NCBI RefSeq assembly: GCF_004792415.1 | Contig: NZ_CP038855.1 | Span: 1 to 64,000, forward strand | Direction: 5' to 3' | From: Pantoea vagans | Lineage (GTDB): Bacteria > Pseudomonadota > Gammaproteobacteria > Enterobacterales > Enterobacteriaceae | Length of the DNA: 64,000 bases | Shown here: positions 1-64,000 of the stretch, in pieces | Position numbering within the stretch: the first letter of the stretch is position 1 | Layout: each line of letters begins with the position of its first letter | The notes under the pieces: model-generated | The model's database searches: none | Seen by the model: the letters and a program-made list of their open reading frames with translations, nothing else | What the model was told of the DNA's origin: nothing | Made by a program: the position numbers and the translations under genes

Positions 1-1536
<1,536 letters not shown>

Positions 1537-1542
1537 TCGGGC

Positions 1543-1561
1543 GGCCCCGGCTGCCGGGGCC
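1543..1561 (+). promoter_or_regulatory. GC-rich hairpin between scrY and scrA
   Basis: GGCCCCGG and CCGGGGCC form a perfect 8-bp stem with a CTG loop, 7 nt after the scrY stop. No U-tract follows, so it is unlikely to be a strong intrinsic terminator. An RNA processing or 3'-end stabilising element that sets different scrY and scrA levels is the better reading. Confidence 0.6.
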
Positions 1562-1603
1562 TGAACGTCACGCGGATAAAAACATAACAAGAGTGAGGTA
1601 TGT

Positions 1604-2974
1604 ATGGACTATGTAAAAATATCGCGGGCCCTGCTGCCCCTGCTGGGTGGAAAAGAGAACATTGCCAGCGCGGCTCACTGCGCCACCCGACTGCGGCTGG
1701 TGCTGGCAGATGATGAGAAAGCGGACACCAACGCGATTGGCCAGATTGAAGGCGTTAAAGGCTGCTTCCGCAACGCCGGACAGCTTCAGGTTATCTTCGG
1801 CACCGGCGTGGTGAATAAGGTCTACGCCGCTTTTATCGCCGAGGCGGGCATCAGCGAATCAAGCAAGTCTGAGGCTGCTGATATTGCCGCCCGCAAGCTC
1901 AATCCTTTCCAGCGCATCGCTCGCCTGCTGTCGAACATCTTTGTGCCGATCATTCCGGCGATTGTGGCGTCAGGTCTGCTGATGGGCCTGCTGGGGATGG
2001 TTAAAACCTACGGCTGGGTCAATCCGGAAAATGCGCTCTACATCATGCTGGATATGTGCAGCTCAGCGGCCTTTATTATCCTGCCGATCCTGATTGGCTT
2101 TACGGCGGCCCGCGAGTTTGGCGGTAACCCGTTTCTGGGCGCGACGCTGGGCGGCATTCTGACGCACCCGGCGCTGACTAATGCCTGGGGCGTCGCCGCC
2201 GGTTTCCACACCATGAACTTCTTTGGCATTGAAGTGGCGATGATTGGCTATCAGGGTACGGTATTCCCGGTACTGCTGGCGGTGTGGTTTATGAGCATGC
2301 TGGAAAAGCAGCTGCGTCGGGTGATCCCGGATGCGCTCGATCTGATTCTGACCCCGTTCCTGACGGTGATTATCTCAGGCTTCATTGCGCTGCTGATTAT
2401 CGGTCCGGCGGGCCGTATGCTGGGCGATGGGATCTCTTTTGTGCTCAGCACCCTGATTGCTCACGCTGGCTGGCTGGCGGGACTGGTATTTGGCGGGCTC
2501 TACTCGGTGATTGTTATTACCGGCGTGCATCACAGCTTCCATGCGATTGAGGCGGGACTGCTGGGTAACCCGTCTATCGGGGTTAATTTCCTGCTGCCTA
2601 TCTGGGCAATGGCGAACGTAGCTCAGGGCGGGGCCTGTCTGGCGGTGTGGTTTAAAACCCGCGATGCGAAGATCAAAGCAATTTCGCTGCCCTCGGCGTT
2701 TTCAGCACTGCTGGGGATCACCGAGGCGGCTATCTTTGGTATCAACCTGCGGTTTATGAAACCCTTTATCGCGGGTCTGGTGGGCGGCGCGCTGGGCGGT
2801 GCCTGGGTGGTATCGGTCCATGTCTATATGACGGCGGTCGGACTGACCGGCCTGCCGGGCATGGCGATTGTTAAGGCGGGTTCTCTGCTCAATTATGTCA
2901 TCGGCGTCGCCATCGCGTTCACCACCGCGTTTGTGATCTCTTATCTGCTCAAATACAAAACGGACTCTGAATAA
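1604..2974 (+). CDS. scrA: PTS sucrose permease EIIBC (ScrA)
   Basis: Imports sucrose through the inner membrane and phosphorylates it to sucrose-6-phosphate. The EIIB domain (residues 1-85) carries the phosphorylated cysteine in HCATRLR (Cys26). The EIIC domain (about 105-455) has about ten hydrophobic segments and the HHSFHAIEA motif. No EIIA domain is present, so it should take phosphate from the general glucose EIIA (Crr), as known ScrA proteins do. GAGTGAGG sits a few bases before the ATG. The stop overlaps the scrB start as TAATG, implying translational coupling. At 456 aa it has the normal family length. Confidence 0.96.
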   Translation: MDYVKISRALLPLLGGKENIASAAHCATRLRLVLADDEKADTNAIGQIEGVKGCFRNAGQLQVIFGTGVVNKVYAAFIAEAGISESSKSEAADIAARKLNPFQRIARLLSNIFVPIIPAIVASGLLMGLLGMVKTYGWVNPENALYIMLDMCSSAAFIILPILIGFTAAREFGGNPFLGATLGGILTHPALTNAWGVAAGFHTMNFFGIEVAMIGYQGTVFPVLLAVWFMSMLEKQLRRVIPDALDLILTPFLTVIISGFIALLIIGPAGRMLGDGISFVLSTLIAHAGWLAGLVFGGLYSVIVITGVHHSFHAIEAGLLGNPSIGVNFLLPIWAMANVAQGGACLAVWFKTRDAKIKAISLPSAFSALLGITEAAIFGINLRFMKPFIAGLVGGALGGAWVVSVHVYMTAVGLTGLPGMAIVKAGSLLNYVIGVAIAFTTAFVISYLLKYKTDSE

Positions 2975-4383
2975 TGGCCTCATCAACACGTCTTGCCGCC
3001 ATTCTGCAGGCGGTGATGCAGGGTATGCCAAAAGCGCTCAGCGACAGCCACTATCCCGGCTGGCATCTGGCACCGGTTACCGGACTGCTTAACGATCCCA
3101 ACGGCTTCATCCATTTCGACGGTCACTATCATCTCTTCTACCAGTGGAACGCGCTGGGCTGTGCGCATCAGCATAAATGCTGGGGGCACTGGCGCTCAGC
3201 CGATCTGCTGCACTGGGAGCATCAGCCCATCGCGCTGATGCCGGATGAGGAGTATGACCGCAGTGGCTGCTACTCCGGCAGCGCGGTCGACGATAACGGC
3301 GTATTGACACTGATCTACACCGGCAACGTAAAATTCGATGATGGCTCACGCACGGCGTGGCAGTGCCTGGCGCAGCAGAACAGTACGGGCGGTTTTGACA
3401 AGCTCGGCCCGGTCATCGCCTTACCGGAGGGCTACACCGGCCACGTTCGCGATCCCAAAGTGTGGCGTTACGACGATCGCTGGTACATGGTGCTGGCGGC
3501 GCAGAATACGCAGCGGCAGGGCAGGGTGCTGCTGCTGCATTCTGACAATCTGCGGGAGTGGCAGAATCCCGGCGAGATCGCGGGCAGCGGACTGGGCGGG
3601 CTGGATGCCGCGGGTTATATGTGGGAGTGCCCGGACATGTTCACGCTCGGAGACAGCACCTATCTGATCTGCTGTCCTCAGGGTGTTGCGCCCGAAGAGA
3701 AGCGCTTTCTGAACAGTCACGCCTGTGCCTGGCTGAGTGGCGAGCTGAATTATCAGCAGCCTGCATATCAGCATGGCCCGCTGAACGAAATGGATGCCGG
3801 CTTTGAATTTTATGCTCCGCAAACCACGCTGACCGCGGATGGCCGGCGGCTGCTGGTGGGCTGGATGGGGACGCCGGACGGTGAAGAGATGGCCCAGCCA
3901 ACCGTGGCGCAGGGCTGGATCCATCAGATGACCTGTCTGCGCGAACTGAGCTCACGTAACGGGCGGCTCTGTCAGCAGCCCATCGCGGAACTGCAGGCGT
4001 TGCGCGAGCACGAGCAGCACTATCAGGGCCACGCCGATGATGCGCCGCCGATTGCCGCCCAGCGGCTGGAGCTTGAGCTTGAGAGCCAGGGCGACATCGA
4101 GCTCAATTTCGCCGATACCCTGATCCTGACGTGGCAGCACAACGAACTGCGGCTTGCCCGTCGCAGCCTGGTGTCGGGTGAATGGACGTATCGTTACTGG
4201 ACCGGGGCAGCCCGCCGGTTACAGATTCTGTGTGACCACTCCAGCGTTGAGATCTTCATCAACGACGGTGAAGGGGTGATGAGCAGCCGCTATTTTCCGG
4301 ACCAGCCGGCGCTGCTGACTCTGCGCGGGCGCGCAGAACTGCAGGCCCGCTACTGGTCGTTACGTCGCTGCATGGTAGAATAA
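2974..4383 (+). CDS. scrB: Sucrose-6-phosphate hydrolase (GH32)
   Basis: Cytoplasmic beta-fructosidase that splits sucrose-6-phosphate into glucose-6-phosphate and fructose. All three GH32 catalytic motifs are present: NDPNG with the nucleophile Asp41, RDPK (Asp160) as transition-state stabiliser, and ECPD with the acid/base Glu218. The C-terminal beta-sandwich runs from about residue 330. The ATG overlaps the scrA stop by one base. Fructose would next need a fructokinase such as ScrK, which is not in the window. The 469-aa length is normal and nothing looks broken. Confidence 0.96.
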
Positions 4384-4412
4384 GCCCTTGTTTCACTAAC
4401 CGATGTCTTGCC

Positions 4413-5417
4413 GTGAGAAAAACAAAACGCGTTACCATCAGTGATATCGCCGGGCTGGCCGGGGTTTCAAAAGCCACTGCCAGCCTGGTGCTCAACGGCC
4501 GTGGCGAAGAGTTGCGGGTCGCGAAGGAGACGCGTGAGCGGGTGCTGACGCTGGCCCGTGAACACCATTATCAGCCCAGTATCCATGCGCGGATGTTGCA
4601 CGACGCCCGCAGTCATACGCTGGGGCTGGTGGTACCGGAGATCACCAACCACGGTTTTGCCGCTTTCTCTCATGCGCTGGAAAATCTCTGCCGTGCGGCG
4701 GGTCTGCAGTTGCTGATCGCCTGTACCGACGAAAATGCCGGTCAGGAACAGGTCGTGGTCAACAATCTGGTGGCGCGTCAGGTCGACGGCCTGATTGTTG
4801 CCTCCAGTATGCTGACTGACAGCGACTATGTCAGCCTCAGCGAACAGCTGCCTGTGCTGCTGTTTGACCGCCACATGAACAACACGACGCTGCCCTGGGT
4901 CATCACCGACTCCGTGACGCCCACCGCTGAGCTGGTTGAAAAGCTAGCGCGCGCCTGTCCGGAGGAGATCTACTTTATGGGCGGACAGTCCGATCTCTCT
5001 CCGACTCAGGATCGTCTGGCGGGATTCAGAGAGGGGCTGGCGCGGGCCGGTGTGAGGCTGCAGCCGGAGTGGATAATCCAGGGGAACTACCATCCCGGCA
5101 GCGGTTACGAAATGTTTGCCGCGCTATGTCAGCGGCTGGGGCGTCCTCCTAAAGCAATGTTCACTGCCGCCTGCGGCCTGCTGGAAGGGGTACTGCGCTA
5201 CATGAGCGAACATCACCTGCTGACCAGCGATATCCGCATCGCCAGTTTTGATGACCACTATCTCTATGATTCACTCTCGATTCCTGTCGACACCGTAGAG
5301 CAGAATGTTCCGGCGCTCGCGCAGGCCTGTTTTTCTATGCTGACCACGATGATCGCCGGAAATGATCCAGCAGACAGCCAGCTGGTGCTGCCCGCCACGC
5401 TGCGCCTGCGCGGCTAA
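4413..5417 (+). CDS. scrR: Sucrose operon repressor (LacI family)
   Basis: LacI/GalR-type repressor expected to shut off scr genes until an inducer (fructose or fructose-1-phosphate in known ScrR) binds. The helix-turn-helix lies at residues 5-25 ([20 protein letters not shown]), followed by the hinge and a periplasmic-binding-protein-like effector domain to residue 334. The start is a GTG, chosen because the DNA-binding domain begins at once; an ATG 10 nt upstream is out of frame. It lies 29 nt after scrB on the same strand, so it can be co-transcribed. No clear SD precedes the GTG. Confidence 0.93.
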
Positions 5418-5445
5418 TCGCCGGGCGCTTCTGGCCCTGGCGGCT

Positions 5446-6636
5446 TCACCACTCGACCGGCAGGGCGCTGACACCACGCAGGTTGGCTCTGTGATTGCGG
5501 CGAACCCCGGCGGTTACCGGCCGCATCGCTGGCAGGCGGGTCAGCAATACCTCCAGCGCCACCTCCATTTCCGCCAGTGCCAGCCGGTAGCCCATACAGT
5601 GATGTATCCCGCCACCGAATGCCAGGCAGCGTCCCTCATGTCGCCGGATATTGACCCGCTCCGGCGAGGTAAAGACAAGCGGGTCGTGATTGGCTGCGCC
5701 CAGACTCAGAAAGAAGCGCGTTCCGGGCGAAATGAGCTGGCCTGCCACCTCAATTTCTTCCAGCGTCGTGCGGTACAGCATCTGGACCGAACTGTCGTAA
5801 CGCAGACACTCCTGAATGGCATCAGGTATCAGCGCATGATGATGTTTCAGGCAAGCCAGTTCCTGCGGATGGTCATGCAGGGCCAGGAGAGTATTGCAGA
5901 GCATATTTGAGGTGGTCTCATGACCGGCAATAAACAGCAGTATCACATTGGCGATGATCTCATCATGACTTAGCCGGTCGCCATCGCTGCTGCTGCGCAG
6001 AAAAAGGGACACCAGATCGCTGGCCGTGCTGTCACGGCGGGCGACGATCATTGCGCTGAAGTAACGCTCCAGGACGGCAAACGCATCGGCGGCTTCCAGC
6101 AGATCCGACTGGCTGATTTGCGGATCGAAAACTTTGACCAGTACTGACGTGAGGCGACCCAGTTCAGGCGCGTCAGACTCAGCGAGATCCAGCATCCTGC
6201 AGATAATGCGTACCGGTAACGGAAAGGCGAATGCCTGGGCCAGATCGCAGTCGCGGCGACCTGCCAGCGCATCAACCAGGTCATGAGCGACACTCAGCGC
6301 CATCTCCCGGAGTGGTTTAATTTCCCGGGCGCTGAATGCCTTCATAACCAGTCCTCTTAACCGGTTGTGATCCGGCGGATTCAGCACCAGAAACATTCTG
6401 CTGATGCCCTGAAACAGCGGCATGTCGGCGGCGGCATCACCAAATCTTAGCCTGACACTTTCCATATAATTCTTACCGACCCGCCGATCGTTCAGCAGTG
6501 CTTCCACCACCGCGTGGCTCCCGCTGATGATGATCTTATCCCCGGCTGGAATAAGCGGGCCCTGCCGATGCAGTTTTCGATAAAGGGGAAACGGATTGTC
6601 AGCGTAGTCGGGGTTCATCAGTTCATGAAGCTGCAT
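5446..6636 (-). CDS. Bacterial cytochrome P450
   Basis: Soluble 396-aa P450 with no membrane anchor. Visible signatures are the I-helix oxygen-activation motif AGHETT (about 237-242), ExxR as ECLR (276-279) and the heme-ligand loop FGGGIHHCMG with Cys347. The substrate cannot be predicted. No ferredoxin or ferredoxin reductase gene lies in the window, so electrons must come from elsewhere. It sits 22 nt downstream of a secreted chorismate mutase on the same strand with a good SD (GGAG), so the two probably share a transcript. Its 3' end converges on scrR with a 28-nt gap. Confidence 0.93.
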   Translation of the reverse strand: MQLHELMNPDYADNPFPLYRKLHRQGPLIPAGDKIIISGSHAVVEALLNDRRVGKNYMESVRLRFGDAAADMPLFQGISRMFLVLNPPDHNRLRGLVMKAFSAREIKPLREMALSVAHDLVDALAGRRDCDLAQAFAFPLPVRIICRMLDLAESDAPELGRLTSVLVKVFDPQISQSDLLEAADAFAVLERYFSAMIVARRDSTASDLVSLFLRSSSDGDRLSHDEIIANVILLFIAGHETTSNMLCNTLLALHDHPQELACLKHHHALIPDAIQECLRYDSSVQMLYRTTLEEIEVAGQLISPGTRFFLSLGAANHDPLVFTSPERVNIRRHEGRCLAFGGGIHHCMGYRLALAEMEVALEVLLTRLPAMRPVTAGVRRNHRANLRGVSALPVEW

Positions 6637-6658
6637 AGCTCACTCCACAGCTTAAGGA

Positions 6659-7204
6659 TTAATGTGAGCGCTGAATGCGTGCGAGAGAAGCGAAAAGGTT
6701 GTTTTTATCACTTCCGCTGAGGTGGGACGCCGTGAGCTGTGACATCAGATACGCTTTATCCTCCTGCGAGAAGCTGCCGGTCATCAGGCGCTGGCTGATC
6801 GCAGCCAGGAGCTGGGTATCCAGCCGTTCAATCTGCTGCCGGGTCCCGGCCAGATCGGTGACGGGTACGTCACTCTCCGGTGCTGAAAGCCAGTCAGCCC
6901 GATAGCGATACTGAATCGCTTTGCTGGCGTTCATCAGAGCATGGACAAAAGGCTCAACCGATTGAGGTTCAAGTCCTGCCTGCTGCGCGTTTTGCAGCAT
7001 CTTTTCCAGAACAACCTGCTCACGAGGCAGATCCTCAACGGGTAAATGATGCTGCGCTTTATAACCCGCCACAGCCTTCATGACCTGCATGCGTTCATTC
7101 AATGCGGTGGAAAGAGCCTCGAGAGATACGGAAGAAACCGAACCTGCGAAAACGTTGCTGCACATGAACAGTGAAGAGAGAAAAACTGCCACATATTGCG
7201 TCAT
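6659..7204 (-). CDS. aroQ: Exported chorismate mutase (AroQ gamma type)
   Basis: Converts chorismate to prephenate outside the cytoplasm. A signal peptide (residues 1-20, ending SNVFA) precedes an all-helical mutase of the *AroQ class. Recognisable family features are the basic helix with MKAVAGYK near residue 43, the conserved PREQVVLEKML segment, and the C-terminal QQIERLDTQLLAAI helix. The 181-aa length fits secreted enterobacterial enzymes. The SD GGAG lies 7 nt before the ATG. The role of periplasmic mutases is unsettled, since chorismate is made in the cytosol. The P450 gene follows after 22 nt. Confidence 0.9.
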   Translation of the reverse strand: MTQYVAVFLSSLFMCSNVFAGSVSSVSLEALSTALNERMQVMKAVAGYKAQHHLPVEDLPREQVVLEKMLQNAQQAGLEPQSVEPFVHALMNASKAIQYRYRADWLSAPESDVPVTDLAGTRQQIERLDTQLLAAISQRLMTGSFSQEDKAYLMSQLTASHLSGSDKNNLFASLARIQRSH

Positions 7205-7523
7205 TGGTCTGCTCCATAAATGAAAACTGGCACTAATTTACACATGAAAAAATAACTAAGTGTGATTATTTTGTTTTCAAAATGTGAACAGGCAGGGGTA
7301 TCCGCTTAGCGTTTTCAGGGAACTGATTCTGATGTGTTTTTTAACTTTTCGTTCATAAAAAATTCATATCAGCATGGAATTATGGCGGGTTAATTCAGGT
7401 TCAGCTTTGCGATGGCAGGCGCTTATCATCTGTCTTTCAGCGTCCGGGAATAAGTGGGATTTTGCCAGGATTCAGGAAGGGTCCCGCCGGGCGGCAGTGC
7501 CGCCCGAATCGGTTTATGTGTTT
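7205..7523. other. Intergenic region, 319 nt
   Basis: AT-rich next to the chorismate mutase start (its likely promoter side), then mixed composition. No convincing gene. A GC hairpin at 7489-7505 lies near the end of the alcohol dehydrogenase gene. Confidence 0.6.
7489..7505 (-). terminator. Hairpin downstream of alcohol dehydrogenase
   Basis: GGGCGGC and GCCGCCC form a 7-bp stem with a 3-nt loop, 18 nt past the stop on the minus strand. No U-run follows, so it is a 3'-end hairpin rather than a secure intrinsic terminator. Confidence 0.4.
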
Positions 7524-8690
7524 TCAGGGCACGAACACGGCGCGAACGCAGCCATCTTCTTTATGTTTAAACATCTCATAGCCTCGCGGGGCCTCTTCCA
7601 GTGGAAAACGATGTGTCGCCATAAAAGCCGGGTTCAGCTCATTTCTGGCAACATGCTCCAGCAGACGATGCATGTAGCGTTGCCCATGCTGCTGGGCGGT
7701 ACGGATGGTCAGGCTCTTATTAATCATCAGCCCCAGCGGGAACTTATCCATCACGCCATACACGCCCAGAATCGCGATGTTGCCGCCTTTACGGCAGGCA
7801 TATAACGCCTGGCGCAAGGCTGCACCGACATCCGTTTCCAGATGCAGCATCTGTTTGGTCTTGTCATAGACCTGACTCAATCCTTCACCGCGGGCTTCCA
7901 TGCCGACAGCATCAATACAGCTGTCCGGGCCGCGCCCGCCGGTTAACTCCAGCAGCGCTTCGTTGACATCCACCTCGGTGTAATCCAGCGTTATGCTGCC
8001 TGCGAAGTCGCGTGCCATGGCCAGCCGTTCAGGATAGCGATCGATACCGATGACCTGATGTGCGCCCATCAGCCAGGCACTTTGCTGTGCCATCAGTCCG
8101 ACACCGCCACAGCCCCAGACCACCACGGTGTCACCGGGATGAATATTACAGAAGTCGGCACCCATATAACCGGTCGGCGTCGCATCGGAGAGGAACAGCG
8201 CCTGCTCATCGGTTACGCCTTCGGGCACGACGAAGCAATCATTGTCGGCAAAGGGCACGCGAACATACTCTGCATGTGAGCCTGCATAACCGCCAAACGC
8301 ATGACTGTAAGCGTAAATGCCGCCCGTGGCATGACCGAGCACCGTTTCACCTTTCTCCCACTGCGGATGCGTATTGTCACAGCAGGAGGGCAACTGATGC
8401 TGGCAATACCAGCAGGAACCACAGGAGATGAAAGAGGGCACTACGACCCGATCGCCACGCCGGATATTTTTTACCGCAGGGCCAACTTCAACCACCTCGC
8501 CCATAAATTCATGACCCAGGATATCGCCTTCCCGCATACTCGGGATCAGGCCGTCAATGACGTGCAGATCGGAGCCGCAGGTGGTGGTGAGCCTGACGCG
8601 AATAATGGCATCATGAGGATTGAGCAGACCGGGGTCGGCCACGGTTTCAACACTTAAATCGTTGACGCCATTCCAGCAGAGTGCGCGCAT
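7524..8690 (-). CDS. Zinc-dependent alcohol dehydrogenase
   Basis: Medium-chain dehydrogenase of the group annotated as glutathione-independent formaldehyde dehydrogenase-like. It has the catalytic-zinc GHE segment (GHEFMGEVVEVG, near residue 60), a four-cysteine structural-zinc lobe (CGSCWYCQHQLPSCC, near 91-105) and a Rossmann motif GCGGVG near 193. Length is 388 aa. The substrate is unknown; the extra loop around 250-275 is typical of the formaldehyde-dehydrogenase-like branch. The start codon directly abuts the stop of the SRPBCC gene, whose last codons (GGAGAAATAA) supply the SD, so translation should be coupled. Confidence 0.9.
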   Translation of the reverse strand: MRALCWNGVNDLSVETVADPGLLNPHDAIIRVRLTTTCGSDLHVIDGLIPSMREGDILGHEFMGEVVEVGPAVKNIRRGDRVVVPSFISCGSCWYCQHQLPSCCDNTHPQWEKGETVLGHATGGIYAYSHAFGGYAGSHAEYVRVPFADNDCFVVPEGVTDEQALFLSDATPTGYMGADFCNIHPGDTVVVWGCGGVGLMAQQSAWLMGAHQVIGIDRYPERLAMARDFAGSITLDYTEVDVNEALLELTGGRGPDSCIDAVGMEARGEGLSQVYDKTKQMLHLETDVGAALRQALYACRKGGNIAILGVYGVMDKFPLGLMINKSLTIRTAQQHGQRYMHRLLEHVARNELNPAFMATHRFPLEEAPRGYEMFKHKEDGCVRAVFVP

Positions 8691-9224
8691 TTATTTCTCC
8701 TTATCCTGACGTCCGGCATGACGACCCGCAGGCTGCCCGTGCAGGGTAGGAATCTCACCGGTTTCAGCCAGACTTTTAAAGCGATGTAACGCTTTACTGG
8801 CCACCTCTTTTGGCAGCAGATCAAATAACGTCGTTACCTTTTTTCCCAGTGCGCCACCCGGCGGCGTGAACTGCAGAGTCAGAGCCAGCTCGGTGCCCCA
8901 TTCCCCCGGTGCCGGGCGAAGGCGCAGTTCACCTTCGTTAGGAATGTCTGCATCCTCAAGCGAGCGCCAGGCAATCACTTCGCCTGGTTGTGCTTCGACA
9001 ATGCGGGTATCCCAGCGATAGTGCTTACCCAGTGGGCCCTCAATCTGCCAGTGTGCATCGCTTTTATTGACCGGCGTCACGCTGGCAAAGTGGCTCATAA
9101 TGCGGGGCAGGGTATCGGGCTCAAGCCACAGGTCAAAAAGCTCGGTAGCGGGAAGGCCCACAGTAATCCAGCGCCGTAGCGTGAGGGTATTGTCACTGGC
9201 GGTAGTCAGAGATGTTGTCGTCAA
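8691..9224 (-). CDS. SRPBCC-fold (START-like) protein
   Basis: A 177-aa protein with the hydrophobic-ligand-cavity fold of polyketide cyclase/dehydrase-like proteins; HWQIEGPLGKHYRWDTRIVE and the following Glu/Trp-rich strand are typical. The C-terminus (from about 160) is a polar Gly/His/Arg tail. The start is a TTG with a strong SD (GGAGGA) about 5 nt upstream; no in-frame ATG fits better. It is first in a two-gene unit with the alcohol dehydrogenase, with zero intergenic bases. Lipid or small-molecule binding is inferred from fold only. Confidence 0.82.
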   Translation of the reverse strand: MTTTSLTTASDNTLTLRRWITVGLPATELFDLWLEPDTLPRIMSHFASVTPVNKSDAHWQIEGPLGKHYRWDTRIVEAQPGEVIAWRSLEDADIPNEGELRLRPAPGEWGTELALTLQFTPPGGALGKKVTTLFDLLPKEVASKALHRFKSLAETGEIPTLHGQPAGRHAGRQDKEK

Positions 9225-9401
9225 AACGTCCTCCGATAGTTCTCTCAGTGGAACAAAATCACTGATTCTGAGTTAAGAACAGCTGGCGGAATTTTGCGAG
9301 CGAAGCCGCGCCCTGCAGGTCATCTCTGCAAGGCTATAAAGCTTCTGCGATGCATGCCGGGTTATGCGCACAGTAAGGCGTCATGCCTGTCGGATAATCG
9401 G

Positions 9402-9407
9402 TATAAT
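9402..9407 (+). promoter_or_regulatory. Possible -10 box for the 81-aa gene
   Basis: A perfect TATAAT lies 46 nt before the ATG at 9453. The -35 position (CGTCAT at 17-bp spacing) is poor, so this is tentative. Confidence 0.35.
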
Positions 9408-9452
9408 ACGTGCCGCCGGTTTCATCATTTTTAGCAGCAAAAAGAGGCAGAT

Positions 9453-9698
9453 ATGTCTGTAACTGAAACGTCAGCCAGTGGTAAAAATGTCGCGGAACTC
9501 GTCGGGATCCTGGAAAAACAGGCGGCAAACCGTGCGGATGCCAACTGGCACAATGGTCTGAAAAGCAGCACCAGAATCGCACTGGAAAAAATTAATCATG
9601 CGGTTGAGGCAAAGTGGATCGGCGCAGAAGAGGGTCTGAACCTGAAGCAGCGCGTTTACAGCATTCAGGATGAATTGATAGAGCTGGCGCTGTGGTGA
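9453..9698 (+). CDS. Small conserved-looking protein, function unknown
   Basis: An 81-aa, mostly helical, acidic protein with no signal peptide or membrane segment. An AGAGGC SD precedes the ATG at normal spacing and a TATAAT hexamer lies upstream, so the gene looks real. No family is recognised. The C-terminal half (LKQRVYSIQDELIELALW) is amphipathic and could mediate dimerisation. It converges on the GNAT gene with a 1-nt gap and no visible terminator between. Confidence 0.65.
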   Translation: MSVTETSASGKNVAELVGILEKQAANRADANWHNGLKSSTRIALEKINHAVEAKWIGAEEGLNLKQRVYSIQDELIELALW

Positions 9699-9699
9699 T

Positions 9700-10611
9700 T
9701 TAAATTGCCCGGCGATCCGCCCGTAAATCAGCGGGGGTAAAAAAGTGATATTTCAGCACGCAGCGCCGTCCGGCATTTTGCGCGCTTCGCAGAGACGGCG
9801 TATTGCCGGGCAGAATGGTGCCGGTCAGCATCGCATCATGACCGCAGTAATGGTGAAGCTGCTGCAGCAAACGCTGCTGAGCGCGTGCAGCGAGTCCACG
9901 GCCCTGATACGCCGGCAAAATCACCTCATCCATGATCTGAAATCCCTCAATAAAGGCCAGTCGTCGTGGCACACAAATCATCAGCCCCGCCACCATGCCC
10001 TGCCAGAGGATCAGAAACACATGCCCCCCGGCAATATCGTCCCGTAATTCCTGCCTGCTGGTGGCCATCAGCTGATCCCGCAGATGCGGCAGCGTGTGCC
10101 AGCTTGCACGATAAGCACGGTTAATGGCGGAGCTACAGAGGGGATAATCTTTCCGGCAGGCGGTAATCAGCGAAATCTCGTCATCGTCAGACGCGGAGTG
10201 TGAGCCCGGAACGCTGAGGTAAATCAGCTGATCGGTTATACCAATATCAGGATCCGTGGCCGGCAGCAAAATACGCATCTTCAGCGGCCTGATCGTTTGC
10301 CACTCATGCATGATGGCGGCTGCAGCTGCGTAATCCAGTACGCCATCACGGGCCACGATCTCAATAAAAGGCTGAGCGGGGTCGCCCCCCAGATAGCGCG
10401 GGCCGGTGAGAAAACGCTGGCCGTTAATCGTCAGTTCGCGCTGCAAAAACGTGTGCTGGGGCAGGCCGGTTTCACGCCAGGGAAAGGCGGCAGAGAAGTG
10501 ATGATCGTGGCACCGGGCCTGCTGCTGCGCCAGCCAGCGGGTAAGCCAGTCGCTGAGACATTCAGATGAGACGGGCACATTACGGTAGAGCGATACCATA
10601 TAATTCAGCAT
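9700..10611 (-). CDS. GNAT-family acetyltransferase, two-part protein
   Basis: A 303-aa protein whose C-terminal half (about 165-290) is an acetyltransferase domain with the acetyl-CoA-binding pattern LPAYQGRGLAARAQQRLL (QGRGLA) near 240. The N-terminal 150 residues have no recognised domain and may be a degenerate GNAT copy. AAGGA lies 5 nt before the chosen ATG. Substrate unknown. It is monocistronic and opens onto a long intergenic region. Confidence 0.8.
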   Translation of the reverse strand: MLNYMVSLYRNVPVSSECLSDWLTRWLAQQQARCHDHHFSAAFPWRETGLPQHTFLQRELTINGQRFLTGPRYLGGDPAQPFIEIVARDGVLDYAAAAAIMHEWQTIRPLKMRILLPATDPDIGITDQLIYLSVPGSHSASDDDEISLITACRKDYPLCSSAINRAYRASWHTLPHLRDQLMATSRQELRDDIAGGHVFLILWQGMVAGLMICVPRRLAFIEGFQIMDEVILPAYQGRGLAARAQQRLLQQLHHYCGHDAMLTGTILPGNTPSLRSAQNAGRRCVLKYHFFTPADLRADRRAI

Positions 10612-11122
10612 AAGATTCCTTATTGCCCGCCGTCAGTAATCTCCTGCCTCTCTGCGTACACGACAGAACCATGCCGATAAGGCTGCTGAGAGTGTAAACG
10701 ATGCGTTCGCTTTATGACCATCATCATCGCATCGGTCAGCACGAATATTTTGGCATTTCATAACGGTTCCGGTGCTGCCGCGCGCACGTTCTCATGCCTC
10801 AAATGCAGTCAGATAATCGTCATCCTCCTGTGCGCTTATTATCACCGCCGGCTTGCTGATTAAAAAAACAAAGAGCATTTTCCCGGCTTTTGGCACGTTA
10901 CGCAAACATGGTCAAATTAATTGATGCAATAGGGCTAAGTTGCCCCAAAATTAAATGAAAAATAAAATATTCGTTTTTTACGAAAATATTACGGAATCAG
11001 ATAATCGGCGGCCGGTAAATGTATTATGCTAAACAGGCTGTTCAATAATTATAAAATGCACGATCTTTTTAACACCCGGGGGTCACATGGTCCATATTGA
11101 TTTATGTACCAAAGAGGGCGTG
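10612..11122. other. Intergenic region, about 510 nt
   Basis: Separates the divergent GNAT and a small plus-strand gene. It becomes markedly AT-rich from about 10850. No coding frame, repeat or clear promoter pair could be supported. Confidence 0.6.
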
Positions 11123-11296
11123 ATGAAGGCTTATGCTTTCCAGACGCCCATGCAGGCGATGAGCCTGCTGGATAAAATTAAAGATGACGAATTTCAGTGG
11201 TTTAATCTGGAATGGGAAGGGTGTCGCTTTACCTGCCCGCATCAGTTTATTAAAAGACTCAGCAGCCGTTCTTATATTAAGTCGTTCTGGCGTTAA
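11123..11296 (+). CDS. Small hypothetical protein
   Basis: A 57-aa product starting MKAYAFQTPMQAMSLLDKI. The start at 11123 is preferred because AAAGAGGG sits 4 nt upstream; an in-frame ATG at 11087 is also possible, with a GGGGG stretch before it. It is rich in aromatic and basic residues at the C-terminus (KRLSSRSYIKSFWR). No family recognised. A good intrinsic terminator follows at 11388. Confidence 0.55.
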   Translation: MKAYAFQTPMQAMSLLDKIKDDEFQWFNLEWEGCRFTCPHQFIKRLSSRSYIKSFWR

Positions 11297-11693
11297 TCCG
11301 ACCGCAATGATTAATCCTGTGCCTGACTGCGTATTCATAACGCGGATTTAATTTAACTGTTTTACGGGCATTTCATTCATAATGATAAACGGGGCAGATT
11401 CTGCCCCGTTATTTTCTGTGTCTGCAGCACCTCATGCTGGCGCTCAGCGATAATAAGGCGTCTCACCTGAGCCGGTCACGGCTTAATCCGTTTCATTATT
11501 ACGGCTTAATTATTTTCGGATGCTGTTTATCAGTGCCTGAGAAATGCTCAACAAGGCCTTATGCAAGCCCATAAGGATTTGTCCTGCTACCGGCAATGCA
11601 GTGTGATCCACTGTAAATCCTCTTCTGTTCTTCCCTTGACGTTAAGCATCAACTGTTACACTCAGGTGATACTTCATCCGGATCCCGACTGCA
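11297..11693. other. Intergenic region, 397 nt
   Basis: Holds the terminator of the small upstream gene (11388-11416) and presumably the promoter of the diguanylate cyclase. No further gene seen. Confidence 0.6.
11388..11416 (+). terminator. Intrinsic terminator
   Basis: AACGGGGCAG and CTGCCCCGTT form a perfect 10-bp stem with an ATT loop, followed by ATTTTC. It lies 91 nt after the small gene at 11123. Confidence 0.85.
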
Positions 11694-13277
11694 ATGTTCC
11701 ATGAAAAAATGCGCCTTCGTTCGCTGCTGACTTTGCTTTCCATTGGGGGCGTCATTCTGACCTCCGGTCTGCTGCTGAGTGCGCTGCTGCTGTTTCAGAA
11801 GGCCAATATTGAAGACAGCCTGCTTGAAGGAAACATTGCCTATGCCCGCAAACTGGCCGATACCACCGATCGTTACCTGACGACAGCACAACGGGAGCTG
11901 GCCTGGAGCGCATCGCAGATCAAGGGCCTTAGCGATCTGAAACAGCTAAAATCAGAAACCGATCGTCTGCGCATGCAGTCTGGCTTTTTCAACTCGGTGG
12001 TGGTGGTTAACCACGATGCCATTATTGCGGCAACTTCTCCGGATAGCCTGAATCTGATAGGCGTGAAACTTCACTCAGCAGCCAGTCTGCAGGCTATTGC
12101 CACCCGTAAGCCCTTTATCTCCGCGCCCTTTACCTCTGCCGCCGGAAACTATGTGGTGTTTTTATCTCAGCCGCTGTTCAGCGAAGAAGGGGGCTATCTG
12201 GGCTATATCGGCGGCACCATTTATCTTAAAAAACAGAGCATGCTGAGCGAAATCCTGAGCCAGCATTTTTATACCAAAGGCTCGACGGTCAGCGTGGTCA
12301 GCAATGAGGGGCTGATTATTTTCAGTCACGATCCGGCGCTCGTCGGAACGAAGATGCTGCTGAGCCTGGCGCTGCAGAAGCGTCTGTCCACTACGGAAAG
12401 TGGACATTTTACCCTGGAAAATGGGGGTCAAAACTTTCTGACCGGCTATGGCACGCTGCATAAAACCGGCTGGAATGTGTTTATTACCGGCACCTCTGAA
12501 ACGGTCAGGCATATTCTGCTGCGCACGGCAGAAAGCGCCATCTGGTTCGTTCTGGGCATTATTCTCGTAACGGCCGGCGTGATTGCTTTTATGGCTGGAC
12601 GGATTGCTTCGCCACTGGAAAAGCTGGCGGACAGGGTTCGGGATGGCGGCAGCGAAGCACAGGCGGAGTCACTCGCCACCGTCAAAACCTGGTATTACGA
12701 GGCTGACCGGCTCAAAGAAGCGGTGCAGGAGCATCGCCATGCCGTGGCAGGCCATCTGGCTGCGCTTAACGATGAAGCGATGACCGATCCGCTGACCGGG
12801 CTCTGCAACCGTCGCGGATTTTCGGCGCTGGCGGCGCAGGCAGATAGTGAGCATGAACAGTGTATCATCGCGATTGATATTGACCATTTCAAGAAGATCA
12901 ATGACTGGTATGGGCATGACGCGGGCGATGCGGTTCTGGTGAGCCTGGCGGCGTTGCTCCGTCAGGCCTGCCGCACCGGCGATATCGTCAGCCGGTTTGG
13001 TGGCGAGGAGTTTATACTGCTGCTGCCGGACACGACGCTGGCCGATGCTGCCCGCACCGCGGAACGCATCCGCGAGACCGTCTGCGCCACCACCTTCCCG
13101 TTCGCCGGGACGATGACCATATCCGCAGGCGTGGCTTCACGGGATGACCAGAATCGCGATCGCGAGGCGCTGTTGCGCCGGGCGGATGAAGCGCTTTACG
13201 AGGCGAAAGCGGCCGGGCGCAATACGGTTATCATTGCCGGGCCGGACGGATTCAGTACGCCTGAGTCTGCCAGATAA
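11694..13277 (+). CDS. Membrane diguanylate cyclase (dCache-HAMP-GGDEF)
   Basis: Makes cyclic di-GMP in response to a periplasmic signal. A transmembrane helix near residues 8-30 leads into a Cache-like sensor (about 40-270); a second helix (about 277-302) and a HAMP-like linker precede the GGDEF domain (about 360-520). The active site reads GGEEF at 436-440, a functional variant, and the inhibitory I-site RTGD (427-430) is five residues upstream, so product inhibition is expected. The start has no strong SD; Met6 is an alternative. Its 3' end converges on a phosphodiesterase-type gene 24 nt away. Confidence 0.93.
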   Translation: MFHEKMRLRSLLTLLSIGGVILTSGLLLSALLLFQKANIEDSLLEGNIAYARKLADTTDRYLTTAQRELAWSASQIKGLSDLKQLKSETDRLRMQSGFFNSVVVVNHDAIIAATSPDSLNLIGVKLHSAASLQAIATRKPFISAPFTSAAGNYVVFLSQPLFSEEGGYLGYIGGTIYLKKQSMLSEILSQHFYTKGSTVSVVSNEGLIIFSHDPALVGTKMLLSLALQKRLSTTESGHFTLENGGQNFLTGYGTLHKTGWNVFITGTSETVRHILLRTAESAIWFVLGIILVTAGVIAFMAGRIASPLEKLADRVRDGGSEAQAESLATVKTWYYEADRLKEAVQEHRHAVAGHLAALNDEAMTDPLTGLCNRRGFSALAAQADSEHEQCIIAIDIDHFKKINDWYGHDAGDAVLVSLAALLRQACRTGDIVSRFGGEEFILLLPDTTLADAARTAERIRETVCATTFPFAGTMTISAGVASRDDQNRDREALLRRADEALYEAKAAGRNTVIIAGPDGFSTPESAR

Positions 13278-13301
13278 GATTGCGGGGCAGGGAAGACAGA
13301 A

Positions 13302-15083
13302 TCAGCACTTACTGCGTAATCGCCAGCCGAGCCACTCATCCAGCGCCGCTTCCGGCAGCGGCCTTGAGTAGAAAAATCCCTGAGCCTGGTCGCAGCCGAA
13401 CTCGGTCAGCGCTGTAACGGTTTCCGCATTCTCCACGCCTTCAGCCAGCACCATGTAATCAAGGTCCTTGAGCATCGCAATGATACTGCGGGCAATGACG
13501 CGCGATGCGGTGTCAGACGAAATTTCACTGATCAGCGAGCGGTCCAGCTTTATCACATCCAGCGGCATGCGCCGCAGATAACTGATATTACTGTAGCCGG
13601 TCCCGAAGTCATCCAGTGAAATACCAAATCCCCGTAGCTTCAGCATCTCAAGCCCCTGCATCGCGGTGGGGCTTTCCAGAATCCGTTCTGTTTCCAGACA
13701 CTCAATGCCCAGCAGCGAAACCGGCAGCTTCGCTCTTAGCATCTGTTCTTCCAGTTCATCAGCAAAACCGTCACGGGAAAAATCGCTGCTGCTGACGTTA
13801 ATGGTGATGGGCAGTTGAATATAGCTGTCGCGAAGACGGGAGAGACGGGCGATGGCGTGCTCTGTGACCCAGGCGGTCAGCTCGGTAAGCAGTTGGGTTT
13901 GCCCGGCAACGGGCAAAAACTGCGCAGGTGAAAGCTCGCCGCGCTGCGGATGCTGCCAGCGGATCAGCGCTTCAAGTCCTATCGGCTTACCGCTGTGAAG
14001 GCAGATTTTCGGCTGCCAGGCGAGCCATAACCCTTTATCCTGGCGTATTGCAGTGGCCAGGTCATGCATCAGGGTGAAATCCTGAGTATGGCGCGTATCA
14101 GTGGCTTCACTGAACGGCATTGAGGCAACGTCGCGGGTAATGGCTTCGTGCAGCGCGCTGACTGCCCGCCGCAGAATCTCCTGAGCAGGCATCTCACCCG
14201 TGTTGAAACTTGCCTCACCGGTATGGGTCGTCAGCGCAACCGACAGCCCATCACCCAGATCGGCGCTGATCCCGGCCAGCTTATTGGCCACCCAGTTGGC
14301 AGTGAGCCTGCTCTCCTGCCGTGTCAGCAGGGCAAAGCGTCCGGTTGCTACGGTGTAAAGCATTTCTCCCGGGGCAGGGCGCAGACGCAGCGGCAGCAGT
14401 GTTGCCACATCCTTAAGCAGACTTTCAACCGGCCCCATGCCCATTGAGCGCGCCAGTTCGTAAGCACGCGGCATATCGATACAGTCAATCAGCACCAGCC
14501 GCCGTGGCGTGGTGTCTCCGGAGGCGGCAAGGAACTGCAGATCGCGGATCAGACGCTGACGATTGGGCAGGCCGGTTACCGGGTCGGCAAAGCCAGCTGA
14601 GTACCAGGCGTCAAGAAAGGACATCACCAGCGCGGCCAGCATTTTCAGCATCGCCACCTGATCGTCACTGAAGCGATGAGGTGCCGTGTCGGTCACGCAG
14701 AGCGTACCCAGAATCAGACCGGTACTGCTTTTAAGCGGTACGCCAGCATAGAAACGGATAAAAGGCGCGCCTGTAATCAGCTTATGGGCAGCAAAACGGC
14801 TATCCAGCAGGGTATCGGGCACCACTACCGTACTGTCGCTGTCCACGGCGTGCCGGCAGAGCGAGTCCTGTCGCGTGGATTGAGTCAGTGTGAAATTGTG
14901 CGCCGCTTTGACGTGCTGCATCTCATCATCCAGAACGGAGATAAAGCTGCCGGGAATGCCAATGGCCTGGCTGGCCAGCCGGACGAACTGTCGCAACACA
15001 TCGTCACGACTCTCGTCGTTACTGCGCAGCGCGTGCAGGGTTCGCGTACGGCAATCTTCGCCGCCGCTAAGGCTCATAAGCAT
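13302..15083 (-). CDS. GAF-GGDEF(degenerate)-EAL phosphodiesterase
   Basis: Predicted cytoplasmic c-di-GMP phosphodiesterase, 593 aa. An N-terminal GAF domain (about 20-165) is followed by a GGDEF domain whose signature has decayed to ATGRF, so cyclase activity is not expected. The EAL domain (about 340-590) is intact: GLEALIRW (EAL 371-373), INVSSSDF, DDFGTGYS, KLDRSLI, AEGVE and QGF. GGAGGA lies 4 nt before the ATG. It is convergent with the adjacent cyclase, pairing a maker and a breaker of c-di-GMP. The GAF domain resembles that of the 17829 gene. Confidence 0.92.
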   Translation of the reverse strand: MLMSLSGGEDCRTRTLHALRSNDESRDDVLRQFVRLASQAIGIPGSFISVLDDEMQHVKAAHNFTLTQSTRQDSLCRHAVDSDSTVVVPDTLLDSRFAAHKLITGAPFIRFYAGVPLKSSTGLILGTLCVTDTAPHRFSDDQVAMLKMLAALVMSFLDAWYSAGFADPVTGLPNRQRLIRDLQFLAASGDTTPRRLVLIDCIDMPRAYELARSMGMGPVESLLKDVATLLPLRLRPAPGEMLYTVATGRFALLTRQESRLTANWVANKLAGISADLGDGLSVALTTHTGEASFNTGEMPAQEILRRAVSALHEAITRDVASMPFSEATDTRHTQDFTLMHDLATAIRQDKGLWLAWQPKICLHSGKPIGLEALIRWQHPQRGELSPAQFLPVAGQTQLLTELTAWVTEHAIARLSRLRDSYIQLPITINVSSSDFSRDGFADELEEQMLRAKLPVSLLGIECLETERILESPTAMQGLEMLKLRGFGISLDDFGTGYSNISYLRRMPLDVIKLDRSLISEISSDTASRVIARSIIAMLKDLDYMVLAEGVENAETVTALTEFGCDQAQGFFYSRPLPEAALDEWLGWRLRSKC

Positions 15084-15430
15084 GGGTTCCTCCGCACCGG
15101 CTGGTTACGGAGCGAAACTAAACAGAAAAATTGAAGAGAATAGCGTCATGACTACAGGCTATTTCTGTAAAAAGAAAGAGCCATGACGATTTATTTTTTA
15201 TTACATTGCCTGCCAGGCCTGAGCAGAATAGCAAATCCTTTTTCTTTAACGAAATATTTTATGAATGACGATTCTATTATTTTGTCGTTAAAAACTTTTA
15301 ATTTCTGGAATACCCTGCCAGGATAGTAAGCATAAACATAGTACGCTATATAATAACGCATTAAAGTAGATGGCATAACTTATTTTTGTTTAATTTTAAC
15401 TACACCAATGACAACACCGGGGAAAACCTC
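15084..15430. other. Intergenic region, about 350 nt
   Basis: Divergent promoter region between the EAL gene and the chemoreceptor. The middle (15190-15380) is AT-rich; a 61-codon minus-strand frame there has no SD and no recognisable family and is not called. Confidence 0.55.
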
Positions 15431-16813
15431 ATGAACTCACTCAGGCATTTCACTATTCGCCGCGTTGTGCTGTGGATAATGATCGTCTCACTGGGCGTGG
15501 TCGCGCTCGCAGGTGGCTACAGCACTCAGATTGTGCGGGATATTTATCGTCAGACCGATGGCTCAGCTGTTCTGACGCAGCAGCTGAGTTTTCTTATGCA
15601 CAGCGCTCTTGTTATGCAGGGCGGAACAGCCGCAGACAAAAACGCCCTGTTCGCCTCAACGCCAGCCAGTGCTGACTGGGATAGCTTTCGCGCAGCGCTT
15701 ACGACCTCACCCTCAGAGTATTCAACGGTTACCCGTGCGAAGCTGGATAGCGTGACGCAGCAGCTGGCGCAAAGTCAGGCCGCTCTCAGCGCTGACCGGC
15801 GCCAGCTCGGGCACGTACTGCTGGCGGCACTGCTAGCAGCCTTCGCGTTGCTGCTATTTTGCGACCGCTATCTGGTCGTCCATCTGGTGCGTCCGGTGGG
15901 TAAAATTCGCGGGCATTTAAAAATTATTGCCGGAGGTGACCTGACGCGCGAGCCGGAAGATCTGGGTCGCAACTGCGTCGGGCAGCTGGTGCCGCTGGTT
16001 AAAGAGATGCAGCACAGTCTGTTGCAGACGGTCAGCGCTATCCACGACAACGCAGCCATTCTTCATCGTGAGGCTGGCGACATCGCGGCGGGTAACGCCG
16101 ATCTCTCCGACCGGACCTCCACTCAGGCCGCTGCGCTGGAGCAGACCGCCGCCAGCATGGAAGAGATCACGGTTACCGTGCGTCACAATGCACAGAATGC
16201 CCGCGAAGCGCGTGAACTGGCCGCCAGCACCACGGATACGACCCATCAGGGCGTGGAGCTGGTTCAGCGGGTGTCGGCAGCCATCACCAGCATCGCGCAG
16301 GGATCAGAGAAAATCCGGCAGTTCACTGCTACCATCAATGGCATCGCATTTCAGACCAATATTCTGGCGCTCAACGCCGCCGTAGAAGCCGCGCGTGCGG
16401 GCGAGCAGGGCCGCGGTTTCGCGGTGGTTGCCAGTGAGGTACGTTCACTGGCCCAGCGAAGTGCTGCGGCCTCCAGAGAGATCGAAGAGCTGATAGCCGA
16501 TACCGTGGCACGCGTGGATGATGGCCGGCGGGCGGCAGAGAGTGCCGGAACGACTATGGAAGCCGTGCTGCGCGGTGTCGGCGGCGTCAATGAACTGATT
16601 GGACAGATTGCGCTGGCCTCGGATGAGCAGAGCAAAGGAATTGCCCAGGTCACCGTGGCAGTGGCTGAACTTGACCGCGTTACGCAGCAGAACGCGACGC
16701 TGGTCCAGCAGGTTTCGGCGACGGCAGGCAGCCTTAGCGGACAGACTGAAACGCTGGGCAGCGTCATTACCCGCTTCACCCTGCCACCGCAGGTTGTCGG
16801 GATAGTGAACTGA
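15431..16813 (+). CDS. Methyl-accepting chemotaxis protein
   Basis: Inner-membrane chemoreceptor of 460 aa. An N-terminal transmembrane helix (about 11-33), a short periplasmic domain of roughly 95 residues, a second helix (about 122-142), HAMP, and a signalling domain with the highly conserved tip ([28 protein letters not shown]). It lacks a C-terminal CheR/CheB pentapeptide (it ends QVVGIVN), so it probably relies on other receptors for adaptation. The periplasmic part is much shorter than the usual four-helix bundle; the ligand is unknown. The start at 15431 is chosen for the GGGGA upstream and the basic N-terminus. Confidence 0.92.
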
Positions 16814-17228
16814 CATTTGTATCGATTAGACACACGTGGCCGTGTGGATTCCGGTCAGGCATAGCCTGACCGGATATTTTATTCATCTGCAGATAACGGC
16901 TCTGTAAAGTAAAATAACGGTTAATAATTACGCTCTTTTATTTCTGAATGAAAAAAGTCATCTTTTTCAGGCGGTGATGAATCTTAATCATTACCTGATC
17001 ATTATCACTATTCAGAAGGGCGACGGTTATTTTCATCGGCGCAATAATTATCCGGTTCACGAATTAAATATAATTACAGTTAATCTCTGTGGTTTTACCT
17101 GAGCTTTACGCTTTCCTGACGATTACGGATCGCTGCGCATTTAAAACTTAACTCAAATTTATGTGTTGGCCACAGCGGATTCGGTTGTCCGGCCATCTCA
17201 CCGGGGCACCGTATGCGGAGCGTTTCAT
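16814..17228. other. Intergenic region, about 415 nt
   Basis: Begins with a strong terminator (16850-16883), then AT-rich sequence. A partial Fur-like A/T palindrome near 16992-17012 was judged too weak to call. Confidence 0.55.
16850..16883 (+). terminator. Intrinsic terminator of the chemoreceptor gene
   Basis: TCCGGTCAGGC and GCCTGACCGGA form an 11-bp perfect stem with an ATA loop, followed by TATTTTATT. Confidence 0.88.
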
Positions 17229-17468
17229 ATGGGAAATCAGATTTTACAGCGGCCTGTTGCCGTCCAGCGTAATGTACGTGAGCTGCGCCTTGCGGCGGGT
17301 CTTTCGCAGGAGATTGCAGCCGAACGTTTCGACCTTAGCCAGCGCGTCTGGCAGACCAAAGAAGCATCCAAAAATCCTGCGCTGCTCAGCCAGGGCGAAT
17401 ATGAACTGCTGATGCTGCTGGCGGGAGAGCATCCGCACTACGTACTGGTTCCAAAGCTTAAAAAGTAA
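17229..17468 (+). CDS. Small Xre-like helix-turn-helix protein
   Basis: A 79-aa protein (MGNQILQRPVAVQRNVREL...) with an HTH of the type seen in short plasmid or antitoxin-like regulators: RELRLAAGLSQEIAAERFDLSQRVWQTKE, where W sits in the recognition helix, then GEYELLMLLAGEHPHYVLV. The start at 17229 has GGAG 8 nt upstream; longer in-frame starts exist but have no SD. It stands alone with no partner toxin visible. DNA binding is inferred from the HTH. Confidence 0.7.
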   Translation: MGNQILQRPVAVQRNVRELRLAAGLSQEIAAERFDLSQRVWQTKEASKNPALLSQGEYELLMLLAGEHPHYVLVPKLKK

Positions 17469-17828
17469 GGCGTTCTGCCGCTATTTTCCCTGAAGTTAAC
17501 ATATTTCAGGCCGATATAAAGAGCTAAGCGAAGCGCATTAATTCGCGCGTCTTATCTGCTCTGGCAGGATTGTCCTGGCATGGTCCGCTATTAACCGCCG
17601 AACCGTCACGACCGCACTGCCCGACATAACGTATTAACCGGCATCCCGCTGTCTGCGATGCCGGCTTTATCGGGCTCGTTGCGGCTGGTTTTTGCTGCAG
17701 AGTTCACTGACGGGCCTTTCTTCCGGCAGCGGGTCGGCAGCCAGTTCTGCGCGTCCTGTCTGATTGAACGTGTCCTCTTCATGCTGCGTCATGCCGGCCA
17801 CAGCAGATAACATCAGAGGGGATTTACG
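17469..17828. other. Intergenic region, 360 nt
   Basis: Contains a terminator-like hairpin at 17638-17670 and, at its right end, the SD AGAGGGGA (17815-17822) of the next gene. Nothing else supported. Confidence 0.55.
17638..17670 (+). terminator. Terminator-like hairpin
   Basis: CCGGCATC and GATGCCGG (8-bp stem, 11-nt loop) followed by CTTTAT. Moderate quality; would end transcripts from the HTH gene. Confidence 0.5.
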
Positions 17829-20024
17829 CTGAAACGTCCAGTTTATCATGATGCCGAGGCGGCTCGCCTTGATGCACTTAAGCAGTATCATCTGATGGAT
17901 TCACCGCCGACCGATGCGCTGGATCGCCTTACCACGCTTGCCGCGCGACTGTTCCGCGTACCGGTGGCGTTTGTATCGCTTATCGATGAAAAGCGACAGT
18001 TTTTCGCTTCCCGCTACGGTCTGAACATTTCCGGTACGTCGCGCAACGTCGCCTTCTGCCACCATACGTTGGCGCAGGGCGATATCCTCTGCGTGCCCGA
18101 TACGCTGAAAGATCCCCGCTTCCGCGACAGTCCGCTGGTTCATGGCTACCCCTTTATCCGCTTTTATGCCGGGATCCCGCTCTCGACGCCGGATGGTCAT
18201 CACATTGGCACCGTCTGCCTGACCGACAGTCATCCGCGCGAGCCGCTGACTGCAGAAGATCGGAAGCATCTGACCGATATTGCTGCACTGGTGATGGATC
18301 GCATGGAGATGCATCGTCTGGAGTTACTGCGCTACACCAGTCAGCAGCGTCTTCAGGCAATCTCATCCACCTCACCCGACGCCATTGTCTGTACCGACCT
18401 GCAACGCGGCATCACCTTCTGGAATCCGGCAGCCACTGCTCTCTTCGGCTACAGCGCAGAGGAGATGAGAGGTCAGTATGTCAGCGAGCTGATCCCGGCG
18501 CGCTGCCAGACTGACTACCGTAACGAGCTGGCCCGGATTACCTCAGACGAAGCGGCTATCTCTCACCCTCGTTCGCTGCAGATATGGGGTGTGACGCGCG
18601 ATGGCCGTGAATTCCCGGCAGAAGTCTCATTTTCGGGCTGGCGTGAAGAGGGCGAGCGGCTGGTGGGCATGATCATCCGCGACGTCACGGCACGCTATGA
18701 AAGTGAGGCGCGGCTCTGTGAGCTGGCTTCTCTGGATATGCTGACGCGACTCGCCAGCCGTAGCGCGTTCATGGATCAGGTCGGGCAGCTGACCAAAGCG
18801 GGCGTTCCCTACACCTTACTGATGACCGATCTCGATGGTTTTAAAGAGGTGAACGATACGCTGGGACATGCAGCTGGCGATGCGCTGCTGTGTCACGTGG
18901 CCGAGCAGATTCGTGCGGTGTGTGCCGGTGCCGTAACGGCTGCGCGGCTGGGCGGCGATGAATTTGTGATCCTGCTGGCGGGCGGCAGCGCTGAGGCAGC
19001 GATTACGGCGGAAAAACTGATTGTGGCCGTACAGACGCCGTTCCGCTATCACGACTCGCCGGTTGTGGTCGGTGCCAGTACCGGCATCGCTTCCTACCCG
19101 GAACACGGTCGCGACCCCTCTGCGGTGATGTCCGCTGCTGATCTGGCACTCTACCGTGCTAAAGCTTCAGGCAAAGGCTGCAGTATCCTGTTTATGCCTG
19201 CGTTTCGTGAAGCGGAGCAGCAGCGTCGCCGTTTTGAACGCGAACTGGAAACGGCGGTGCGGCAGCAGCAGTTCACGCTTTACTATCAGCCCCGCTTCGA
19301 CGTGGAAAGCGGAAAACTGACTGGCTGCGAGACGCTGGTACGCTGGCAGCACCCGACACGCGGATTGCTGTTGCCTGCCGACTTCATCGGCATGCTGGTT
19401 AAAAGCCCGCTTTCCGTAACGCTGGGCGAATGGATCATCCGCAGTGCTCTGGCACAGGTCCGGCAGTGGCAGGTGCGATCGCCTGAGCTTCGTGTCAGCA
19501 TCAATCTGTTTCCGCGTCAGCTGACAGGGAACAGCCTGGAAACCGTTATACGCGAGAGTGCTGGCGGCGATGCGGGTTTTGTTGAGCTGGAAGTGGATGA
19601 GCCTCTGCTGGCTGTGCTGGTGCAGGATATGCCGGTTCAGGTTGAAGCGGTGCGCCGGACCGGTGCCTCATTCATCATCGATCATTACGGACGCACGCTG
19701 GGGGCGATTAATCTGCTGCGCCACAGCTTTGTAGCAGGTTTTAAAATCGACAAGTCGCTGACGCACGAGCTGAACTCCAGCATGCGGGTGCGAATGATGT
19801 ACCGATCTATCACGGCACTCGGCAAAAGTCTGGGTATTCGGGTAGCTGCTGAAGGGGTTGAAGACAAAGAGCAGATCGCTTTTGTCACGTCAGCCGGATG
19901 TCACATTATGCAGGGCAATGGCCTGTGCCGGCCACTGACACCAGCGGACTTTGAAGCAATGCTGTGCGGCGAGGAGCATTCTGCGCCCGCTGTTGCCAGC
20001 GGTTACGATGTCACATCACCCTGA
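17829..20024 (+). CDS. GAF-PAS-GGDEF-EAL(degenerate) protein, apparent CTG start
   Basis: Cytoplasmic c-di-GMP protein of 731 aa from the proposed start. GAF (about 20-155) and PAS (about 165-290) sensors precede a GGDEF domain with an intact GGDEF (375-379) and no I-site. The EAL domain is eroded: ETL replaces EAL at 501 and the DDFGTG loop reads DHYGRT, losing a metal-binding Asp, so phosphodiesterase activity is doubtful. The first ATG (17895) would cut into the GAF domain and has no SD. The in-frame CTG at 17829 follows AGAGGGGA by 6 nt and adds residues (KRPVYHDAEAARLDALKQY) typical of this family's N-terminus. Confidence 0.87.
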   Translation: MKRPVYHDAEAARLDALKQYHLMDSPPTDALDRLTTLAARLFRVPVAFVSLIDEKRQFFASRYGLNISGTSRNVAFCHHTLAQGDILCVPDTLKDPRFRDSPLVHGYPFIRFYAGIPLSTPDGHHIGTVCLTDSHPREPLTAEDRKHLTDIAALVMDRMEMHRLELLRYTSQQRLQAISSTSPDAIVCTDLQRGITFWNPAATALFGYSAEEMRGQYVSELIPARCQTDYRNELARITSDEAAISHPRSLQIWGVTRDGREFPAEVSFSGWREEGERLVGMIIRDVTARYESEARLCELASLDMLTRLASRSAFMDQVGQLTKAGVPYTLLMTDLDGFKEVNDTLGHAAGDALLCHVAEQIRAVCAGAVTAARLGGDEFVILLAGGSAEAAITAEKLIVAVQTPFRYHDSPVVVGASTGIASYPEHGRDPSAVMSAADLALYRAKASGKGCSILFMPAFREAEQQRRRFERELETAVRQQQFTLYYQPRFDVESGKLTGCETLVRWQHPTRGLLLPADFIGMLVKSPLSVTLGEWIIRSALAQVRQWQVRSPELRVSINLFPRQLTGNSLETVIRESAGGDAGFVELEVDEPLLAVLVQDMPVQVEAVRRTGASFIIDHYGRTLGAINLLRHSFVAGFKIDKSLTHELNSSMRVRMMYRSITALGKSLGIRVAAEGVEDKEQIAFVTSAGCHIMQGNGLCRPLTPADFEAMLCGEEHSAPAVASGYDVTSP

Positions 20025-20069
20025 ACACTCTGACCCTGGCAGCCGAAGAGAGGGGACGATCGACGCCCG

Positions 20070-20654
20070 TCAGTCTGGCTGTCCGGGTCGGTAATCCTGT
20101 TTCAGCAATCCGAAAATCCAGTCATCCTGCCATTGACCATCGAGGAAAAAATTCTGCCGCAGAGTGCCTTCCTGAATAAATCCGGCGGAGAGCAGCGTGC
20201 GGCATGAGGCGACATTGCCTGCCGTCACCGTTGCGGTCATTTTGCGGTAACCCTGTTGCTCAAAGCAGAAGGCGATAATGGCATGCAGCGACTCGCTGCC
20301 GTAGCCTTTGCCCTGTGCGTGGGCAGCCAGAATAAAACCAAATTCCGCAATGCCCTCTCCGCGATCGATAAACCCGCAGAAGCCAGCCGGCAGACCCGTC
20401 GCTTTTTCCTCAATGACCAGGCACAGCCAGTGTGTGCAGCCTTTGTCCCAGGCTGGCAGGCGCACGTCGAATGACCGGGTTCGGATCTCTTCAGCGCTGC
20501 GCGGATTGCTGATGTACTTCATCACCGATCTGTCCTGACTGACCGCAAGATAAAAAGGCCAGTCTTCCTGACTCAGTGGCCGATAGGTCAGGCGCGGCGA
20601 GGTGACTTTAACGGGCATTTCTGGCCGGACTTCAGCGGGCTTCACATCAGACAT
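20070..20654 (-). CDS. RimJ/RimL-type GNAT acetyltransferase
   Basis: A 194-aa N-acetyltransferase of the RimJ/RimL group: N-terminal SPRLTYRPLSQEDWPFYLAV, acetyl-CoA loop HAQGKGYGSESLHAI (QGKGYG) and the C-terminal SCRTLLSAGFIQEGTLRQN. The likely target is a protein N-terminus or small amine; unknown here. The start at 20654 is chosen because AGGGAA lies 7 nt upstream and the domain begins shortly after; the frame stays open upstream to 20810 but that part is not family-like. Convergent with the GGDEF-EAL gene. Confidence 0.85.
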   Translation of the reverse strand: MSDVKPAEVRPEMPVKVTSPRLTYRPLSQEDWPFYLAVSQDRSVMKYISNPRSAEEIRTRSFDVRLPAWDKGCTHWLCLVIEEKATGLPAGFCGFIDRGEGIAEFGFILAAHAQGKGYGSESLHAIIAFCFEQQGYRKMTATVTAGNVASCRTLLSAGFIQEGTLRQNFFLDGQWQDDWIFGLLKQDYRPGQPD

Positions 20655-20908
20655 AGTGCCATTCCCTGCGGATAAAACGGTAAGGTGATGGCGCAAAAAT
20701 AGCACAGAGCGGCAGACTGGCGGGACACGCGTTCGCGACTTTGCGAGGCGTTCCGCAATCCCGCGGCTATCGTACTCTTCCGCGGTATCGCCCGGCGAGT
20801 CGCGGGTCATATTGTCCTGCCAGAGCGGGGCGGACAGGCCATCTGCTCACATCATTGCTACGCTTTTAGCCAGATGGCTGACATTGTCCCTGATGAGAGT
20901 AATTTCCA

Positions 20909-21478
20909 ATGGATCTGAAAACCTTTGAAACAGCCAGCTGGGCAGCACTGGCAGAGGCTGCCGCCGATCCGCAGGCCGGATTTCGTTATCTGACGCTCGC
21001 TACCGTGGATGCTGCACAACGGCCTCAGGCGCGCACGGTGGTACTGCGCGAGTGCCATGACGTCCGCCGGATGCTGACCTTTCATACCGATGTGCGTAGT
21101 CCGAAGTGGCTGGAGATGGCGGCGAACCCCCAGGTTACCGTGCTGGGATATTGCCATGAGCGTCGCCTGCAGCTCCGGCTGGTGGGACAGGCTGAATGTT
21201 ATGCCGCGGGAAGTGCAGTTGCCCGTGACGCCTGGCGCACTTTACCGCAGCACACGCGCCAGACGTACATCGGCGGGCCGCCGGGAGAAGCACTGGCCCC
21301 CGCTCACGAGACACCGGACGCGACGGCAACAGAAGCGGGCGAATCGCGTTTTGGCGTAGTGATTGTGCAGGTCAGCGTGCTGGATGCGTATCAGCTTCAG
21401 CGCAATGAGAATCAGCGTGCGCTGTTTCACTATTCCGCCCATGGCGAACGACAGGAAAGCGGATGGATCAATCCCTGA
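20909..21478 (+). CDS. Pyridoxamine 5'-phosphate oxidase-like flavoprotein
   Basis: A 189-aa protein of the PNPOx-like split-barrel fold (Alr4036-type FMN-binding group): FRYLTLATVDAAQRPQARTVVLR is the first FMN-contact strand pair, HTDVRSPKWLEMAANPQVTVLGY the second. The C-terminus FHYSAHGERQESGWINP resembles the end of PNPOx. A role in B6 metabolism cannot be assumed; many members are general FMN reductases. It stands alone with its own upstream region. Confidence 0.82.
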   Translation: MDLKTFETASWAALAEAAADPQAGFRYLTLATVDAAQRPQARTVVLRECHDVRRMLTFHTDVRSPKWLEMAANPQVTVLGYCHERRLQLRLVGQAECYAAGSAVARDAWRTLPQHTRQTYIGGPPGEALAPAHETPDATATEAGESRFGVVIVQVSVLDAYQLQRNENQRALFHYSAHGERQESGWINP

Positions 21479-21651
21479 GATGAGGCACGTCAGGCGTGCT
21501 CACTGCCCGATCCCTTCTCTTTGGCTCACCTGAAAACAGAGATTTCACTGCTATTCACCCTGAGATCCTCTTTTTATCTGCCGCATCGCTTATCCGATTT
21601 TAGCGCCATGTTATCTTCACATCGCGGCATATTTCTGCTTTTTTCTTTCCT

Positions 21652-21680
21652 TTGTCATTGTTTGTGCCAGGCTTTAACTA
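21652..21680 (+). promoter_or_regulatory. Promoter candidate for the DUF2382 gene
   Basis: TTGTCA and TAACTA hexamers separated by exactly 17 bp, 75 nt before the ATG at 21755. Sigma-70-like by eye; stress sigma use cannot be judged. Confidence 0.4.
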
Positions 21681-21754
21681 ACCCAAAAGCAGTCACTTAT
21701 GCTCAAGGCCAGGGAAAGTACAAATGATCGCTCTGTATCACAGGCAGGTTAATC

Positions 21755-23221
21755 ATGAACAATCAACCTCCTGAAAAACCAGGGTCAGAGGGTAGCGAGC
21801 AGGTCTTAAGTCTGGCGGAGGAAACCGTTGAGGTCTCGAAACAGCGGGTCATCGACGGTCATGTCAGGGTTACCCGCCAGGTCACAGAACATCAGCAGCA
21901 AATTGCGCTGATGCTCCGACAGCAGACGGCGGATATTCAACGCATTTCTAAATCGGAGCGGCTGACTGAGATGCCGGCGATTCGTGAAGAAAATGGCGTC
22001 CTGATTATTCCGATTGTCGAAGAAGAGGTCGAGATCGTCCGTCATCTGGTACTGAAAGAGGAGTGGCACATTCGCAAAGTGGTCAGCGAGGTAGAGACAG
22101 AACAGATTGTTTCCCTGCGCCGACAGCAGGCTCATCTGACCCGAATACCTTATTCAGAGCCGTCCGAATCCATCACCGAGGAACACAACATGGCGCGTGA
22201 AACAATCGTAACAATGTTCAGCAATATCTCACTGGCAGAAGGTGCAAAGCGTAACCTGATCAAGGCCGGGTTCCTGGATGATGACATTGATATCATCTCC
22301 GGTGAACGGCTGCGTACTGAAGGTCATGAAGCCCGTCATCCTGGTTTCTGGCAGCGCCTGTTTGGCAACACGCTGGAAGAGGATCAGGCCGAAGTTTATG
22401 AAGATGCGATGCGTACCGGCGGTGTGGTGCTGTCGCTGCGGGCCGATGAGGATGAGTTGCCGCGCGCACTGGGCATTCTGGATGCACATGAAGAGCTGAC
22501 TGAGCGCAGTGCCGCGCTACCTGATGACTATGCGCCCGATGATGGCCTGACAGCACCCGCCAGCGGCACGCTTCAGGAAAACGGTGCCATCGATCCGCTG
22601 CAAACCGATTCTGCCCATCGCGGCACGGCGCGTACTGCGCTGACCGGTGATGAGAGTGACGAAGATGTGCTGCGTCTGGCCGAAGAGCGACTGGAAGTGG
22701 GTAAACGACTGGTCAGCGAAGGCTCAACCCGCGTGCGCCGCTACACTGTCACGGATCGGGTGTCTGAAAATGTTTCTCTGCATGAGCAGCATGCTGAAAT
22801 TTTCCGTCGTCCGGTGAACGAAACGGGCTCACCGGACCAGGTTGACTGGTCCGAGAAAACGGTTGAAGTGGAAGAGACGCATGAGCAGCCGGTGGTCAAT
22901 AAGACTGCGCAGATCATCGAAGAAGTGGTGCTCCGCAAAGAGGCCAGCGATCGGGTCGAAACCATCAATGACTCGGTGCGTCGTCAGGAAGTGGATATTG
23001 ACCATGCCCGTGCCGACCATCTCAATGCAGATCCGGTGACCGGTAATCCTGCCGCGACCGACCCGCTGCTGGAAAGTACGCGTCAGGCGCGCGCTGACCA
23101 CGACAGCCGTCCGGTAACGCCAGGCAGCGAACCCGCGCATAAAGAGGGTTTCGTGGAAAAAGCCGGGGATAAAATTGCTGAAGCTAAAGATAAGGTCGAA
23201 GACAAGTTTAAAAAGCCGTAA
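21755..23221 (+). CDS. Tandem DUF2382 stress protein with central general-stress domain
   Basis: A 488-aa acidic protein in four parts: a DUF2382 (YsnF/AvaK-type) domain at about 15-128, a general-stress-protein-like domain at 146-245 beginning MARETIVTMFSNISLAEGAKRNL, a second DUF2382 at about 305-415, and a Lys/Asp/Glu-rich amphipathic tail (KAGDKIAEAKDKVEDKFKKP) like LEA or CsbD proteins. DUF2382 proteins are linked to general stress in other bacteria, but the biochemical role is unknown. An internal ATG at 22190 has its own SD. A strong terminator follows. Confidence 0.85.
   Translation: MNNQPPEKPGSEGSEQVLSLAEETVEVSKQRVIDGHVRVTRQVTEHQQQIALMLRQQTADIQRISKSERLTEMPAIREENGVLIIPIVEEEVEIVRHLVLKEEWHIRKVVSEVETEQIVSLRRQQAHLTRIPYSEPSESITEEHNMARETIVTMFSNISLAEGAKRNLIKAGFLDDDIDIISGERLRTEGHEARHPGFWQRLFGNTLEEDQAEVYEDAMRTGGVVLSLRADEDELPRALGILDAHEELTERSAALPDDYAPDDGLTAPASGTLQENGAIDPLQTDSAHRGTARTALTGDESDEDVLRLAEERLEVGKRLVSEGSTRVRRYTVTDRVSENVSLHEQHAEIFRRPVNETGSPDQVDWSEKTVEVEETHEQPVVNKTAQIIEEVVLRKEASDRVETINDSVRRQEVDIDHARADHLNADPVTGNPAATDPLLESTRQARADHDSRPVTPGSEPAHKEGFVEKAGDKIAEAKDKVEDKFKKP
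22178..22192 (+). promoter_or_regulatory. Internal ribosome binding site and start inside the DUF2382 gene
   Basis: GAGGAA at 22178-22183 sits 6 nt before an in-frame ATG at 22190 (Met146), exactly at the domain border. It could initiate a 343-aa shorter product and looks like the start of a formerly separate gene. Confidence 0.5.
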
Positions 23222-23250
23222 CGCTGACTTTCATCTTTCAGGCCTGAAAA

Positions 23251-23276
23251 AACCCGTCGCTGACGGGTTTTTTTTG
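23251..23276 (+). terminator. Intrinsic terminator of the DUF2382 gene
   Basis: AACCCGTC and GACGGGTT form an 8-bp stem around GCT, followed by a run of about seven T. An A-run on the other side makes it usable in both directions. Confidence 0.9.
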
Positions 23277-23496
23277 CGTGCAGAGCACGTTTTGAATGAA
23301 ATCTGCGGCGCGGGATCGCCTTTCGGTTTTTTCGCCCGGAATGGCACTTATCTGTGCCGACCTGCCAGCGTAACGTTCATAACTGGATCTGAACACATGT
23401 ACGCCATTCTTATGCTCATGTACTTTGTTTCTGCTGAGCGCTGACTCAGCCATCATCTTAAGGTAAAACGACGAGCGATTTCCCGTGCAGAGCACG
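23277..23496. repeat. Pair of identical 13-bp palindromic repeats
   Basis: CGTGCAGAGCACG occurs at 23277-23289 and again at 23484-23496, 207 bp apart in the same orientation. Each can form a 5-bp stem; the second extends to CCGTGC/GCACGG. Function unknown. Confidence 0.55.
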
Positions 23497-23608
23497 GTTT
23501 CGATAAGATGCGTAAAAATGGCTAGCCTCCGCCAGCGCGAACATCGCAATGTCTGTGGTTAATAACACTTTACTCATAAACTATTTCTGAAAACAAAACA
23601 TCTTGTCC

Positions 23609-23653
23609 TTGAAGTCCCATATCGGGACCGCTATATTAGTCCCAGTATGGGAC
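23609..23653 (+). promoter_or_regulatory. higBA promoter with duplicated operator
   Basis: TTGAAG (23609-23614) and TATATT (23632-23637) are spaced by 17 bp. Two related 15-bp palindromes flank the -10 box: GTCCCATATCGGGAC (23614-23628) and GTCCCAGTATGGGAC (23639-23653), 25 bp apart. One covers the spacer, the other the expected transcription start, as expected for autorepression by HigA. Confidence 0.8.
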
Positions 23654-23667
23654 AACAAGGAATGTCA

Positions 23668-23967
23668 GTGCGAATTATATCGATCGCGTCTCTCAAACGA
23701 TTCTGGGAAGCCCATAATCAGGCGGAACAGCCGTTGAAAGCATGGGTAGATGAAGTGAGTAAGGCTCAGTGGAAAACGCCGCAGGACATTAAGGACAAGT
23801 ACAGAACGGCAGATTTTCTGAGCAACAATCGGGTGGTGTTTGATATTAAAGGCAATCATTGCCGTTTGATCGTTGCGGTGGCTTACAGGTTTCAGGCGGT
23901 CTACATAAAGTTTGTAGGAACGCATGCTGAATACGACAGGGTAAATGCAAATACGGTGGAAATGTGA
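23668..23967 (+). CDS. higB: HigB-family toxin
   Basis: RelE/HigB-fold mRNA interferase predicted to cut mRNA on the ribosome. The 99-aa product has the family body: LKRFWEAHNQAEQPLKAWVDEV, FLSNNRVVFDIKGNHCRLIVAV and YIKFVGTHAEYDRV. The start is taken as GTG 23668 because AAGGA ends 6 nt before it and family members begin MRxI; the ATG at 23662 abuts that SD and the ATG at 23647 lies inside the operator. The stop overlaps the higA start. The toxin-first order is typical of higBA. Confidence 0.9.
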   Translation: MRIISIASLKRFWEAHNQAEQPLKAWVDEVSKAQWKTPQDIKDKYRTADFLSNNRVVFDIKGNHCRLIVAVAYRFQAVYIKFVGTHAEYDRVNANTVEM

Positions 23968-24359
23968 TGACTTATAAAATCAAACCGATTCACAGTGAAG
24001 CAGATTATCAAGCCGCCCTGGCCGCCGTATCTCCCCTGTTCGACAATGAGCCAGAACCGGGAAGTGAAGCCGGTGACTTTCTGGAGGTCATGATCCTGCT
24101 TATTGAAAAATATGAACAGGAACATTATCCGATTGAGGCACCTGACCCGGTGGAGGCGATTAAATTCCGCATGGAACAGATGGGGCTGACACCGAAAGAC
24201 CTGGTGCCGGCAATTGGACGCCCGAACCGCGTCTATGAGGTACTGAATCATAAGCGTGCGCTGACGCTGCCCATGATTCGGAACCTGCATAAAATGTTCA
24301 ATATTCCGCTCGCATCACTCATAGGCGCAGCTCAATCCGAAAGGATAAGCGTCCGGTAA
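23967..24359 (+). CDS. higA: HigA-family antitoxin
   Basis: A 130-aa antitoxin with an N-terminal helical toxin-binding part and a C-terminal Xre-type helix-turn-helix (MGLTPKDLVPAIGRPNRVYEVLNHKRALTLPMIRNLHKMF, about 72-110). The ATG overlaps the higB TGA by one base; a GTG three bases earlier is an alternative. It should bind HigB and repress the shared promoter through the two GTCCC...GGGAC palindromes. A terminator follows at once. Confidence 0.9.
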   Translation: MTYKIKPIHSEADYQAALAAVSPLFDNEPEPGSEAGDFLEVMILLIEKYEQEHYPIEAPDPVEAIKFRMEQMGLTPKDLVPAIGRPNRVYEVLNHKRALTLPMIRNLHKMFNIPLASLIGAAQSERISVR

Positions 24360-24361
24360 CT

Positions 24362-24387
24362 AAAGCCCGCCTTGTGTGGGCTTTTTT
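24362..24387 (+). terminator. Intrinsic terminator of higBA
   Basis: AAAGCCC pairs with GGGCTTT (7-bp stem, 9-nt loop), with a T-run continuing the 3' arm. Confidence 0.85.
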
Positions 24388-24578
24388 ATGTGCTGTTCTT
24401 TTTACTGTCCTGAATCAGCCGCCCCCGCGTTGTGCAGACTAAAATCCCTGACTACCCTTGCTGGTGTTTCTGTCCCGTAATGGGCCGGATAGCCCGAAAG
24501 CCGGGTCAGCCTCTGCAATTTTCAGTCATTAACGGCAGCTGATCGTTAATCTGCCGTGCATCATCAAACAGGGACATC

Positions 24579-27116
24579 ATGACAGAACAAGATAACGCCC
24601 ATACTTATCGCGCTGATGAGCACATCGATCCTTATGTGTCGGTGCAGGGTGCAAGAACACATAATCTCAAAGATGTATCACTGCGGTTTCCCCGTAATGC
24701 CATGGTGGTGTTCACCGGGGTTTCAGGCTCCGGGAAATCCTCACTCGCCTTTGATACGCTTTATGCAGAAGCCCAGCGCCGGTTTATCGAGTCGGTTTCA
24801 CCCCATGCCCGTCGCCTGATCGATCAGGCCGCTGCGCCGGATGTGGATAACATTGACGGACTGCCGCCTGCGGTAGCACTTCAGCAGAGCCGGGCTGGCG
24901 TGCAGGAGCGTTCAACGGTAGGCAGCCTGACCCGAATTTCCGTCACGCTGCGCCTGCTGTTTTCCCGTGCGGGCACAAGGCCTGACGGTGTGCCGTTTAT
25001 GACCGCCGATTATTTCTCGCCTAACAATCCTGAAGGTGCCTGTCCGCATTGCCAGGGGCTGGGACGGGTTCATACCGTCAGAACCGAGGCGATGGTGCCG
25101 GACAGGTCACTGAGCATCCGGCAGGGTGCCATAGCTTCATGGCCGCGGGGCTGGCATAACAAAAATCTGCGCAGCATCCTTGAGACGCTCGGCTACGATG
25201 TCGATGCCCCCTGGGATACGCTTTCAGCCCGCGACCAGCAGTGGATACTGCTGACTGACGAGCAGCCATCAGTGCCGATTTTTATGGGTCTGAACGCTGA
25301 ACAGCGTGAAAAAGCACTGGCGGCTGGCGAAGAACCCGCTTATACCGGCACCTACACCAGCGCCGCAAAAATCGTATTGCAGAGCTATTCCGGTGGCAGC
25401 GAGACGACGAAAAAACGGCTGGCGCGCTTTGTCACGGTCACGCCCTGTTCAGTGTGTCATGGCAAAAGGTTAAACCGGAACGCACTGTCCGTGACCTTTG
25501 CCGGTTATGACATTGCCAGTCTGAGTGAGCTGTCGGTTTCTGAACTTACTGAACGGCTGAGGCCTTATGCAGACGGTTCATCATCAGATCTGCCTGCCGA
25601 GGCGGCGCTGCGGGAAGCCGTCATCCGGATGGCGTCAGATATCTGCATGCGGCTTGAACAGCTTGAGACGCTGGGACTTGGGCATCTGGCACCGGGACGC
25701 CGCACCACGCTGCTCTCCTCCGGCGAGTTGCAGCGCGTACGTCTGGCTACCCAGCTGATATCGCGGCTGTTTGGCGTGCTTTACGTGCTGGATGAGCCTT
25801 CAGCTGGTCTGCATCCTGAGGATGTCAAAGCGCTGCTCGCATCCCTCAAGAATCTTGTGCGTGCAGGTAACTCGCTGGTGGTCGTCGAACATAACCTCGA
25901 CCTCATCGCCGAGGCTGACTGGCTCATCGAAGTCGGTCCCGGCCCGGGAACGCATGGCGGTGAGATCGTCTATAACGGTGAACCGGCAGGCCTTAAAGAC
26001 GTCAGTGCCTCACCGACATCAGGCTATCTCTTCTCCCGCAGCTATACCGGGCTGCGCCAGCGCAGGCCCGCGGAGAGCTGGCTCAGGCTTGAACAGGTCC
26101 ATTGCAACAATATTACCGGCGTGGATATCGCCATCCCGCTGGCGAGAATGACGGCAGTTACCGGTGTTTCCGGCTCCGGCAAATCGACGCTGCTGAATCG
26201 CGTACTTCCGGAAATGCTCGGACGTTTTGACAAAACATCTGACAGTGAAGAGGGTGAAGAAGAGGACCTGGTGCCGGACGTTAAGGGTCAGGTTATCAGC
26301 GGAAATGACGCCATTGGCCGTCTGGTCAGAATCGATCAGCGTCCTATCGGGCGGACGCCACGCTCCAATCTGGCCACCTATACCGGCTTTTTCGATATCG
26401 TCCGCCGGCTGTTTGCAGAGACCCCCGAGGCGAAAGCCCGAGGTTTCAGCGCCAGCCGGTTTTCCTTCAATCTGCCCGCGGGTCGCTGTCCTGCGTGCGA
26501 AGGTCAGGGACAGATTTCGATTGAGCTGCTCTTTATGCCCAGCGCCACCGCAACCTGCTCGGTCTGTGCGGGAAGCCGTTACAACCCCGAAACGCTGGAG
26601 GTGAAGTGGAACGACCTGACCATAGCGGATGTGCTTGCTCTTACCGTAGACGATGCCACCAGGGTGTTTGACGGGTACGACGGGATCCAGCGTTCACTGT
26701 CGGCACTGCGATCTCTGGGGCTGGGATACCTGACGCTGGGTCAGCCCGCCACGGAACTCTCTGGCGGTGAGTGTCAGCGCGTCAAGCTCGCCTGGGAGCT
26801 GCAACGCGTCCAGCGCACAGCCACGCTCTATCTGCTTGATGAACCGTCAACCGGGTTGCACCCATCCGACATGGACAAACTGCTGATTGTGCTGAATGAA
26901 CTGGTGACGCGCGGTCACACCGTCGTGATGGCGGAACATACAATGCGCATTGTGGCAGAGGCGGACTGGGTGATTGACCTGGGGCCCGGTTCGGGGCTGA
27001 AGGGCGGAAGGATTGTCTCGTCCGGTACGCCGGAAGCGGTCAGCACATCCGCAGAGAGTCTGACTGCGCCATGGCTTTCCGCACAGCTTGAAAAGAGGGC
27101 GGGCGATCCGGCGTAA
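24579..27116 (+). CDS. Class II UvrA-like ABC ATPase
   Basis: An 845-aa UvrA paralogue, shorter than housekeeping UvrA (about 940). Two ATPase modules: Walker A GVSGSGKS at 47-54 and again near 528-535, signatures [12 protein letters not shown] and [12 protein letters not shown], Walker [11 protein letters not shown] and [10 protein letters not shown]. Zinc motifs [20 protein letters not shown] and CSVCAG are intact. The shorter N-terminal part suggests loss of the UvrB-binding domain, as in UvrA2/DrrC-type proteins linked to tolerance of DNA-binding drugs. Specific role unknown. It lies between two toxin-antitoxin pairs. Confidence 0.9.
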
Positions 27117-27162
27117 CAGGATTGCGGTGGATGACGACGCCGCTGAAACAGGCGCACGATAA

Positions 27163-27188
27163 GGGCTCAGGGGTAAACTCCTGAGCCC
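27163..27188. terminator. Hairpin between convergent uvrA-like and yoeB genes
   Basis: GGGCTCAGG and CCTGAGCCC, 9-bp stem with an 8-nt loop. TTATC follows on the minus strand; the plus strand lacks a T-run. Probably ends yoeB transcripts and perhaps both. Confidence 0.5.
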
Positions 27189-27189
27189 G

Positions 27190-27444
27190 TCAATAATGAT
27201 AGCGGCATGAGGCGATTAATAAAGCGTCTTCACTGACTGCATAAACCAGCCGATGTTCTGCCGTAATTCTGCGTGACCAGAATCTTGCAAGATTATGCTT
27301 TAATGGCTCGGGTTTTCCCTTGCCTTCAAAGGGCGTCCTGCTGGCCTCTTTTAGCAACGCATTAATCTTTTTGACCGTTTTTTTATCGGTATCCTGCCAG
27401 TAGAGATAATCTTCCCAGGCTTCTTCGGACCAGGTCAGCTTCAC
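27190..27444 (-). CDS. yoeB: YoeB-family toxin
   Basis: Ribosome-dependent mRNA endonuclease of 84 aa. It shows the whole YoeB pattern: [13 protein letters not shown] at the N-terminus, [17 protein letters not shown] in the middle (catalytic Glu and Arg area) and the C-terminal His-Tyr in CRYHY. Its ATG overlaps the yefM stop by 4 nt (ATGA). Together they make a type II toxin-antitoxin operon on the minus strand. Confidence 0.95.
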
Positions 27445-27692
27445 TCAATAATATCCCTTTCAGTACCGTTACCGCTTTGCAGACTTTCGATGGAATCCAT
27501 TAACCTGCGAGCATTCTTAGGTGACCGCAGCAGGTAGGCTGTCTCTTCCAGTGAGTTATATTCTTCAAGCGACATCAGCACGCAGGATTCACCGTTCTGG
27601 CGGGTGATTAGTACCGGCGCTTTATCTTCAACCGTCTGAACCATAGTGGCAGACAGATTTTGTCGGGCTTCGCTGTAACTGATTGCTCTCAT
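27441..27692 (-). CDS. yefM: YefM-family antitoxin
   Basis: An 83-aa Phd/YefM antitoxin: [17 protein letters not shown] is the DNA-binding N-terminus, and the acidic C-terminus ties up YoeB. The start at 27692 is chosen because GGAGG lies 4 nt upstream; an in-frame ATG 39 nt further up falls next to the operator and lacks family similarity. A TGTACA-core palindrome upstream fits autoregulation. Confidence 0.94.
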
Positions 27693-27711
27693 AGAACCTC
27701 CACAGAGTAAG

Positions 27712-27734
27712 TAATACAAATCATTGTACAATGA
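27712..27734 (-). promoter_or_regulatory. yefM-yoeB operator
   Basis: TCATTGTACAATGA (27721-27734) is a perfect 14-bp palindrome with the TGTACA core known from YefM operators. A degenerate second core, AATACA (27713-27718), lies 12 bp away centre to centre, matching the long/short operator layout described for E. coli. Confidence 0.8.
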
Positions 27735-27851
27735 TAAGCTTTGACAGGGAAGCCTGGTGAAAAGACCGGAGATACCATCATCGACGTGTTTTCTTTTGAG
27801 AAACTGATGGTACGGTGTTTCTCGTAGAGAAACAGGCAGTCAGATATCCCA

Positions 27852-28691
27852 TCAGCGCAGCGGCGTATTAACCTGCAACGCATCCAGCTCGCGCGCATCG
27901 TGACTGCAGAAAAAGGTGATTTCGCCGCCGCGCTGGCAGGAGAGCTCACGCAGTCGCTGCTGGTTGTGCCGTCTGGCTTCGTTATCCATGCCCATCATCC
28001 ACTGGTAAAAGCGCAGTCCCGGCGTGCAGTGGCGCGTCGGCTGCCGCATTTCGCCGCGGTAGAACCAGGCGTCGCCGCCGTGCAGCAGCCAGCCATCGGG
28101 CTGCTGAATCGCAATGCCCGCGTGACCCGGCGTATGGCCCGCCAGCGGCACCAGCAGAATCTCCGGCGGTAAGTCACGCAGGCGATTAACCGCCTCAAAA
28201 CCAAACCACGTTTCCCCCTGCGGCTGATAGGTTTCCCAGTTGCCGATCCCGCCCCATTGTCCGGGACGATAGCGCTCACGCGACAGCCAGCTATGACGCT
28301 GGTGGGCGGTATCGACCTCCTGCTGCAACAGATGGATGCGCGCCTGCGGAAAATCGGTCAGTCCGCCAGCATGATCAAAATCGAGATGGGTCAGAATAAT
28401 ATGCCGCACATCGTCAGCCCGAAAGCCCAGCGCCTTCACCTGTGACAAGGCGGTGAGATCGTCACGCCGCTGAATATTGTTTAAGGCGCGGAAAAAGCCC
28501 GAGAGGCGACTGCCGGGCGTATGGATATCCTGACGACCAAAGCCGGTATCAACCAGCACCAGCCCGTCGCGGTCTGTTTCAATCAGCAGGCAGTGACAGA
28601 CCAGGTGCGCCTTCAGGCCTTTACTGAATCCATCATAGAACGCGCCGCCCAGCGGGCACATACAGCCACAGTTAAGGTGGTGAATTTTCAT
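27852..28691 (-). CDS. Metallo-beta-lactamase-fold hydrolase
   Basis: A 279-aa MBL-fold enzyme with the di-zinc motif THLDFDHAGG (HxHxDH, near residue 105) and the later AGHTPGHAGI and HGGDAW metal ligands. The N-terminus with clustered Cys/Pro/Gly (LNCGCMCPLGG) and the overall layout resemble the branch containing acyl-homoserine lactonases, but the substrate cannot be assigned from sequence. GGAGG lies 4 nt before the ATG. It is monocistronic and follows a 164-nt gap after the CitMHS gene. Confidence 0.85.
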   Translation of the reverse strand: MKIHHLNCGCMCPLGGAFYDGFSKGLKAHLVCHCLLIETDRDGLVLVDTGFGRQDIHTPGSRLSGFFRALNNIQRRDDLTALSQVKALGFRADDVRHIILTHLDFDHAGGLTDFPQARIHLLQQEVDTAHQRHSWLSRERYRPGQWGGIGNWETYQPQGETWFGFEAVNRLRDLPPEILLVPLAGHTPGHAGIAIQQPDGWLLHGGDAWFYRGEMRQPTRHCTPGLRFYQWMMGMDNEARRHNQQRLRELSCQRGGEITFFCSHDARELDALQVNTPLR

Positions 28692-28809
28692 CGGGCCTCC
28701 ATAGGGTCATCGGCAAAACTCTGAGAGACTACGGCCTGTCCGGCGCGCAGCACATCAGCCTGGCTATAGAGTGTAGAGCGGGTTGCAACAACAGGCGGAG
28801 CGATGAAGC

Positions 28810-28839
28810 GGATAACCGGGCAAAAAAAGCCGGTTATCC
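28810..28839 (-). terminator. Hairpin downstream of the citrate carrier gene
   Basis: GGATAACCGG and CCGGTTATCC form a 10-bp stem. On the minus strand the 10-nt loop carries seven T. Position, 17 nt past the stop, suggests 3'-end formation, though no U-run follows the stem. Confidence 0.45.
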
Positions 28840-28855
28840 GCCAGAAAGCAGAGAA

Positions 28856-30184
28856 TTAACTGTGGAACAGCGGGAAAGCACCGGTCAGCAGACCGCCCGC
28901 CATCAATACCAGACTGACCAGAATGCCCCACTTGATGGCAAAACGCTGGTGGTCGCCGATATCGACTTTCGCCAGGCCCACCAGCAGGTAGACTGACGGC
29001 ACCAGCGGGCTCAGCAGGTGGAACGGCTGACCGACAATGGAAGCACGGGCAATCTCTTCTGCGGTAATGCCGTAGCTGGCCGCCGTCTGTGCGATAACCG
29101 GCAGGATGCCGAAGTAAAACGCATCATTCGACATAAAGAAGGTGAACGGCAGGCTGACCAGCGCGGTAAACACCGCCAGGTAAGGTCCGAAGCTGGTTGG
29201 GATCACGGCCAGCAGACTCTTCGCCATGGCATCCACCATGCCGGTGCCGGAGAGAATACCGGTGAAGATACCGGCGGCAAAAATCAGCGCGGTCACCGCC
29301 AGCACGTTACCGGCATGCGAGCTGATACGCGCTTTCTGCTCCTCCAGCGTGGGATAGTTGAGCATCACCGCAATGGCAAACGCCAGCATAAACAGGATCT
29401 GAATCGGCATTAAACCAATTACCAGCAGCACCAGCAGCACGGTGGTCAGGATAAAGTTAGGCCAGAACATCTTCGGACGGCGGTTGGCAGCGCACTCTTC
29501 GGCATCGCCCAGACCCAGCTCGATGTTGTCGAGATGATGATCTTTCATGGTCATCACGCCTAACCGTTTACGCTCACGCAGGCCAAACAGGACCGCCATC
29601 GCGACCAGACTGACGCAGGCGAGCAGCATCGCTGGCAGCATAGGAATAAAGATGTCGAGCGCATCAATGCGCAGTGCCGCAGCGGCACGTGCCGTCGGGC
29701 CACCCCAGGGAGAGAGGTTCATGATGCCGCTGGCGAGGTTGACCAGACAGGTCATCATCAGCACGTTCATGCCCAGCCGATGGTAGAGCGGCAGAAACGC
29801 GGCGATAGCAATCATGTAAGTGGTGGAGCTGTCACCATCCAGCGAAACCAGCAGCGTCAGCACCGCGGTGCCGACCAGTACTTTCAGGGGATCGCCACGC
29901 ACCAGCCGGAGAATAAAGCGTACCAGCGGGTCAAACAGCCCGGCATCGATCATCAGACCAAAATAGAGAATGGAGAAGGTCAGCATCACACCGGTCGGAG
30001 CCAGCTTTTTGACGCCATCCAGCATCATGGCACCCAGTCCGGCATAAAATCCGCCAATCAGCGCAAATATGGTTGGTATCAGGATCAGCGCAATTAAGGC
30101 TGACATGCGTTTGGTCATGATCAGATACATGAAGCAAACAACCATGGAAAAACCCAGTATCGTCAGCAAAATAGCAGCCCTCAC
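28856..30184 (-). CDS. CitMHS-family citrate-metal:H+ symporter
   Basis: A 442-aa inner-membrane carrier with about 11-12 hydrophobic helices. Family motifs include SLDGDSSTTYMIAIAAFLPLYHRLGM, NLSPWGGPTARAAAAL and FTFFMSNDAFYFGILPV. CitMHS members import citrate complexed to Mg2+ or Ca2+ with protons. The start is a GTG at 30184 without a good SD; an internal Met near residue 14 is an alternative. No two-component regulator or citrate lyase is adjacent. A CRP-like site lies upstream. Confidence 0.88.
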   Translation of the reverse strand: MRAAILLTILGFSMVVCFMYLIMTKRMSALIALILIPTIFALIGGFYAGLGAMMLDGVKKLAPTGVMLTFSILYFGLMIDAGLFDPLVRFILRLVRGDPLKVLVGTAVLTLLVSLDGDSSTTYMIAIAAFLPLYHRLGMNVLMMTCLVNLASGIMNLSPWGGPTARAAAALRIDALDIFIPMLPAMLLACVSLVAMAVLFGLRERKRLGVMTMKDHHLDNIELGLGDAEECAANRRPKMFWPNFILTTVLLVLLVIGLMPIQILFMLAFAIAVMLNYPTLEEQKARISSHAGNVLAVTALIFAAGIFTGILSGTGMVDAMAKSLLAVIPTSFGPYLAVFTALVSLPFTFFMSNDAFYFGILPVIAQTAASYGITAEEIARASIVGQPFHLLSPLVPSVYLLVGLAKVDIGDHQRFAIKWGILVSLVLMAGGLLTGAFPLFHS

Positions 30185-30378
30185 ATTGGCGTAAAAGTAA
30201 TGAAAAAGTTACATGAAGCCAGGAAAATTCAGGTAATTAGTTAGCGTGGTAACGATTAACCTGTTGTTTTATTTAACCCTGCACTGCAGGATGATAGTAA
30301 ATAGTTGTCAGGATTTAGCATTTCTTTAACAAGGAAGGGTGATCGCGATCATCTTTAAACGAATCTTAAACGAGTTTG

Positions 30379-30394
30379 TGTGACTGAGATCAAC
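30379..30394 (-). promoter_or_regulatory. CRP-like site upstream of the citrate carrier
   Basis: TGTGA-N6-TCAAC matches the CRP pattern TGTGA-N6-TCACA except for two bases of the second half-site. It lies about 195 nt before the GTG. Confidence 0.3.
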
Positions 30395-30465
30395 AGGCAC
30401 GAAAGTGTAACCCGGCATTTCGGACCACAGCAGGCCTCAGGCACAAAGAGATTGGGTAGCAGGAC

Positions 30466-30499
30466 AAAAGGAGTAAGGGCTAAGCCAGGCGGCTTAGCC
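30466..30499 (-). terminator. Terminator of the flagellin gene
   Basis: GGCTAAGCC and GGCTTAGCC, a 9-bp stem with a 4-nt loop, followed on the minus strand by CTTACTCCTTTT. Located 12 nt past the flagellin stop. Confidence 0.6.
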
Positions 30500-30510
30500 G
30501 GTGAAAGGTA

Positions 30511-31962
30511 TTAGCTGCCGAGCAGCTGGATGATCATCTCAGGGGTTTTATTGGCCATCTTGCTGACGGCTGTCTGTCCCTGCTGGATAATCTGGCTACG
30601 CGCCAGCTGACTCGCTTCTTCAGCATAGTCTGCATCCTGAATACGGCTGCGAGCCGCAGAGGTATCCACACCCTGTTGTGACAGCACATTACGGTTTGAC
30701 TCGTAACGATTTATCTTTGCGCCATAGAGCGACTGATAGCCGCTGATCTTCTCCAGCGCCTTATCCAGCGCCTTCATGGTGGTGGAGATGTCACCACTGG
30801 TCAGCAGAGTGGTGTTGTTCAGTCCCAGCGTTTTAGTATCTGACGGCGTAGCGGGGATGCTATCCGACTGTATCGGCTGACCATAGTCGGCGCTGGTGAT
30901 CACTTCGAGAGGACGACTCTCATGTGGCGGCGTTGCAGGCACGCTCTTGGGCTCCGGCAGGTTTCCCCAGGTCAGACTACCGGTGAAGGAGCCGTTGCCC
31001 ACCACCACCACGATCAAATCTTCGGTGACGGTGTCCAGCGTGATGCGCTCCAGCCGGGTACCGGTATTGGTGCCGTTGTTGAAATCGCCGCTGGCGACAT
31101 CTTCATAGCGGTCGCCGTCGCCGCTGTAGGTGATGTTCATCCCGTTGTAGCTGCTGCTGTTACTGCCCGCCAGCGCCCAGCTCGGGCCGCCTTCCAGTAG
31201 CTGAGAGCTGTCATAAGTTGCGCCAGTAGCAAAACCGTTTTTACTGGTCAGCAGGCGCGAATCTGCGGTCGCTGCATCCGTAATGCCTTTGCTGGTCCAG
31301 GTGTAATCAGGTGCACTGCCGTCCAGCGGCGTACCGGCCAGATGCTTGCCGTCGCGGGTAAACAACTGGAGATCGTCATCCTGACCCAGTGAATCGATGG
31401 TAATGCTTATCGACGTTGAGCCTGCCGGGATATAGGCCAGCGGGATCACACCCGAGGTAAACGAGTAACTCTTGCCCGGCACCGGGAACTTAACGTTGAT
31501 AGGGTCAACGTTACCCAGTTTCGCCGGCGGCAGATCGGGATTATCCGTTGCCAGCGGATAACGCCCGAAAATCTCGGTGTGATCCGCAACTTCGTTGATG
31601 CCGGCCAGAATTTGCTGATACGCACCGTTGACACTCTGCCGATCCGCGTCTGACAGCGTGCCGTTAGCGGCCTGCACCGACAGCGTACGCGCCTGTATCA
31701 GCAGATCGACGATGGTGCCCAGGCCGCCACTGGCGGTCTGGGAATAGCTGATGGCATCATTAAGGCCGCGTGCCACTACCGCATCGGCGTTGACATTGGC
31801 CGTCATACGATTGGCAATCGCCTGACCTGCCGCATCGTCTTTGGCACTGTTAATCCGCATCCCTGATGATAGCCGTTCAACCGTTCGTCCCAGAACGGAG
31901 TCAGTACCGTACCGCAATTTGTTCGTAATGGCGGCGGTTTCGTTATGGTTGATCGTTAACAT
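30511..31962 (-). CDS. Flagellin with inserted beta-rich central domain
   Basis: A 483-aa flagellin. The N-terminal D0/D1 (1-140, MLTINHNETAAITNKLRYG... LSSGMRINSAKDDAAGQAIANRM) and C-terminal D1/D0 (about 395-483, ending MIIQLLGS) are canonical. The centre (about 165-385) is not an ordinary variable domain: it reads as a beta-sandwich (GKSYSFTSGVIPLAYIPAGS, SITIDSLGQDDDLQLFTRDGKHL) resembling pre-peptidase/proprotein-convertase domains. No HExxH motif, so it is not a flagellinolysin. The start at 31962 is fixed by a sigma-28 promoter just upstream; the longer frame to 32037 begins before that promoter. No other flagellar gene is nearby. Confidence 0.88.
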   Translation of the reverse strand: MLTINHNETAAITNKLRYGTDSVLGRTVERLSSGMRINSAKDDAAGQAIANRMTANVNADAVVARGLNDAISYSQTASGGLGTIVDLLIQARTLSVQAANGTLSDADRQSVNGAYQQILAGINEVADHTEIFGRYPLATDNPDLPPAKLGNVDPINVKFPVPGKSYSFTSGVIPLAYIPAGSTSISITIDSLGQDDDLQLFTRDGKHLAGTPLDGSAPDYTWTSKGITDAATADSRLLTSKNGFATGATYDSSQLLEGGPSWALAGSNSSSYNGMNITYSGDGDRYEDVASGDFNNGTNTGTRLERITLDTVTEDLIVVVVGNGSFTGSLTWGNLPEPKSVPATPPHESRPLEVITSADYGQPIQSDSIPATPSDTKTLGLNNTTLLTSGDISTTMKALDKALEKISGYQSLYGAKINRYESNRNVLSQQGVDTSAARSRIQDADYAEEASQLARSQIIQQGQTAVSKMANKTPEMIIQLLGS

Positions 31963-31994
31963 GGTCGCTTCGAACAGGGAGAGGAGTCTCTGTT

Positions 31995-32021
31995 TTATCG
32001 GCAGGGTGATAAGCAGCTTTA
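31995..32021 (-). promoter_or_regulatory. Sigma-28 (FliA) promoter of the flagellin gene
   Basis: On the minus strand TAAAGCTG, an 11-nt spacer and GCCGATAA. The consensus is TAAAGTTT-N11-GCCGATAA, so the -10 is perfect, the spacing exact and the -35 matches at TAAAG and one further base. It ends 32 nt before the ATG. Confidence 0.88.
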
Positions 32022-32125
32022 ATCTCTGCGGCGACAAAAACTGAGCAAAAACGGGGTCAGGAGGGCAACCGGCTGATGGGTAACCGCTTTTCAGATAAAA
32101 TAAATTAACGGTTCAATCCGGTCTT

Positions 32126-32158
32126 GAGAAAAGCCTGCTGCGCAGAGACGCAGCAGGC
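32126..32158 (-). terminator. Terminator of the bud operon
   Basis: GCCTGCTGCG and CGCAGCAGGC, a 10-bp perfect stem with a 6-nt loop, then TTTTCTC on the minus strand. It lies 9 nt past the budC stop. Confidence 0.88.
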
Positions 32159-32167
32159 GAGAGCAGA

Positions 32168-32962
<795 letters not shown>

Positions 32963-34642
32963 TTAAAGAAGCTGGCTCAGATGCAGCTGACCCATCAGCA
33001 GCGGGTTGTCGGCGTAATCGACCGGCACAGCCACCACGGCAGGACCCTGAACATCCATCGCTTTACGCAGCGTCGGCTCCAGCTCTGCCGCGCTGGTCAC
33101 CGCAAAGCCCGCAGCGCCAAACGCTTCGGCGTAGGCTTTGAAATCGACCGGGCCAAAATTGACACCGGAGACGCGGTGATATTTTTTCTCTTCCTGCATT
33201 GCCACCATGTTGTAGGCGTTATCGACCCAGACGATGTGCAGGATATTGGCTTTTAACCGGACGGCCGTTTCCAGCTCCATGCTGGACTGCAGGAAGCCAC
33301 CATCCCCTGAAACCGATACCACTTTGCGCTGCGGATCGACCAGCCAGGCACCAATCGCCCACGGCAGCGCCACGCCCATGGTCTGCTGACCGTTGGAGAT
33401 CATGATCTGGCGGGCACGGAAGCTGTAAAGATAACGGGCGATCCAGATGTGGAAGCTGCCCATATCGACGGTGAGGCTGACATCGCTGTTAATGATGTCC
33501 TGCATGGCGCGCACGATGCGCAGCGGATGCAGGGCAAACTGATTGAGGCTGGCACCCTGCATCGCCAGCAGTTTGCGCTGCTGCTGACGATCTTCAAGGA
33601 TGCTGGCGGCTTCCGCTGTCAGCTGCAGCGGCGCGGTAATGTGTGCTGCCAGTTTTCGCACCGTGGCGGCGATATCGCCCACCAGCTCGGCGTCCGGCAG
33701 GTAGCGGTTGTCGGTCTCTGCCGGAATCACATCGATGTGAATCAGTGTGGCGTTACCGCTGTTCCACATCGCCGGTTCATATTCTACCGGGCTGTAACCG
33801 ATGGTGATGATCAGGTCAGCCTGTTGCAGCAGCCGGTCGCCCGCCTGGTTGTTAAACAGCCCGACGCGTCCGGCGAAGCGTGAGAAGTGATCCTGTCTGA
33901 TCGCGCCTGCCGCCTGATAGGTGCTGGTGACCGGAATATGACTGCGGCTCAGCAGATCGTGAATCGCTTCGCTGTTTTCCGGCTGGCTCGCCATTAATCC
34001 CAGCAGGATGACCGGATTTTTCGCCCCGGCTATCGCCTGGCTGACCGTGTCGATCATCGCGTCTGGCGCGGCACCCAGCACAGGACGGCCCTTGCTGCTC
34101 AGTGCCTTGCCGGTCACCGGCTGGTCGACAATATCCTGCGGCAGGCTGATAAAGGCGCCGCCGCCGCGACCATGCTCGGCGTGACGAAACGCATTCGACA
34201 GACATTCAGAGAGCGCTGAGGGATCGGTCACCTCAACCGCATATTTAGTGACCGGGCGAAACATGGACACGGTATCCATGCTCTGGTGAACCTGCTTGGC
34301 GCTGTCCGAGCGTTTCACCTGACCGCCGATGGCGACCACCGGATCGCCTTCGCTGGTGGCGGTGGCCATGCCGGTGATCAGGTTGGAGCAGCCCGGCCCG
34401 GACGTGACCAGTGCCACACCGGCATTGCCGGTCAGCCGGCCCACTGCGGCGGCCATAAAGGCGGCATTGGCTTCATGACGAACCGGGATAGTCTGGATTG
34501 AGGAATCCAGCAGGGAGTCAAAAACCTTGTCGATCTTTGCGCCAGGGATGCCAAAAACATGCTGAACGCCCTGCGCCTCAAGCTGTGCGACCACCAGGTC
34601 AGCGCCGCAGGTCCAGAGTGTGGTATCGGTTGGAGTTTTCAT
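32963..34642 (-). CDS. budB: Catabolic acetolactate synthase
   Basis: ThDP enzyme joining two pyruvates into acetolactate with CO2 loss. The catalytic Glu lies in [10 protein letters not shown] (near residue 57) and the ThDP/Mg motif is GDGGFLQSS...NAYN (near 445-475). The 559-aa form without a regulatory subunit gene beside it is the catabolic, FAD-independent type. The start at 34642 is chosen because GAGGA sits 6 nt before it; an ATG two codons upstream touches the SD. Between budA and budC. Confidence 0.95.
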
Positions 34643-34656
34643 CGTCATTCCTCTGA

Positions 34657-35439
34657 TTAGCTTTCTACCGCACGGATCGCGGCGTCAAGATTGGCGGGGT
34701 TCAGGTCGGCATTAAGAAAGTCACTGTCCTGCGGCAGATCCACGACCAGCTTGCTGATGGCACCAAAGGTCAGGGTGCCCTGTTCCAGCGCATAATCGAG
34801 AATGTGGCCGCCGCCTTCGCGGTCGTCGGTAATAAAGTGTTCGTGATAGCCCGCTACGTTAATGCCCTGCATATACTGCGGCGTGCGGAAGCCAATCAGC
34901 TCGCCCGCGCGCTGGCTGAAGGCAAAGGTCGGCTGATCGCCCAGCACTTCCGGCATGGAGCGGTAGGGACGGCACTGACACGGCACGGTGCGGGTGTCGA
35001 CGCGGCTGAAACGACCGCTGATGCGCAGCGCGCAGAACTGGTTATCGGAGGTGATTTCGCTGTCGATCACCCGATGGATATCCTCGCGCGACATGGGCCG
35101 GTCAAACTCAAACAGGTGCTGCGGCCTGAAAAAGGTCATCACCGCAAACGGGGTTTTCTGTGCCGGATCGGCCGGATGCGCACTGCCATCTGAGTGCAGC
35201 TGATAGACCTTGCTGTCGAACGCAATCATCTCGCCATCCAGCCGGTTAAACGTGCCCAGGCCGAAATCCCCTTTGCGCAGCAGGTCGGCGATGCGCACGT
35301 TGCCGTCGTAGACGCCGCTCAGCAGCGCACTCATTAAAGAGGTCTGATAGATAACGCTTTCTGGTGCATTCTGGGAAAGCGTTAAGACAGTATGTTTTAG
35401 TTGATCCTCACAGGAACAATCAGTTACACAATTGCTCAT
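34657..35439 (-). CDS. budA: Alpha-acetolactate decarboxylase
   Basis: Converts acetolactate to acetoin. Family signatures include [19 protein letters not shown] at the N-terminus and the zinc-binding [16 protein letters not shown] near residue 195-210. Length is 260 aa from the start at 35439, chosen because GAGG is 6 nt upstream and known BudA proteins begin here; an ATG four codons earlier has no SD. First gene of the operon; 14 nt separate its stop from budB. The promoter faces the divergent LysR gene. Confidence 0.95.
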
Positions 35440-35486
35440 TTCATGCCTCATCGATTAACCGTTAAGCCGTGTTAACCTAATGGTGA

Positions 35487-35501
35487 ACCGATTCAATCGG
35501 T
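35487..35501. promoter_or_regulatory. Palindrome in the budA/LysR divergent promoter region
   Basis: ACCGATTCAATCGGT is a perfect 15-bp palindrome almost midway between the divergent starts (47 nt from budA, 42 nt from the LysR gene). It is the best candidate for the LysR-type binding site; TTAACC repeats flank it. Confidence 0.6.
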
Positions 35502-35543
35502 GGGTCCAATAGCGAAACCTGTTAACTTTGAGACGTTTTTGAT

Positions 35544-36449
35544 ATGGAACTGCGCCACCTGCGTTATTTTGTTGCCGTAGCCGAGACGCTTCACTTCACC
35601 CGGGCCGCTGAAATGCTGGGGATTTCTCAGCCGCCGCTGAGCCAGCAGATACTGCGGCTGGAGCAGGAGATTGGCACACCGCTGCTGAAGCGGCTGACGC
35701 GCGGCGTGGAACTTACTGAAGCGGGGGAAGCGTTTCTGGCCGATGCCCGGCAAATTGTCCAACTGGCCGATCAGGCACTGGAGAACGCGCGCGGGATTGC
35801 CCGCGGGATCAGTGGCCAGCTGTCGCTGGGGTTTGCCAGCTCGGTGGCGTTTAATCCGCGCATCTTCACCCTGATCCGTCAGTTTACGGAACGCTATCCG
35901 GCGATGGAGCTGCTGACGCGTGAAGAGAATATGTCGCTGCTGATGCAGGATCTGCAGGAGGGGTTGCTGGATGCTGCCTTTATCCGGCTGCCGTGCGAAA
36001 GCAGCAAAGCCTTTAATCTGCGCGTGATCTCCACCGAAAAGATGCTGATTGCGCTGCCGCGCTGCCATCCCCTCAGCGGCACGCCGACAGTCGCGTTGTC
36101 CGCGCTGGCGGATGAAACCCTGATAATTTTCCCGCGCGACGTTTCGCCAAGTCTCTATGAGCTGATTGTTACGGCCTGCCTGCGGGCCGGCTTTTCACGC
36201 CACACCTTCCAGCAGGCACCACAGATCACCACATCGCTGGGCATGGTGGCGGCAGGCTGCGGGATTGCGCTGGTGCCGGAGTCGCTGCGCTGCGTCGATA
36301 ACCCGGAGGTCAGCTTCTGCGATATCGAAAACAACACCCTGTTTACTGATGTGGCGTTTGCCTGGCGTCGGCATCATCCATCAAAAGCGGTGCTGCATCT
36401 GCTGGCGCTGCTGGCCGAACCACCTGCGACGCCAGGCGAAGCGGGTTGA
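35544..36449 (+). CDS. budR: LysR regulator of the bud operon
   Basis: A 301-aa LysR-type activator with the N-terminal winged helix (MELRHLRYFVAVAETLHFTRAAEMLGISQPPLSQQILRLE, residues 1-40) and the C-terminal effector-binding domain. In Klebsiella and Bacillus the divergent LysR protein (BudR/AlsR) activates acetoin genes in response to acetate and low pH. The divergent position and shared palindrome support the same role here. SD before the ATG is weak. Confidence 0.88.
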   Translation: MELRHLRYFVAVAETLHFTRAAEMLGISQPPLSQQILRLEQEIGTPLLKRLTRGVELTEAGEAFLADARQIVQLADQALENARGIARGISGQLSLGFASSVAFNPRIFTLIRQFTERYPAMELLTREENMSLLMQDLQEGLLDAAFIRLPCESSKAFNLRVISTEKMLIALPRCHPLSGTPTVALSALADETLIIFPRDVSPSLYELIVTACLRAGFSRHTFQQAPQITTSLGMVAAGCGIALVPESLRCVDNPEVSFCDIENNTLFTDVAFAWRRHHPSKAVLHLLALLAEPPATPGEAG

Positions 36450-36521
36450 TAAGCGCCAGCTATTGTACTGAAAACAATAACCAACTGGCGGCGGCGGGGC
36501 CGGGATGCCAATAATCGGTGC

Positions 36522-36767
36522 ATGACTACATACCGCGTAAGAGTCGGGTATCACAACCCGTCAGCCCTGACATTCAGGCAACTGGATGAAATTCTGGAGC
36601 CGCAGCGATTCTGGAGAACAGATTCGGCGGGCGGCCAGTTCCGCTATTTCATGGAGTATGAGTACCAGTCTGACGTGCGCGACCTCTGTTCGGTCTGCTC
36701 GCTGGCCTACAGTCAGGCCTGCAAAGTCAGAAAGTGCCCACTGATTCTGGTCGAGGTGATGAACTGA
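36522..36767 (+). CDS. Small cysteine-containing hypothetical protein
   Basis: An 81-aa protein with three cysteines in the C-terminal third (LCSVCSLAYSQACKVRKC, four with the last), possibly a metal site. Beta-rich N-terminus (TTYRVRVGYHNPSALTFRQLDEIL). No family recognised and no good SD, but a hairpin-plus-T terminator follows directly, which supports it being transcribed. Confidence 0.55.
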   Translation: MTTYRVRVGYHNPSALTFRQLDEILEPQRFWRTDSAGGQFRYFMEYEYQSDVRDLCSVCSLAYSQACKVRKCPLILVEVMN

Positions 36768-36774
36768 ACGTGTC

Positions 36775-36816
36775 CGGCGATCCCGCTGCTCTCAGCACGG
36801 GGTCGCCGGGCGTTTT
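36775..36816 (+). terminator. Terminator between convergent genes
   Basis: CGGCGATCCCG pairs with CGGGGTCGCCG (11 bp including one G-T pair, 12-nt loop), followed by GGCGTTTTAAT on the plus strand. Confidence 0.7.
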
Positions 36817-36829
36817 AATACGAACTGCT

Positions 36830-39800
36830 TTAACCTGAACGTCGCTGCATCAGCAGACTTAACGCGGCGGGCAGCACCGTGAGCGTCACCAGCGTGCCGC
36901 TGACCAGACCACCAATAATCGCCAGCGCCATCGGCCCCCAGAACACCTGATGGGCGATAGGGATCATGCCAAGTATCGCGGCACAGGTGGTCAGCAGGAT
37001 GGGACGCGCCCGGTGATGGGCGGCCTGCCGTATAGCGTCACCGGCAGGCAGTCCGGCGCGGCTGTTCGCATCCACTTCACTGATCATAATCACCGCGTTG
37101 CGGATGATGATCCCCGCCAGCGCAATAATCCCCAGCAGCGCGACAAACCCCAGCGGTGTGCCCGCCGGCAGCATCGCGGAGACGATGCCGGGCAGGCCAA
37201 ACGGCGCCATGCTCAGCGCCAGCAGCATGCCGGAGAAGCGTTGCAGCTGAATCATCAGCAGGACCAGCATGGCGCAGATCGTCACCGGCAGCAGGGCAAA
37301 CACCGAACCATTGCCTTTGTCCGATTCCGCCGCTACGCCACCTTCTTCAATACCGTATCCGGCTGGCAGTGAGGCGCGCAGGGCGGCGACATCCGGCGCG
37401 AGCTGTTGCGAGACCTGTTCTGCCCGCTGACCGGGCGCGATATCGGTCTGCACGGTGATGTAAGAGAGCCGCTGACGGCGCCAGATCACCGGATCATCCA
37501 CGCCCCAGTTCAGGGTCGCTACCTGGCGCAGCGGAATTTTCTGTCCGCTGGCGTTGGTGATCATCAATCCTTCCAGCGTCTCCGTGTTCTGCCGCTCGGC
37601 GTCATTGCTGCGTAGCACCACGTCAATCAGCCGGTTGCGATCGCGCAGAGTAGTCACCACGCTGCCGGACATCAGGGTGTTCAGCGCAGAGGCGATGGTG
37701 TCGGACGATAGTCCGGCGGCGCGGGCGGCGGTCTGGTTTACCGCCAGCGTCATGACCCGCTCCGGCTCCCCGGCGGTGAGATTGACCTCGCGGGTCAGCG
37801 GAGAACGGGCGAGCAGCGCTGCCAGCTCACCGGCAGCCTGCCGCACCCGGCCATTGTCCGGGCCGGTGATGCGATATTTCAGCGGCCAGCCCACCGGCGG
37901 ACCCAGCTCCAGCGGCGAGACCCGCGTCGTGATATCACTGAAATCCGCGGCCAGTTTCTTCTCCAGCCTGCTGCGCAGCCGATCGCGTACCGCCAGATTT
38001 TTCGCCACCACCACCAGCTGTGCGATATTTTCATTATCCAGCAACACATCCATCGGCAGATAGAAGCGTATTGCGCCAGAGCCGACGTAACTGGTGAAGT
38101 TCGCCACATCCCGATCGTTGCGCAGCATCTGTTCCAGCTGAGCGGTACGGCGCGTGGTTTCCGCCTGGGCCGCACTGGCGGGCAGCGTCAGGCTGACCAG
38201 CAGTTCAGGGCGGTCTGACGCCGGGAAAAATTCACCCTGCATAAAGGTGGTGGCGTACAGGCTGACCAGCAGCACTGCCAGCGCTGCCCCAATCGTCATC
38301 AGCCGGTGGCGCAGAATGACCTCCAGCAGCCCGTGATAGCCGCGCGTCAGTAAGCCCGGCGGCTGGTGGGCTTTGATGCGCTTCGCTGACAGCAGCCAGC
38401 AGCCGGTGAGCGGCGAGAAGATGACCGCAACCCCCCATGAGCAGAGCAGCGCCAGCGTAATCACCACAAACAGCGAGTAGCAATACTCCCCGGCACTGGA
38501 GGCGGCGAATCCGACCGGGATGAACCCGGCGATCATCACCAGCGTACCGGTCAGCATCGGAAAGGCGGTGGTTCTGAATGCATACGTCGCGGCCTGCCAC
38601 TTGCTGTCGCCCGCTTCAAGTCGTGCCACCATCGCCTCGACGGTGATCATGGCGTCATCCACCAGCAGCCCGAGCGCAATAATCAGCGCGCCCAGTGAGA
38701 TGCGCTGCAGTCCGATGCCCGCCAGCAACATGCCGGTAAAGGTCATCGCCAGCACCAGCGGTATAGCCGCCGCTACCACCAGACCGGCACGCAGTCCCAG
38801 CGAAACAAAGGAGACGGCTAACACGATGACGACCGCTTCGCCCAGTATCCGCACAAAGCCGCTAACCGCTTGTTTCACCAAGGAAGACTGATCGGCGACG
38901 CGGGTCATGGTTATGCCGTGCGGTAGCTGACCGGCCAGCGTCTGCATGCGCTGTTTAAGCTGTTTACCGAAATCGAGCATGTTGCCGCTGGCGGCCATGG
39001 AGATTGCCAGCCCGATAGCTGGGACGCCGTTAACCCGGAAGGTGGGTGCCGGCGGTTCAGCAGGTTGCAGGCTGATGGTCGCCAGATCGGTCAGCGGGAT
39101 GAAACGCTCCCCGATATGCAGGGTAATCGCCTGCAGGCTTTCGACCGAGGTCAGGGTGCCGCTGACCCGCAGCGCGATATTTTCGCGGTCGGTACGCAGG
39201 CTGCCAGCGGGCACCACATCGTTCTGCGCTTTGATGGCGTCGCTGACCTGCTGTAAATCGAGCCCCATGCCGTTCAGCTTGCGCGGGGAAAAGGCAATAA
39301 CCACCTGCTGCTCCTGTACACCCAGCAGACTGGTTTTGCCAATGTCAGGCAGACTGGCCAGGCTGCGGCGCAGGTTATCAACCCGATCGCGCAGCTCTCT
39401 GGCGGTAAAGCCATCCGCTGTGAAGCCGTAAATTGTGCCGAAGGTGTTATCAAACTCGTCGTTAACCGCCGGACCCTGCACGCCCTGCGGCAGGGAAGAC
39501 GTCACATCATGCATCTTTTTCCGCAGCTGATACCAGATACCAGCCACCTCAGACGGCGGCGTGTCATCGCGCAGGTTGACATAAATAACCGTCTCTCCGG
39601 CGCGGGTCTCGCTCTCAACCGCATCCAGCGACGGGATCTCCTGCACCTTCTGTTCCAGCACGTCCGTCAGCAGTTGTACGGTGGTGTTTACGTCAGCGCC
39701 GGGCCACCGGGCAGAGATCACGGCGGTTTTGATGGTAAACACCGGGTCTTCATTACGTGACAGGCGTTCATAACTCAGCACACCCGCTGCCATCACCAGC

Positions 39801-39874
39801 AGCATGAAGAAGATGACCAGCTGCTGATGCGCCAGCGCCCAGCCGGAAAGGTTAAAGCCAGTCAGTTTTTTCAT
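36830..39874 (-). CDS. RND efflux permease (AcrB superfamily)
   Basis: A 1014-aa inner-membrane proton-driven exporter. It has the RND layout: an N-terminal helix, two large periplasmic loops (about 35-330 and 550-860) and two six-helix bundles. Motif DDAMITVEAM carries the paired Asp of the proton relay in TM4 (near 405), and GLLVDDAM precedes it. N-terminus NLSGWALAHQQLVIFFMLLV is the non-AcrB branch resembling single-adaptor HAE pumps. Substrate unknown. The ATG overlaps the adaptor stop (ATGA). No TolC gene is beside it. Confidence 0.94.
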   Translation of the reverse strand: MKKLTGFNLSGWALAHQQLVIFFMLLVMAAGVLSYERLSRNEDPVFTIKTAVISARWPGADVNTTVQLLTDVLEQKVQEIPSLDAVESETRAGETVIYVNLRDDTPPSEVAGIWYQLRKKMHDVTSSLPQGVQGPAVNDEFDNTFGTIYGFTADGFTARELRDRVDNLRRSLASLPDIGKTSLLGVQEQQVVIAFSPRKLNGMGLDLQQVSDAIKAQNDVVPAGSLRTDRENIALRVSGTLTSVESLQAITLHIGERFIPLTDLATISLQPAEPPAPTFRVNGVPAIGLAISMAASGNMLDFGKQLKQRMQTLAGQLPHGITMTRVADQSSLVKQAVSGFVRILGEAVVIVLAVSFVSLGLRAGLVVAAAIPLVLAMTFTGMLLAGIGLQRISLGALIIALGLLVDDAMITVEAMVARLEAGDSKWQAATYAFRTTAFPMLTGTLVMIAGFIPVGFAASSAGEYCYSLFVVITLALLCSWGVAVIFSPLTGCWLLSAKRIKAHQPPGLLTRGYHGLLEVILRHRLMTIGAALAVLLVSLYATTFMQGEFFPASDRPELLVSLTLPASAAQAETTRRTAQLEQMLRNDRDVANFTSYVGSGAIRFYLPMDVLLDNENIAQLVVVAKNLAVRDRLRSRLEKKLAADFSDITTRVSPLELGPPVGWPLKYRITGPDNGRVRQAAGELAALLARSPLTREVNLTAGEPERVMTLAVNQTAARAAGLSSDTIASALNTLMSGSVVTTLRDRNRLIDVVLRSNDAERQNTETLEGLMITNASGQKIPLRQVATLNWGVDDPVIWRRQRLSYITVQTDIAPGQRAEQVSQQLAPDVAALRASLPAGYGIEEGGVAAESDKGNGSVFALLPVTICAMLVLLMIQLQRFSGMLLALSMAPFGLPGIVSAMLPAGTPLGFVALLGIIALAGIIIRNAVIMISEVDANSRAGLPAGDAIRQAAHHRARPILLTTCAAILGMIPIAHQVFWGPMALAIIGGLVSGTLVTLTVLPAALSLLMQRRSG

Positions 39875-41004
39875 GAACCCTCCTGCGCCAGCGTCACTTT
39901 TTCACCGGGCTGCAGGGTGCCGACACCGGCGGTAACCACGCGCTCGCCTGGCCGGATCCCGGCAGAGACAAAGATTTGCTGTGCGCTGAAGCGGGCCAGC
40001 ACCACCGGACGAAGCTGTAAGCGTGATGCCGCATCAACCACCAGCAGCGCGGGCTTGTCTGCGAAGCGGGTCAGGGCGCTGGCGGGCAGGGCGATGACCG
40101 GCGGTTGCGCATCGGGAAGCGTGACGGTGACGGTGGCACCCAGTGCCATCGCCTCGGGTGGCTGATGCATTGAGATGCGCAGCCGCCAGGTACGGGTCTG
40201 TGAATCGGCCTGTGGACTGATGTCACGTATCGTGCCACTGGCCTGGATGTCCGGGTCGGCGAGCAGCGTCACCTTCAGCGGAGTCTGGTCGTCAGCTCGC
40301 AGCAGAGCAGGCGTTGTCAGATCAAACACCGCATCGCGTGCATCACCGGCTGCCAGCGTCATCACAGTCTGTCCGGCGCTGACCACCTGGCCGTGCTGAA
40401 CCGGGAGGGCGGTAATCCGGCCTGCGGCGGGCGCAATGAGCCGGGTCCAGCTGAGATTATCCTGGGCATTTTTCAGCGCCGCTTCGCTGCTGAGACGGCG
40501 GGACTGCGCGCTCTGCCAGTCCGCCTGGGCGCTATCCAGCTGGCTGCGGGCGATGGCACCGCCGGGCATCAGCAGCCGCATCCGGTGGAGGTTAAGCGCA
40601 GCGACGCGTTCGGCGGCGCGGGCGCTGTCGAGATCGGCTTGCGCGCTGCTCAGCTGATTACGTGACTGATCGTTTTCCAGCGCGGCCAGGGGTTGCCCGG
40701 CGGTGACGCGATCGCCCAGCTCAACCGCGCGGCTCACCACCCGGCCATCCAGCCTGAAGGCCAGTGCAACCTCTTCATGGGCGCGGATTTCACCGGTCAG
40801 CACGCTTGACGCGTCACTGCTGAGCGGCGGGGCAATCACCGTTTTGACCGGACGGAGCGGGGCGGCGGGCGGGGCAGCATTGTTGTCCCGGCAGCCGGTC
40901 ATGATGAATACGCCGAGCAGCACGAACACGATCGGCGCGAAGATATGAACACTGAAGAGATGACGCCACACCTGGCGGGCAGCATCCGATAAGAAGTCTG
41001 TCAT
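39871..41004 (-). CDS. RND periplasmic adaptor lipoprotein
   Basis: A 377-aa membrane-fusion protein linking the RND pump to an outer-membrane channel. A long N-terminal hydrophobic segment ends in MTGC (Cys38), a plausible lipobox. Then come the biotinyl-lipoyl strand (ALAFRLDGRVVSRAVELGDRVTAGQPLAAL), an alpha-hairpin (about 105-180) and beta-barrel. SD AAAGGA lies 8 nt before the ATG but is embedded in a hairpin (41007-41043). Probably co-transcribed with the two-component genes upstream. Confidence 0.93.
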   Translation of the reverse strand: MTDFLSDAARQVWRHLFSVHIFAPIVFVLLGVFIMTGCRDNNAAPPAAPLRPVKTVIAPPLSSDASSVLTGEIRAHEEVALAFRLDGRVVSRAVELGDRVTAGQPLAALENDQSRNQLSSAQADLDSARAAERVAALNLHRMRLLMPGGAIARSQLDSAQADWQSAQSRRLSSEAALKNAQDNLSWTRLIAPAAGRITALPVQHGQVVSAGQTVMTLAAGDARDAVFDLTTPALLRADDQTPLKVTLLADPDIQASGTIRDISPQADSQTRTWRLRISMHQPPEAMALGATVTVTLPDAQPPVIALPASALTRFADKPALLVVDAASRLQLRPVVLARFSAQQIFVSAGIRPGERVVTAGVGTLQPGEKVTLAQEGS

Positions 41005-41006
41005 AA

Positions 41007-41043
41007 CCGGGTTCCTTTAATGAGTTGTGCTCATTGAACCCGG
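41007..41043 (-). promoter_or_regulatory. Hairpin covering the SD of the RND adaptor gene
   Basis: On the minus strand CCGGGTTC pairs with GAACCCGG (8 bp), and inside it AATGAG pairs with CTCATT (6 bp, loop CACAA). The SD AAAGGA (41013-41018) lies in the 4-nt bulge and first bases of the 3' arm. Folding would hide the site. Confidence 0.7.
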
Positions 41044-41096
41044 CCTGTGTCCAGAAACGTTCCATGAACCATCAAGAAATGGTCAAGTCAGAAAAT

Positions 41097-42266
41097 TTAT
41101 CCCGCCGGTAGCGTTATCCCAATCAGCAGACCACCCTCGGCAGGCAGGGTGGCGTGCAGCGATCCGCCGTGCGCCTCGATAATCGCTTTGGCGATCGACA
41201 GCCCCAGCCCGCTGCCGCCGGAGTGGCGGGCGCGTGAGGAGTCAGCCCGGGTAAAGCGGTCAAACAGCTGCGGCAGGAAGTCTGGCTCTACGCCCTGACC
41301 GTAATCACGGAAAGTCAGCGTGGTCGCCTTATCGTTCTGGCTGGCGGTGATCAATAGTACGCCACCGTCGGCGGCGTAGCGCAGCGCATTTTCACAGAGG
41401 ATGGTTATGACCTGACCCAGGCGAAAGGTGTCGGCGCAGAGCAGCAGATCGCCGGGTGCCATTACGCTGATGACGACACCCGACTCTTCTGCCTGTGGCA
41501 GCAGCCAGCCTGAACGCTCGCGCAGTAACTCAGAGAGATTAAATCGCTCGCGGTTGAGGGTAAGCTGCCCGGCATCTGCCAGTGACAGCAGATGCAGTTC
41601 ATCGGTCAGGCTACTCAGCTGCGTCAGTTGCTTCATGATCATCGCCAGCTGCTGCGGCTCGGCAGGAAAAACGCCGTCCAGAATGCCCTGCAGGCGGCCC
41701 ATCGCTGCTGTCAATGGCGAGCGGAGTTCGTGTGCCATCGCCACATGCGAGGTGCGCAACTCACGATCGTAGCGCGCCAGCTGTTGTGTCATCTGGTTAA
41801 AATCGTCGGTAAAGCGCACCAGCTCCTGCGGGGCTTCTTTCACTACCGCTGCCGTCCGGCCAAATTCCCCTTTCGACACCGCACGCGCCGCCGTCGCCAG
41901 CTGGCTGAACTGCGCCGACAGCGGACGGGCGAAACGCAGCGCCATCATCACCATAAACGGGATGGTGACCACGACCAGGACCAGCACGGTCAGCCAGTCA
42001 GATGATGCCAGCGAGGGATCGGAAAATTTGATCCCCCACCACTGATCGACAATCTGATGAAAGCGCGCCGGATCGCTGGCGGGATGATGACGCAGCTGCG
42101 TGAACTCATCGAGCAGCGCGGGCGGCATCCGGTAGTAGACCCAGAACGCCTGCACCGCAAAGCGCAACCACATACAGGCGGCGATGAGGATCACGCTGCC
42201 GATGGCCAGAAACAGCACCCGGATGCAGATCCAGCGCCACAGTGAAGTGTGCGTATCGTTCTTCAT
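41097..42266 (-). CDS. Sensor histidine kinase (BaeS/AdeS-like)
   Basis: A 389-aa inner-membrane kinase with two transmembrane helices (about 13-40 and 88-110) bracketing a short periplasmic loop, HAMP, HisKA with phosphorylated His179 in AMAHELRSPLTA, and an ATPase domain with N-box (CENALRYA), DYGQGV and GGSGLGLSIAKAI. It partners with the response regulator whose stop overlaps its start (ATGA). Position directly upstream of the RND genes argues that it controls the pump. Confidence 0.93.
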   Translation of the reverse strand: MKNDTHTSLWRWICIRVLFLAIGSVILIAACMWLRFAVQAFWVYYRMPPALLDEFTQLRHHPASDPARFHQIVDQWWGIKFSDPSLASSDWLTVLVLVVVTIPFMVMMALRFARPLSAQFSQLATAARAVSKGEFGRTAAVVKEAPQELVRFTDDFNQMTQQLARYDRELRTSHVAMAHELRSPLTAAMGRLQGILDGVFPAEPQQLAMIMKQLTQLSSLTDELHLLSLADAGQLTLNRERFNLSELLRERSGWLLPQAEESGVVISVMAPGDLLLCADTFRLGQVITILCENALRYAADGGVLLITASQNDKATTLTFRDYGQGVEPDFLPQLFDRFTRADSSRARHSGGSGLGLSIAKAIIEAHGGSLHATLPAEGGLLIGITLPAG

Positions 42267-42958
42267 GGCTGTCTGAACCGGTAACCGACGCTGCGTACTG
42301 CCGGTAATACATCAGAGATGCCCGCGGCTTCCAGCTTGCGGCGAAGGTTATAGACGTGGGTATCGACCACCCGTTCCAGCGCATCGCTTTCCGGCAGGCA
42401 GTGCTCCAGCAGAAACAGGCGAGTAAAAGGCCGCGTCGGGGCACGCATCAGCGTGACCAGCAGAGAAAATTCGGTGGGCGTCAGATCCAGGCGGCGCGGT
42501 GCATCACTGTCACTATCAACCACGGCGGTAAGTGCCAGCGGATCAACCACCAGACCCGCCCAGCGCAGCGATTCTGCGGCGGGCGCGTGACTCTGGCTGC
42601 GGCGCAGCACGGCCTGAACGCGCGCCACGACTTCGCCCGGATGGTAGGGTTTGACCACGTAGTCATCAGCGCCGTAGCGTAGCGCGCCGATGCGGTCCGG
42701 CGCGTCACCCATCGCCGTCACCATAATTACCGGGGTATCGTCACGCCGACGCAGCGCGGCCAGCACTTCGGTGCCGTTCATGCCAGGCAGCATGATGTCC
42801 AGCAGGATCAGATCGGGCTGCCAGCGTCCTGCGGTTTCCAGCCCGCCGGGTCCGTCACCGGCAATCATGACCTCATAGTTTTCACGTTTCAGGTAGGCCT
42901 CAAGTACACCCGCCGCATCCGCGTCATCTTCAATAATCAGTACACGTTTTGACTGCAT
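42263..42958 (-). CDS. OmpR-family response regulator (BaeR/AdeR-like)
   Basis: A 231-aa regulator with receiver domain (phospho-Asp54 in LILLDIMLPG, acidic pair EDD10-12, KP near 104) and an OmpR-type winged helix at about 130-228 (DLTPTEFSLLVTLMRAPTRPFTRLFLLE). First gene of a probable four-gene unit: regulator, kinase, adaptor, RND permease. The divergent MipA gene shares its promoter region. Confidence 0.94.
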   Translation of the reverse strand: MQSKRVLIIEDDADAAGVLEAYLKRENYEVMIAGDGPGGLETAGRWQPDLILLDIMLPGMNGTEVLAALRRRDDTPVIMVTAMGDAPDRIGALRYGADDYVVKPYHPGEVVARVQAVLRRSQSHAPAAESLRWAGLVVDPLALTAVVDSDSDAPRRLDLTPTEFSLLVTLMRAPTRPFTRLFLLEHCLPESDALERVVDTHVYNLRRKLEAAGISDVLPAVRSVGYRFRQP

Positions 42959-42976
42959 TTTCGGATCACCTTGACT

Positions 42977-42993
42977 GTTTCTTCATAAATCCC
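42977..42993. promoter_or_regulatory. BaeR-box-like sequence
   Basis: TTTCTTCATAAAT (within GTTTCTTCATAAATCCC) matches most of the published BaeR box core TTTCTCCATNATT. It sits in the 129-nt divergent region between the response regulator and MipA genes. Tentative. Confidence 0.3.
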
Positions 42994-43087
42994 TGGTCGT
43001 TCATTGACACTCGCCTCGCATACTCCGGCCAGTGACGCGGCACTGAATCCCTCAGCTCCGCACCTGATGTGATAATGAGGAAACGTG

Positions 43088-43876
43088 ATGATAACCGGAA
43101 AAATAACGCTTCACATGGTCTGTTTTTCGCTGGGGTTAAGTGCCGCTACTGCTATGGCTGATGAGAGTGCCACGCCACCGCCCAGCCTGACGCTGGGCAT
43201 TGCGGGCATTAATGCACCGCGTTATAGCGGCGCAGATAAGCAGCACTGGCAGCTGATGCCGGTTATTCAGGCGCGCGACGGCGCATTCTTTTTCGACTCG
43301 CAAAAAGGCATTGGTTATGACCTGCAGGCGGATAACGGGCTGTATCTGGAACATACCCTAGGCTACGGACTGGGTCGCTCTGACCGTAACTCATCGTGGC
43401 GCGACGGTGATGATCGGCTCAGAGGCATGGGGAATATCGACTCAACGGTTAACACCGCGCTGGCGGTGGGCTGGTCGGTTACCCCGTGGTTTGTGGTTGA
43501 GGGTAAAGCGACGCTGCCATTAAGTGATAGTCAGGGCGTGCAGTACCGGACGTCTGTAACCCTGATTCCCTGGCAGACCCAGGACGATACGGTGGCACTG
43601 CAGGTGGCAGGTCTGGCTGGCGATGCGCGTTATATGAATACCTGGTATGGCGTGAGCAGTGAGCAGAGTGCTCGTAGCGGGTTTAAACGCTATAACACCG
43701 CGGGGGGATTTTATGGCACAGACACCAGCCTGACATGGAGTCACCAGTTCACGCCCGCCTGGGCTGCCAGCGTGATCGGCGATTACACCTGGCTGGATAA
43801 GCATGCTTCAGATAGCCCCATCGTCGCCCGGTACAATGGCGCTTCGGCCACGCTGGCATTGAGCTACACCTTCTGA
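43088..43876 (+). CDS. MipA/OmpV-family outer-membrane protein
   Basis: A 262-aa protein with signal peptide (to about residue 24, ending ATAMA) and a beta-barrel closing with the C-terminal Phe (ATLALSYTF). Family features are LGIAGINAPRYSGADKQHWQLMPVIQARDGAFFF and the terminal strand pair. MipA/OmpV proteins are porin-like or scaffold proteins, and several are controlled by adjacent two-component systems. GAGGAAAC lies 4 nt before the ATG at 43088; a GTG 3 nt earlier is possible. A 40-codon membrane peptide follows. Confidence 0.88.
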   Translation: MITGKITLHMVCFSLGLSAATAMADESATPPPSLTLGIAGINAPRYSGADKQHWQLMPVIQARDGAFFFDSQKGIGYDLQADNGLYLEHTLGYGLGRSDRNSSWRDGDDRLRGMGNIDSTVNTALAVGWSVTPWFVVEGKATLPLSDSQGVQYRTSVTLIPWQTQDDTVALQVAGLAGDARYMNTWYGVSSEQSARSGFKRYNTAGGFYGTDTSLTWSHQFTPAWAASVIGDYTWLDKHASDSPIVARYNGASATLALSYTF

Positions 43877-43884
43877 ATAGCATC

Positions 43885-44007
43885 ATGAAGAAAAGTGAGA
43901 TGCGTAGCCATCGATGGTTGCTGGCTGCGCTGATTCTGTTCTATCTGCTGGTTTATACCCTTCTCGTTGTGGCGCTGAGTCTGTTTGATGCGCCGTTACA
44001 GGGATAA
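43885..44007 (+). CDS. 40-aa single-span membrane peptide
   Basis: Starts MKKSEMRSHRWLLAALILFYLL and continues hydrophobic to about residue 33, with a basic N-terminus and short polar C-tail (FDAPLQG). One transmembrane helix, N-in predicted. It begins 8 nt after the MipA stop and has no clear SD of its own, so it would depend on coupling. No family recognised. Could be a small regulator of the neighbouring kinase or barrel; that is inference. Confidence 0.55.
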   Translation: MKKSEMRSHRWLLAALILFYLLVYTLLVVALSLFDAPLQG

Positions 44008-44519
44008 GGACATCAATAATAATCACTGCAGGGCTTACAGTTATTAAGTCATCCTGTTACCGAATAAATCAATGCTGATATAGCGGCTGGCAGGAAATAG
44101 AAATACATTGCTAGTGAATGTAATATTGCTAATTAACAGGCGTGATTAATAAATTTAAACTGAGCCGGTTTATCCTTGGTAAATTGTGCTGAAAAAACAG
44201 GTGATTCAGGCGATAATCTTTTTTATAATTCGTAATCACTTGTTTATTCCGGTTGGGATATTGTTAATGGATATATAAAATCATGATTTCTGTTAGCTTA
44301 TTAATTTCTATCTTGCTGTTCTTTAAGGTATTTATCTGTGGATATTAAGGGGTTGCTTATTTTGGATGTATTCGTTTTACTTTTAAATATTTCAGTTAAC
44401 CCAGCATAGATGTAGTGCATTTTAATTCACAGATAACACAGCGATAATATTGCCATCCGGCCTGGATAAACCACTCTTCCCTGAGCTATCAGTATGTGAA
44501 CCTTATAGAAAGTAAACCG
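44008..44519. other. Intergenic region, about 510 nt, AT-rich
   Basis: Clearly more AT-rich than its surroundings. No gene, terminator or clear promoter could be supported. Confidence 0.6.
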
Positions 44520-45494
44520 ATGAGAAAGAAAAAAAGCCCTGTACCCCATGACGCGACATTCCGACAGTTTCTGGCAAATCCGGATGTTGCCAGAGATTTT
44601 ATGCAGCTGCATCTTCCTGAAGAACTGCGTAAAATCTGCGATCTCGGCACACTTAAGCTTGAATCCGGCTCCTTTGTTGAAGACGATTTGCGGCAATATT
44701 TTAGTGACGTCCTTTACAGTCTTAAAACCTCAGCCGGGGACGGCTATATACACGTTCTGATTGAACATCAATCTACACCTGACAGACATATGACGTTTCG
44801 CCTGATGCGTTATGCGATTGCCGCTATGCAACAGCATCTTGCAGCCGGTCATAAAAAGCTGCCTCTGGTGATACCTGTATTGTTCTACACCGGTAAGCGC
44901 ACGCCCTATCCTTATTCGACCCGCTGGTTCGACGAATTTGATGATCCGGCTGTGGCAGAACAACTCTATGGAAGTGCTTTTCCGCTGGTGGACGTCACGG
45001 TTATTCCTGATGACGAAATCATGAAGCACCGTAGCATGGCCGCACTGACGCTGATGCAGAAGCATATTCATCAACGTGATATAGCTTCCATCATTGACCG
45101 TCTGAGTACCTTACTGATGGCCGATTATCTTTCTTCACCCCAGGTATTGGCGCTGATACACTATTTAATGCAGGCAGGTGAATCAGCTGATCACGAAGCT
45201 TTCGTTCGCGAACTGGCACAGCGGGTGCCGCAACACGGAGATGCACTGATGACTATTGCACAGCAGCTTGAGCAAAAAGGTATCGCAAAAGGTATAGAAA
45301 AGGGTATAGAAAAAGGCCGCGCTGAAGGTATTGAGCTGGGCGAACAGCGTGGAATGGAGAAAGGCCGCAGTGAAGGTAAGCGCGAAGCCACTCTGGAAAT
45401 CGCTCGCGTTATGTTACAGCGCGGCCTTGAACGTAAAACCATCATGGAAATGACAGGTCTTTCCTCAGACGATCTGGCTAACATCCAGCATTAA
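44520..45494 (+). CDS. Rpn-family recombination-promoting nuclease
   Basis: A 324-aa protein of the YhgA/Rpn family (PD-(D/E)XK-like nucleases, formerly called putative transposases). N-terminus PHDATFRQFLANPDVARDFMQLHLPEELRKICD, the nuclease strand YSLKTSAGDGYIHVLIEHQSTPD (Asp and ExQ residues) and LVDVTVIPDDEIM are typical. The C-terminal region repeats KGIEKG-type units (GIAKGIEKGIEKGRAEGIELGEQRGMEKG), a hallmark. The start at 44520 matches family N-termini (MRKKKSPVPHD); a GTG 24 nt upstream is in frame. Rpn proteins are implicated in recombination and phage defence. Confidence 0.92.
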   Translation: MRKKKSPVPHDATFRQFLANPDVARDFMQLHLPEELRKICDLGTLKLESGSFVEDDLRQYFSDVLYSLKTSAGDGYIHVLIEHQSTPDRHMTFRLMRYAIAAMQQHLAAGHKKLPLVIPVLFYTGKRTPYPYSTRWFDEFDDPAVAEQLYGSAFPLVDVTVIPDDEIMKHRSMAALTLMQKHIHQRDIASIIDRLSTLLMADYLSSPQVLALIHYLMQAGESADHEAFVRELAQRVPQHGDALMTIAQQLEQKGIAKGIEKGIEKGRAEGIELGEQRGMEKGRSEGKREATLEIARVMLQRGLERKTIMEMTGLSSDDLANIQH

Positions 45495-45504
45495 GCCTCT
45501 GCGG

Positions 45505-45559
45505 ATAAGACCTGATGACAATTTTTCACTTCAGGGAAAGCAAAGCTCTCAGGTCTTAT
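45505..45559. repeat. Spaced 11-bp inverted repeat between convergent genes
   Basis: ATAAGACCTGA (45505-45515) and TCAGGTCTTAT (45549-45559) are perfect inverted copies with a 33-nt spacer; the second overlaps the end of the ROK kinase gene. May act as a shared terminator stem. Confidence 0.5.
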
Positions 45560-46436
45560 TGCCCGCCGGCTGGCGCTGCAGGTAATTCCAGGCTGCGCCC
45601 AGCATGCCGGAGTCGTTACCGTAGGTTGCGGCATCTATGCGGATATCAGGATCATATTTTGCCAGCTGCTCTCCCAGTTCCTTGAGGAAGGGTTCGCGCT
45701 CAGTAATTCCCCCGCCAATAAATACCCTCTGTGGGTCGAACACGCTGAACAGGTTATATAAGCAGGCCGCAAGATCCGCATAAAATTTATTTACCACCTG
45801 CTGCGCGGCGTCTTCATTACGATCGTATGCGTCAAAGACATCTTTACCACTGACATCGTCGGCAGGCTTATCAATAAGCTGGCTGTAATTCTCCCGCAGC
45901 GCCGTCATGGTACAGCTCTGGCTCATGGTGTGGCGTTCTATATTGCCGCTGGTGGGACGCGACGTCAGCAGGCAACCAAACTCGCCAGCCCGGTTGCGTC
46001 CACCCCGAATCAGTGCGCCATTGCAAAAGGCCGCTCCGCCTAACCCGGTGCCTATCGTCAGCATCAGGAAATCGTTGAGCTTTTTCGCTTTTCCCAGCCA
46101 CTTTTCCGCCAGCAGCGCACAGTGTGCATCGTTTTCGACGGTAGCAGGCAGGGACGTTTTTTCTGTCAGCCACTGGCTCAGATGAAACTGGTCAAAGTCA
46201 CGTATGGTGCCGCCCATGGCAATATAACCAGCGTCAGCATCAATATAACCGGGTGTGCTGACGGCAATACCAGCACAACCGGGATTTTTCTCCAGCCAGG
46301 CCAGGATTTCATCAAGTATTTTATCGCGTGCATTATGGGAAATATCAGCACTATCGCTGGTCAGAATATTTCCCTGATCGTCAATCACACCCATTTTTAA
46401 AGAGGTACCACCAATATCGAAAGCTGCAATTTTCAT
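45549..46436 (-). CDS. ROK-family sugar kinase (beta-glucoside kinase-like)
   Basis: A 295-aa kinase beginning KIAAFDIGGTSLKMGVID (ATP phosphate-binding loop), with SVENDAH-type catalytic segment (VENDAHCALLAEKWLGKA, catalytic Asp near 104) and LTIGTGLGGA. The zinc-binding CxCGxxGC of many ROK kinases is absent, as in BglK-type enzymes, which it most resembles (GEFGCLLTSRP, PQRVFIGGGI). Likely phosphorylates a glucoside or glucose. The start is the ATG at 46436; a TTG one codon earlier is in frame. Monocistronic. Confidence 0.88.
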   Translation of the reverse strand: MKIAAFDIGGTSLKMGVIDDQGNILTSDSADISHNARDKILDEILAWLEKNPGCAGIAVSTPGYIDADAGYIAMGGTIRDFDQFHLSQWLTEKTSLPATVENDAHCALLAEKWLGKAKKLNDFLMLTIGTGLGGAAFCNGALIRGGRNRAGEFGCLLTSRPTSGNIERHTMSQSCTMTALRENYSQLIDKPADDVSGKDVFDAYDRNEDAAQQVVNKFYADLAACLYNLFSVFDPQRVFIGGGITEREPFLKELGEQLAKYDPDIRIDAATYGNDSGMLGAAWNYLQRQPAGNKT

Positions 46437-46625
46437 CAACGTTCTCTGAAGTTGTTTTCATTCGATTAATTGTAGTGCTGAAAGAAAAGGGCAGACGGCC
46501 AGGCGACGGCAATTTTGTCAGGAAAGGTACAGATTTATAAAGCTGATGCTGAAGGGCTGAAGACCGGCGGCACACAGGTAATAACAGAATGCGCTGTATA
46601 GGCTGGATGGTGATGTGATCAGCGA

Positions 46626-46648
46626 CGCTGCCAGTATATCCGGCAGCG
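46626..46648 (-). terminator. Hairpin after the KAS II gene
   Basis: CGCTGCC and GGCAGCG (7 bp, 9-nt loop), 27 nt past the stop on the minus strand. No T-run; weak. Confidence 0.35.
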
Positions 46649-46674
46649 CCGATTGAGTCGTCAATATGCCGACA

Positions 46675-47955
46675 TTACCACTTACGTAGCAGAATAGTGG
46701 CATTGACGCCGCCAAAACCAAATCCGTTCGACATGGCATAGTTCAGCGCCGCAGGTCGGGCTTTAAGCGCCACCAGGTCAAGACTGCCTGCTGCTTCATT
46801 GGGATGATAAAGATTCAGTGTTGGCGGAATAAGCTGATGGCGCAGGGCCAGCAGTGTGAATATCGCCTCAACGCCACCCGCCGCACCCAGCAGATGACCG
46901 GTGGCGGATTTGGTTGATGAGATCGCGACCGGCGAATCATCGCCAAAAACGGCGCGAATAGCGGACAGCTCACCGTGATCGCCGACCTGAGTCGAGGTTG
47001 CATGAGCATTGATATGCTGAACGTCATCCGGGCTGATCCCCGCCTGTCGCAGAGCTAACCTCATCGCCCGCGCAGCGCCACTGCCATCCTCCGGACCCGC
47101 CGTAAGATGGTAAGCATCAGCGCTGGTGCCGTAGCCGACAATCTCCGCCAGCGGCGTCGCTCCGCGTGCCTCTGCATGGGCCAGCGACTCAATGACCAGC
47201 AGGCCGGCGCCTTCGGCCATGACAAAGCCGCTTCTGTCCCGATCAAACGGACGTGAGGCGTGGTGCGGCTCATCTTCATATCCTGCGCATAGTGCGCGCG
47301 CGGCTGCGAAACAGCCCAGCGTCACGCGATCCAGCGCCGCTTCGGTGCCGCCACAAATCGCAATGTCCGCTTCACCACTTCTGATTAATCTTGCAGCGTC
47401 ACCAATAGCCTGTACGCCTGCTGCACAGGCAGTAACAGGCGCGCCGAGCGGGCCGGTGAAACCGTGTTTAATTGAGATATGACCGGCTGCCATGTTCGCC
47501 AGAAACGAGGGTGCAGTAAAAGGTGAGAGCCTGCGCGGACCACGCGCGTCGGTCGTGCGCACTGCGTCGGCAATCGCACCAAAGCCGCCAACGCCAGAAG
47601 CAATGATCGTAGCCGTGCGTTCACGCGCAGACGCATCTTCAGGATGCCAGCCTGCCTGCTTCAGCGCTTCTTCCGCTGCCAGCAGGGCAAACTCAATAAA
47701 CCGCGACATCTTTTTTCGCTCTTTTGGCGCAATGAACGACGCCGGGTCATATCCGGCCAGCGGATCGTCTTCGATGCCGGGCACGCTGCCCCCCACTGAA
47801 ATACCGGTTCCTGCGGTGAGCGTATCGGGCAGAACGCGAATACCCGATTCACCCGCCGTTAATCGCTGCCAGACGGTTTCAACGCCACAACCCAGCGGCG
47901 AGACGATACCCGCGCCAGTGATGACGATGCGTTGAGATAAGGTTGAATGACTCAT
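46675..47955 (-). CDS. Stand-alone beta-ketoacyl-ACP synthase II (FabF-like)
   Basis: A 426-aa condensing enzyme with the full Cys-His-His triad: Cys177 in VTACAAG, His in NAHATSTQVGD (near 315) and His in SATGHLLGAAG (near 350). Length and motifs match FabF/KAS II. It is not in a fab cluster: no acpP, fabD, fabG or fabH is near, so it is probably a second copy for altered membrane lipids or a secondary product. A TetR gene lies 228 nt upstream on the same strand, with a palindrome between. Confidence 0.9.
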   Translation of the reverse strand: MSHSTLSQRIVITGAGIVSPLGCGVETVWQRLTAGESGIRVLPDTLTAGTGISVGGSVPGIEDDPLAGYDPASFIAPKERKKMSRFIEFALLAAEEALKQAGWHPEDASARERTATIIASGVGGFGAIADAVRTTDARGPRRLSPFTAPSFLANMAAGHISIKHGFTGPLGAPVTACAAGVQAIGDAARLIRSGEADIAICGGTEAALDRVTLGCFAAARALCAGYEDEPHHASRPFDRDRSGFVMAEGAGLLVIESLAHAEARGATPLAEIVGYGTSADAYHLTAGPEDGSGAARAMRLALRQAGISPDDVQHINAHATSTQVGDHGELSAIRAVFGDDSPVAISSTKSATGHLLGAAGGVEAIFTLLALRHQLIPPTLNLYHPNEAAGSLDLVALKARPAALNYAMSNGFGFGGVNATILLRKW

Positions 47956-48154
47956 GCGGTTGCTCCCGTAGTCAGTCCGGACAGCGAATAAAGTACTGCC
48001 GCAGAAAGTTGATGCGCGCCTGAAGCGCGATTAACGAGACCCTTAGCAGAAGGGTGCGATGTGCGAATGCAGGTATGAAAGTGAACAGACAAAGATAAGC
48101 TTAGCAGCATCAGGATCCTGAGCGATAATCAGACAGGCCGTTATCTTTGCCTTT

Positions 48155-48178
48155 GTGACCAATTAAGTCAATAGTCAC
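48155..48178 (-). promoter_or_regulatory. Palindrome and -35-like box upstream of the KAS II gene
   Basis: GTGAC and GTCAC are inverted with 14 bp between. A TTGACT hexamer (48166-48171, minus strand) lies inside, with AAAGAT at 17-bp spacing. Layout fits a TetR-type operator over a promoter. Confidence 0.4.
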
Positions 48179-48183
48179 TTCAT

Positions 48184-48798
48184 TCAGGGCGCAAGACTGC
48201 GTAATACCAGTGCGGCCAGCTGCGTGGAAGCGGCCTCAGCCTCATCGAGGCTGTATTGCAGTAGCACCGGGCTGACATAGGGTCTGATTACCCGATAGAT
48301 AGCTTCTGCCGCGTCGTCAGCCGGAGTTTTACGCTCAAACTCACCCATTTCACGACCCCTGCGAAGGATCTGCTGAATCAGATTCAGAATCCGCTTTTCG
48401 TAAGCCATGGCAGAGGGCCAGCGGTCGCGCGACGCGACAGCGGCAATGTCATAGAGTTTACGTTCGTGAAAAAATAGCTCAGTACTGGTGGCGGAAAGCG
48501 TCTGAAACAGCCGCCGCAGTTGTTCTGATGCGCCTGGAGCATCGGCGATCGCGGTTTCAGCACGTTCCATGATCATCGCCAGCCGGTTTGAACAAATCAC
48601 TTCGCCAATCGCCTGTTTCGATTCAAAAAACTTGTAGATATAGGCTTTGGAAAAGCCGATAGCCCGGGCGAGATCTGAGACGGTGGTTTTTTCGTAGCCG
48701 TAATGCGCAAAGTGCTGCATGGCAGCCTCGACAATCTGGTCACGCACATTGTGATCGGCAGGACCGCGCGTTCCACTGTCCGTTACGGATTGGGTCAT
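48184..48798 (-). CDS. TetR-family regulator
   Basis: A 204-aa repressor-type regulator. The N-terminal HTH (about 18-64) reads RDQIVEAAMQHFAHYGYEKTTVSDLARAIGFSKAYIYKFFESKQAI, a textbook TetR pattern; the C-terminal ligand domain is unassigned. Downstream on the same strand is the stand-alone KAS II gene, the most likely target. Upstream is the sigma-54 activator gene, 155 nt away. Confidence 0.9.
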   Translation of the reverse strand: MTQSVTDSGTRGPADHNVRDQIVEAAMQHFAHYGYEKTTVSDLARAIGFSKAYIYKFFESKQAIGEVICSNRLAMIMERAETAIADAPGASEQLRRLFQTLSATSTELFFHERKLYDIAAVASRDRWPSAMAYEKRILNLIQQILRRGREMGEFERKTPADDAAEAIYRVIRPYVSPVLLQYSLDEAEAASTQLAALVLRSLAP

Positions 48799-48953
48799 TA
48801 TGATAGCCTGACAAATTGAAGGTGGGTGATAAATTCAGTGACCACTGTTATGGGTGGTCACATTTTAAGTCCTGCTGCGGCGAAAAGCTATGAATTGCCG
48901 CGTAAGAATTGTTCTTGCAGGCCGCCAGGCCAGTTACTGCGTTTAAGATTAAT

Positions 48954-50915
48954 TTACTGACGCAGTGTGTCGATGGCGATGTTCCATTGATTGAGCTTGT
49001 TGTACAGCGCCGTACGTGAAATACCCAGTAGCTTAGCAGACTGGCGCATATTTCCGCCCTGAGCGCGCAGTGTCTGCAGGATACAGGCTCGCTCATTATC
49101 CTGCAGCAGACTGCTGGCAGACGTATGGTTTTCAGCATCACTGCGGGTCACCATCGCTGGCGGCAAATCGGCGAGGTCGATAATGTGGCTCTGGCAAAGA
49201 TTAACGATTCGCTCGACCAGATTTTCCAGCTCACGCACGTTGCCAGGCCAGTGCCAGGCCTCAAGAGCGTTCATTGCTTCAGGACTGACCTGCGGAGGCA
49301 GTTTATTCAGCCGCTGACACAGCGTGCGGATAAAGGTATTCACCAGATCGGGAATATCGCTTTGCCGTTCACGCAGGGCGGGGATGGTCAGCGAAATGAC
49401 ATTCAGGCGATAAAACAGGTCACGCCGGAAGGCACCCTGTTCGACTGCGCTTTGCAGATCGCAGTGGGTCGCCGCGATAATACGGACATCCACTTTTACC
49501 GGATGCGCCGCCCCGATGCGCAGTACTTCACTCTCCTGCAGTACACGTAGCAGGCTGGTCTGCGCCTCCAGCGGCATCTCGCCAATCTCGTCCAGAAACA
49601 GTGTGCCCCCGTCGGCCAGTTCAAACTTGCCTGCCGATCCACCGCGCCGTGAACCGGTAAAGGCGCCATCGACGTAGCCGAACAGCTCGCTCTGTACCAG
49701 ATCACGCGGCAGTGCGCCGCAGTTGACGGCGACAAAGGACTCATGTGCCCGGCTACTGGCGTTGTGGATCGCCTGAGCAAACAGTTCTTTGCCGGTTCCG
49801 CTTTCACCGGTCAGCAGAACGGTACTGTCACTGCGACTGCTGGCGCGGGCATCCTGAAGTGCCTGCTGAAGCGTAGGGGCCTGACCGCGTATCATATCAA
49901 AGGTATAACTGGCGCTGACGCCGAGAACCCGTCGCGTAATGGCGCGAATGCGCTGGTTTTCCCGAAGCGAGAGGATACGCCCGCCGTCCGGGGCCGGCAT
50001 CAGCGAGACCAGACAGGAGACGCTGTGCCTGCCATCAGGGCGGAAAACCATCTCACGGTCATTGCAGCAGGGCAGGGTAAGCAGCGAACCAGATTGGGGT
50101 TGCAGCAGCTGGTCAATCGAAGCGTTACCGGCATCAAGACCGGCAAAGATCTGACGCGCATAGCGATTCAGCGTTTTGATACGTCCCTCGCGGTCACAGA
50201 CCACCACGCCTTCATTCAGGTTTTCCAGTATCGACTGCTGCTCGGCCAGCAGGCGGCGCAGCGTCAGCTGCTGGCCGATCGCTTCTGCGGCGGCCTGTAC
50301 CGTTCCCAGCGTATGAGCATTGAAGTTGTCAGGAGTGGCGGTCAGCGTCAGCACGCCAGTCATCTGACCGCTGGCATCCCGGATGGGCGCTGCGGCACAC
50401 TGCCGGTTACGTTTACGCAGTGCGATTTTCCAGTTTTCCCCACTCAGCACGTATACCAGCCGCTGCTCGCGCAGGCAGCGCGCTGTGCAATTCGTGCCCA
50501 GAATTTCCTCACGCAGAACGCTGCCAACCGGCGTCAGGTCGCTGCCGCAGAAGCTCAGCACTACGCCCTGAGCATCGGTCAGATTAATGTGTCCATCGGG
50601 ATTATAGGCCAGCAGATTCTCCATCACGCTATGAGCCACGGCGATCAGCTCGCTGTTATGACTCAGGATAGCGGCCAGCTCTGACGGATCGGTCGGGGTG
50701 TAGCAGAAGTGCGTTGGATCGATGTGATGCTCGCGGGAGCGTGCCCAGGATTGCAGAATACTGCGGCGGATCCAGTGTGGCTTTTCACCCTGGAGAAACG
50801 CCTGCCAGCCGCGCACAAGCTGTGTTTCCCACTGTGCCGCGTCACTGCCGTCCGGCAGGCTGAATATGGCGTCGCTCTCTTCTTTATTTGGCAATAAATC
50901 ATGCAGCGATTGCAT
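48954..50915 (-). CDS. Sigma-54-dependent activator (AcoR/DhaR-like)
   Basis: A 653-aa enhancer-binding protein: N-terminal GAF-type sensor (about 60-215), PAS (about 225-330), AAA+ domain (about 345-580) with Walker A GESGTGKE near 375, and Fis-type HTH at the C-terminus ([21 protein letters not shown]). The sigma-54 contact loop reads GAFTGS instead of GAFTGA. GGGAGAG lies before the ATG at 50915; an upstream in-frame Met would include part of the shared promoter. It is divergent from a dehydrogenase operon with a -24/-12 promoter, its likely target. Confidence 0.92.
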
Positions 50916-50938
50916 CTCACTCTCCCGACGTCGATGAA

Positions 50939-50972
50939 ATGTCCATTTTAATGACATGTTAAGTTGACATGT
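50939..50972 (+). promoter_or_regulatory. Candidate upstream activator sites
   Basis: ATGTC-N9-GACAT inverted repeat (50939-50957) overlapped by two direct TGACATGT copies (50952-50959 and 50965-50972), 13 bp apart. About 70-100 bp upstream of the -24 element, a normal distance for enhancer-binding proteins. Confidence 0.5.
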
Positions 50973-51037
50973 ACATTTTACTTTCAGTTATGAAGAGGCT
51001 TCTGCGAGCGCGTTCACAGAAACACCTGCTTAAAAAC

Positions 51038-51054
51038 TGGCATCCGCTTTGCAA
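51038..51054 (+). promoter_or_regulatory. Sigma-54 (-24/-12) promoter
   Basis: TGGCATCCGCTTTGCAA matches TGGCAC-N5-TTGCA with the invariant GG and GC separated by exactly 10 bp. It points toward the dehydrogenase gene at 51381. Confidence 0.75.
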
Positions 51055-51380
51055 CGCTGTTGATAACGCTCACCGGTTAAAAACAACCTGAAAGTTAAGC
51101 GGTTATGCGTGAACAAAATCTGAAGTTACTGCTGTTTATCTGACTTACGGCCTCATGGAACGGCGTGATCTCCGGCTCTGACATCCCGATGTTGTCCGGC
51201 GTCACTGAGTCCTGAACGAAACATCTGGCACTGACGGGCCGGCAAAGTGGATGGCGCATTTTGCCGGAACATGCTGAGCCCATGATGCGTTCAGAATCTG
51301 GTCGTTTTGCTGCTGAAGTGCAGGCGAACTCCGAACCCTACCCAGCTCTGACGGGCTGACAATAAATCACAGGAGCAGTT

Positions 51381-52394
51381 ATGAGTCTTAAAACGGTACG
51401 AGTGGGATTGATTGGCGCTGGCCGCATGGGGAGTTTTCATGCAGAAAACCTGGCGCTGCGGGTGCCCGGCGCCCGGCTGACAGCCGTTGCCGATCTGCAG
51501 CCTGGCGCAGCGCAGCAACTGGCGGATCGGCTGGGAGTGGAGAAAGCCTATACCGATATCCAGGCGTTACTTAATGACAGTGAAATCGATGCGGTTGCTA
51601 TTGCTACACCTGCCCGCACGCATGCTGAACTGGTGATCGCCGCCGCGCAGGCGGGCAAACATATTTTCTGCGAAAAACCGATGGCGGTGACGCTGCAGGA
51701 AGCCGATCGGGCTATCAATGCCGCTGAGGACGCGGGCGTCGTGTTGCAGGTCGGGTTCAATCGTCGGTTCAGTACGGGCTTCGCCGCAGCCATTGAAGCG
51801 ATCAGAGCGGGCACCAATGGCACCACCCAGTTAAGCCGCTCTGTGACCCGCGATCCAGGCCTGCGCGATCCGGCCCCGATCCCGCAATGGACCATCTTTC
51901 TTGAAACCCTGATCCATGATTTTGACACTCTGCTGCACTTTAACCCGGGGGTGCGACCTGTCGAAGTCTATGCGCTGGCTGATGCGCTGGTACGGCCTGA
52001 TTTTAAAGATAAAGGGTTACTTGATACCTCGGTGGTGACAATTCGCTTTGATAACGGAGCGATAGCCACGGCGGAAGCCAGCTTCCAGGCCGTTTACGGC
52101 TATGACGTTCGCGGCGAAGTGTTTGGCAGTAAAGGCATGCTGCAGACAGGCAATATTAATCAGGATAACTGCGTACGCTATCACGCCGACGGTATTGCAA
52201 TAGCGACCTCCCGGCTGGATACCGATCTGCTGCGCGAGGCATATGTCGCTGAAATGACAGAGTTTGCGCGCGCAATTCTGCACGGTGATAAACCGCGTGC
52301 GACCGGCACCGATGCGCGCAACGCGCTGGAAATTGCGCTGGCCTGTATTGAATCAGTCAGACAACGTAAACCCATTCTGCTGGGAGCACGCTAA
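51381..52394 (+). CDS. Gfo/Idh/MocA oxidoreductase (inositol 2-dehydrogenase-like)
   Basis: A 337-aa NAD(P)-dependent sugar or polyol dehydrogenase. N-terminal Rossmann fold (VGLIGAGRMGSFHAENL), the family's CEKPMA lysine (near 98), and ETLIHDFDTL with the catalytic-area His/Asp (near 176-180). Closest known functions are myo-inositol 2-dehydrogenases (IolG). AGGAG lies 5 nt before the ATG. The stop overlaps the next start (TAATG). Confidence 0.9.
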   Translation: MSLKTVRVGLIGAGRMGSFHAENLALRVPGARLTAVADLQPGAAQQLADRLGVEKAYTDIQALLNDSEIDAVAIATPARTHAELVIAAAQAGKHIFCEKPMAVTLQEADRAINAAEDAGVVLQVGFNRRFSTGFAAAIEAIRAGTNGTTQLSRSVTRDPGLRDPAPIPQWTIFLETLIHDFDTLLHFNPGVRPVEVYALADALVRPDFKDKGLLDTSVVTIRFDNGAIATAEASFQAVYGYDVRGEVFGSKGMLQTGNINQDNCVRYHADGIAIATSRLDTDLLREAYVAEMTEFARAILHGDKPRATGTDARNALEIALACIESVRQRKPILLGAR

Positions 52395-53173
52395 TGGCCG
52401 GTTATCAGCTCTCAGTCTGTGCCGAGATGGTGTTTCTCGATCTGCCCATTATCGCGCGCGTGGAAAAGATCCATGCGCTGGGATTTGGGGTGGAGATCTG
52501 GAACTGGGCTAATAAAGATATCGACGCGCTGGTGGCAACAGGCGCGCGTTTTACCTCCATGACAGGCTACCTCAGCGGAAACCTGACCGATGACGATGAG
52601 ATTGCGCAGCTACTGCAAAGCGCGGAAACCTCACTGGCGGTTGCAGAACGTCTGAACTGCCCGCGCCTGAATCTGCACGGCACCGGACTGGATGCCAGCG
52701 GCCAGGCGGTTCGTCCGGTTGAGGTAGTGACCGGCGAGATGTGGCTTAAAGCGGCCGATACCCTGCGCCGTGTGGCTGCACTGGGCGAACAGGCCGGTCG
52801 GGTTTTTACCCTCGAAAACCTCAATCTGGCGGTCGATCATCCGGGTACGCCCTTTGCGAGAGCTGCCGATACGCTGGCTCTGGTCGAAGCGGTCAGCAGC
52901 CCGGCTCTGAAGATGAACCTTGACCTCTATCATGCGCAGATTGGAGAGGGAAATCTGATCGCGCTTATCCGCCGCTGTGGTGACGCCATCGGAGAGATTC
53001 AGGTAGCCGATGTGCCGGGCCGGATGCAGCCGGGCACCGGAGAAATTAACTATCGTGCCATCGCCCGTGCGCTGAATCACATGGGCTACAGCGGCGTTAT
53101 TGCGCTGGAAGGCTGGGCCGCAGGTGACAGCGAAACCGCGCTGGCGCAGTTCCGCGATCATTTTACGTTATAA
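52394..53173 (+). CDS. TIM-barrel isomerase (hydroxypyruvate isomerase-like)
   Basis: A 259-aa xylose-isomerase-like TIM barrel. Metal-binding residues are visible in FTLENLN (Glu), MNLDLYHAQ (Asp, His), QVADVPGR and ALEGW (Glu), as in Hyi, IolE/IolI-type enzymes. Coupled to the dehydrogenase by a one-base overlap, so they probably act in sequence on one keto-sugar or inositol derivative. Exact substrate unknown. Confidence 0.88.
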   Translation: MAGYQLSVCAEMVFLDLPIIARVEKIHALGFGVEIWNWANKDIDALVATGARFTSMTGYLSGNLTDDDEIAQLLQSAETSLAVAERLNCPRLNLHGTGLDASGQAVRPVEVVTGEMWLKAADTLRRVAALGEQAGRVFTLENLNLAVDHPGTPFARAADTLALVEAVSSPALKMNLDLYHAQIGEGNLIALIRRCGDAIGEIQVADVPGRMQPGTGEINYRAIARALNHMGYSGVIALEGWAAGDSETALAQFRDHFTL

Positions 53174-53243
53174 GCGATTCCACCGGGTATTTGCCTGTTG
53201 CCCGGCGGTTTACTCAATAAAAATTACCCTACAGGAACACACG

Positions 53244-54164
53244 ATGAAAACCAGAATGTTAGCACTGCTGCTCAGCCTGCTGATTAGCGTTACTGCCTGG
53301 GCGAAAACACCGAAAATCGGGGTTGCACTGGCGAATTTCGACCTTAACTTCGTTTCAATTCTGCGCACACAGATGGTGGGTGAGATAAAGGCGCTGAATA
53401 TGGAGGGGCAGTTTGTCGATGCCAAAGGTGATGTTGCGCTTCAGGTTCAGCAGGTTGAGGATTTTATCAATCAGGGCGTGGACGCAATTATTCTTAATCC
53501 GGTCGATACGCAGGGCGTACTGCCGATGGTGAAAGCGGCAGAAGCCGCAGGCATTCCGCTGGTGTTTGTTAACCGCAAGCCGGAAGTGAAACTGCCGGTC
53601 AATATGGCCTATGTCGGTTCGGACTCTGCTCTGGGAGGTGAGATGCAGATGGAGGCGCTGGCAAAACAGATGAACTACCGTGGCAATGTCGCTATTTTAA
53701 TGGGTGCATTATCAAACGAAGAAGCGCGTGAACGGACACGCGCTGTTGAAGCCGTAATCGCTAAATATAAGCAGATGGCGGTGATTGAAAAACAGACCGC
53801 ACGCTGGCAGCGCAATGAAGCGGTAGACGTGGTGTCGGGATGGCTGCTTAATCAGCGACCCATTGATGCGATTGCCGCTAATAATGATGAAATGGCCATC
53901 GGCGCGATCATGGCGCTGAGTCAGGCGAAAAACAGTCACATTCTGGTCGCCGGCATTGATGGTACGCCCGACGGTCAGCAGTTTGTTAAAAATGGAAAGA
54001 TGACGCTGACCATTTTCCAGGATGCTAAGGGGCAGGCGACGGGAGCGGTTAAGATCGTTAAGGCGTTGCTGGATAAACAGAAAGTCGACCCGTTGAACTG
54101 GATCCCCTACAAGACCATTACGCAGGCTAATTACCCGGCGTTTGTCGCAGAGAATCAGCCCTGA
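53244..54164 (+). CDS. Periplasmic sugar-binding protein (RbsB type)
   Basis: A 306-aa ABC-type substrate-binding protein with signal peptide (residues 1-20, ending AWAK) and two alternating alpha/beta lobes of the ribose/inositol-binding group (ALANFDLNFVSILRTQM, DAIILNPVDTQG, VAGIDGTPDGQQ). ACAGGA precedes the ATG. No permease or ATPase gene accompanies it, so it either serves a transporter encoded elsewhere or acts as a sensor. Third gene of the sigma-54-controlled unit; a terminator follows. Confidence 0.9.
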   Translation: MKTRMLALLLSLLISVTAWAKTPKIGVALANFDLNFVSILRTQMVGEIKALNMEGQFVDAKGDVALQVQQVEDFINQGVDAIILNPVDTQGVLPMVKAAEAAGIPLVFVNRKPEVKLPVNMAYVGSDSALGGEMQMEALAKQMNYRGNVAILMGALSNEEARERTRAVEAVIAKYKQMAVIEKQTARWQRNEAVDVVSGWLLNQRPIDAIAANNDEMAIGAIMALSQAKNSHILVAGIDGTPDGQQFVKNGKMTLTIFQDAKGQATGAVKIVKALLDKQKVDPLNWIPYKTITQANYPAFVAENQP

Positions 54165-54189
54165 AAGCTGGATTTAATCACGAGAACGG

Positions 54190-54226
54190 TGCGGCAGGCT
54201 GCGAATCCTCATGCCTGTCGCATTTT
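54190..54226 (+). terminator. Terminator of the dehydrogenase-isomerase-binding-protein operon
   Basis: TGCGGCAGGC pairs with GCCTGTCGCA (10 bp with one G-T pair, 13-nt loop), then TTTTAAT. Its position also argues against a coding start for the next gene before 54227. Confidence 0.75.
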
Positions 54227-54338
54227 AATGCCAGTTAAACGTCACCTCTGTGCGTTGGCTGATTCAGGACTCATTCGTGCTTCTTTAGATCAGCTGAATT
54301 ATACTGTCAGAAATGAGCGCAAATTCAGTGATTTCTTA

Positions 54339-55172
54339 ATGATTTACATTATCGATGACCAGGTTACCTACAATTCGGATGATTGTACGCTGAGCCATAT
54401 TCCTACTCAGGACACGCTGAGTCTGAGTATTTCATCGGGCCGGCTGTTTGAGCAGTTACTGAATTCCCAGGGAGAAATACTGGCGCGCGAAACCCTGCTG
54501 ACCGAAGTCTGGGATAAGTATGGGCTGCGCGGATCAAACAGCAATCTGAACCAGTATCTGAGTATTCTGCGCAGAGCGCTTGCGGCTTATGGTTGTGAAA
54601 ACCTGATTATCACCATTCCAAAAATTGGTATCCGGCTTAATACCGAAATCAAAATTGAACGCGAAGCTTCCCCGGTTTTTGTTACGGCGGCAGATCAGCC
54701 AGATGAGATACCAGAAGAGAATGCTGCTTCCGTACAGAACAAACAGGCCGTTCAGCCTGAACCTGCCGCTGCAGATAAGGTTGCTGAAAAGCGCTCATTC
54801 ACCATCAGGCAGCTCATATCGGCGATTGTCATACTGATGTTGCTGGGAACGGCTTTCGGGTACTTCACTGCACGTGAGTCTGCTGAAAAGAGTTCCACGA
54901 TGAGTATCATCAAACCAGAAGGCGGCTGCGAGGCGGTGATTATACCGGGGCTGGATGTTTTTGAGCAAAAGTCACTGGATAAGCAAATTCTTGAAATTCT
55001 GAAAGAGAATAATCAATCCTGCACGCCCGGACGACGCATCTATTTTGATAAACACACGTCTGTGACCACCACAAATTATGGCAGAACGATTCTCTCCGCC
55101 TGCAACCTTAACAGCAGTGGCCATACCGTTTCCTGCGACAACTTCTATTATTTTGACTGGAGAATGAATTGA
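54339..55172 (+). CDS. CadC/MarT-like membrane-anchored regulator
   Basis: A 277-aa ToxR-type transcription factor: N-terminal winged helix (about 1-105; LFEQLLNSQGEILARETLLTEVWDKYGLRGSNSNLNQYLSILRRAL), a Pro/Glu/Ala-rich linker, one transmembrane helix (about 165-185) and a periplasmic domain of about 90 residues with several cysteines. The frame is open upstream to 54189, but a terminator lies there and family similarity starts at MIYIIDDQV. The following FidL-like gene overlaps its stop, the same pairing as marT-fidL in Salmonella. Confidence 0.85.
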   Translation: MIYIIDDQVTYNSDDCTLSHIPTQDTLSLSISSGRLFEQLLNSQGEILARETLLTEVWDKYGLRGSNSNLNQYLSILRRALAAYGCENLIITIPKIGIRLNTEIKIEREASPVFVTAADQPDEIPEENAASVQNKQAVQPEPAAADKVAEKRSFTIRQLISAIVILMLLGTAFGYFTARESAEKSSTMSIIKPEGGCEAVIIPGLDVFEQKSLDKQILEILKENNQSCTPGRRIYFDKHTSVTTTNYGRTILSACNLNSSGHTVSCDNFYYFDWRMN

Positions 55173-55666
55173 AACGGCGCGCCACCCTTACTCTGACGAT
55201 AACGCTGGCTGCCCTGTTGCTGGTTATTTTTGCCGGCATTAATTATTTCAGGCATCAGGCTGACGAGCTCCCATTTCGCTGCTCAGCATTTAGTCGCTAC
55301 GATCTCAGCCGCCACGATGCTAAAAGAACAGAGTTTACTGTTTCGCAGGATTTGCGTTTTATCGACCTGAACTCAGGATATTTGTTGCTAAACGGGCAGG
55401 TGACGTCGGGTGAAGAGGTTACAACGCTGAATCGACGTATTGCGTTGAGCGAAGGGCATAAAATTGATAGTGATACCTATCGCTATAAAATCAGAACGAT
55501 TATTACTTCAACAAACGATACAACGCCGGATGCGCTGTTTAATCTGCTGCTGGCAGAAATCACGCTCGACCCTACGTATCTGCAGCTGGATATCACGCAG
55601 GTTGATAACAAGACGTATCTGATCGGCGGACCGCTCTCCTATCTGTTTACCTGTCAGAGATACTGA
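55169..55666 (+). CDS. FidL-like membrane protein
   Basis: A 165-aa protein with an N-terminal transmembrane helix (about 7-27) and a periplasmic domain with two conserved-looking cysteines. The start is a TTG overlapping the upstream TGA (TTGA), with GGAGA about 3-7 nt upstream. Similar small proteins (FidL) follow MarT-type regulators and may modulate their periplasmic sensor. Function is otherwise unknown. Converges on the ABC exporter gene. Confidence 0.75.
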   Translation: MKRRATLTLTITLAALLLVIFAGINYFRHQADELPFRCSAFSRYDLSRHDAKRTEFTVSQDLRFIDLNSGYLLLNGQVTSGEEVTTLNRRIALSEGHKIDSDTYRYKIRTIITSTNDTTPDALFNLLLAEITLDPTYLQLDITQVDNKTYLIGGPLSYLFTCQRY

Positions 55667-55681
55667 TCCACCAGATCCAGC

Positions 55682-55710
55682 AGGCATGAAACCGGAAAGG
55701 GATCATGCCT
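55682..55710. terminator. Hairpin between convergent fidL-like and exporter genes
   Basis: AGGCATGA and TCATGCCT, 8-bp stem with a 13-nt loop, in the 55-nt gap. T-rich tails are short on both sides. Confidence 0.45.
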
Positions 55711-55721
55711 TTGCTGGTTAA

Positions 55722-57905
55722 CTACTCCAGTGTCGTCTCTGCGTCATCGCGCCGTTCTGCCTGACTAAATAGCTCCTCAGCCGTGACCTCGCTGAGTACG
55801 CCGTTATTTAACCGGACAATTTTATCTGCACTGCGGATCGTTTCCGGGCGGTGCGCGATGATGATTCTGGTGATCTTCATCTGACGGATTGCGTTATTAA
55901 TTTGCGCTTCGTTATAGATATCCAGATGACTGGTCGCTTCGTCCAGCACCAGAATCTGAGGTTCGCGATACAGCGCGCGTGCCAGCAGAATTCGTTGCAG
56001 CTGACCACCCGACAGAAAAGATCCCATATCGCCTACCAGACTTTGATAGTTCATCGGCATTTTCATAATGTCGGCGTGAATTTGCGCCAGGCGTGCGACG
56101 CGGGTGATTTTGGCGTGGTCGGGTTCGTTATCAAAAAAGCTGATGTTCTCGCTGATGGAGCCTGAAAACAGAATGTCATCCTGCATCACACAGCCGATGC
56201 GGTTACGATGATGTTCGAGTCCGGTCTGGGTGATATCCATGCCACCTACGGTGATAGTGCCGCTTTCCGGGTGCAGCAGACCCAGAATGATTTTAGCCAG
56301 CGTCGTTTTTCCCTGACCGGAAGGGCCAACAATTGCCAGGCTCTCACCGGCTTTAATTTCCAGACTGGCATCCGCGACAACCCAGGGCTCTGTCGGGGCA
56401 TATCGAAAATAAATGTTTGTCAGTCTGATATCCTGAGGTCTATCCATATCTTCGTGCATTTCATTGCTTATCAGACCCGCATGCATTTCTGAGCTGGCTT
56501 CCGTCTCTGACAGGACAATGTCAGCCAGACGCTCACCGTGCATACGCAGCATTCTGAAGTCGATAATAGCGTTGATCAGGCCTGCACCCCGGCTCAGAAA
56601 CTGATCGGAGAAACTGATAAACGCGGTGAGCATCCCCGCAGAGAAATTGCCATCCAGCACCTGGATCGCGGCCAGCCAGACTAATATTACCCGGCCTACC
56701 GAGGTCAGCAGTCCCTGAGCTGAACCAAACAGAATATTCAGCTTCTGTATGACGATGCCTTTGTTGGTGGAGTCCACCAGAAAGTTCATATAAGCCGCGA
56801 GGCGGGGAACCTGTTTGTTATTGGTTTTAACCGCCTGAATACCCCGTAACGTTTCCAGCAGTGAAGACTGCGTTCGGGCTGAACTGATGATTTGCTCTTC
56901 GTTAGCACGTCGCACCGGATCGTAAGCCACAAAGCGCAGCAACGCATAAGCGATGAAAAGCCCGATAACCAGCCAGGCAAGCTGTGCGTTATAGATGAAG
57001 AGCATCACAACCGTCACAATCGACATGACCCCATCTAATACGGTACTGATGAAGCGGGTGGTCAGCGTACTCTGAATGGTGTTGAGCGAGCCGTAACGGG
57101 AGAGAACGTCACCCACATGACGTGATTCAAACCACTCCAGTGGCAGTTTTAACATGTGATGACAGACGTTAACCGTCCATTGCACACTTAGCTGACTTGA
57201 AAACCAGCTCATCACCCACGATCGTAAAGCGGTCACAATAGTCTGGAATATCGCAATCATGATAAAACCGACCCCAAGCAACGTCAGTAATGAGTAGTCG
57301 GCGGAGACCAGCACCATATCCATCACCCACTGCATAAAGAAGGGGGTCAATACGCCAAAAAATTCCAGGGCGACCGACAGGATGAGAACCTGGGCAAACG
57401 CAGATTTCACCCCGGTTACGCTTCCCACCAGCTTCATCATCGAGATGCTTTCTTTTTCCTCTTTGACTTCAAAACTGGATGAGGGAACCAGCTCCAGTGC
57501 TACGCCGGTGAAGGCAGTTGAAGCCTCTTTGAATGTCAGCTCGCGCACACCGCGTGCAGGATCGTGAATCGTGATTTTATTGCCACGTACTCTCTTCAGT
57601 ACGACGAAATGATTGAGTTCCCAGTGAAGAATGCAGGGCATACGTAATTTAGACAGCTCTTCCATGTCGACACGCAGCGCACGTGAACTCATATTGAGCT
57701 GTTGTGCCATCGCGATAAGAGCAGTCAGCGTGGCACCTTTAAGCGATGTGGCAAACTGACGGCGCAGCGTGATCATGTCGATCTCATGGCCATGGTAGTT
57801 GGCAATCATACCCAGGCACGCCAGACCGCATTCCGCAGCCTGAGACTGGCGAATCATCGGCAGGCGGTTAAACCATTTAAAATTAAGTTTCTCTAATAAC
57901 AGCAC
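55722..57905 (-). CDS. C39-peptidase ABC exporter (CvaB/RaxB type)
   Basis: A 727-aa bacteriocin-type transporter that cleaves a double-glycine leader and exports the peptide. The N-terminal C39 domain has a full triad: Cys26 in QSQAAECGLACLG, His in HWELNHFVVL (near 100) and Asp in IHDPARG (near 118). Then a six-helix membrane domain and an ATPase with GPSGQGKTT, LSGGQLQR and LVLDEATSHLD. The start is taken as a GTG at 57905 with AAGG upstream, 17 nt after the HlyD-like stop; an ATG at 57971 would overlap that gene. Last gene of the exporter operon. Confidence 0.92.
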   Translation of the reverse strand: MLLLEKLNFKWFNRLPMIRQSQAAECGLACLGMIANYHGHEIDMITLRRQFATSLKGATLTALIAMAQQLNMSSRALRVDMEELSKLRMPCILHWELNHFVVLKRVRGNKITIHDPARGVRELTFKEASTAFTGVALELVPSSSFEVKEEKESISMMKLVGSVTGVKSAFAQVLILSVALEFFGVLTPFFMQWVMDMVLVSADYSLLTLLGVGFIMIAIFQTIVTALRSWVMSWFSSQLSVQWTVNVCHHMLKLPLEWFESRHVGDVLSRYGSLNTIQSTLTTRFISTVLDGVMSIVTVVMLFIYNAQLAWLVIGLFIAYALLRFVAYDPVRRANEEQIISSARTQSSLLETLRGIQAVKTNNKQVPRLAAYMNFLVDSTNKGIVIQKLNILFGSAQGLLTSVGRVILVWLAAIQVLDGNFSAGMLTAFISFSDQFLSRGAGLINAIIDFRMLRMHGERLADIVLSETEASSEMHAGLISNEMHEDMDRPQDIRLTNIYFRYAPTEPWVVADASLEIKAGESLAIVGPSGQGKTTLAKIILGLLHPESGTITVGGMDITQTGLEHHRNRIGCVMQDDILFSGSISENISFFDNEPDHAKITRVARLAQIHADIMKMPMNYQSLVGDMGSFLSGGQLQRILLARALYREPQILVLDEATSHLDIYNEAQINNAIRQMKITRIIIAHRPETIRSADKIVRLNNGVLSEVTAEELFSQAERRDDAETTLE

Positions 57906-57922
57906 AGAACAGACCTTATGAA

Positions 57923-59182
57923 TCAAATGGAAATTTTGTGTCCCAGCGCAAAAATCGGCTCCAGTACCCATTCATAGAGACGACGCTGGTCAACAATAAA
58001 GTCGGCCTCCAGCGCCATACCCGGTTTCAGTTTTTCATTCCGCGCATAGGCAGTAATCGTCTGGTTATCCAGCGAAACCAGTACGCGATACTGCTGTTCC
58101 TGAATATTACTGATGCCGGTCAGCGTGGTGACCTCCTGAGGAGAAAGGGCTGTGCGGGACACCTCGATCACCCTGCCATACTGCTGACCAAATTTTTGAT
58201 AGGGGAACGCTTTGTAGCGCAGGACAACTCGCTGGCCCGGCTGAATAAAGCCTATGGATTTCGTGTTCACCATGATGCGGGCAACCAGATTCGAATTACT
58301 GGGAAGAATGGATACCGCTGACTGACCGGCAGTAAGCATCTGACCATTTTTAACCATGATCATGCCGACATAACCGCTTTTAGGCGCGTGCAGCTCGAAA
58401 GATCGACGCGCTTCATTTTCAGCCATCGACTGACGGTTTTCTGCCAGCTGGCGTTCGATATCGTTGCGCTTCTTCTCTTCATCCAGCGGCATTTCATGAA
58501 GTTGCTGCTCCGCCTGCACAATCTTTTGCGATGTGTCCAGCAGCTGACGCTGATACTCCTGATAGCGCGCCTGGCTGTCGAGCAGAGCAGACTCCTGCTC
58601 TTCCAGTTGACGGTTTGAGGCGTATCCCGCCTGTTGCATGGCATTCAGTTTATCCAGCTGCAGTTTTGCTAACGCCACCTGTTTGCGGCGATGTGTCAGC
58701 TGTAACTTCAGTTGCTCCTGCTGCAGTTTCAGGCTGGCAATGGTGTCGGTTAACCCTTTGAGTTCGACGTCGTGTAACTTAGCCAGAGTTGCAAGATCCT
58801 GCTGAAGGCGCTCACGCTGACCCGCCAGATTTTCGGCGATGACCTGACGTGTCTGTCCCATTTGAGTTGAAACTTCCGATGACAGGACCATGAGCACATC
58901 ATCTTTTTTGACCAGCTGTCCCTCTTTAACCGGGATATCAATGACGGTTGCGCTCACAGCAGGAGGCACGATTAACATGCCATTTTCAGGCACAAGTTCA
59001 CCGGTTGAGGACTCATATTTGGTGTAACTGCCAAATATGAAAAAGAGGGCTGTGGCGGCAGTAATAAAAAACACTACAGAAATAACCAGCCAGCGATAGG
59101 GAGGGCAGTAGAGCGCCACAATGCCCAGGTTGCCCCGGTTGGCTGCATCAAGTGCCTCCTGGCGGAAAAGCGACTGTTCCAT
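57923..59182 (-). CDS. HlyD-family membrane-fusion protein
   Basis: A 419-aa type I secretion adaptor (CvaA/RaxA-like). One transmembrane helix near 33-55, a lipoyl half-motif (PAVSATVIDIPVKEGQLVKKDDVLMVL), a long coiled coil (about 120-260) and a C-terminal beta domain. Bridges the C39 ABC transporter and the TolC-like channel encoded on either side of it. Gaps of 25 and 17 nt indicate one operon. Confidence 0.93.
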   Translation of the reverse strand: MEQSLFRQEALDAANRGNLGIVALYCPPYRWLVISVVFFITAATALFFIFGSYTKYESSTGELVPENGMLIVPPAVSATVIDIPVKEGQLVKKDDVLMVLSSEVSTQMGQTRQVIAENLAGQRERLQQDLATLAKLHDVELKGLTDTIASLKLQQEQLKLQLTHRRKQVALAKLQLDKLNAMQQAGYASNRQLEEQESALLDSQARYQEYQRQLLDTSQKIVQAEQQLHEMPLDEEKKRNDIERQLAENRQSMAENEARRSFELHAPKSGYVGMIMVKNGQMLTAGQSAVSILPSNSNLVARIMVNTKSIGFIQPGQRVVLRYKAFPYQKFGQQYGRVIEVSRTALSPQEVTTLTGISNIQEQQYRVLVSLDNQTITAYARNEKLKPGMALEADFIVDQRRLYEWVLEPIFALGHKISI

Positions 59183-59207
59183 TTATGATTTCTTCATGAT
59201 TGAGGCG

Positions 59208-60530
59208 TTAATGACACTGAAAAAAATTCAGCATATCGGGTGAGAGCGATCCGGTACTTTGCGCCAGATTGATCAGGGCATTGAGATAATTCAACCGGAC
59301 TTCTGCCTGGTCTTTCAGCGCGCTGTAATACTTCTGCTGGGCGTCCAGTTCATCGTTAACCGTGCGAAAACCCATGTCCCGGCCATACTGCACTGACACC
59401 ACTTTCTCATGTGCTGAGTCGACGGCATTCTTCTGTGCCTGGATCAAGGCTTTGCCACTGGTCAGGCTGAGCCAGGCAGATCGCGTATCGGTTGCTGCTT
59501 TACGCTGTGCTTCGGTAATTGAAAATTTTGCGGCCCGGTGGCGATAGGCGGCCTCAACAGATTGCGACATCTGACTGCCGCCAGCAAAAAGGGGAATGGA
59601 AACGTTAACGCCATACTGGAGGTTGTTACTTTTCGATGTCGTTCCGAAAATGGCGTCATACAGAACGTTGTCATCGTCATCGTTACGACTCCAGTTTTTT
59701 CCATACCTGGCATAGAGCGATACGACGGGCATATGCGCTCCCTGCGCTGCCAGCACATCGGCATCCGCCTGATCGTTCTGCAACATGGCGATTTTTACCC
59801 GGGTGTTTCGCTGCTGGCTTGCATTAATCGCATCGACAAGTGAGGTATAAGGTGTTTTTTTAAGACACTGAAAGTTTACGGGCTCAACCGTATCCGGGCT
59901 GATGCCTGATAAGCGGCGAAAATTTTCTTCAGCCAGTAATAACTGATTTCCCGATTCAATCTCTTTCGCCTGAGCAAGCGTATAGTTGGCTTTAGCTTCA
60001 TCGAGTTCAGTACGCGTATTCTGACCATTAGCCAGTCCGCTTTGAAGTTTCTGCTGTTGCTGTTGGAAGTTATGGCTGGCTGATTTTGATGCCTGTAAAA
60101 CTTCCTGCTGATAAAGCACCGTAAAGTAGGCTTCACTGACAGCAATTAAAAGTTTCTCTTCAGCCAGACGGGCTTCTGCCTCTGCTGTGTTGGCAATCGC
60201 GACGCCTTTGCGCCAGCCCGCATATTTACTGATATCAAATAACGGCTGCCGGACACTCAGATCGTAGCTGTGGTTGGTCACCCCGCTTTGATACTTTTTA
60301 TCGGGCTGCTCCTGTCGATCCCAGTTACCCTCCAGAGTCAGAGACGGCAACAGTTCTGCCATCCCTTGCCAGTATTTCTGTTTATCCGCTTCACTGGTCA
60401 TCCTGCCGGCTTGCAAAGCGGTGTCATAATTCAGCGCGGACAGCGCCGCCTGTTGCAGGTTGGTGGCGAATGTGGACAAAGGCCAGCAAATCAGTATCAG
60501 CAGTGACGTTACAGCGGTTTTCATTTTCAT
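59208..60530 (-). CDS. TolC-family outer-membrane channel
   Basis: A 440-aa outer-membrane efflux protein with signal peptide (MKMKTAVTSLLILICWPLSTFA) and two OEP repeats of paired helices and barrel strands. It supplies a dedicated exit duct for the exporter, unlike systems that borrow the housekeeping TolC. The start at 60530 is chosen for the signal peptide; a longer frame to 60587 overlaps the regulator gene. SD is weak. Confidence 0.9.
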   Translation of the reverse strand: MKMKTAVTSLLILICWPLSTFATNLQQAALSALNYDTALQAGRMTSEADKQKYWQGMAELLPSLTLEGNWDRQEQPDKKYQSGVTNHSYDLSVRQPLFDISKYAGWRKGVAIANTAEAEARLAEEKLLIAVSEAYFTVLYQQEVLQASKSASHNFQQQQQKLQSGLANGQNTRTELDEAKANYTLAQAKEIESGNQLLLAEENFRRLSGISPDTVEPVNFQCLKKTPYTSLVDAINASQQRNTRVKIAMLQNDQADADVLAAQGAHMPVVSLYARYGKNWSRNDDDDNVLYDAIFGTTSKSNNLQYGVNVSIPLFAGGSQMSQSVEAAYRHRAAKFSITEAQRKAATDTRSAWLSLTSGKALIQAQKNAVDSAHEKVVSVQYGRDMGFRTVNDELDAQQKYYSALKDQAEVRLNYLNALINLAQSTGSLSPDMLNFFQCH

Positions 60531-60561
60531 GTGATTCTTCGTGGGCAAGCCAGACGGGAGA

Positions 60562-61218
60562 CTAGATAAGTTCGTGCGCGAAAACATATTTGATCAGTTC
60601 TGTGTTGGTGCTGAGATGGAGTTTGCGCATGGCATTGTATTTTTGTGTTGCAACCGTGCTTATGCTTCTGCTCCGGACTTTTGCTATCTCCATCAGGCTA
60701 TGGCCCATTGCAAACAAACGGATAACTTCCATTTCTGATGGGGATAAAAGATTTTGCGTGGGTTGATTTGAAGCTAAATGTGCCAGGTCTTTCATCGTTT
60801 CAGAGTAATAAACACTGGAGTGAAAGGAAGATATCCAGTGAACGGCTTTAACAAGATCCTGAATGTCATCACGCTTACTCACGACCGCACTGACTGGAAC
60901 CTGCAAGACTCTTTTCAGGAAGTTCAGACTTCGCGAAGCAGTAAAAACCAGAATCTTCAGGTCAGAAGACTGCTTATGAATCTCCTCAAGTTTACTGACG
61001 CCATTTAAGTCATTGCGGTCAAAACTAAAGAAGGAATCTGTGATCAATATATCGGGAGTATCTTCTCTCAGACGAAGTAAAAGGTTCTTTGTGTCAGGTG
61101 GGTAGGTATAAATCTCCAGATGATTAAACTCGGCTGAAAGGATTGACTGCAAAGTATAAATAATGAACGGACTTTCATCAGATAAACCTACACGAAGTCG
61201 CTTCCTGCTCTGTGACAT
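60562..61218 (-). CDS. LuxR-family response regulator (RcsB-like)
   Basis: A 218-aa regulator with a receiver-like domain (putative phospho-Asp61 in ILITDSFF, though the usual acidic pair reads SDES) and a LuxR HTH near 150-212 (LSPSEMEVIRLFAMGHSLMEIAKVRSRSISTVATQKYNAMRKL). First gene of the operon, 31 nt before the TolC-like gene, so it probably controls its own exporter unit. Its kinase, if any, is not in the window. Confidence 0.88.
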   Translation of the reverse strand: MSQSRKRLRVGLSDESPFIIYTLQSILSAEFNHLEIYTYPPDTKNLLLRLREDTPDILITDSFFSFDRNDLNGVSKLEEIHKQSSDLKILVFTASRSLNFLKRVLQVPVSAVVSKRDDIQDLVKAVHWISSFHSSVYYSETMKDLAHLASNQPTQNLLSPSEMEVIRLFAMGHSLMEIAKVRSRSISTVATQKYNAMRKLHLSTNTELIKYVFAHELI

Positions 61219-62826
61219 AGAGTTGATAATTCCTTATATCAGTAGAATGTAGTGAACAACATCCTAAAAAAATCCTTTAATCTTTTAGATTTACTGGTGC
61301 GGCAATAAGTAATTAACCTGCTGCTAAAGTGTTTTCCTAATCCTGTTTAAGTGAGGCTATGTAAATCCCGTAAATGATAATCAAAATTAAAGCGAAAAGT
61401 GGCGCTAACCGTGCGGTGTGAAAATGATCTAACATAGTAACTTCACATTTAATTGGCTTTGACTGTTAAGACTTTATCTTAGTAAAGTTAATTTCCCGAT
61501 GCTTAATGTAACCCGGGAGTATTAAGCTAAAAAGTGACCGCGCCCTTTCCCGGAAGGTTGAATCAGTGAAAAAATAATTTTGTTATCGATATTGAAGCCT
61601 TTACTTTTTTATTTTTGGCTCATGAGTTGCATCAGGTTTCTGGATGAGCCTGTAGCAATGTTAGTCGCAGAGTACGTAAAGTAATTATACTTAATCCAGA
61701 CAGAATCACACAGCTCTGTGGTTATTCAGAGATGCGATGCTTTCGAAGCAAAAAAAACTTACAGTAAAAATTCAATCCAGACCAGAGTTTATAGGCTTTA
61801 AGTTTTGATTTTTTTTGAAAACACATTCTCAAATGACTGTTTCATGTTGGGGTTTATTATTAATTTTGCACAATATAAGTAACAAAAAATGCGTTATCAC
61901 TGGGCGCAGCTCGAACGGGCATGCGCTTTTGTCTGAGATAACAGACGTTATTGCAACTGGTGTAAACCTACCTCTTATGAGTTAATTGTGGATGCCTTCT
62001 GGTAAACCAGACCACAAACCCTGCCGTACCCTCTCTGCGACTCACAAAAAACGAAGTTTTTTTAAAAAACATGCTCAATGTAAAAGTCCCCTAAAAAGAA
62101 GAGAAATATTTAACTGTTGCGGTGGTGAATCAATGATTACTGAATTCTGTTGTTAACGTGAGCATGCCCAGACTCTTTTTCAGATGAATAGTCAGACCAG
62201 GAAAATAAAATGGCCAATCAATATATTGAAGTTTTGTGCTGTAAATTACTTTTTTAGCAAAATAAAAATCTAAATAAATCTCCATTTGTAATTTAAATAT
62301 CCTAATTGGCAATGGCGTGTTTTAATTGTTTTCAAGAGGAGATGCTTGTCAAAATAGCTTATGGCCGAATTGATAACATGGCCTCCAAAATGAATTTCAT
62401 TTTTGACAATATTAATTTTTTTTGCATTTTTTGTTATTGAGTGATAATTTTCAAAACTTAAAACACAACATGCAAAACCAAATAAGAATGAGGGATTTTT
62501 TTTCATAGAAAAAGTTATAACACTGTCAATAACGCTTAAGTTTCTGAACTAATCTACTGACTAAATAGTCTTTTACTGGCGTGATATCTGTTTGTTATAA
62601 AACTTATTGGTGTTTTATTCTCCCTTTTTACCTGTTTATGGTGTTGAGTTTTATATGAAGCGTTTTATTATACCCAATTACATTGGAGGGTTCCTTACGC
62701 TCTGAACAGGAGGCGAGCTAAAAGAACGGCAGTACACCAGGGGAAAATAAAGACCATAACAAACTGATTTTACAAATTTTGCTACTAATTACTAACCGTT
62801 GTGTTAGTTACATTGAGTTAATCAAT
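61219..62826. other. AT-rich 1.6-kb region without confident genes
   Basis: Strikingly AT-rich compared with the rest of the window. Several short frames exist: 61833-61985 (50 codons, no SD), 61992-62156 (54 codons, ends in a GG-containing segment) and a minus-strand frame at 62270-62506 (78 codons, signal-like start, no SD). None could be supported as a gene. Probably holds the promoter of the exporter operon and laterally acquired, H-NS-type DNA. Confidence 0.6.
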
Positions 62827-63417
62827 ATGTATAGAGTGTCTAAAAATCATGAAAGGATTATCGACGCATTAGCAGGTTATGCACAAATTGCTAATCCAGA
62901 TGAAATTTCCAGGGGTAAGCGTCGCTATCATTTAACAAAAGATAATGTACGTCGCGTAATGTTTATCCTCGAAGGCGACTTTTTACTTAAACTTAAAGGT
63001 GAGAATAAGGTTCTCAACATCTTGTGTGCGCCATACGTTGTAGGCATAGCACCGGCACTGGATGAACCGCCAGTTTACCTGGAAAGAATCGATTATGGCA
63101 AAGTCAGTTTTATCGAGTATGACGTGTTATGGCGACTGATCTTTGAAAAAGATTTGTTTAATGATGCTATGTCGATTTTGTCAGGCAAGTATTCTGATTT
63201 AATGAACTATATCCAGTTGCCAAAAAGTAACTCTCACGATGAAGTCATTTCTTTGATTAATCGATGGGAAAAACTGCCATCACATCTGAAGAAAAGATTT
63301 TCTGCACTTTATCTTATTGAAAACAGCTCGCACCTTTCAAAAAGTTCCATCTGTAGAGTACTTAAAGAACTAAAAGAAAAGGGTGAGCTTACGCTGGTTA
63401 ACGGCAAATTTACATAG
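62827..63417 (+). CDS. IprA/YaiV-like winged-helix regulator
   Basis: A 196-aa protein with a cyclic-nucleotide-binding-like N-terminal barrel lacking obvious ligand residues (RRVMFILEGDFLLKLKGENKVLNILCAPYVVGI) and a C-terminal winged helix (SKSSICRVLKELKEKGELTLVNGKF). This layout is that of enterobacterial IprA-type HTH proteins. The start at 62827 is the likely one; an in-frame upstream ATG at 62779 lacks similarity. AT-rich codon use like its surroundings suggests acquisition. Confidence 0.8.
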   Translation: MYRVSKNHERIIDALAGYAQIANPDEISRGKRRYHLTKDNVRRVMFILEGDFLLKLKGENKVLNILCAPYVVGIAPALDEPPVYLERIDYGKVSFIEYDVLWRLIFEKDLFNDAMSILSGKYSDLMNYIQLPKSNSHDEVISLINRWEKLPSHLKKRFSALYLIENSSHLSKSSICRVLKELKEKGELTLVNGKFT

Positions 63418-63454
63418 TCTGTAATTTGAACTTTTGAGATGCCCAAGGGAAAAA

Positions 63455-64000
63455 ATGGATTTAAACGTATTTTGTACTGATGGAAACTATTACTTCAAAC
63501 TGGGCATCTCAAAGATGATTGAGGGCGCTCTGTTATCTGATGTTAATGTGAGATTTTTAACAGGATCGATAAACGATAGCTTACCAAAGGCCGATCTTAT
63601 CCTGATCAATTTTTCTCAATGGCGATTATATATGTGTCATCCGGCATATCGTAACCGGAAGCCGGGTAGCGCGATAATCGTCTTTGTTGACAACAGAGAT
63701 GAAATTATCACCAGTCAGTTGCCCGTTTGCTATCAATCCCTGATTGTGTTTTCACGTAAAGACTCTGTGCGCGTCATATCTGAAAGGATTACAGAGGTTT
63801 TACTCACTACGGAGGGAAGGGAAAGAGGATACTTACCCTCAGATTGTCTGAACTGCAACTTCGCACACATTACTGTTGTACAGCTTCAGGTGCTTAGCTT
63901 TTTAAAGAAAGGCTATGGCGTAGGTCAGGCTGCAAAAAGGCTCAATTTATCCAGTAAAACTATTTATGCACATAAATATAACATAATGAAAAAGTTTGTA
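63455..64000 (+). CDS. LuxR-family regulator, cut by the window end
   Basis: The first 182 codons of a protein starting MDLNVFCTDGNYYFKLGISK. The N-terminal part resembles a receiver-like fold without a clear phospho-Asp; the C-terminal part is a LuxR HTH (TVVQLQVLSFLKKGYGVGQAAKRLNLSSKTIYAHKYNIMKKF). AAGGGA lies 4 nt before the ATG. It follows the IprA-like gene by 37 nt, so the two may be co-transcribed. The 3' end is outside the window. Confidence 0.82.
   Translation, partial: MDLNVFCTDGNYYFKLGISKMIEGALLSDVNVRFLTGSINDSLPKADLILINFSQWRLYMCHPAYRNRKPGSAIIVFVDNRDEIITSQLPVCYQSLIVFSRKDSVRVISERITEVLLTTEGRERGYLPSDCLNCNFAHITVVQLQVLSFLKKGYGVGQAAKRLNLSSKTIYAHKYNIMKKFV

Follow-up and report, generated by a model that had tools for sequence, protein, structure and literature searches.

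Among the closest described relatives of this locus are the Cdz-like systems, in which a type I exporter is accompanied by glycine-zipper proteins of 60-151 aa with a leader ending in G[G/A/S], one to three per locus, and in which adhesion or fimbrial genes are found in many of the regions, according to the part of PMC5380434 available here. The exporter, the glycine-zipper peptides and the fimbrial genes of Cdz from Caulobacter crescentus recur in Pantoea relatives of the locus, with one to three proteins of this kind near the exporter; the Eag-like gene of these relatives is not among the Cdz features described in the available part of that paper (PMC5380434). The copy in the window (the whole stretch of 64,000 nucleotides analysed) differs: neither a toxin-like peptide nor a fimbria is present there, and the peptides of this genome are non-zipper and encoded in trans.

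Class II microcin systems of the CvaAB/MccV type have a C39 ABC transporter, an HlyD adaptor and a double-glycine precursor in common with the source genome. The latter, however, has its own TolC in the operon, its precursors are unlinked (no precursor gene lies beside the exporter in the window) and no clear immunity gene adjoins them. A second exporter of the same genome (C1:3737038), which we take to be LapB-type, likewise has a C39-like domain, an HlyD and a TolC-like channel, but it lacks the catalytic Cys and adjoins a giant adhesin-like frame. Finally, the exporter-adjoining gene of the relatives encodes a PF08786 protein like the Eag/DUF1795 chaperones of type VI secretion (EagT6), although, as far as the available part of PMC7773334 allows the comparison, its partner is a C39 exporter instead of a PAAR effector, and it is absent from the window. 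The window probably holds a stripped yet still working exporter that serves dispersed cargo and derives from a fimbria-linked Cdz/microcin-like system.

The exporter operon is plasmid-borne, on the 180-kb contig C3, and intact. The features of the region are as follows.

55667..55721, no strand: 55-bp gap without the DcrB/Eag-like gene that relatives carry there
55722..57905, minus: C39 peptidase-containing ABC transporter, 727 aa from GTG 57905, frame open to 57971 (PF03412, PF00664, PF00005)
57561..57563, minus: putative catalytic Asp137 codon (749-aa numbering, as in the next two; all from alignment to 4ry2)
57609..57611, minus: putative catalytic His121 codon
57828..57830, minus: putative catalytic Cys48 codon
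57923..59182, minus: HlyD-family periplasmic adaptor (ORF, Pfam/NCBIfam)
59208..60587, minus: TolC-family outer-membrane channel (TIGR01844 above its cut-off); the start may be the in-frame ATG 60530
60562..61218, minus: response regulator with GerE/LuxR-type HTH, first gene of the operon (ORF, Pfam/NCBIfam)
61219..62826, no strand: AT-rich gap (GC 0.339) with no leader-bearing ORF, where relatives have double-glycine peptides and a fimbrial operon
62827..63417, plus: HTH_46-type regulator (weak Pfam match, below cut-off), kept beside the system in relatives
63434..64000, plus: LuxR-type regulator, ATG 63455, extending beyond the window to C3:64084

A preliminary description of this DNA had seen a tight operon of LuxR regulator, TolC, HlyD and C39 ABC transporter with an intact Cys-His-Asp triad, followed by two further regulators. 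The ORFs, the Pfam/NCBIfam assignments and the alignment to the solved bacteriocin transporter 4ry2 agree with it; an inactive C39 domain, which it had named as a finding against its reading, is not indicated by the residues, as all three are retained. The 749-aa frame of the transporter (55722-57971) overlaps hlyD, and the 727-aa start annotated in two relatives has its equivalent here in GTG 57905. The protein combines transmembrane and nucleotide-binding domains (Pfam/NCBIfam), the nucleotide-binding motifs were located, and with the adaptor and the outer-membrane channel beside it all parts of an exporter are encoded. On sequence grounds, the operon encodes an intact type I secretion system of the C39, peptide-cleaving type, which would both cleave and export its substrate. 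The new peptide secretion system suggested as a possibility is instead C39 type I secretion in a variant form, near the Cdz-like and class II microcin systems.

Comparison with related genomes, recommended in the same description, covered 61 genomes of the genus, 15 of which carry the exporter with no less than 58% identity. The relatives' operon is accompanied by three elements absent here: double-glycine peptides, a chaperone-usher fimbrial operon and a DcrB/DUF1795 gene. All three are missing at this place in both the source genome (G000) and its sister G050 (support 100/99), so that the exporter described as complete is intact as an operon and incomplete in these elements. In the relatives, leader-bearing small peptides flank the exporter in pairs (L004, L005, L006, L008, L009, L018 and L019) or singly (L010 and the Enterobacter locus L011); leader-bearing neighbours were found neither in L003 nor in L007, whose sequence upstream of the ABC match is just 1.2 kb long. 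The loci that were read gene by gene show such peptides and no large evident substrate except the fimbrial genes. Several of the peptides are of the glycine-zipper type (10 GxxxG motifs in the 105-aa peptide of L018), and peptides of relatives give weak, sub-threshold matches to the MccV family. The best solved relatives of the DcrB-like protein are two entries of SciW, presumably an Eag/DUF1795 chaperone of type VI secretion (E 4.8e-16 and 7.8e-16), and the putative cytoplasmic protein 6xrr (4.4e-16), the match to EagT6 being far weaker (E 0.0057); by its family and these nearest solved proteins it classes as an Eag/DUF1795 protein. Remoter exporters comprise 45 matches outside the genus (45-50% identity) and 16 within it; of these, 20 and 6 were read, and in none of the 26 stretches, some of which stop at contig edges, did small HMMs detect TolC, the DcrB-like gene or an usher. 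It seems that only Pantoea and, minus the fimbria, Enterobacter sp. BIGb0383 (L011) have the full layout; megablast gave no homologues in E. coli genomes.

That a double-glycine cargo should exist, with no clear precursor nearby, had also been anticipated. No leader-bearing precursor was found across the whole 64-kb window, where a looser regex gave two unrelated matches (one being the LuxR gene itself, the other a frame at 17901-18065 on the minus strand). Beside the peptides at the relatives' exporters, the advised search of the rest of the genome, by profiles, yielded two candidate substrates, identified by their leaders.

C1:48237-48479: leader-bearing peptide gene, chromosomal, 80 aa, predicted cut after MKELNTNEIEMVSGA
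C3:131370-131651: leader-bearing peptide gene, 93 aa, about 70 kb from the exporter, predicted cut after MRQLNAAELNAVSGA

Neither peptide is of the glycine-zipper type, and a direct search of the source genome with the 105-aa and 73-aa peptides of relatives gave nothing convincing. The C3 peptide reached only E 0.0085 against the mixed peptide profile. A leader regex, written after the peptides had been seen and recovering 47/47 rows of alignments A1-A4 (rows overlap between alignments), finds one leader ORF on the whole of C3; random sequence of that length gave a match in 2/12 runs with the loose form and in 0/12 with the strict one, against 1 and 1 observed. Both families are listed in databases merely as hypothetical or unnamed, and some of the peptides may be among the Pantoea candidates of PMC13174018.

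That these two peptides have nothing to do with this exporter and are orphans is unlikely, even if it is the alternative that survives best. In their leaders they agree with the exporter-locus peptides, and the only further PF03412 match in the genome is the LapB-type protein mentioned above; no other C39 protein with the catalytic Cys was found there. Both families are conserved and commoner where the exporter is present: the MRQL family occurs in 6/15 exporter-bearing genomes against 0/46 others, and the MKEL/MREI family, at a cut of E<=1e-20 chosen after the list had been seen, in 8/15 against 1/46, an association confounded by kinship, which the Fisher test ignores. On the other side, an MREI-type peptide occurs in G011, which lacks this exporter, and no clear immunity-like gene is clustered with either peptide, as judged from the length and hydropathy of ORFs: between the C1 peptide gene and its neighbours there is no same-strand hydrophobic ORF of at least 25 aa, a hydrophobic 74-aa frame running antisense across the peptide start; around the C3 peptide the survey covered ORFs of at least 60 aa. 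Matches to the mixed profile (E<=0.001) without the exporter (E<=1e-100) occur in G004, G011, G016 and G045, in G016 and G045 as judged by score, and the C3 peptide is missing from G050. The peptide genes have dN/dS values of 0.06-0.40 where computable, the closest pair of C1-type peptides giving 0.40.

The C1 gene also has a 24-bp upstream element in common with the exporter-locus peptides, which argues against its being an orphan. In leave-one-family-out analysis, 0/200 shuffles and 0/296 background upstreams equalled it, and likewise for the exporter-locus peptides of seven relatives. It was not found for the family of the C3 peptide, a point in favour of the orphan reading, nor for the MREI branch of the C1 family, and not clearly in eight further families. 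As a signature of all peptide genes it was rejected, the leave-one-family-out result being strong in two families and weak in a third. The window holds no good copy; a single TTACTAT upstream of its operon is not conserved in the sister.

Less probable still is a relic, i.e., an exporter left purposeless by the loss of its local cargo and intact-looking because that loss is recent. The absence of local peptides, of the DcrB-like gene and of the fimbria seen in relatives would fit; however, as the source genome and G050 are sisters with a common loss, the loss is most simply older than their split. Since then, the four exporter genes have accumulated a dS of 0.35-0.54 with no internal stop, and dN/dS is 0.097 for the response regulator, 0.120 for TolC, 0.108 for HlyD and 0.071 for the ABC transporter. 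The exporter is under purifying selection.

A precursor overlooked in the 1.6-kb AT-rich gap, or an atypical peptide, is very unlikely. The gap does contain short ORFs of up to 78 aa, but among the 17 ORFs of at least 25 aa in 61219-62830 none has a double-glycine leader, its middle (61.5-62.3 kb) cannot be aligned to the sister except for 120 bp at 73%, unlike the flanking genes, and for the 78-aa ORF (62270-62506) the sister shows no matching frame of at least 70 aa. With tblastn, no convincing trace of the DcrB gene, fimbria or peptides of the relatives was seen in the gap (best E 0.017), and no RNA family matched 60.5-64.0 kb up to E 1. The AT-rich DNA had been taken as the mark of an acquired module. 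The same gap is equally AT-rich in the two relatives measured (GC 0.32), and 15 plasmid records, 15/15 from Pantoea, match the right end of the gap (12-19% of the query); a foreign insert was therefore rejected. The gap is ancestral, and the comparison with relatives indicates that loss, not gain, happened here.

Hardly probable at all is a large non-double-glycine cargo: the HlyB subfamily is the second-best NCBIfam score of the transporter, after the NHLP bacteriocin exporter and like it below cut-off, but the C39 catalytic residues are intact, the exporters in those relatives' loci that were read gene by gene are flanked by leader-bearing small peptides, with no evident large substrate but the fimbrial genes, and the giant adhesin of the source genome has an exporter of its own.

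For the favoured reading, a stripped exporter with dispersed cargo, the ancestor would have been a Pantoea plasmid system of exporter, one or more double-glycine peptides, chaperone-usher fimbria and Eag-like chaperone, of which the lineage of the source genome and its sister would have lost the local peptides, that fimbria and the chaperone. Selection is proposed to have preserved the exporter for double-glycine peptides whose genes lie elsewhere, among them at least those of C1 and C3. Their leader would dock on the C39 domain and be cut after Gly-Ala, and the mature peptide of 65-78 residues would leave through ABC-HlyD-TolC in one step. The predicted mature forms begin with GLTEFLAG and DIGYSDLL. 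From recognition to export, these events, and an interbacterial or surface/adhesion role of the peptides, are what we infer. An exporter seemingly without cargo can now be tested for cargo in trans, of a kind that neighbourhood-confined searches would miss, and two peptide families are singled out.

A wider reading is possible rather than probable: a hub-type network, in which one plasmid-borne C39 exporter serves changing leader-bearing cargo over chromosome and plasmid with a partly common upstream element. Glycine-zipper cargo would also need the Eag-type chaperone and be presented with the fimbria; lineages dropping such cargo would drop the chaperone and that fimbria, and retain the exporter to serve non-zipper cargo that has no immunity partner. 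To our knowledge, Eag-type chaperones are so far known from type VI secretion. The coupling of Eag-like gene, C39 exporter and glycine-zipper peptides in relatives would link type I and type VI secretion through a common problem, that of keeping membrane-active segments soluble until export.

A fimbrial operon does lie to the right of the window (C3:65012-70939). It was rejected as the relatives' missing one, its usher being 32% identical to that of L018; the same usher is 35% identical to those of G043 and G014.

The exporter lies on the minus strand of the window. The preliminary description had claimed four genes with a Cys-His-Asp triad, and this is borne out by the open reading frames, the domain searches and an alignment with 4ry2.

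Genes of the exporter operon (open reading frames and domain search)
55722-57905 (open frame to 57971), minus strand: C39 ABC transporter
57923-59182, minus strand: HlyD adaptor
59208-60587, minus strand: TolC-type channel
60562-61218, minus strand: response regulator with LuxR-type HTH

Cys48, His121 and Asp137 of the transporter (749-aa numbering) align with those of 4ry2, a solved peptidase-containing bacteriocin transporter. The absence of a precursor beside the exporter was equally well described: the search for leader-bearing small ORFs was empty in the AT-rich gap and elsewhere in the 64-kb window. The parts of the exporter are of the ordinary kind; what sets it apart is that it is kept without a local cargo. 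The window takes up the first 64 kb of contig C3, which has 180,464 bases in a genome of three contigs (4.79 Mb), and in the best 20 plasmid records the transporter is carried by plasmids of 160-210 kb. A wHTH (Trans_reg_C) and FidL-like pair (54189-55666) adjoins the exporter; it is also found beside the system in relatives and is missing behind the exporter of the sister genome G050 (L003). Just right of the window, behind a LuxR gene, lies a fimbrial operon of the chaperone-usher type that has two chaperones (C3:65012-70939; L015 11013-16940); its usher is only 32-35% identical to those of the fimbriae at the loci of relatives.

A fuller locus is present in P. agglomerans CFBP8756 (L018) and P. 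vagans C9-1 (L019), in the order LuxR, HTH, AT-rich gap, two small genes, four fimbrial genes, response regulator, TolC, HlyD, C39 ABC and a DcrB-related gene. In C9-1, the annotation divides the response regulator at the head of the operon into two short genes (L019 8744-9405). Both small genes of CFBP8756 encode peptides with leaders of the double-glycine type: MRELTSVEMRNVSGAG... (105 aa, the mature peptide having ten GxxxG) and MRELNNREIEGVSGG... (73 aa), conserved in families of 8 and 7 aligned sequences, respectively. Among the loci annotated for them, fimbrial genes are found in L018, L019, L010, L051, L075, L077, L156 and L157. In Enterobacter sp. BIGb0383 (transporter 72% identical), a single leader peptide stands beside TolC-HlyD-ABC-DcrB, without fimbria, and in G059 and G043 the leader peptides are farther away on the contig of the exporter. 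Next to the LuxR gene of CFBP8756, L018 378-608 encodes 76 aa with a single hydrophobic stretch, possibly an immunity or accessory protein. A related exporter in L130 (G063:C6) has its ABC and HlyD frames split into several pieces.

The transporter is matched (E<=1e-100) in 31 of the 61 genomes of the genus, taken to be Pantoea from its closest named relatives: 11 at >=78% identity, four at 58-60% and 16 at 39-47%. The mixed leader-peptide profile A4 (E<=0.001) matches 27 of the 61: all 15 with an exporter of at least 58% identity, eight of the 16 in which the exporter is distant, and four of the 30 that have none. The genome studied (G000) has G050 as its sister (support 100/99), and in the tree the pair falls within the 11 genomes with >=78% identity; their loss of the local peptides, the relatives' fimbria and the DcrB-like gene is therefore derived and most simply one event. 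The AT-rich DNA had been read as a mark of acquisition, which did not hold up: the gap is retained with a GC of 0.34 in G000 and 0.37 in G050, against 0.32 in both L018 and L019, so its AT-richness is inherited. Between the sisters, dN/dS (Nei-Gojobori counts, own script) is 0.097 for the response regulator, 0.120 for TolC, 0.108 for HlyD and 0.071 for ABC, with dS of 0.35-0.54 and no internal stop. Such values are typical of genes that are still used.

The DcrB-like protein of the relatives matches PF08786. Among solved proteins, its profile scores best with 6xrr, a "putative cytoplasmic protein" (4.4e-16), and with two entries named SciW (4.8e-16, 7.8e-16), SciW being one of the Eag chaperones; hypothetical protein 1tu1 (0.0051) and EagT6 (0.0057) are weaker. 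The Eag chaperones of type VI secretion belong to the DUF1795/DcrB family (PMC7773334), and an Eag gene has been reported in T6SS islands of P. agglomerans (PMC12472927). Of the 15 exporter genomes (>=58% identity), 12 carry the DcrB-like gene directly after ABC, G006, G014 and G059 among them.

DcrB/DUF1795 (Eag-like) genes that immediately follow a C39 exporter
L075 6853-7296
L077 10816-11253
L011 12158-12592
L018 14243-14674

Inspection of the stretches around these four genes showed no evident T6SS gene. Among the three genomes in which the DcrB-like gene was not seen, the contig of G043 ends inside the ABC gene; in G000 and G050 the gene is absent behind ABC, and the L018 protein has no match at E<=0.001 elsewhere in either genome. 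Neither of these two genomes, with their bare exporter, has the zipper peptides, the Eag-like gene or the fimbria of the relatives. This would be expected if the chaperone serves the zipper peptides; given one shared loss event, it is only a hint and no test.

That a cargo should exist is supported by leader sequences, both beside the exporters of relatives and in two candidates elsewhere in the own genome. The search with the relatives' 73-aa family matched the chromosome at C1:48237 (E 0.0036); A4 gave E 1.6e-11 there, but already contained this sequence. The gene is flanked by xylB and a gene for an MFS transporter; its product has 80 aa and a predicted cut between MKELNTNEIEMVSGA and GLTEFLAG.... 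Three relatives of the peptide occur in G050, in tandem with duplicated xylB pieces; these MKEL-type genes (L072 6811-10520, G050:C8), two of them identical, with the xylB-like pieces between, represent a tandem amplification. A second branch of the family, MREINQTEI..., lies in other genomes between what we take, by recognition of the sequences, to be a universal-stress-protein gene and an rsmJ-like gene. At E<=1e-20, the family is found in 8 of 15 exporter genomes versus 1 of 46 others (Fisher 1.7e-5, ignoring kinship); at E<=0.01 it reaches 16 genomes, the additional ones being partial or leader-only matches.

The second candidate, a weak A4 match at C3:131370 (E 0.0085), encodes 93 aa, with a predicted cut between MRQLNAAELNAVSGA and DIGYSDLL..., behind a good ribosome site, and is the only leader ORF found in a search of the whole of C3. 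Five other genomes have a conserved counterpart with 72-81% identity, and the family occurs in 6 of 15 exporter genomes versus 0 of 46 others (Fisher 9.0e-5, ignoring kinship). A large protein collection holds seven homologues of the C1 peptide and 16 members of the C3 family (own included), all unnamed or "hypothetical protein" and without Pfam domains.

TTACTAT occurs within 260 bp upstream of the start in 21 of 37 leader-peptide genes versus 7 of 296 other ORFs (dinucleotide shuffles: mean 1.4, at most 6). As the word was chosen after looking, it was tested by omitting each of the 13 families in turn, with a 24-bp model trained on those remaining (36 of the 37 genes; L019, without exact TTACTAT, was left out). 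Upstream of the own C1 peptide the model picks out AATTATGGCCTTTTTACTATTGTT, which exceeds every one of the 200 shuffles and of the 296 background upstreams. In seven relatives the peptides of the exporter locus are preceded by AATTATGGATATTTTACTATTTTA-like sites, each likewise beyond 200/200 and 296/296. One further family is weakly positive (6/200 shuffles in two of three members, 24/200 in the third). The other ten, including the family of the C3 peptide and the MREI branch of the C1 family (15-56/200 shuffles), are negative or borderline. The element is therefore not shared by every cargo, but it does tie the exporter locus to the C1 peptide of MKEL type.

Cargo genes in trans are a plausible reading of these sequences. 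A leader would dock on the C39 exporter and be cut after Gly-Ala or Gly-Gly, followed by one-step export. PF03412 has a single further match in the genome, a LapB-type protein that lacks the Cys and is encoded next to a giant adhesin-like frame; hence, if a C39 protein cuts the two leaders, it is most likely the window exporter. The LapB-type exporter set lies at C1:3730000-3744000 (L017), and the frame has at least 1692 aa with repeated domains. An ordinary microcin unit is less likely in view of the few GxxxG (one in the C1 candidate, none in the C3 candidate) and of the lack, by ORF length and hydropathy, of a clear immunity partner clustered with either. Cdz-like systems, as described in PMC5380434, combine small glycine-zipper proteins, G[G/A/S] leaders, a type I exporter and nearby adhesion genes; the relatives' full locus fits this by sequence, whereas the window copy, lacking a local zipper protein, does not. 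The two own peptides may have signalling or surface roles.

In titles and abstract openings of the open-licence literature, no paper on this exporter locus was found, and DcrB is unmentioned among the matches listed. The available text of PMC9746304 does not contain the word Pantoea, nor that of PMC3505739, on the LPP-1 plasmid, "type I secretion" or "HlyD". Many Pantoea class II microcins have been predicted with cinful (PMC13174018), and an overlap with the peptides described here is possible. Glycine-zipper leader peptides also occur outside the exporter locus (L080, L081, L082, L083, L084, L086, L088), in pairs or larger groups in L080, L081, L083, L086 and L088, and without this exporter in G004 (L084) and G011 (L080).
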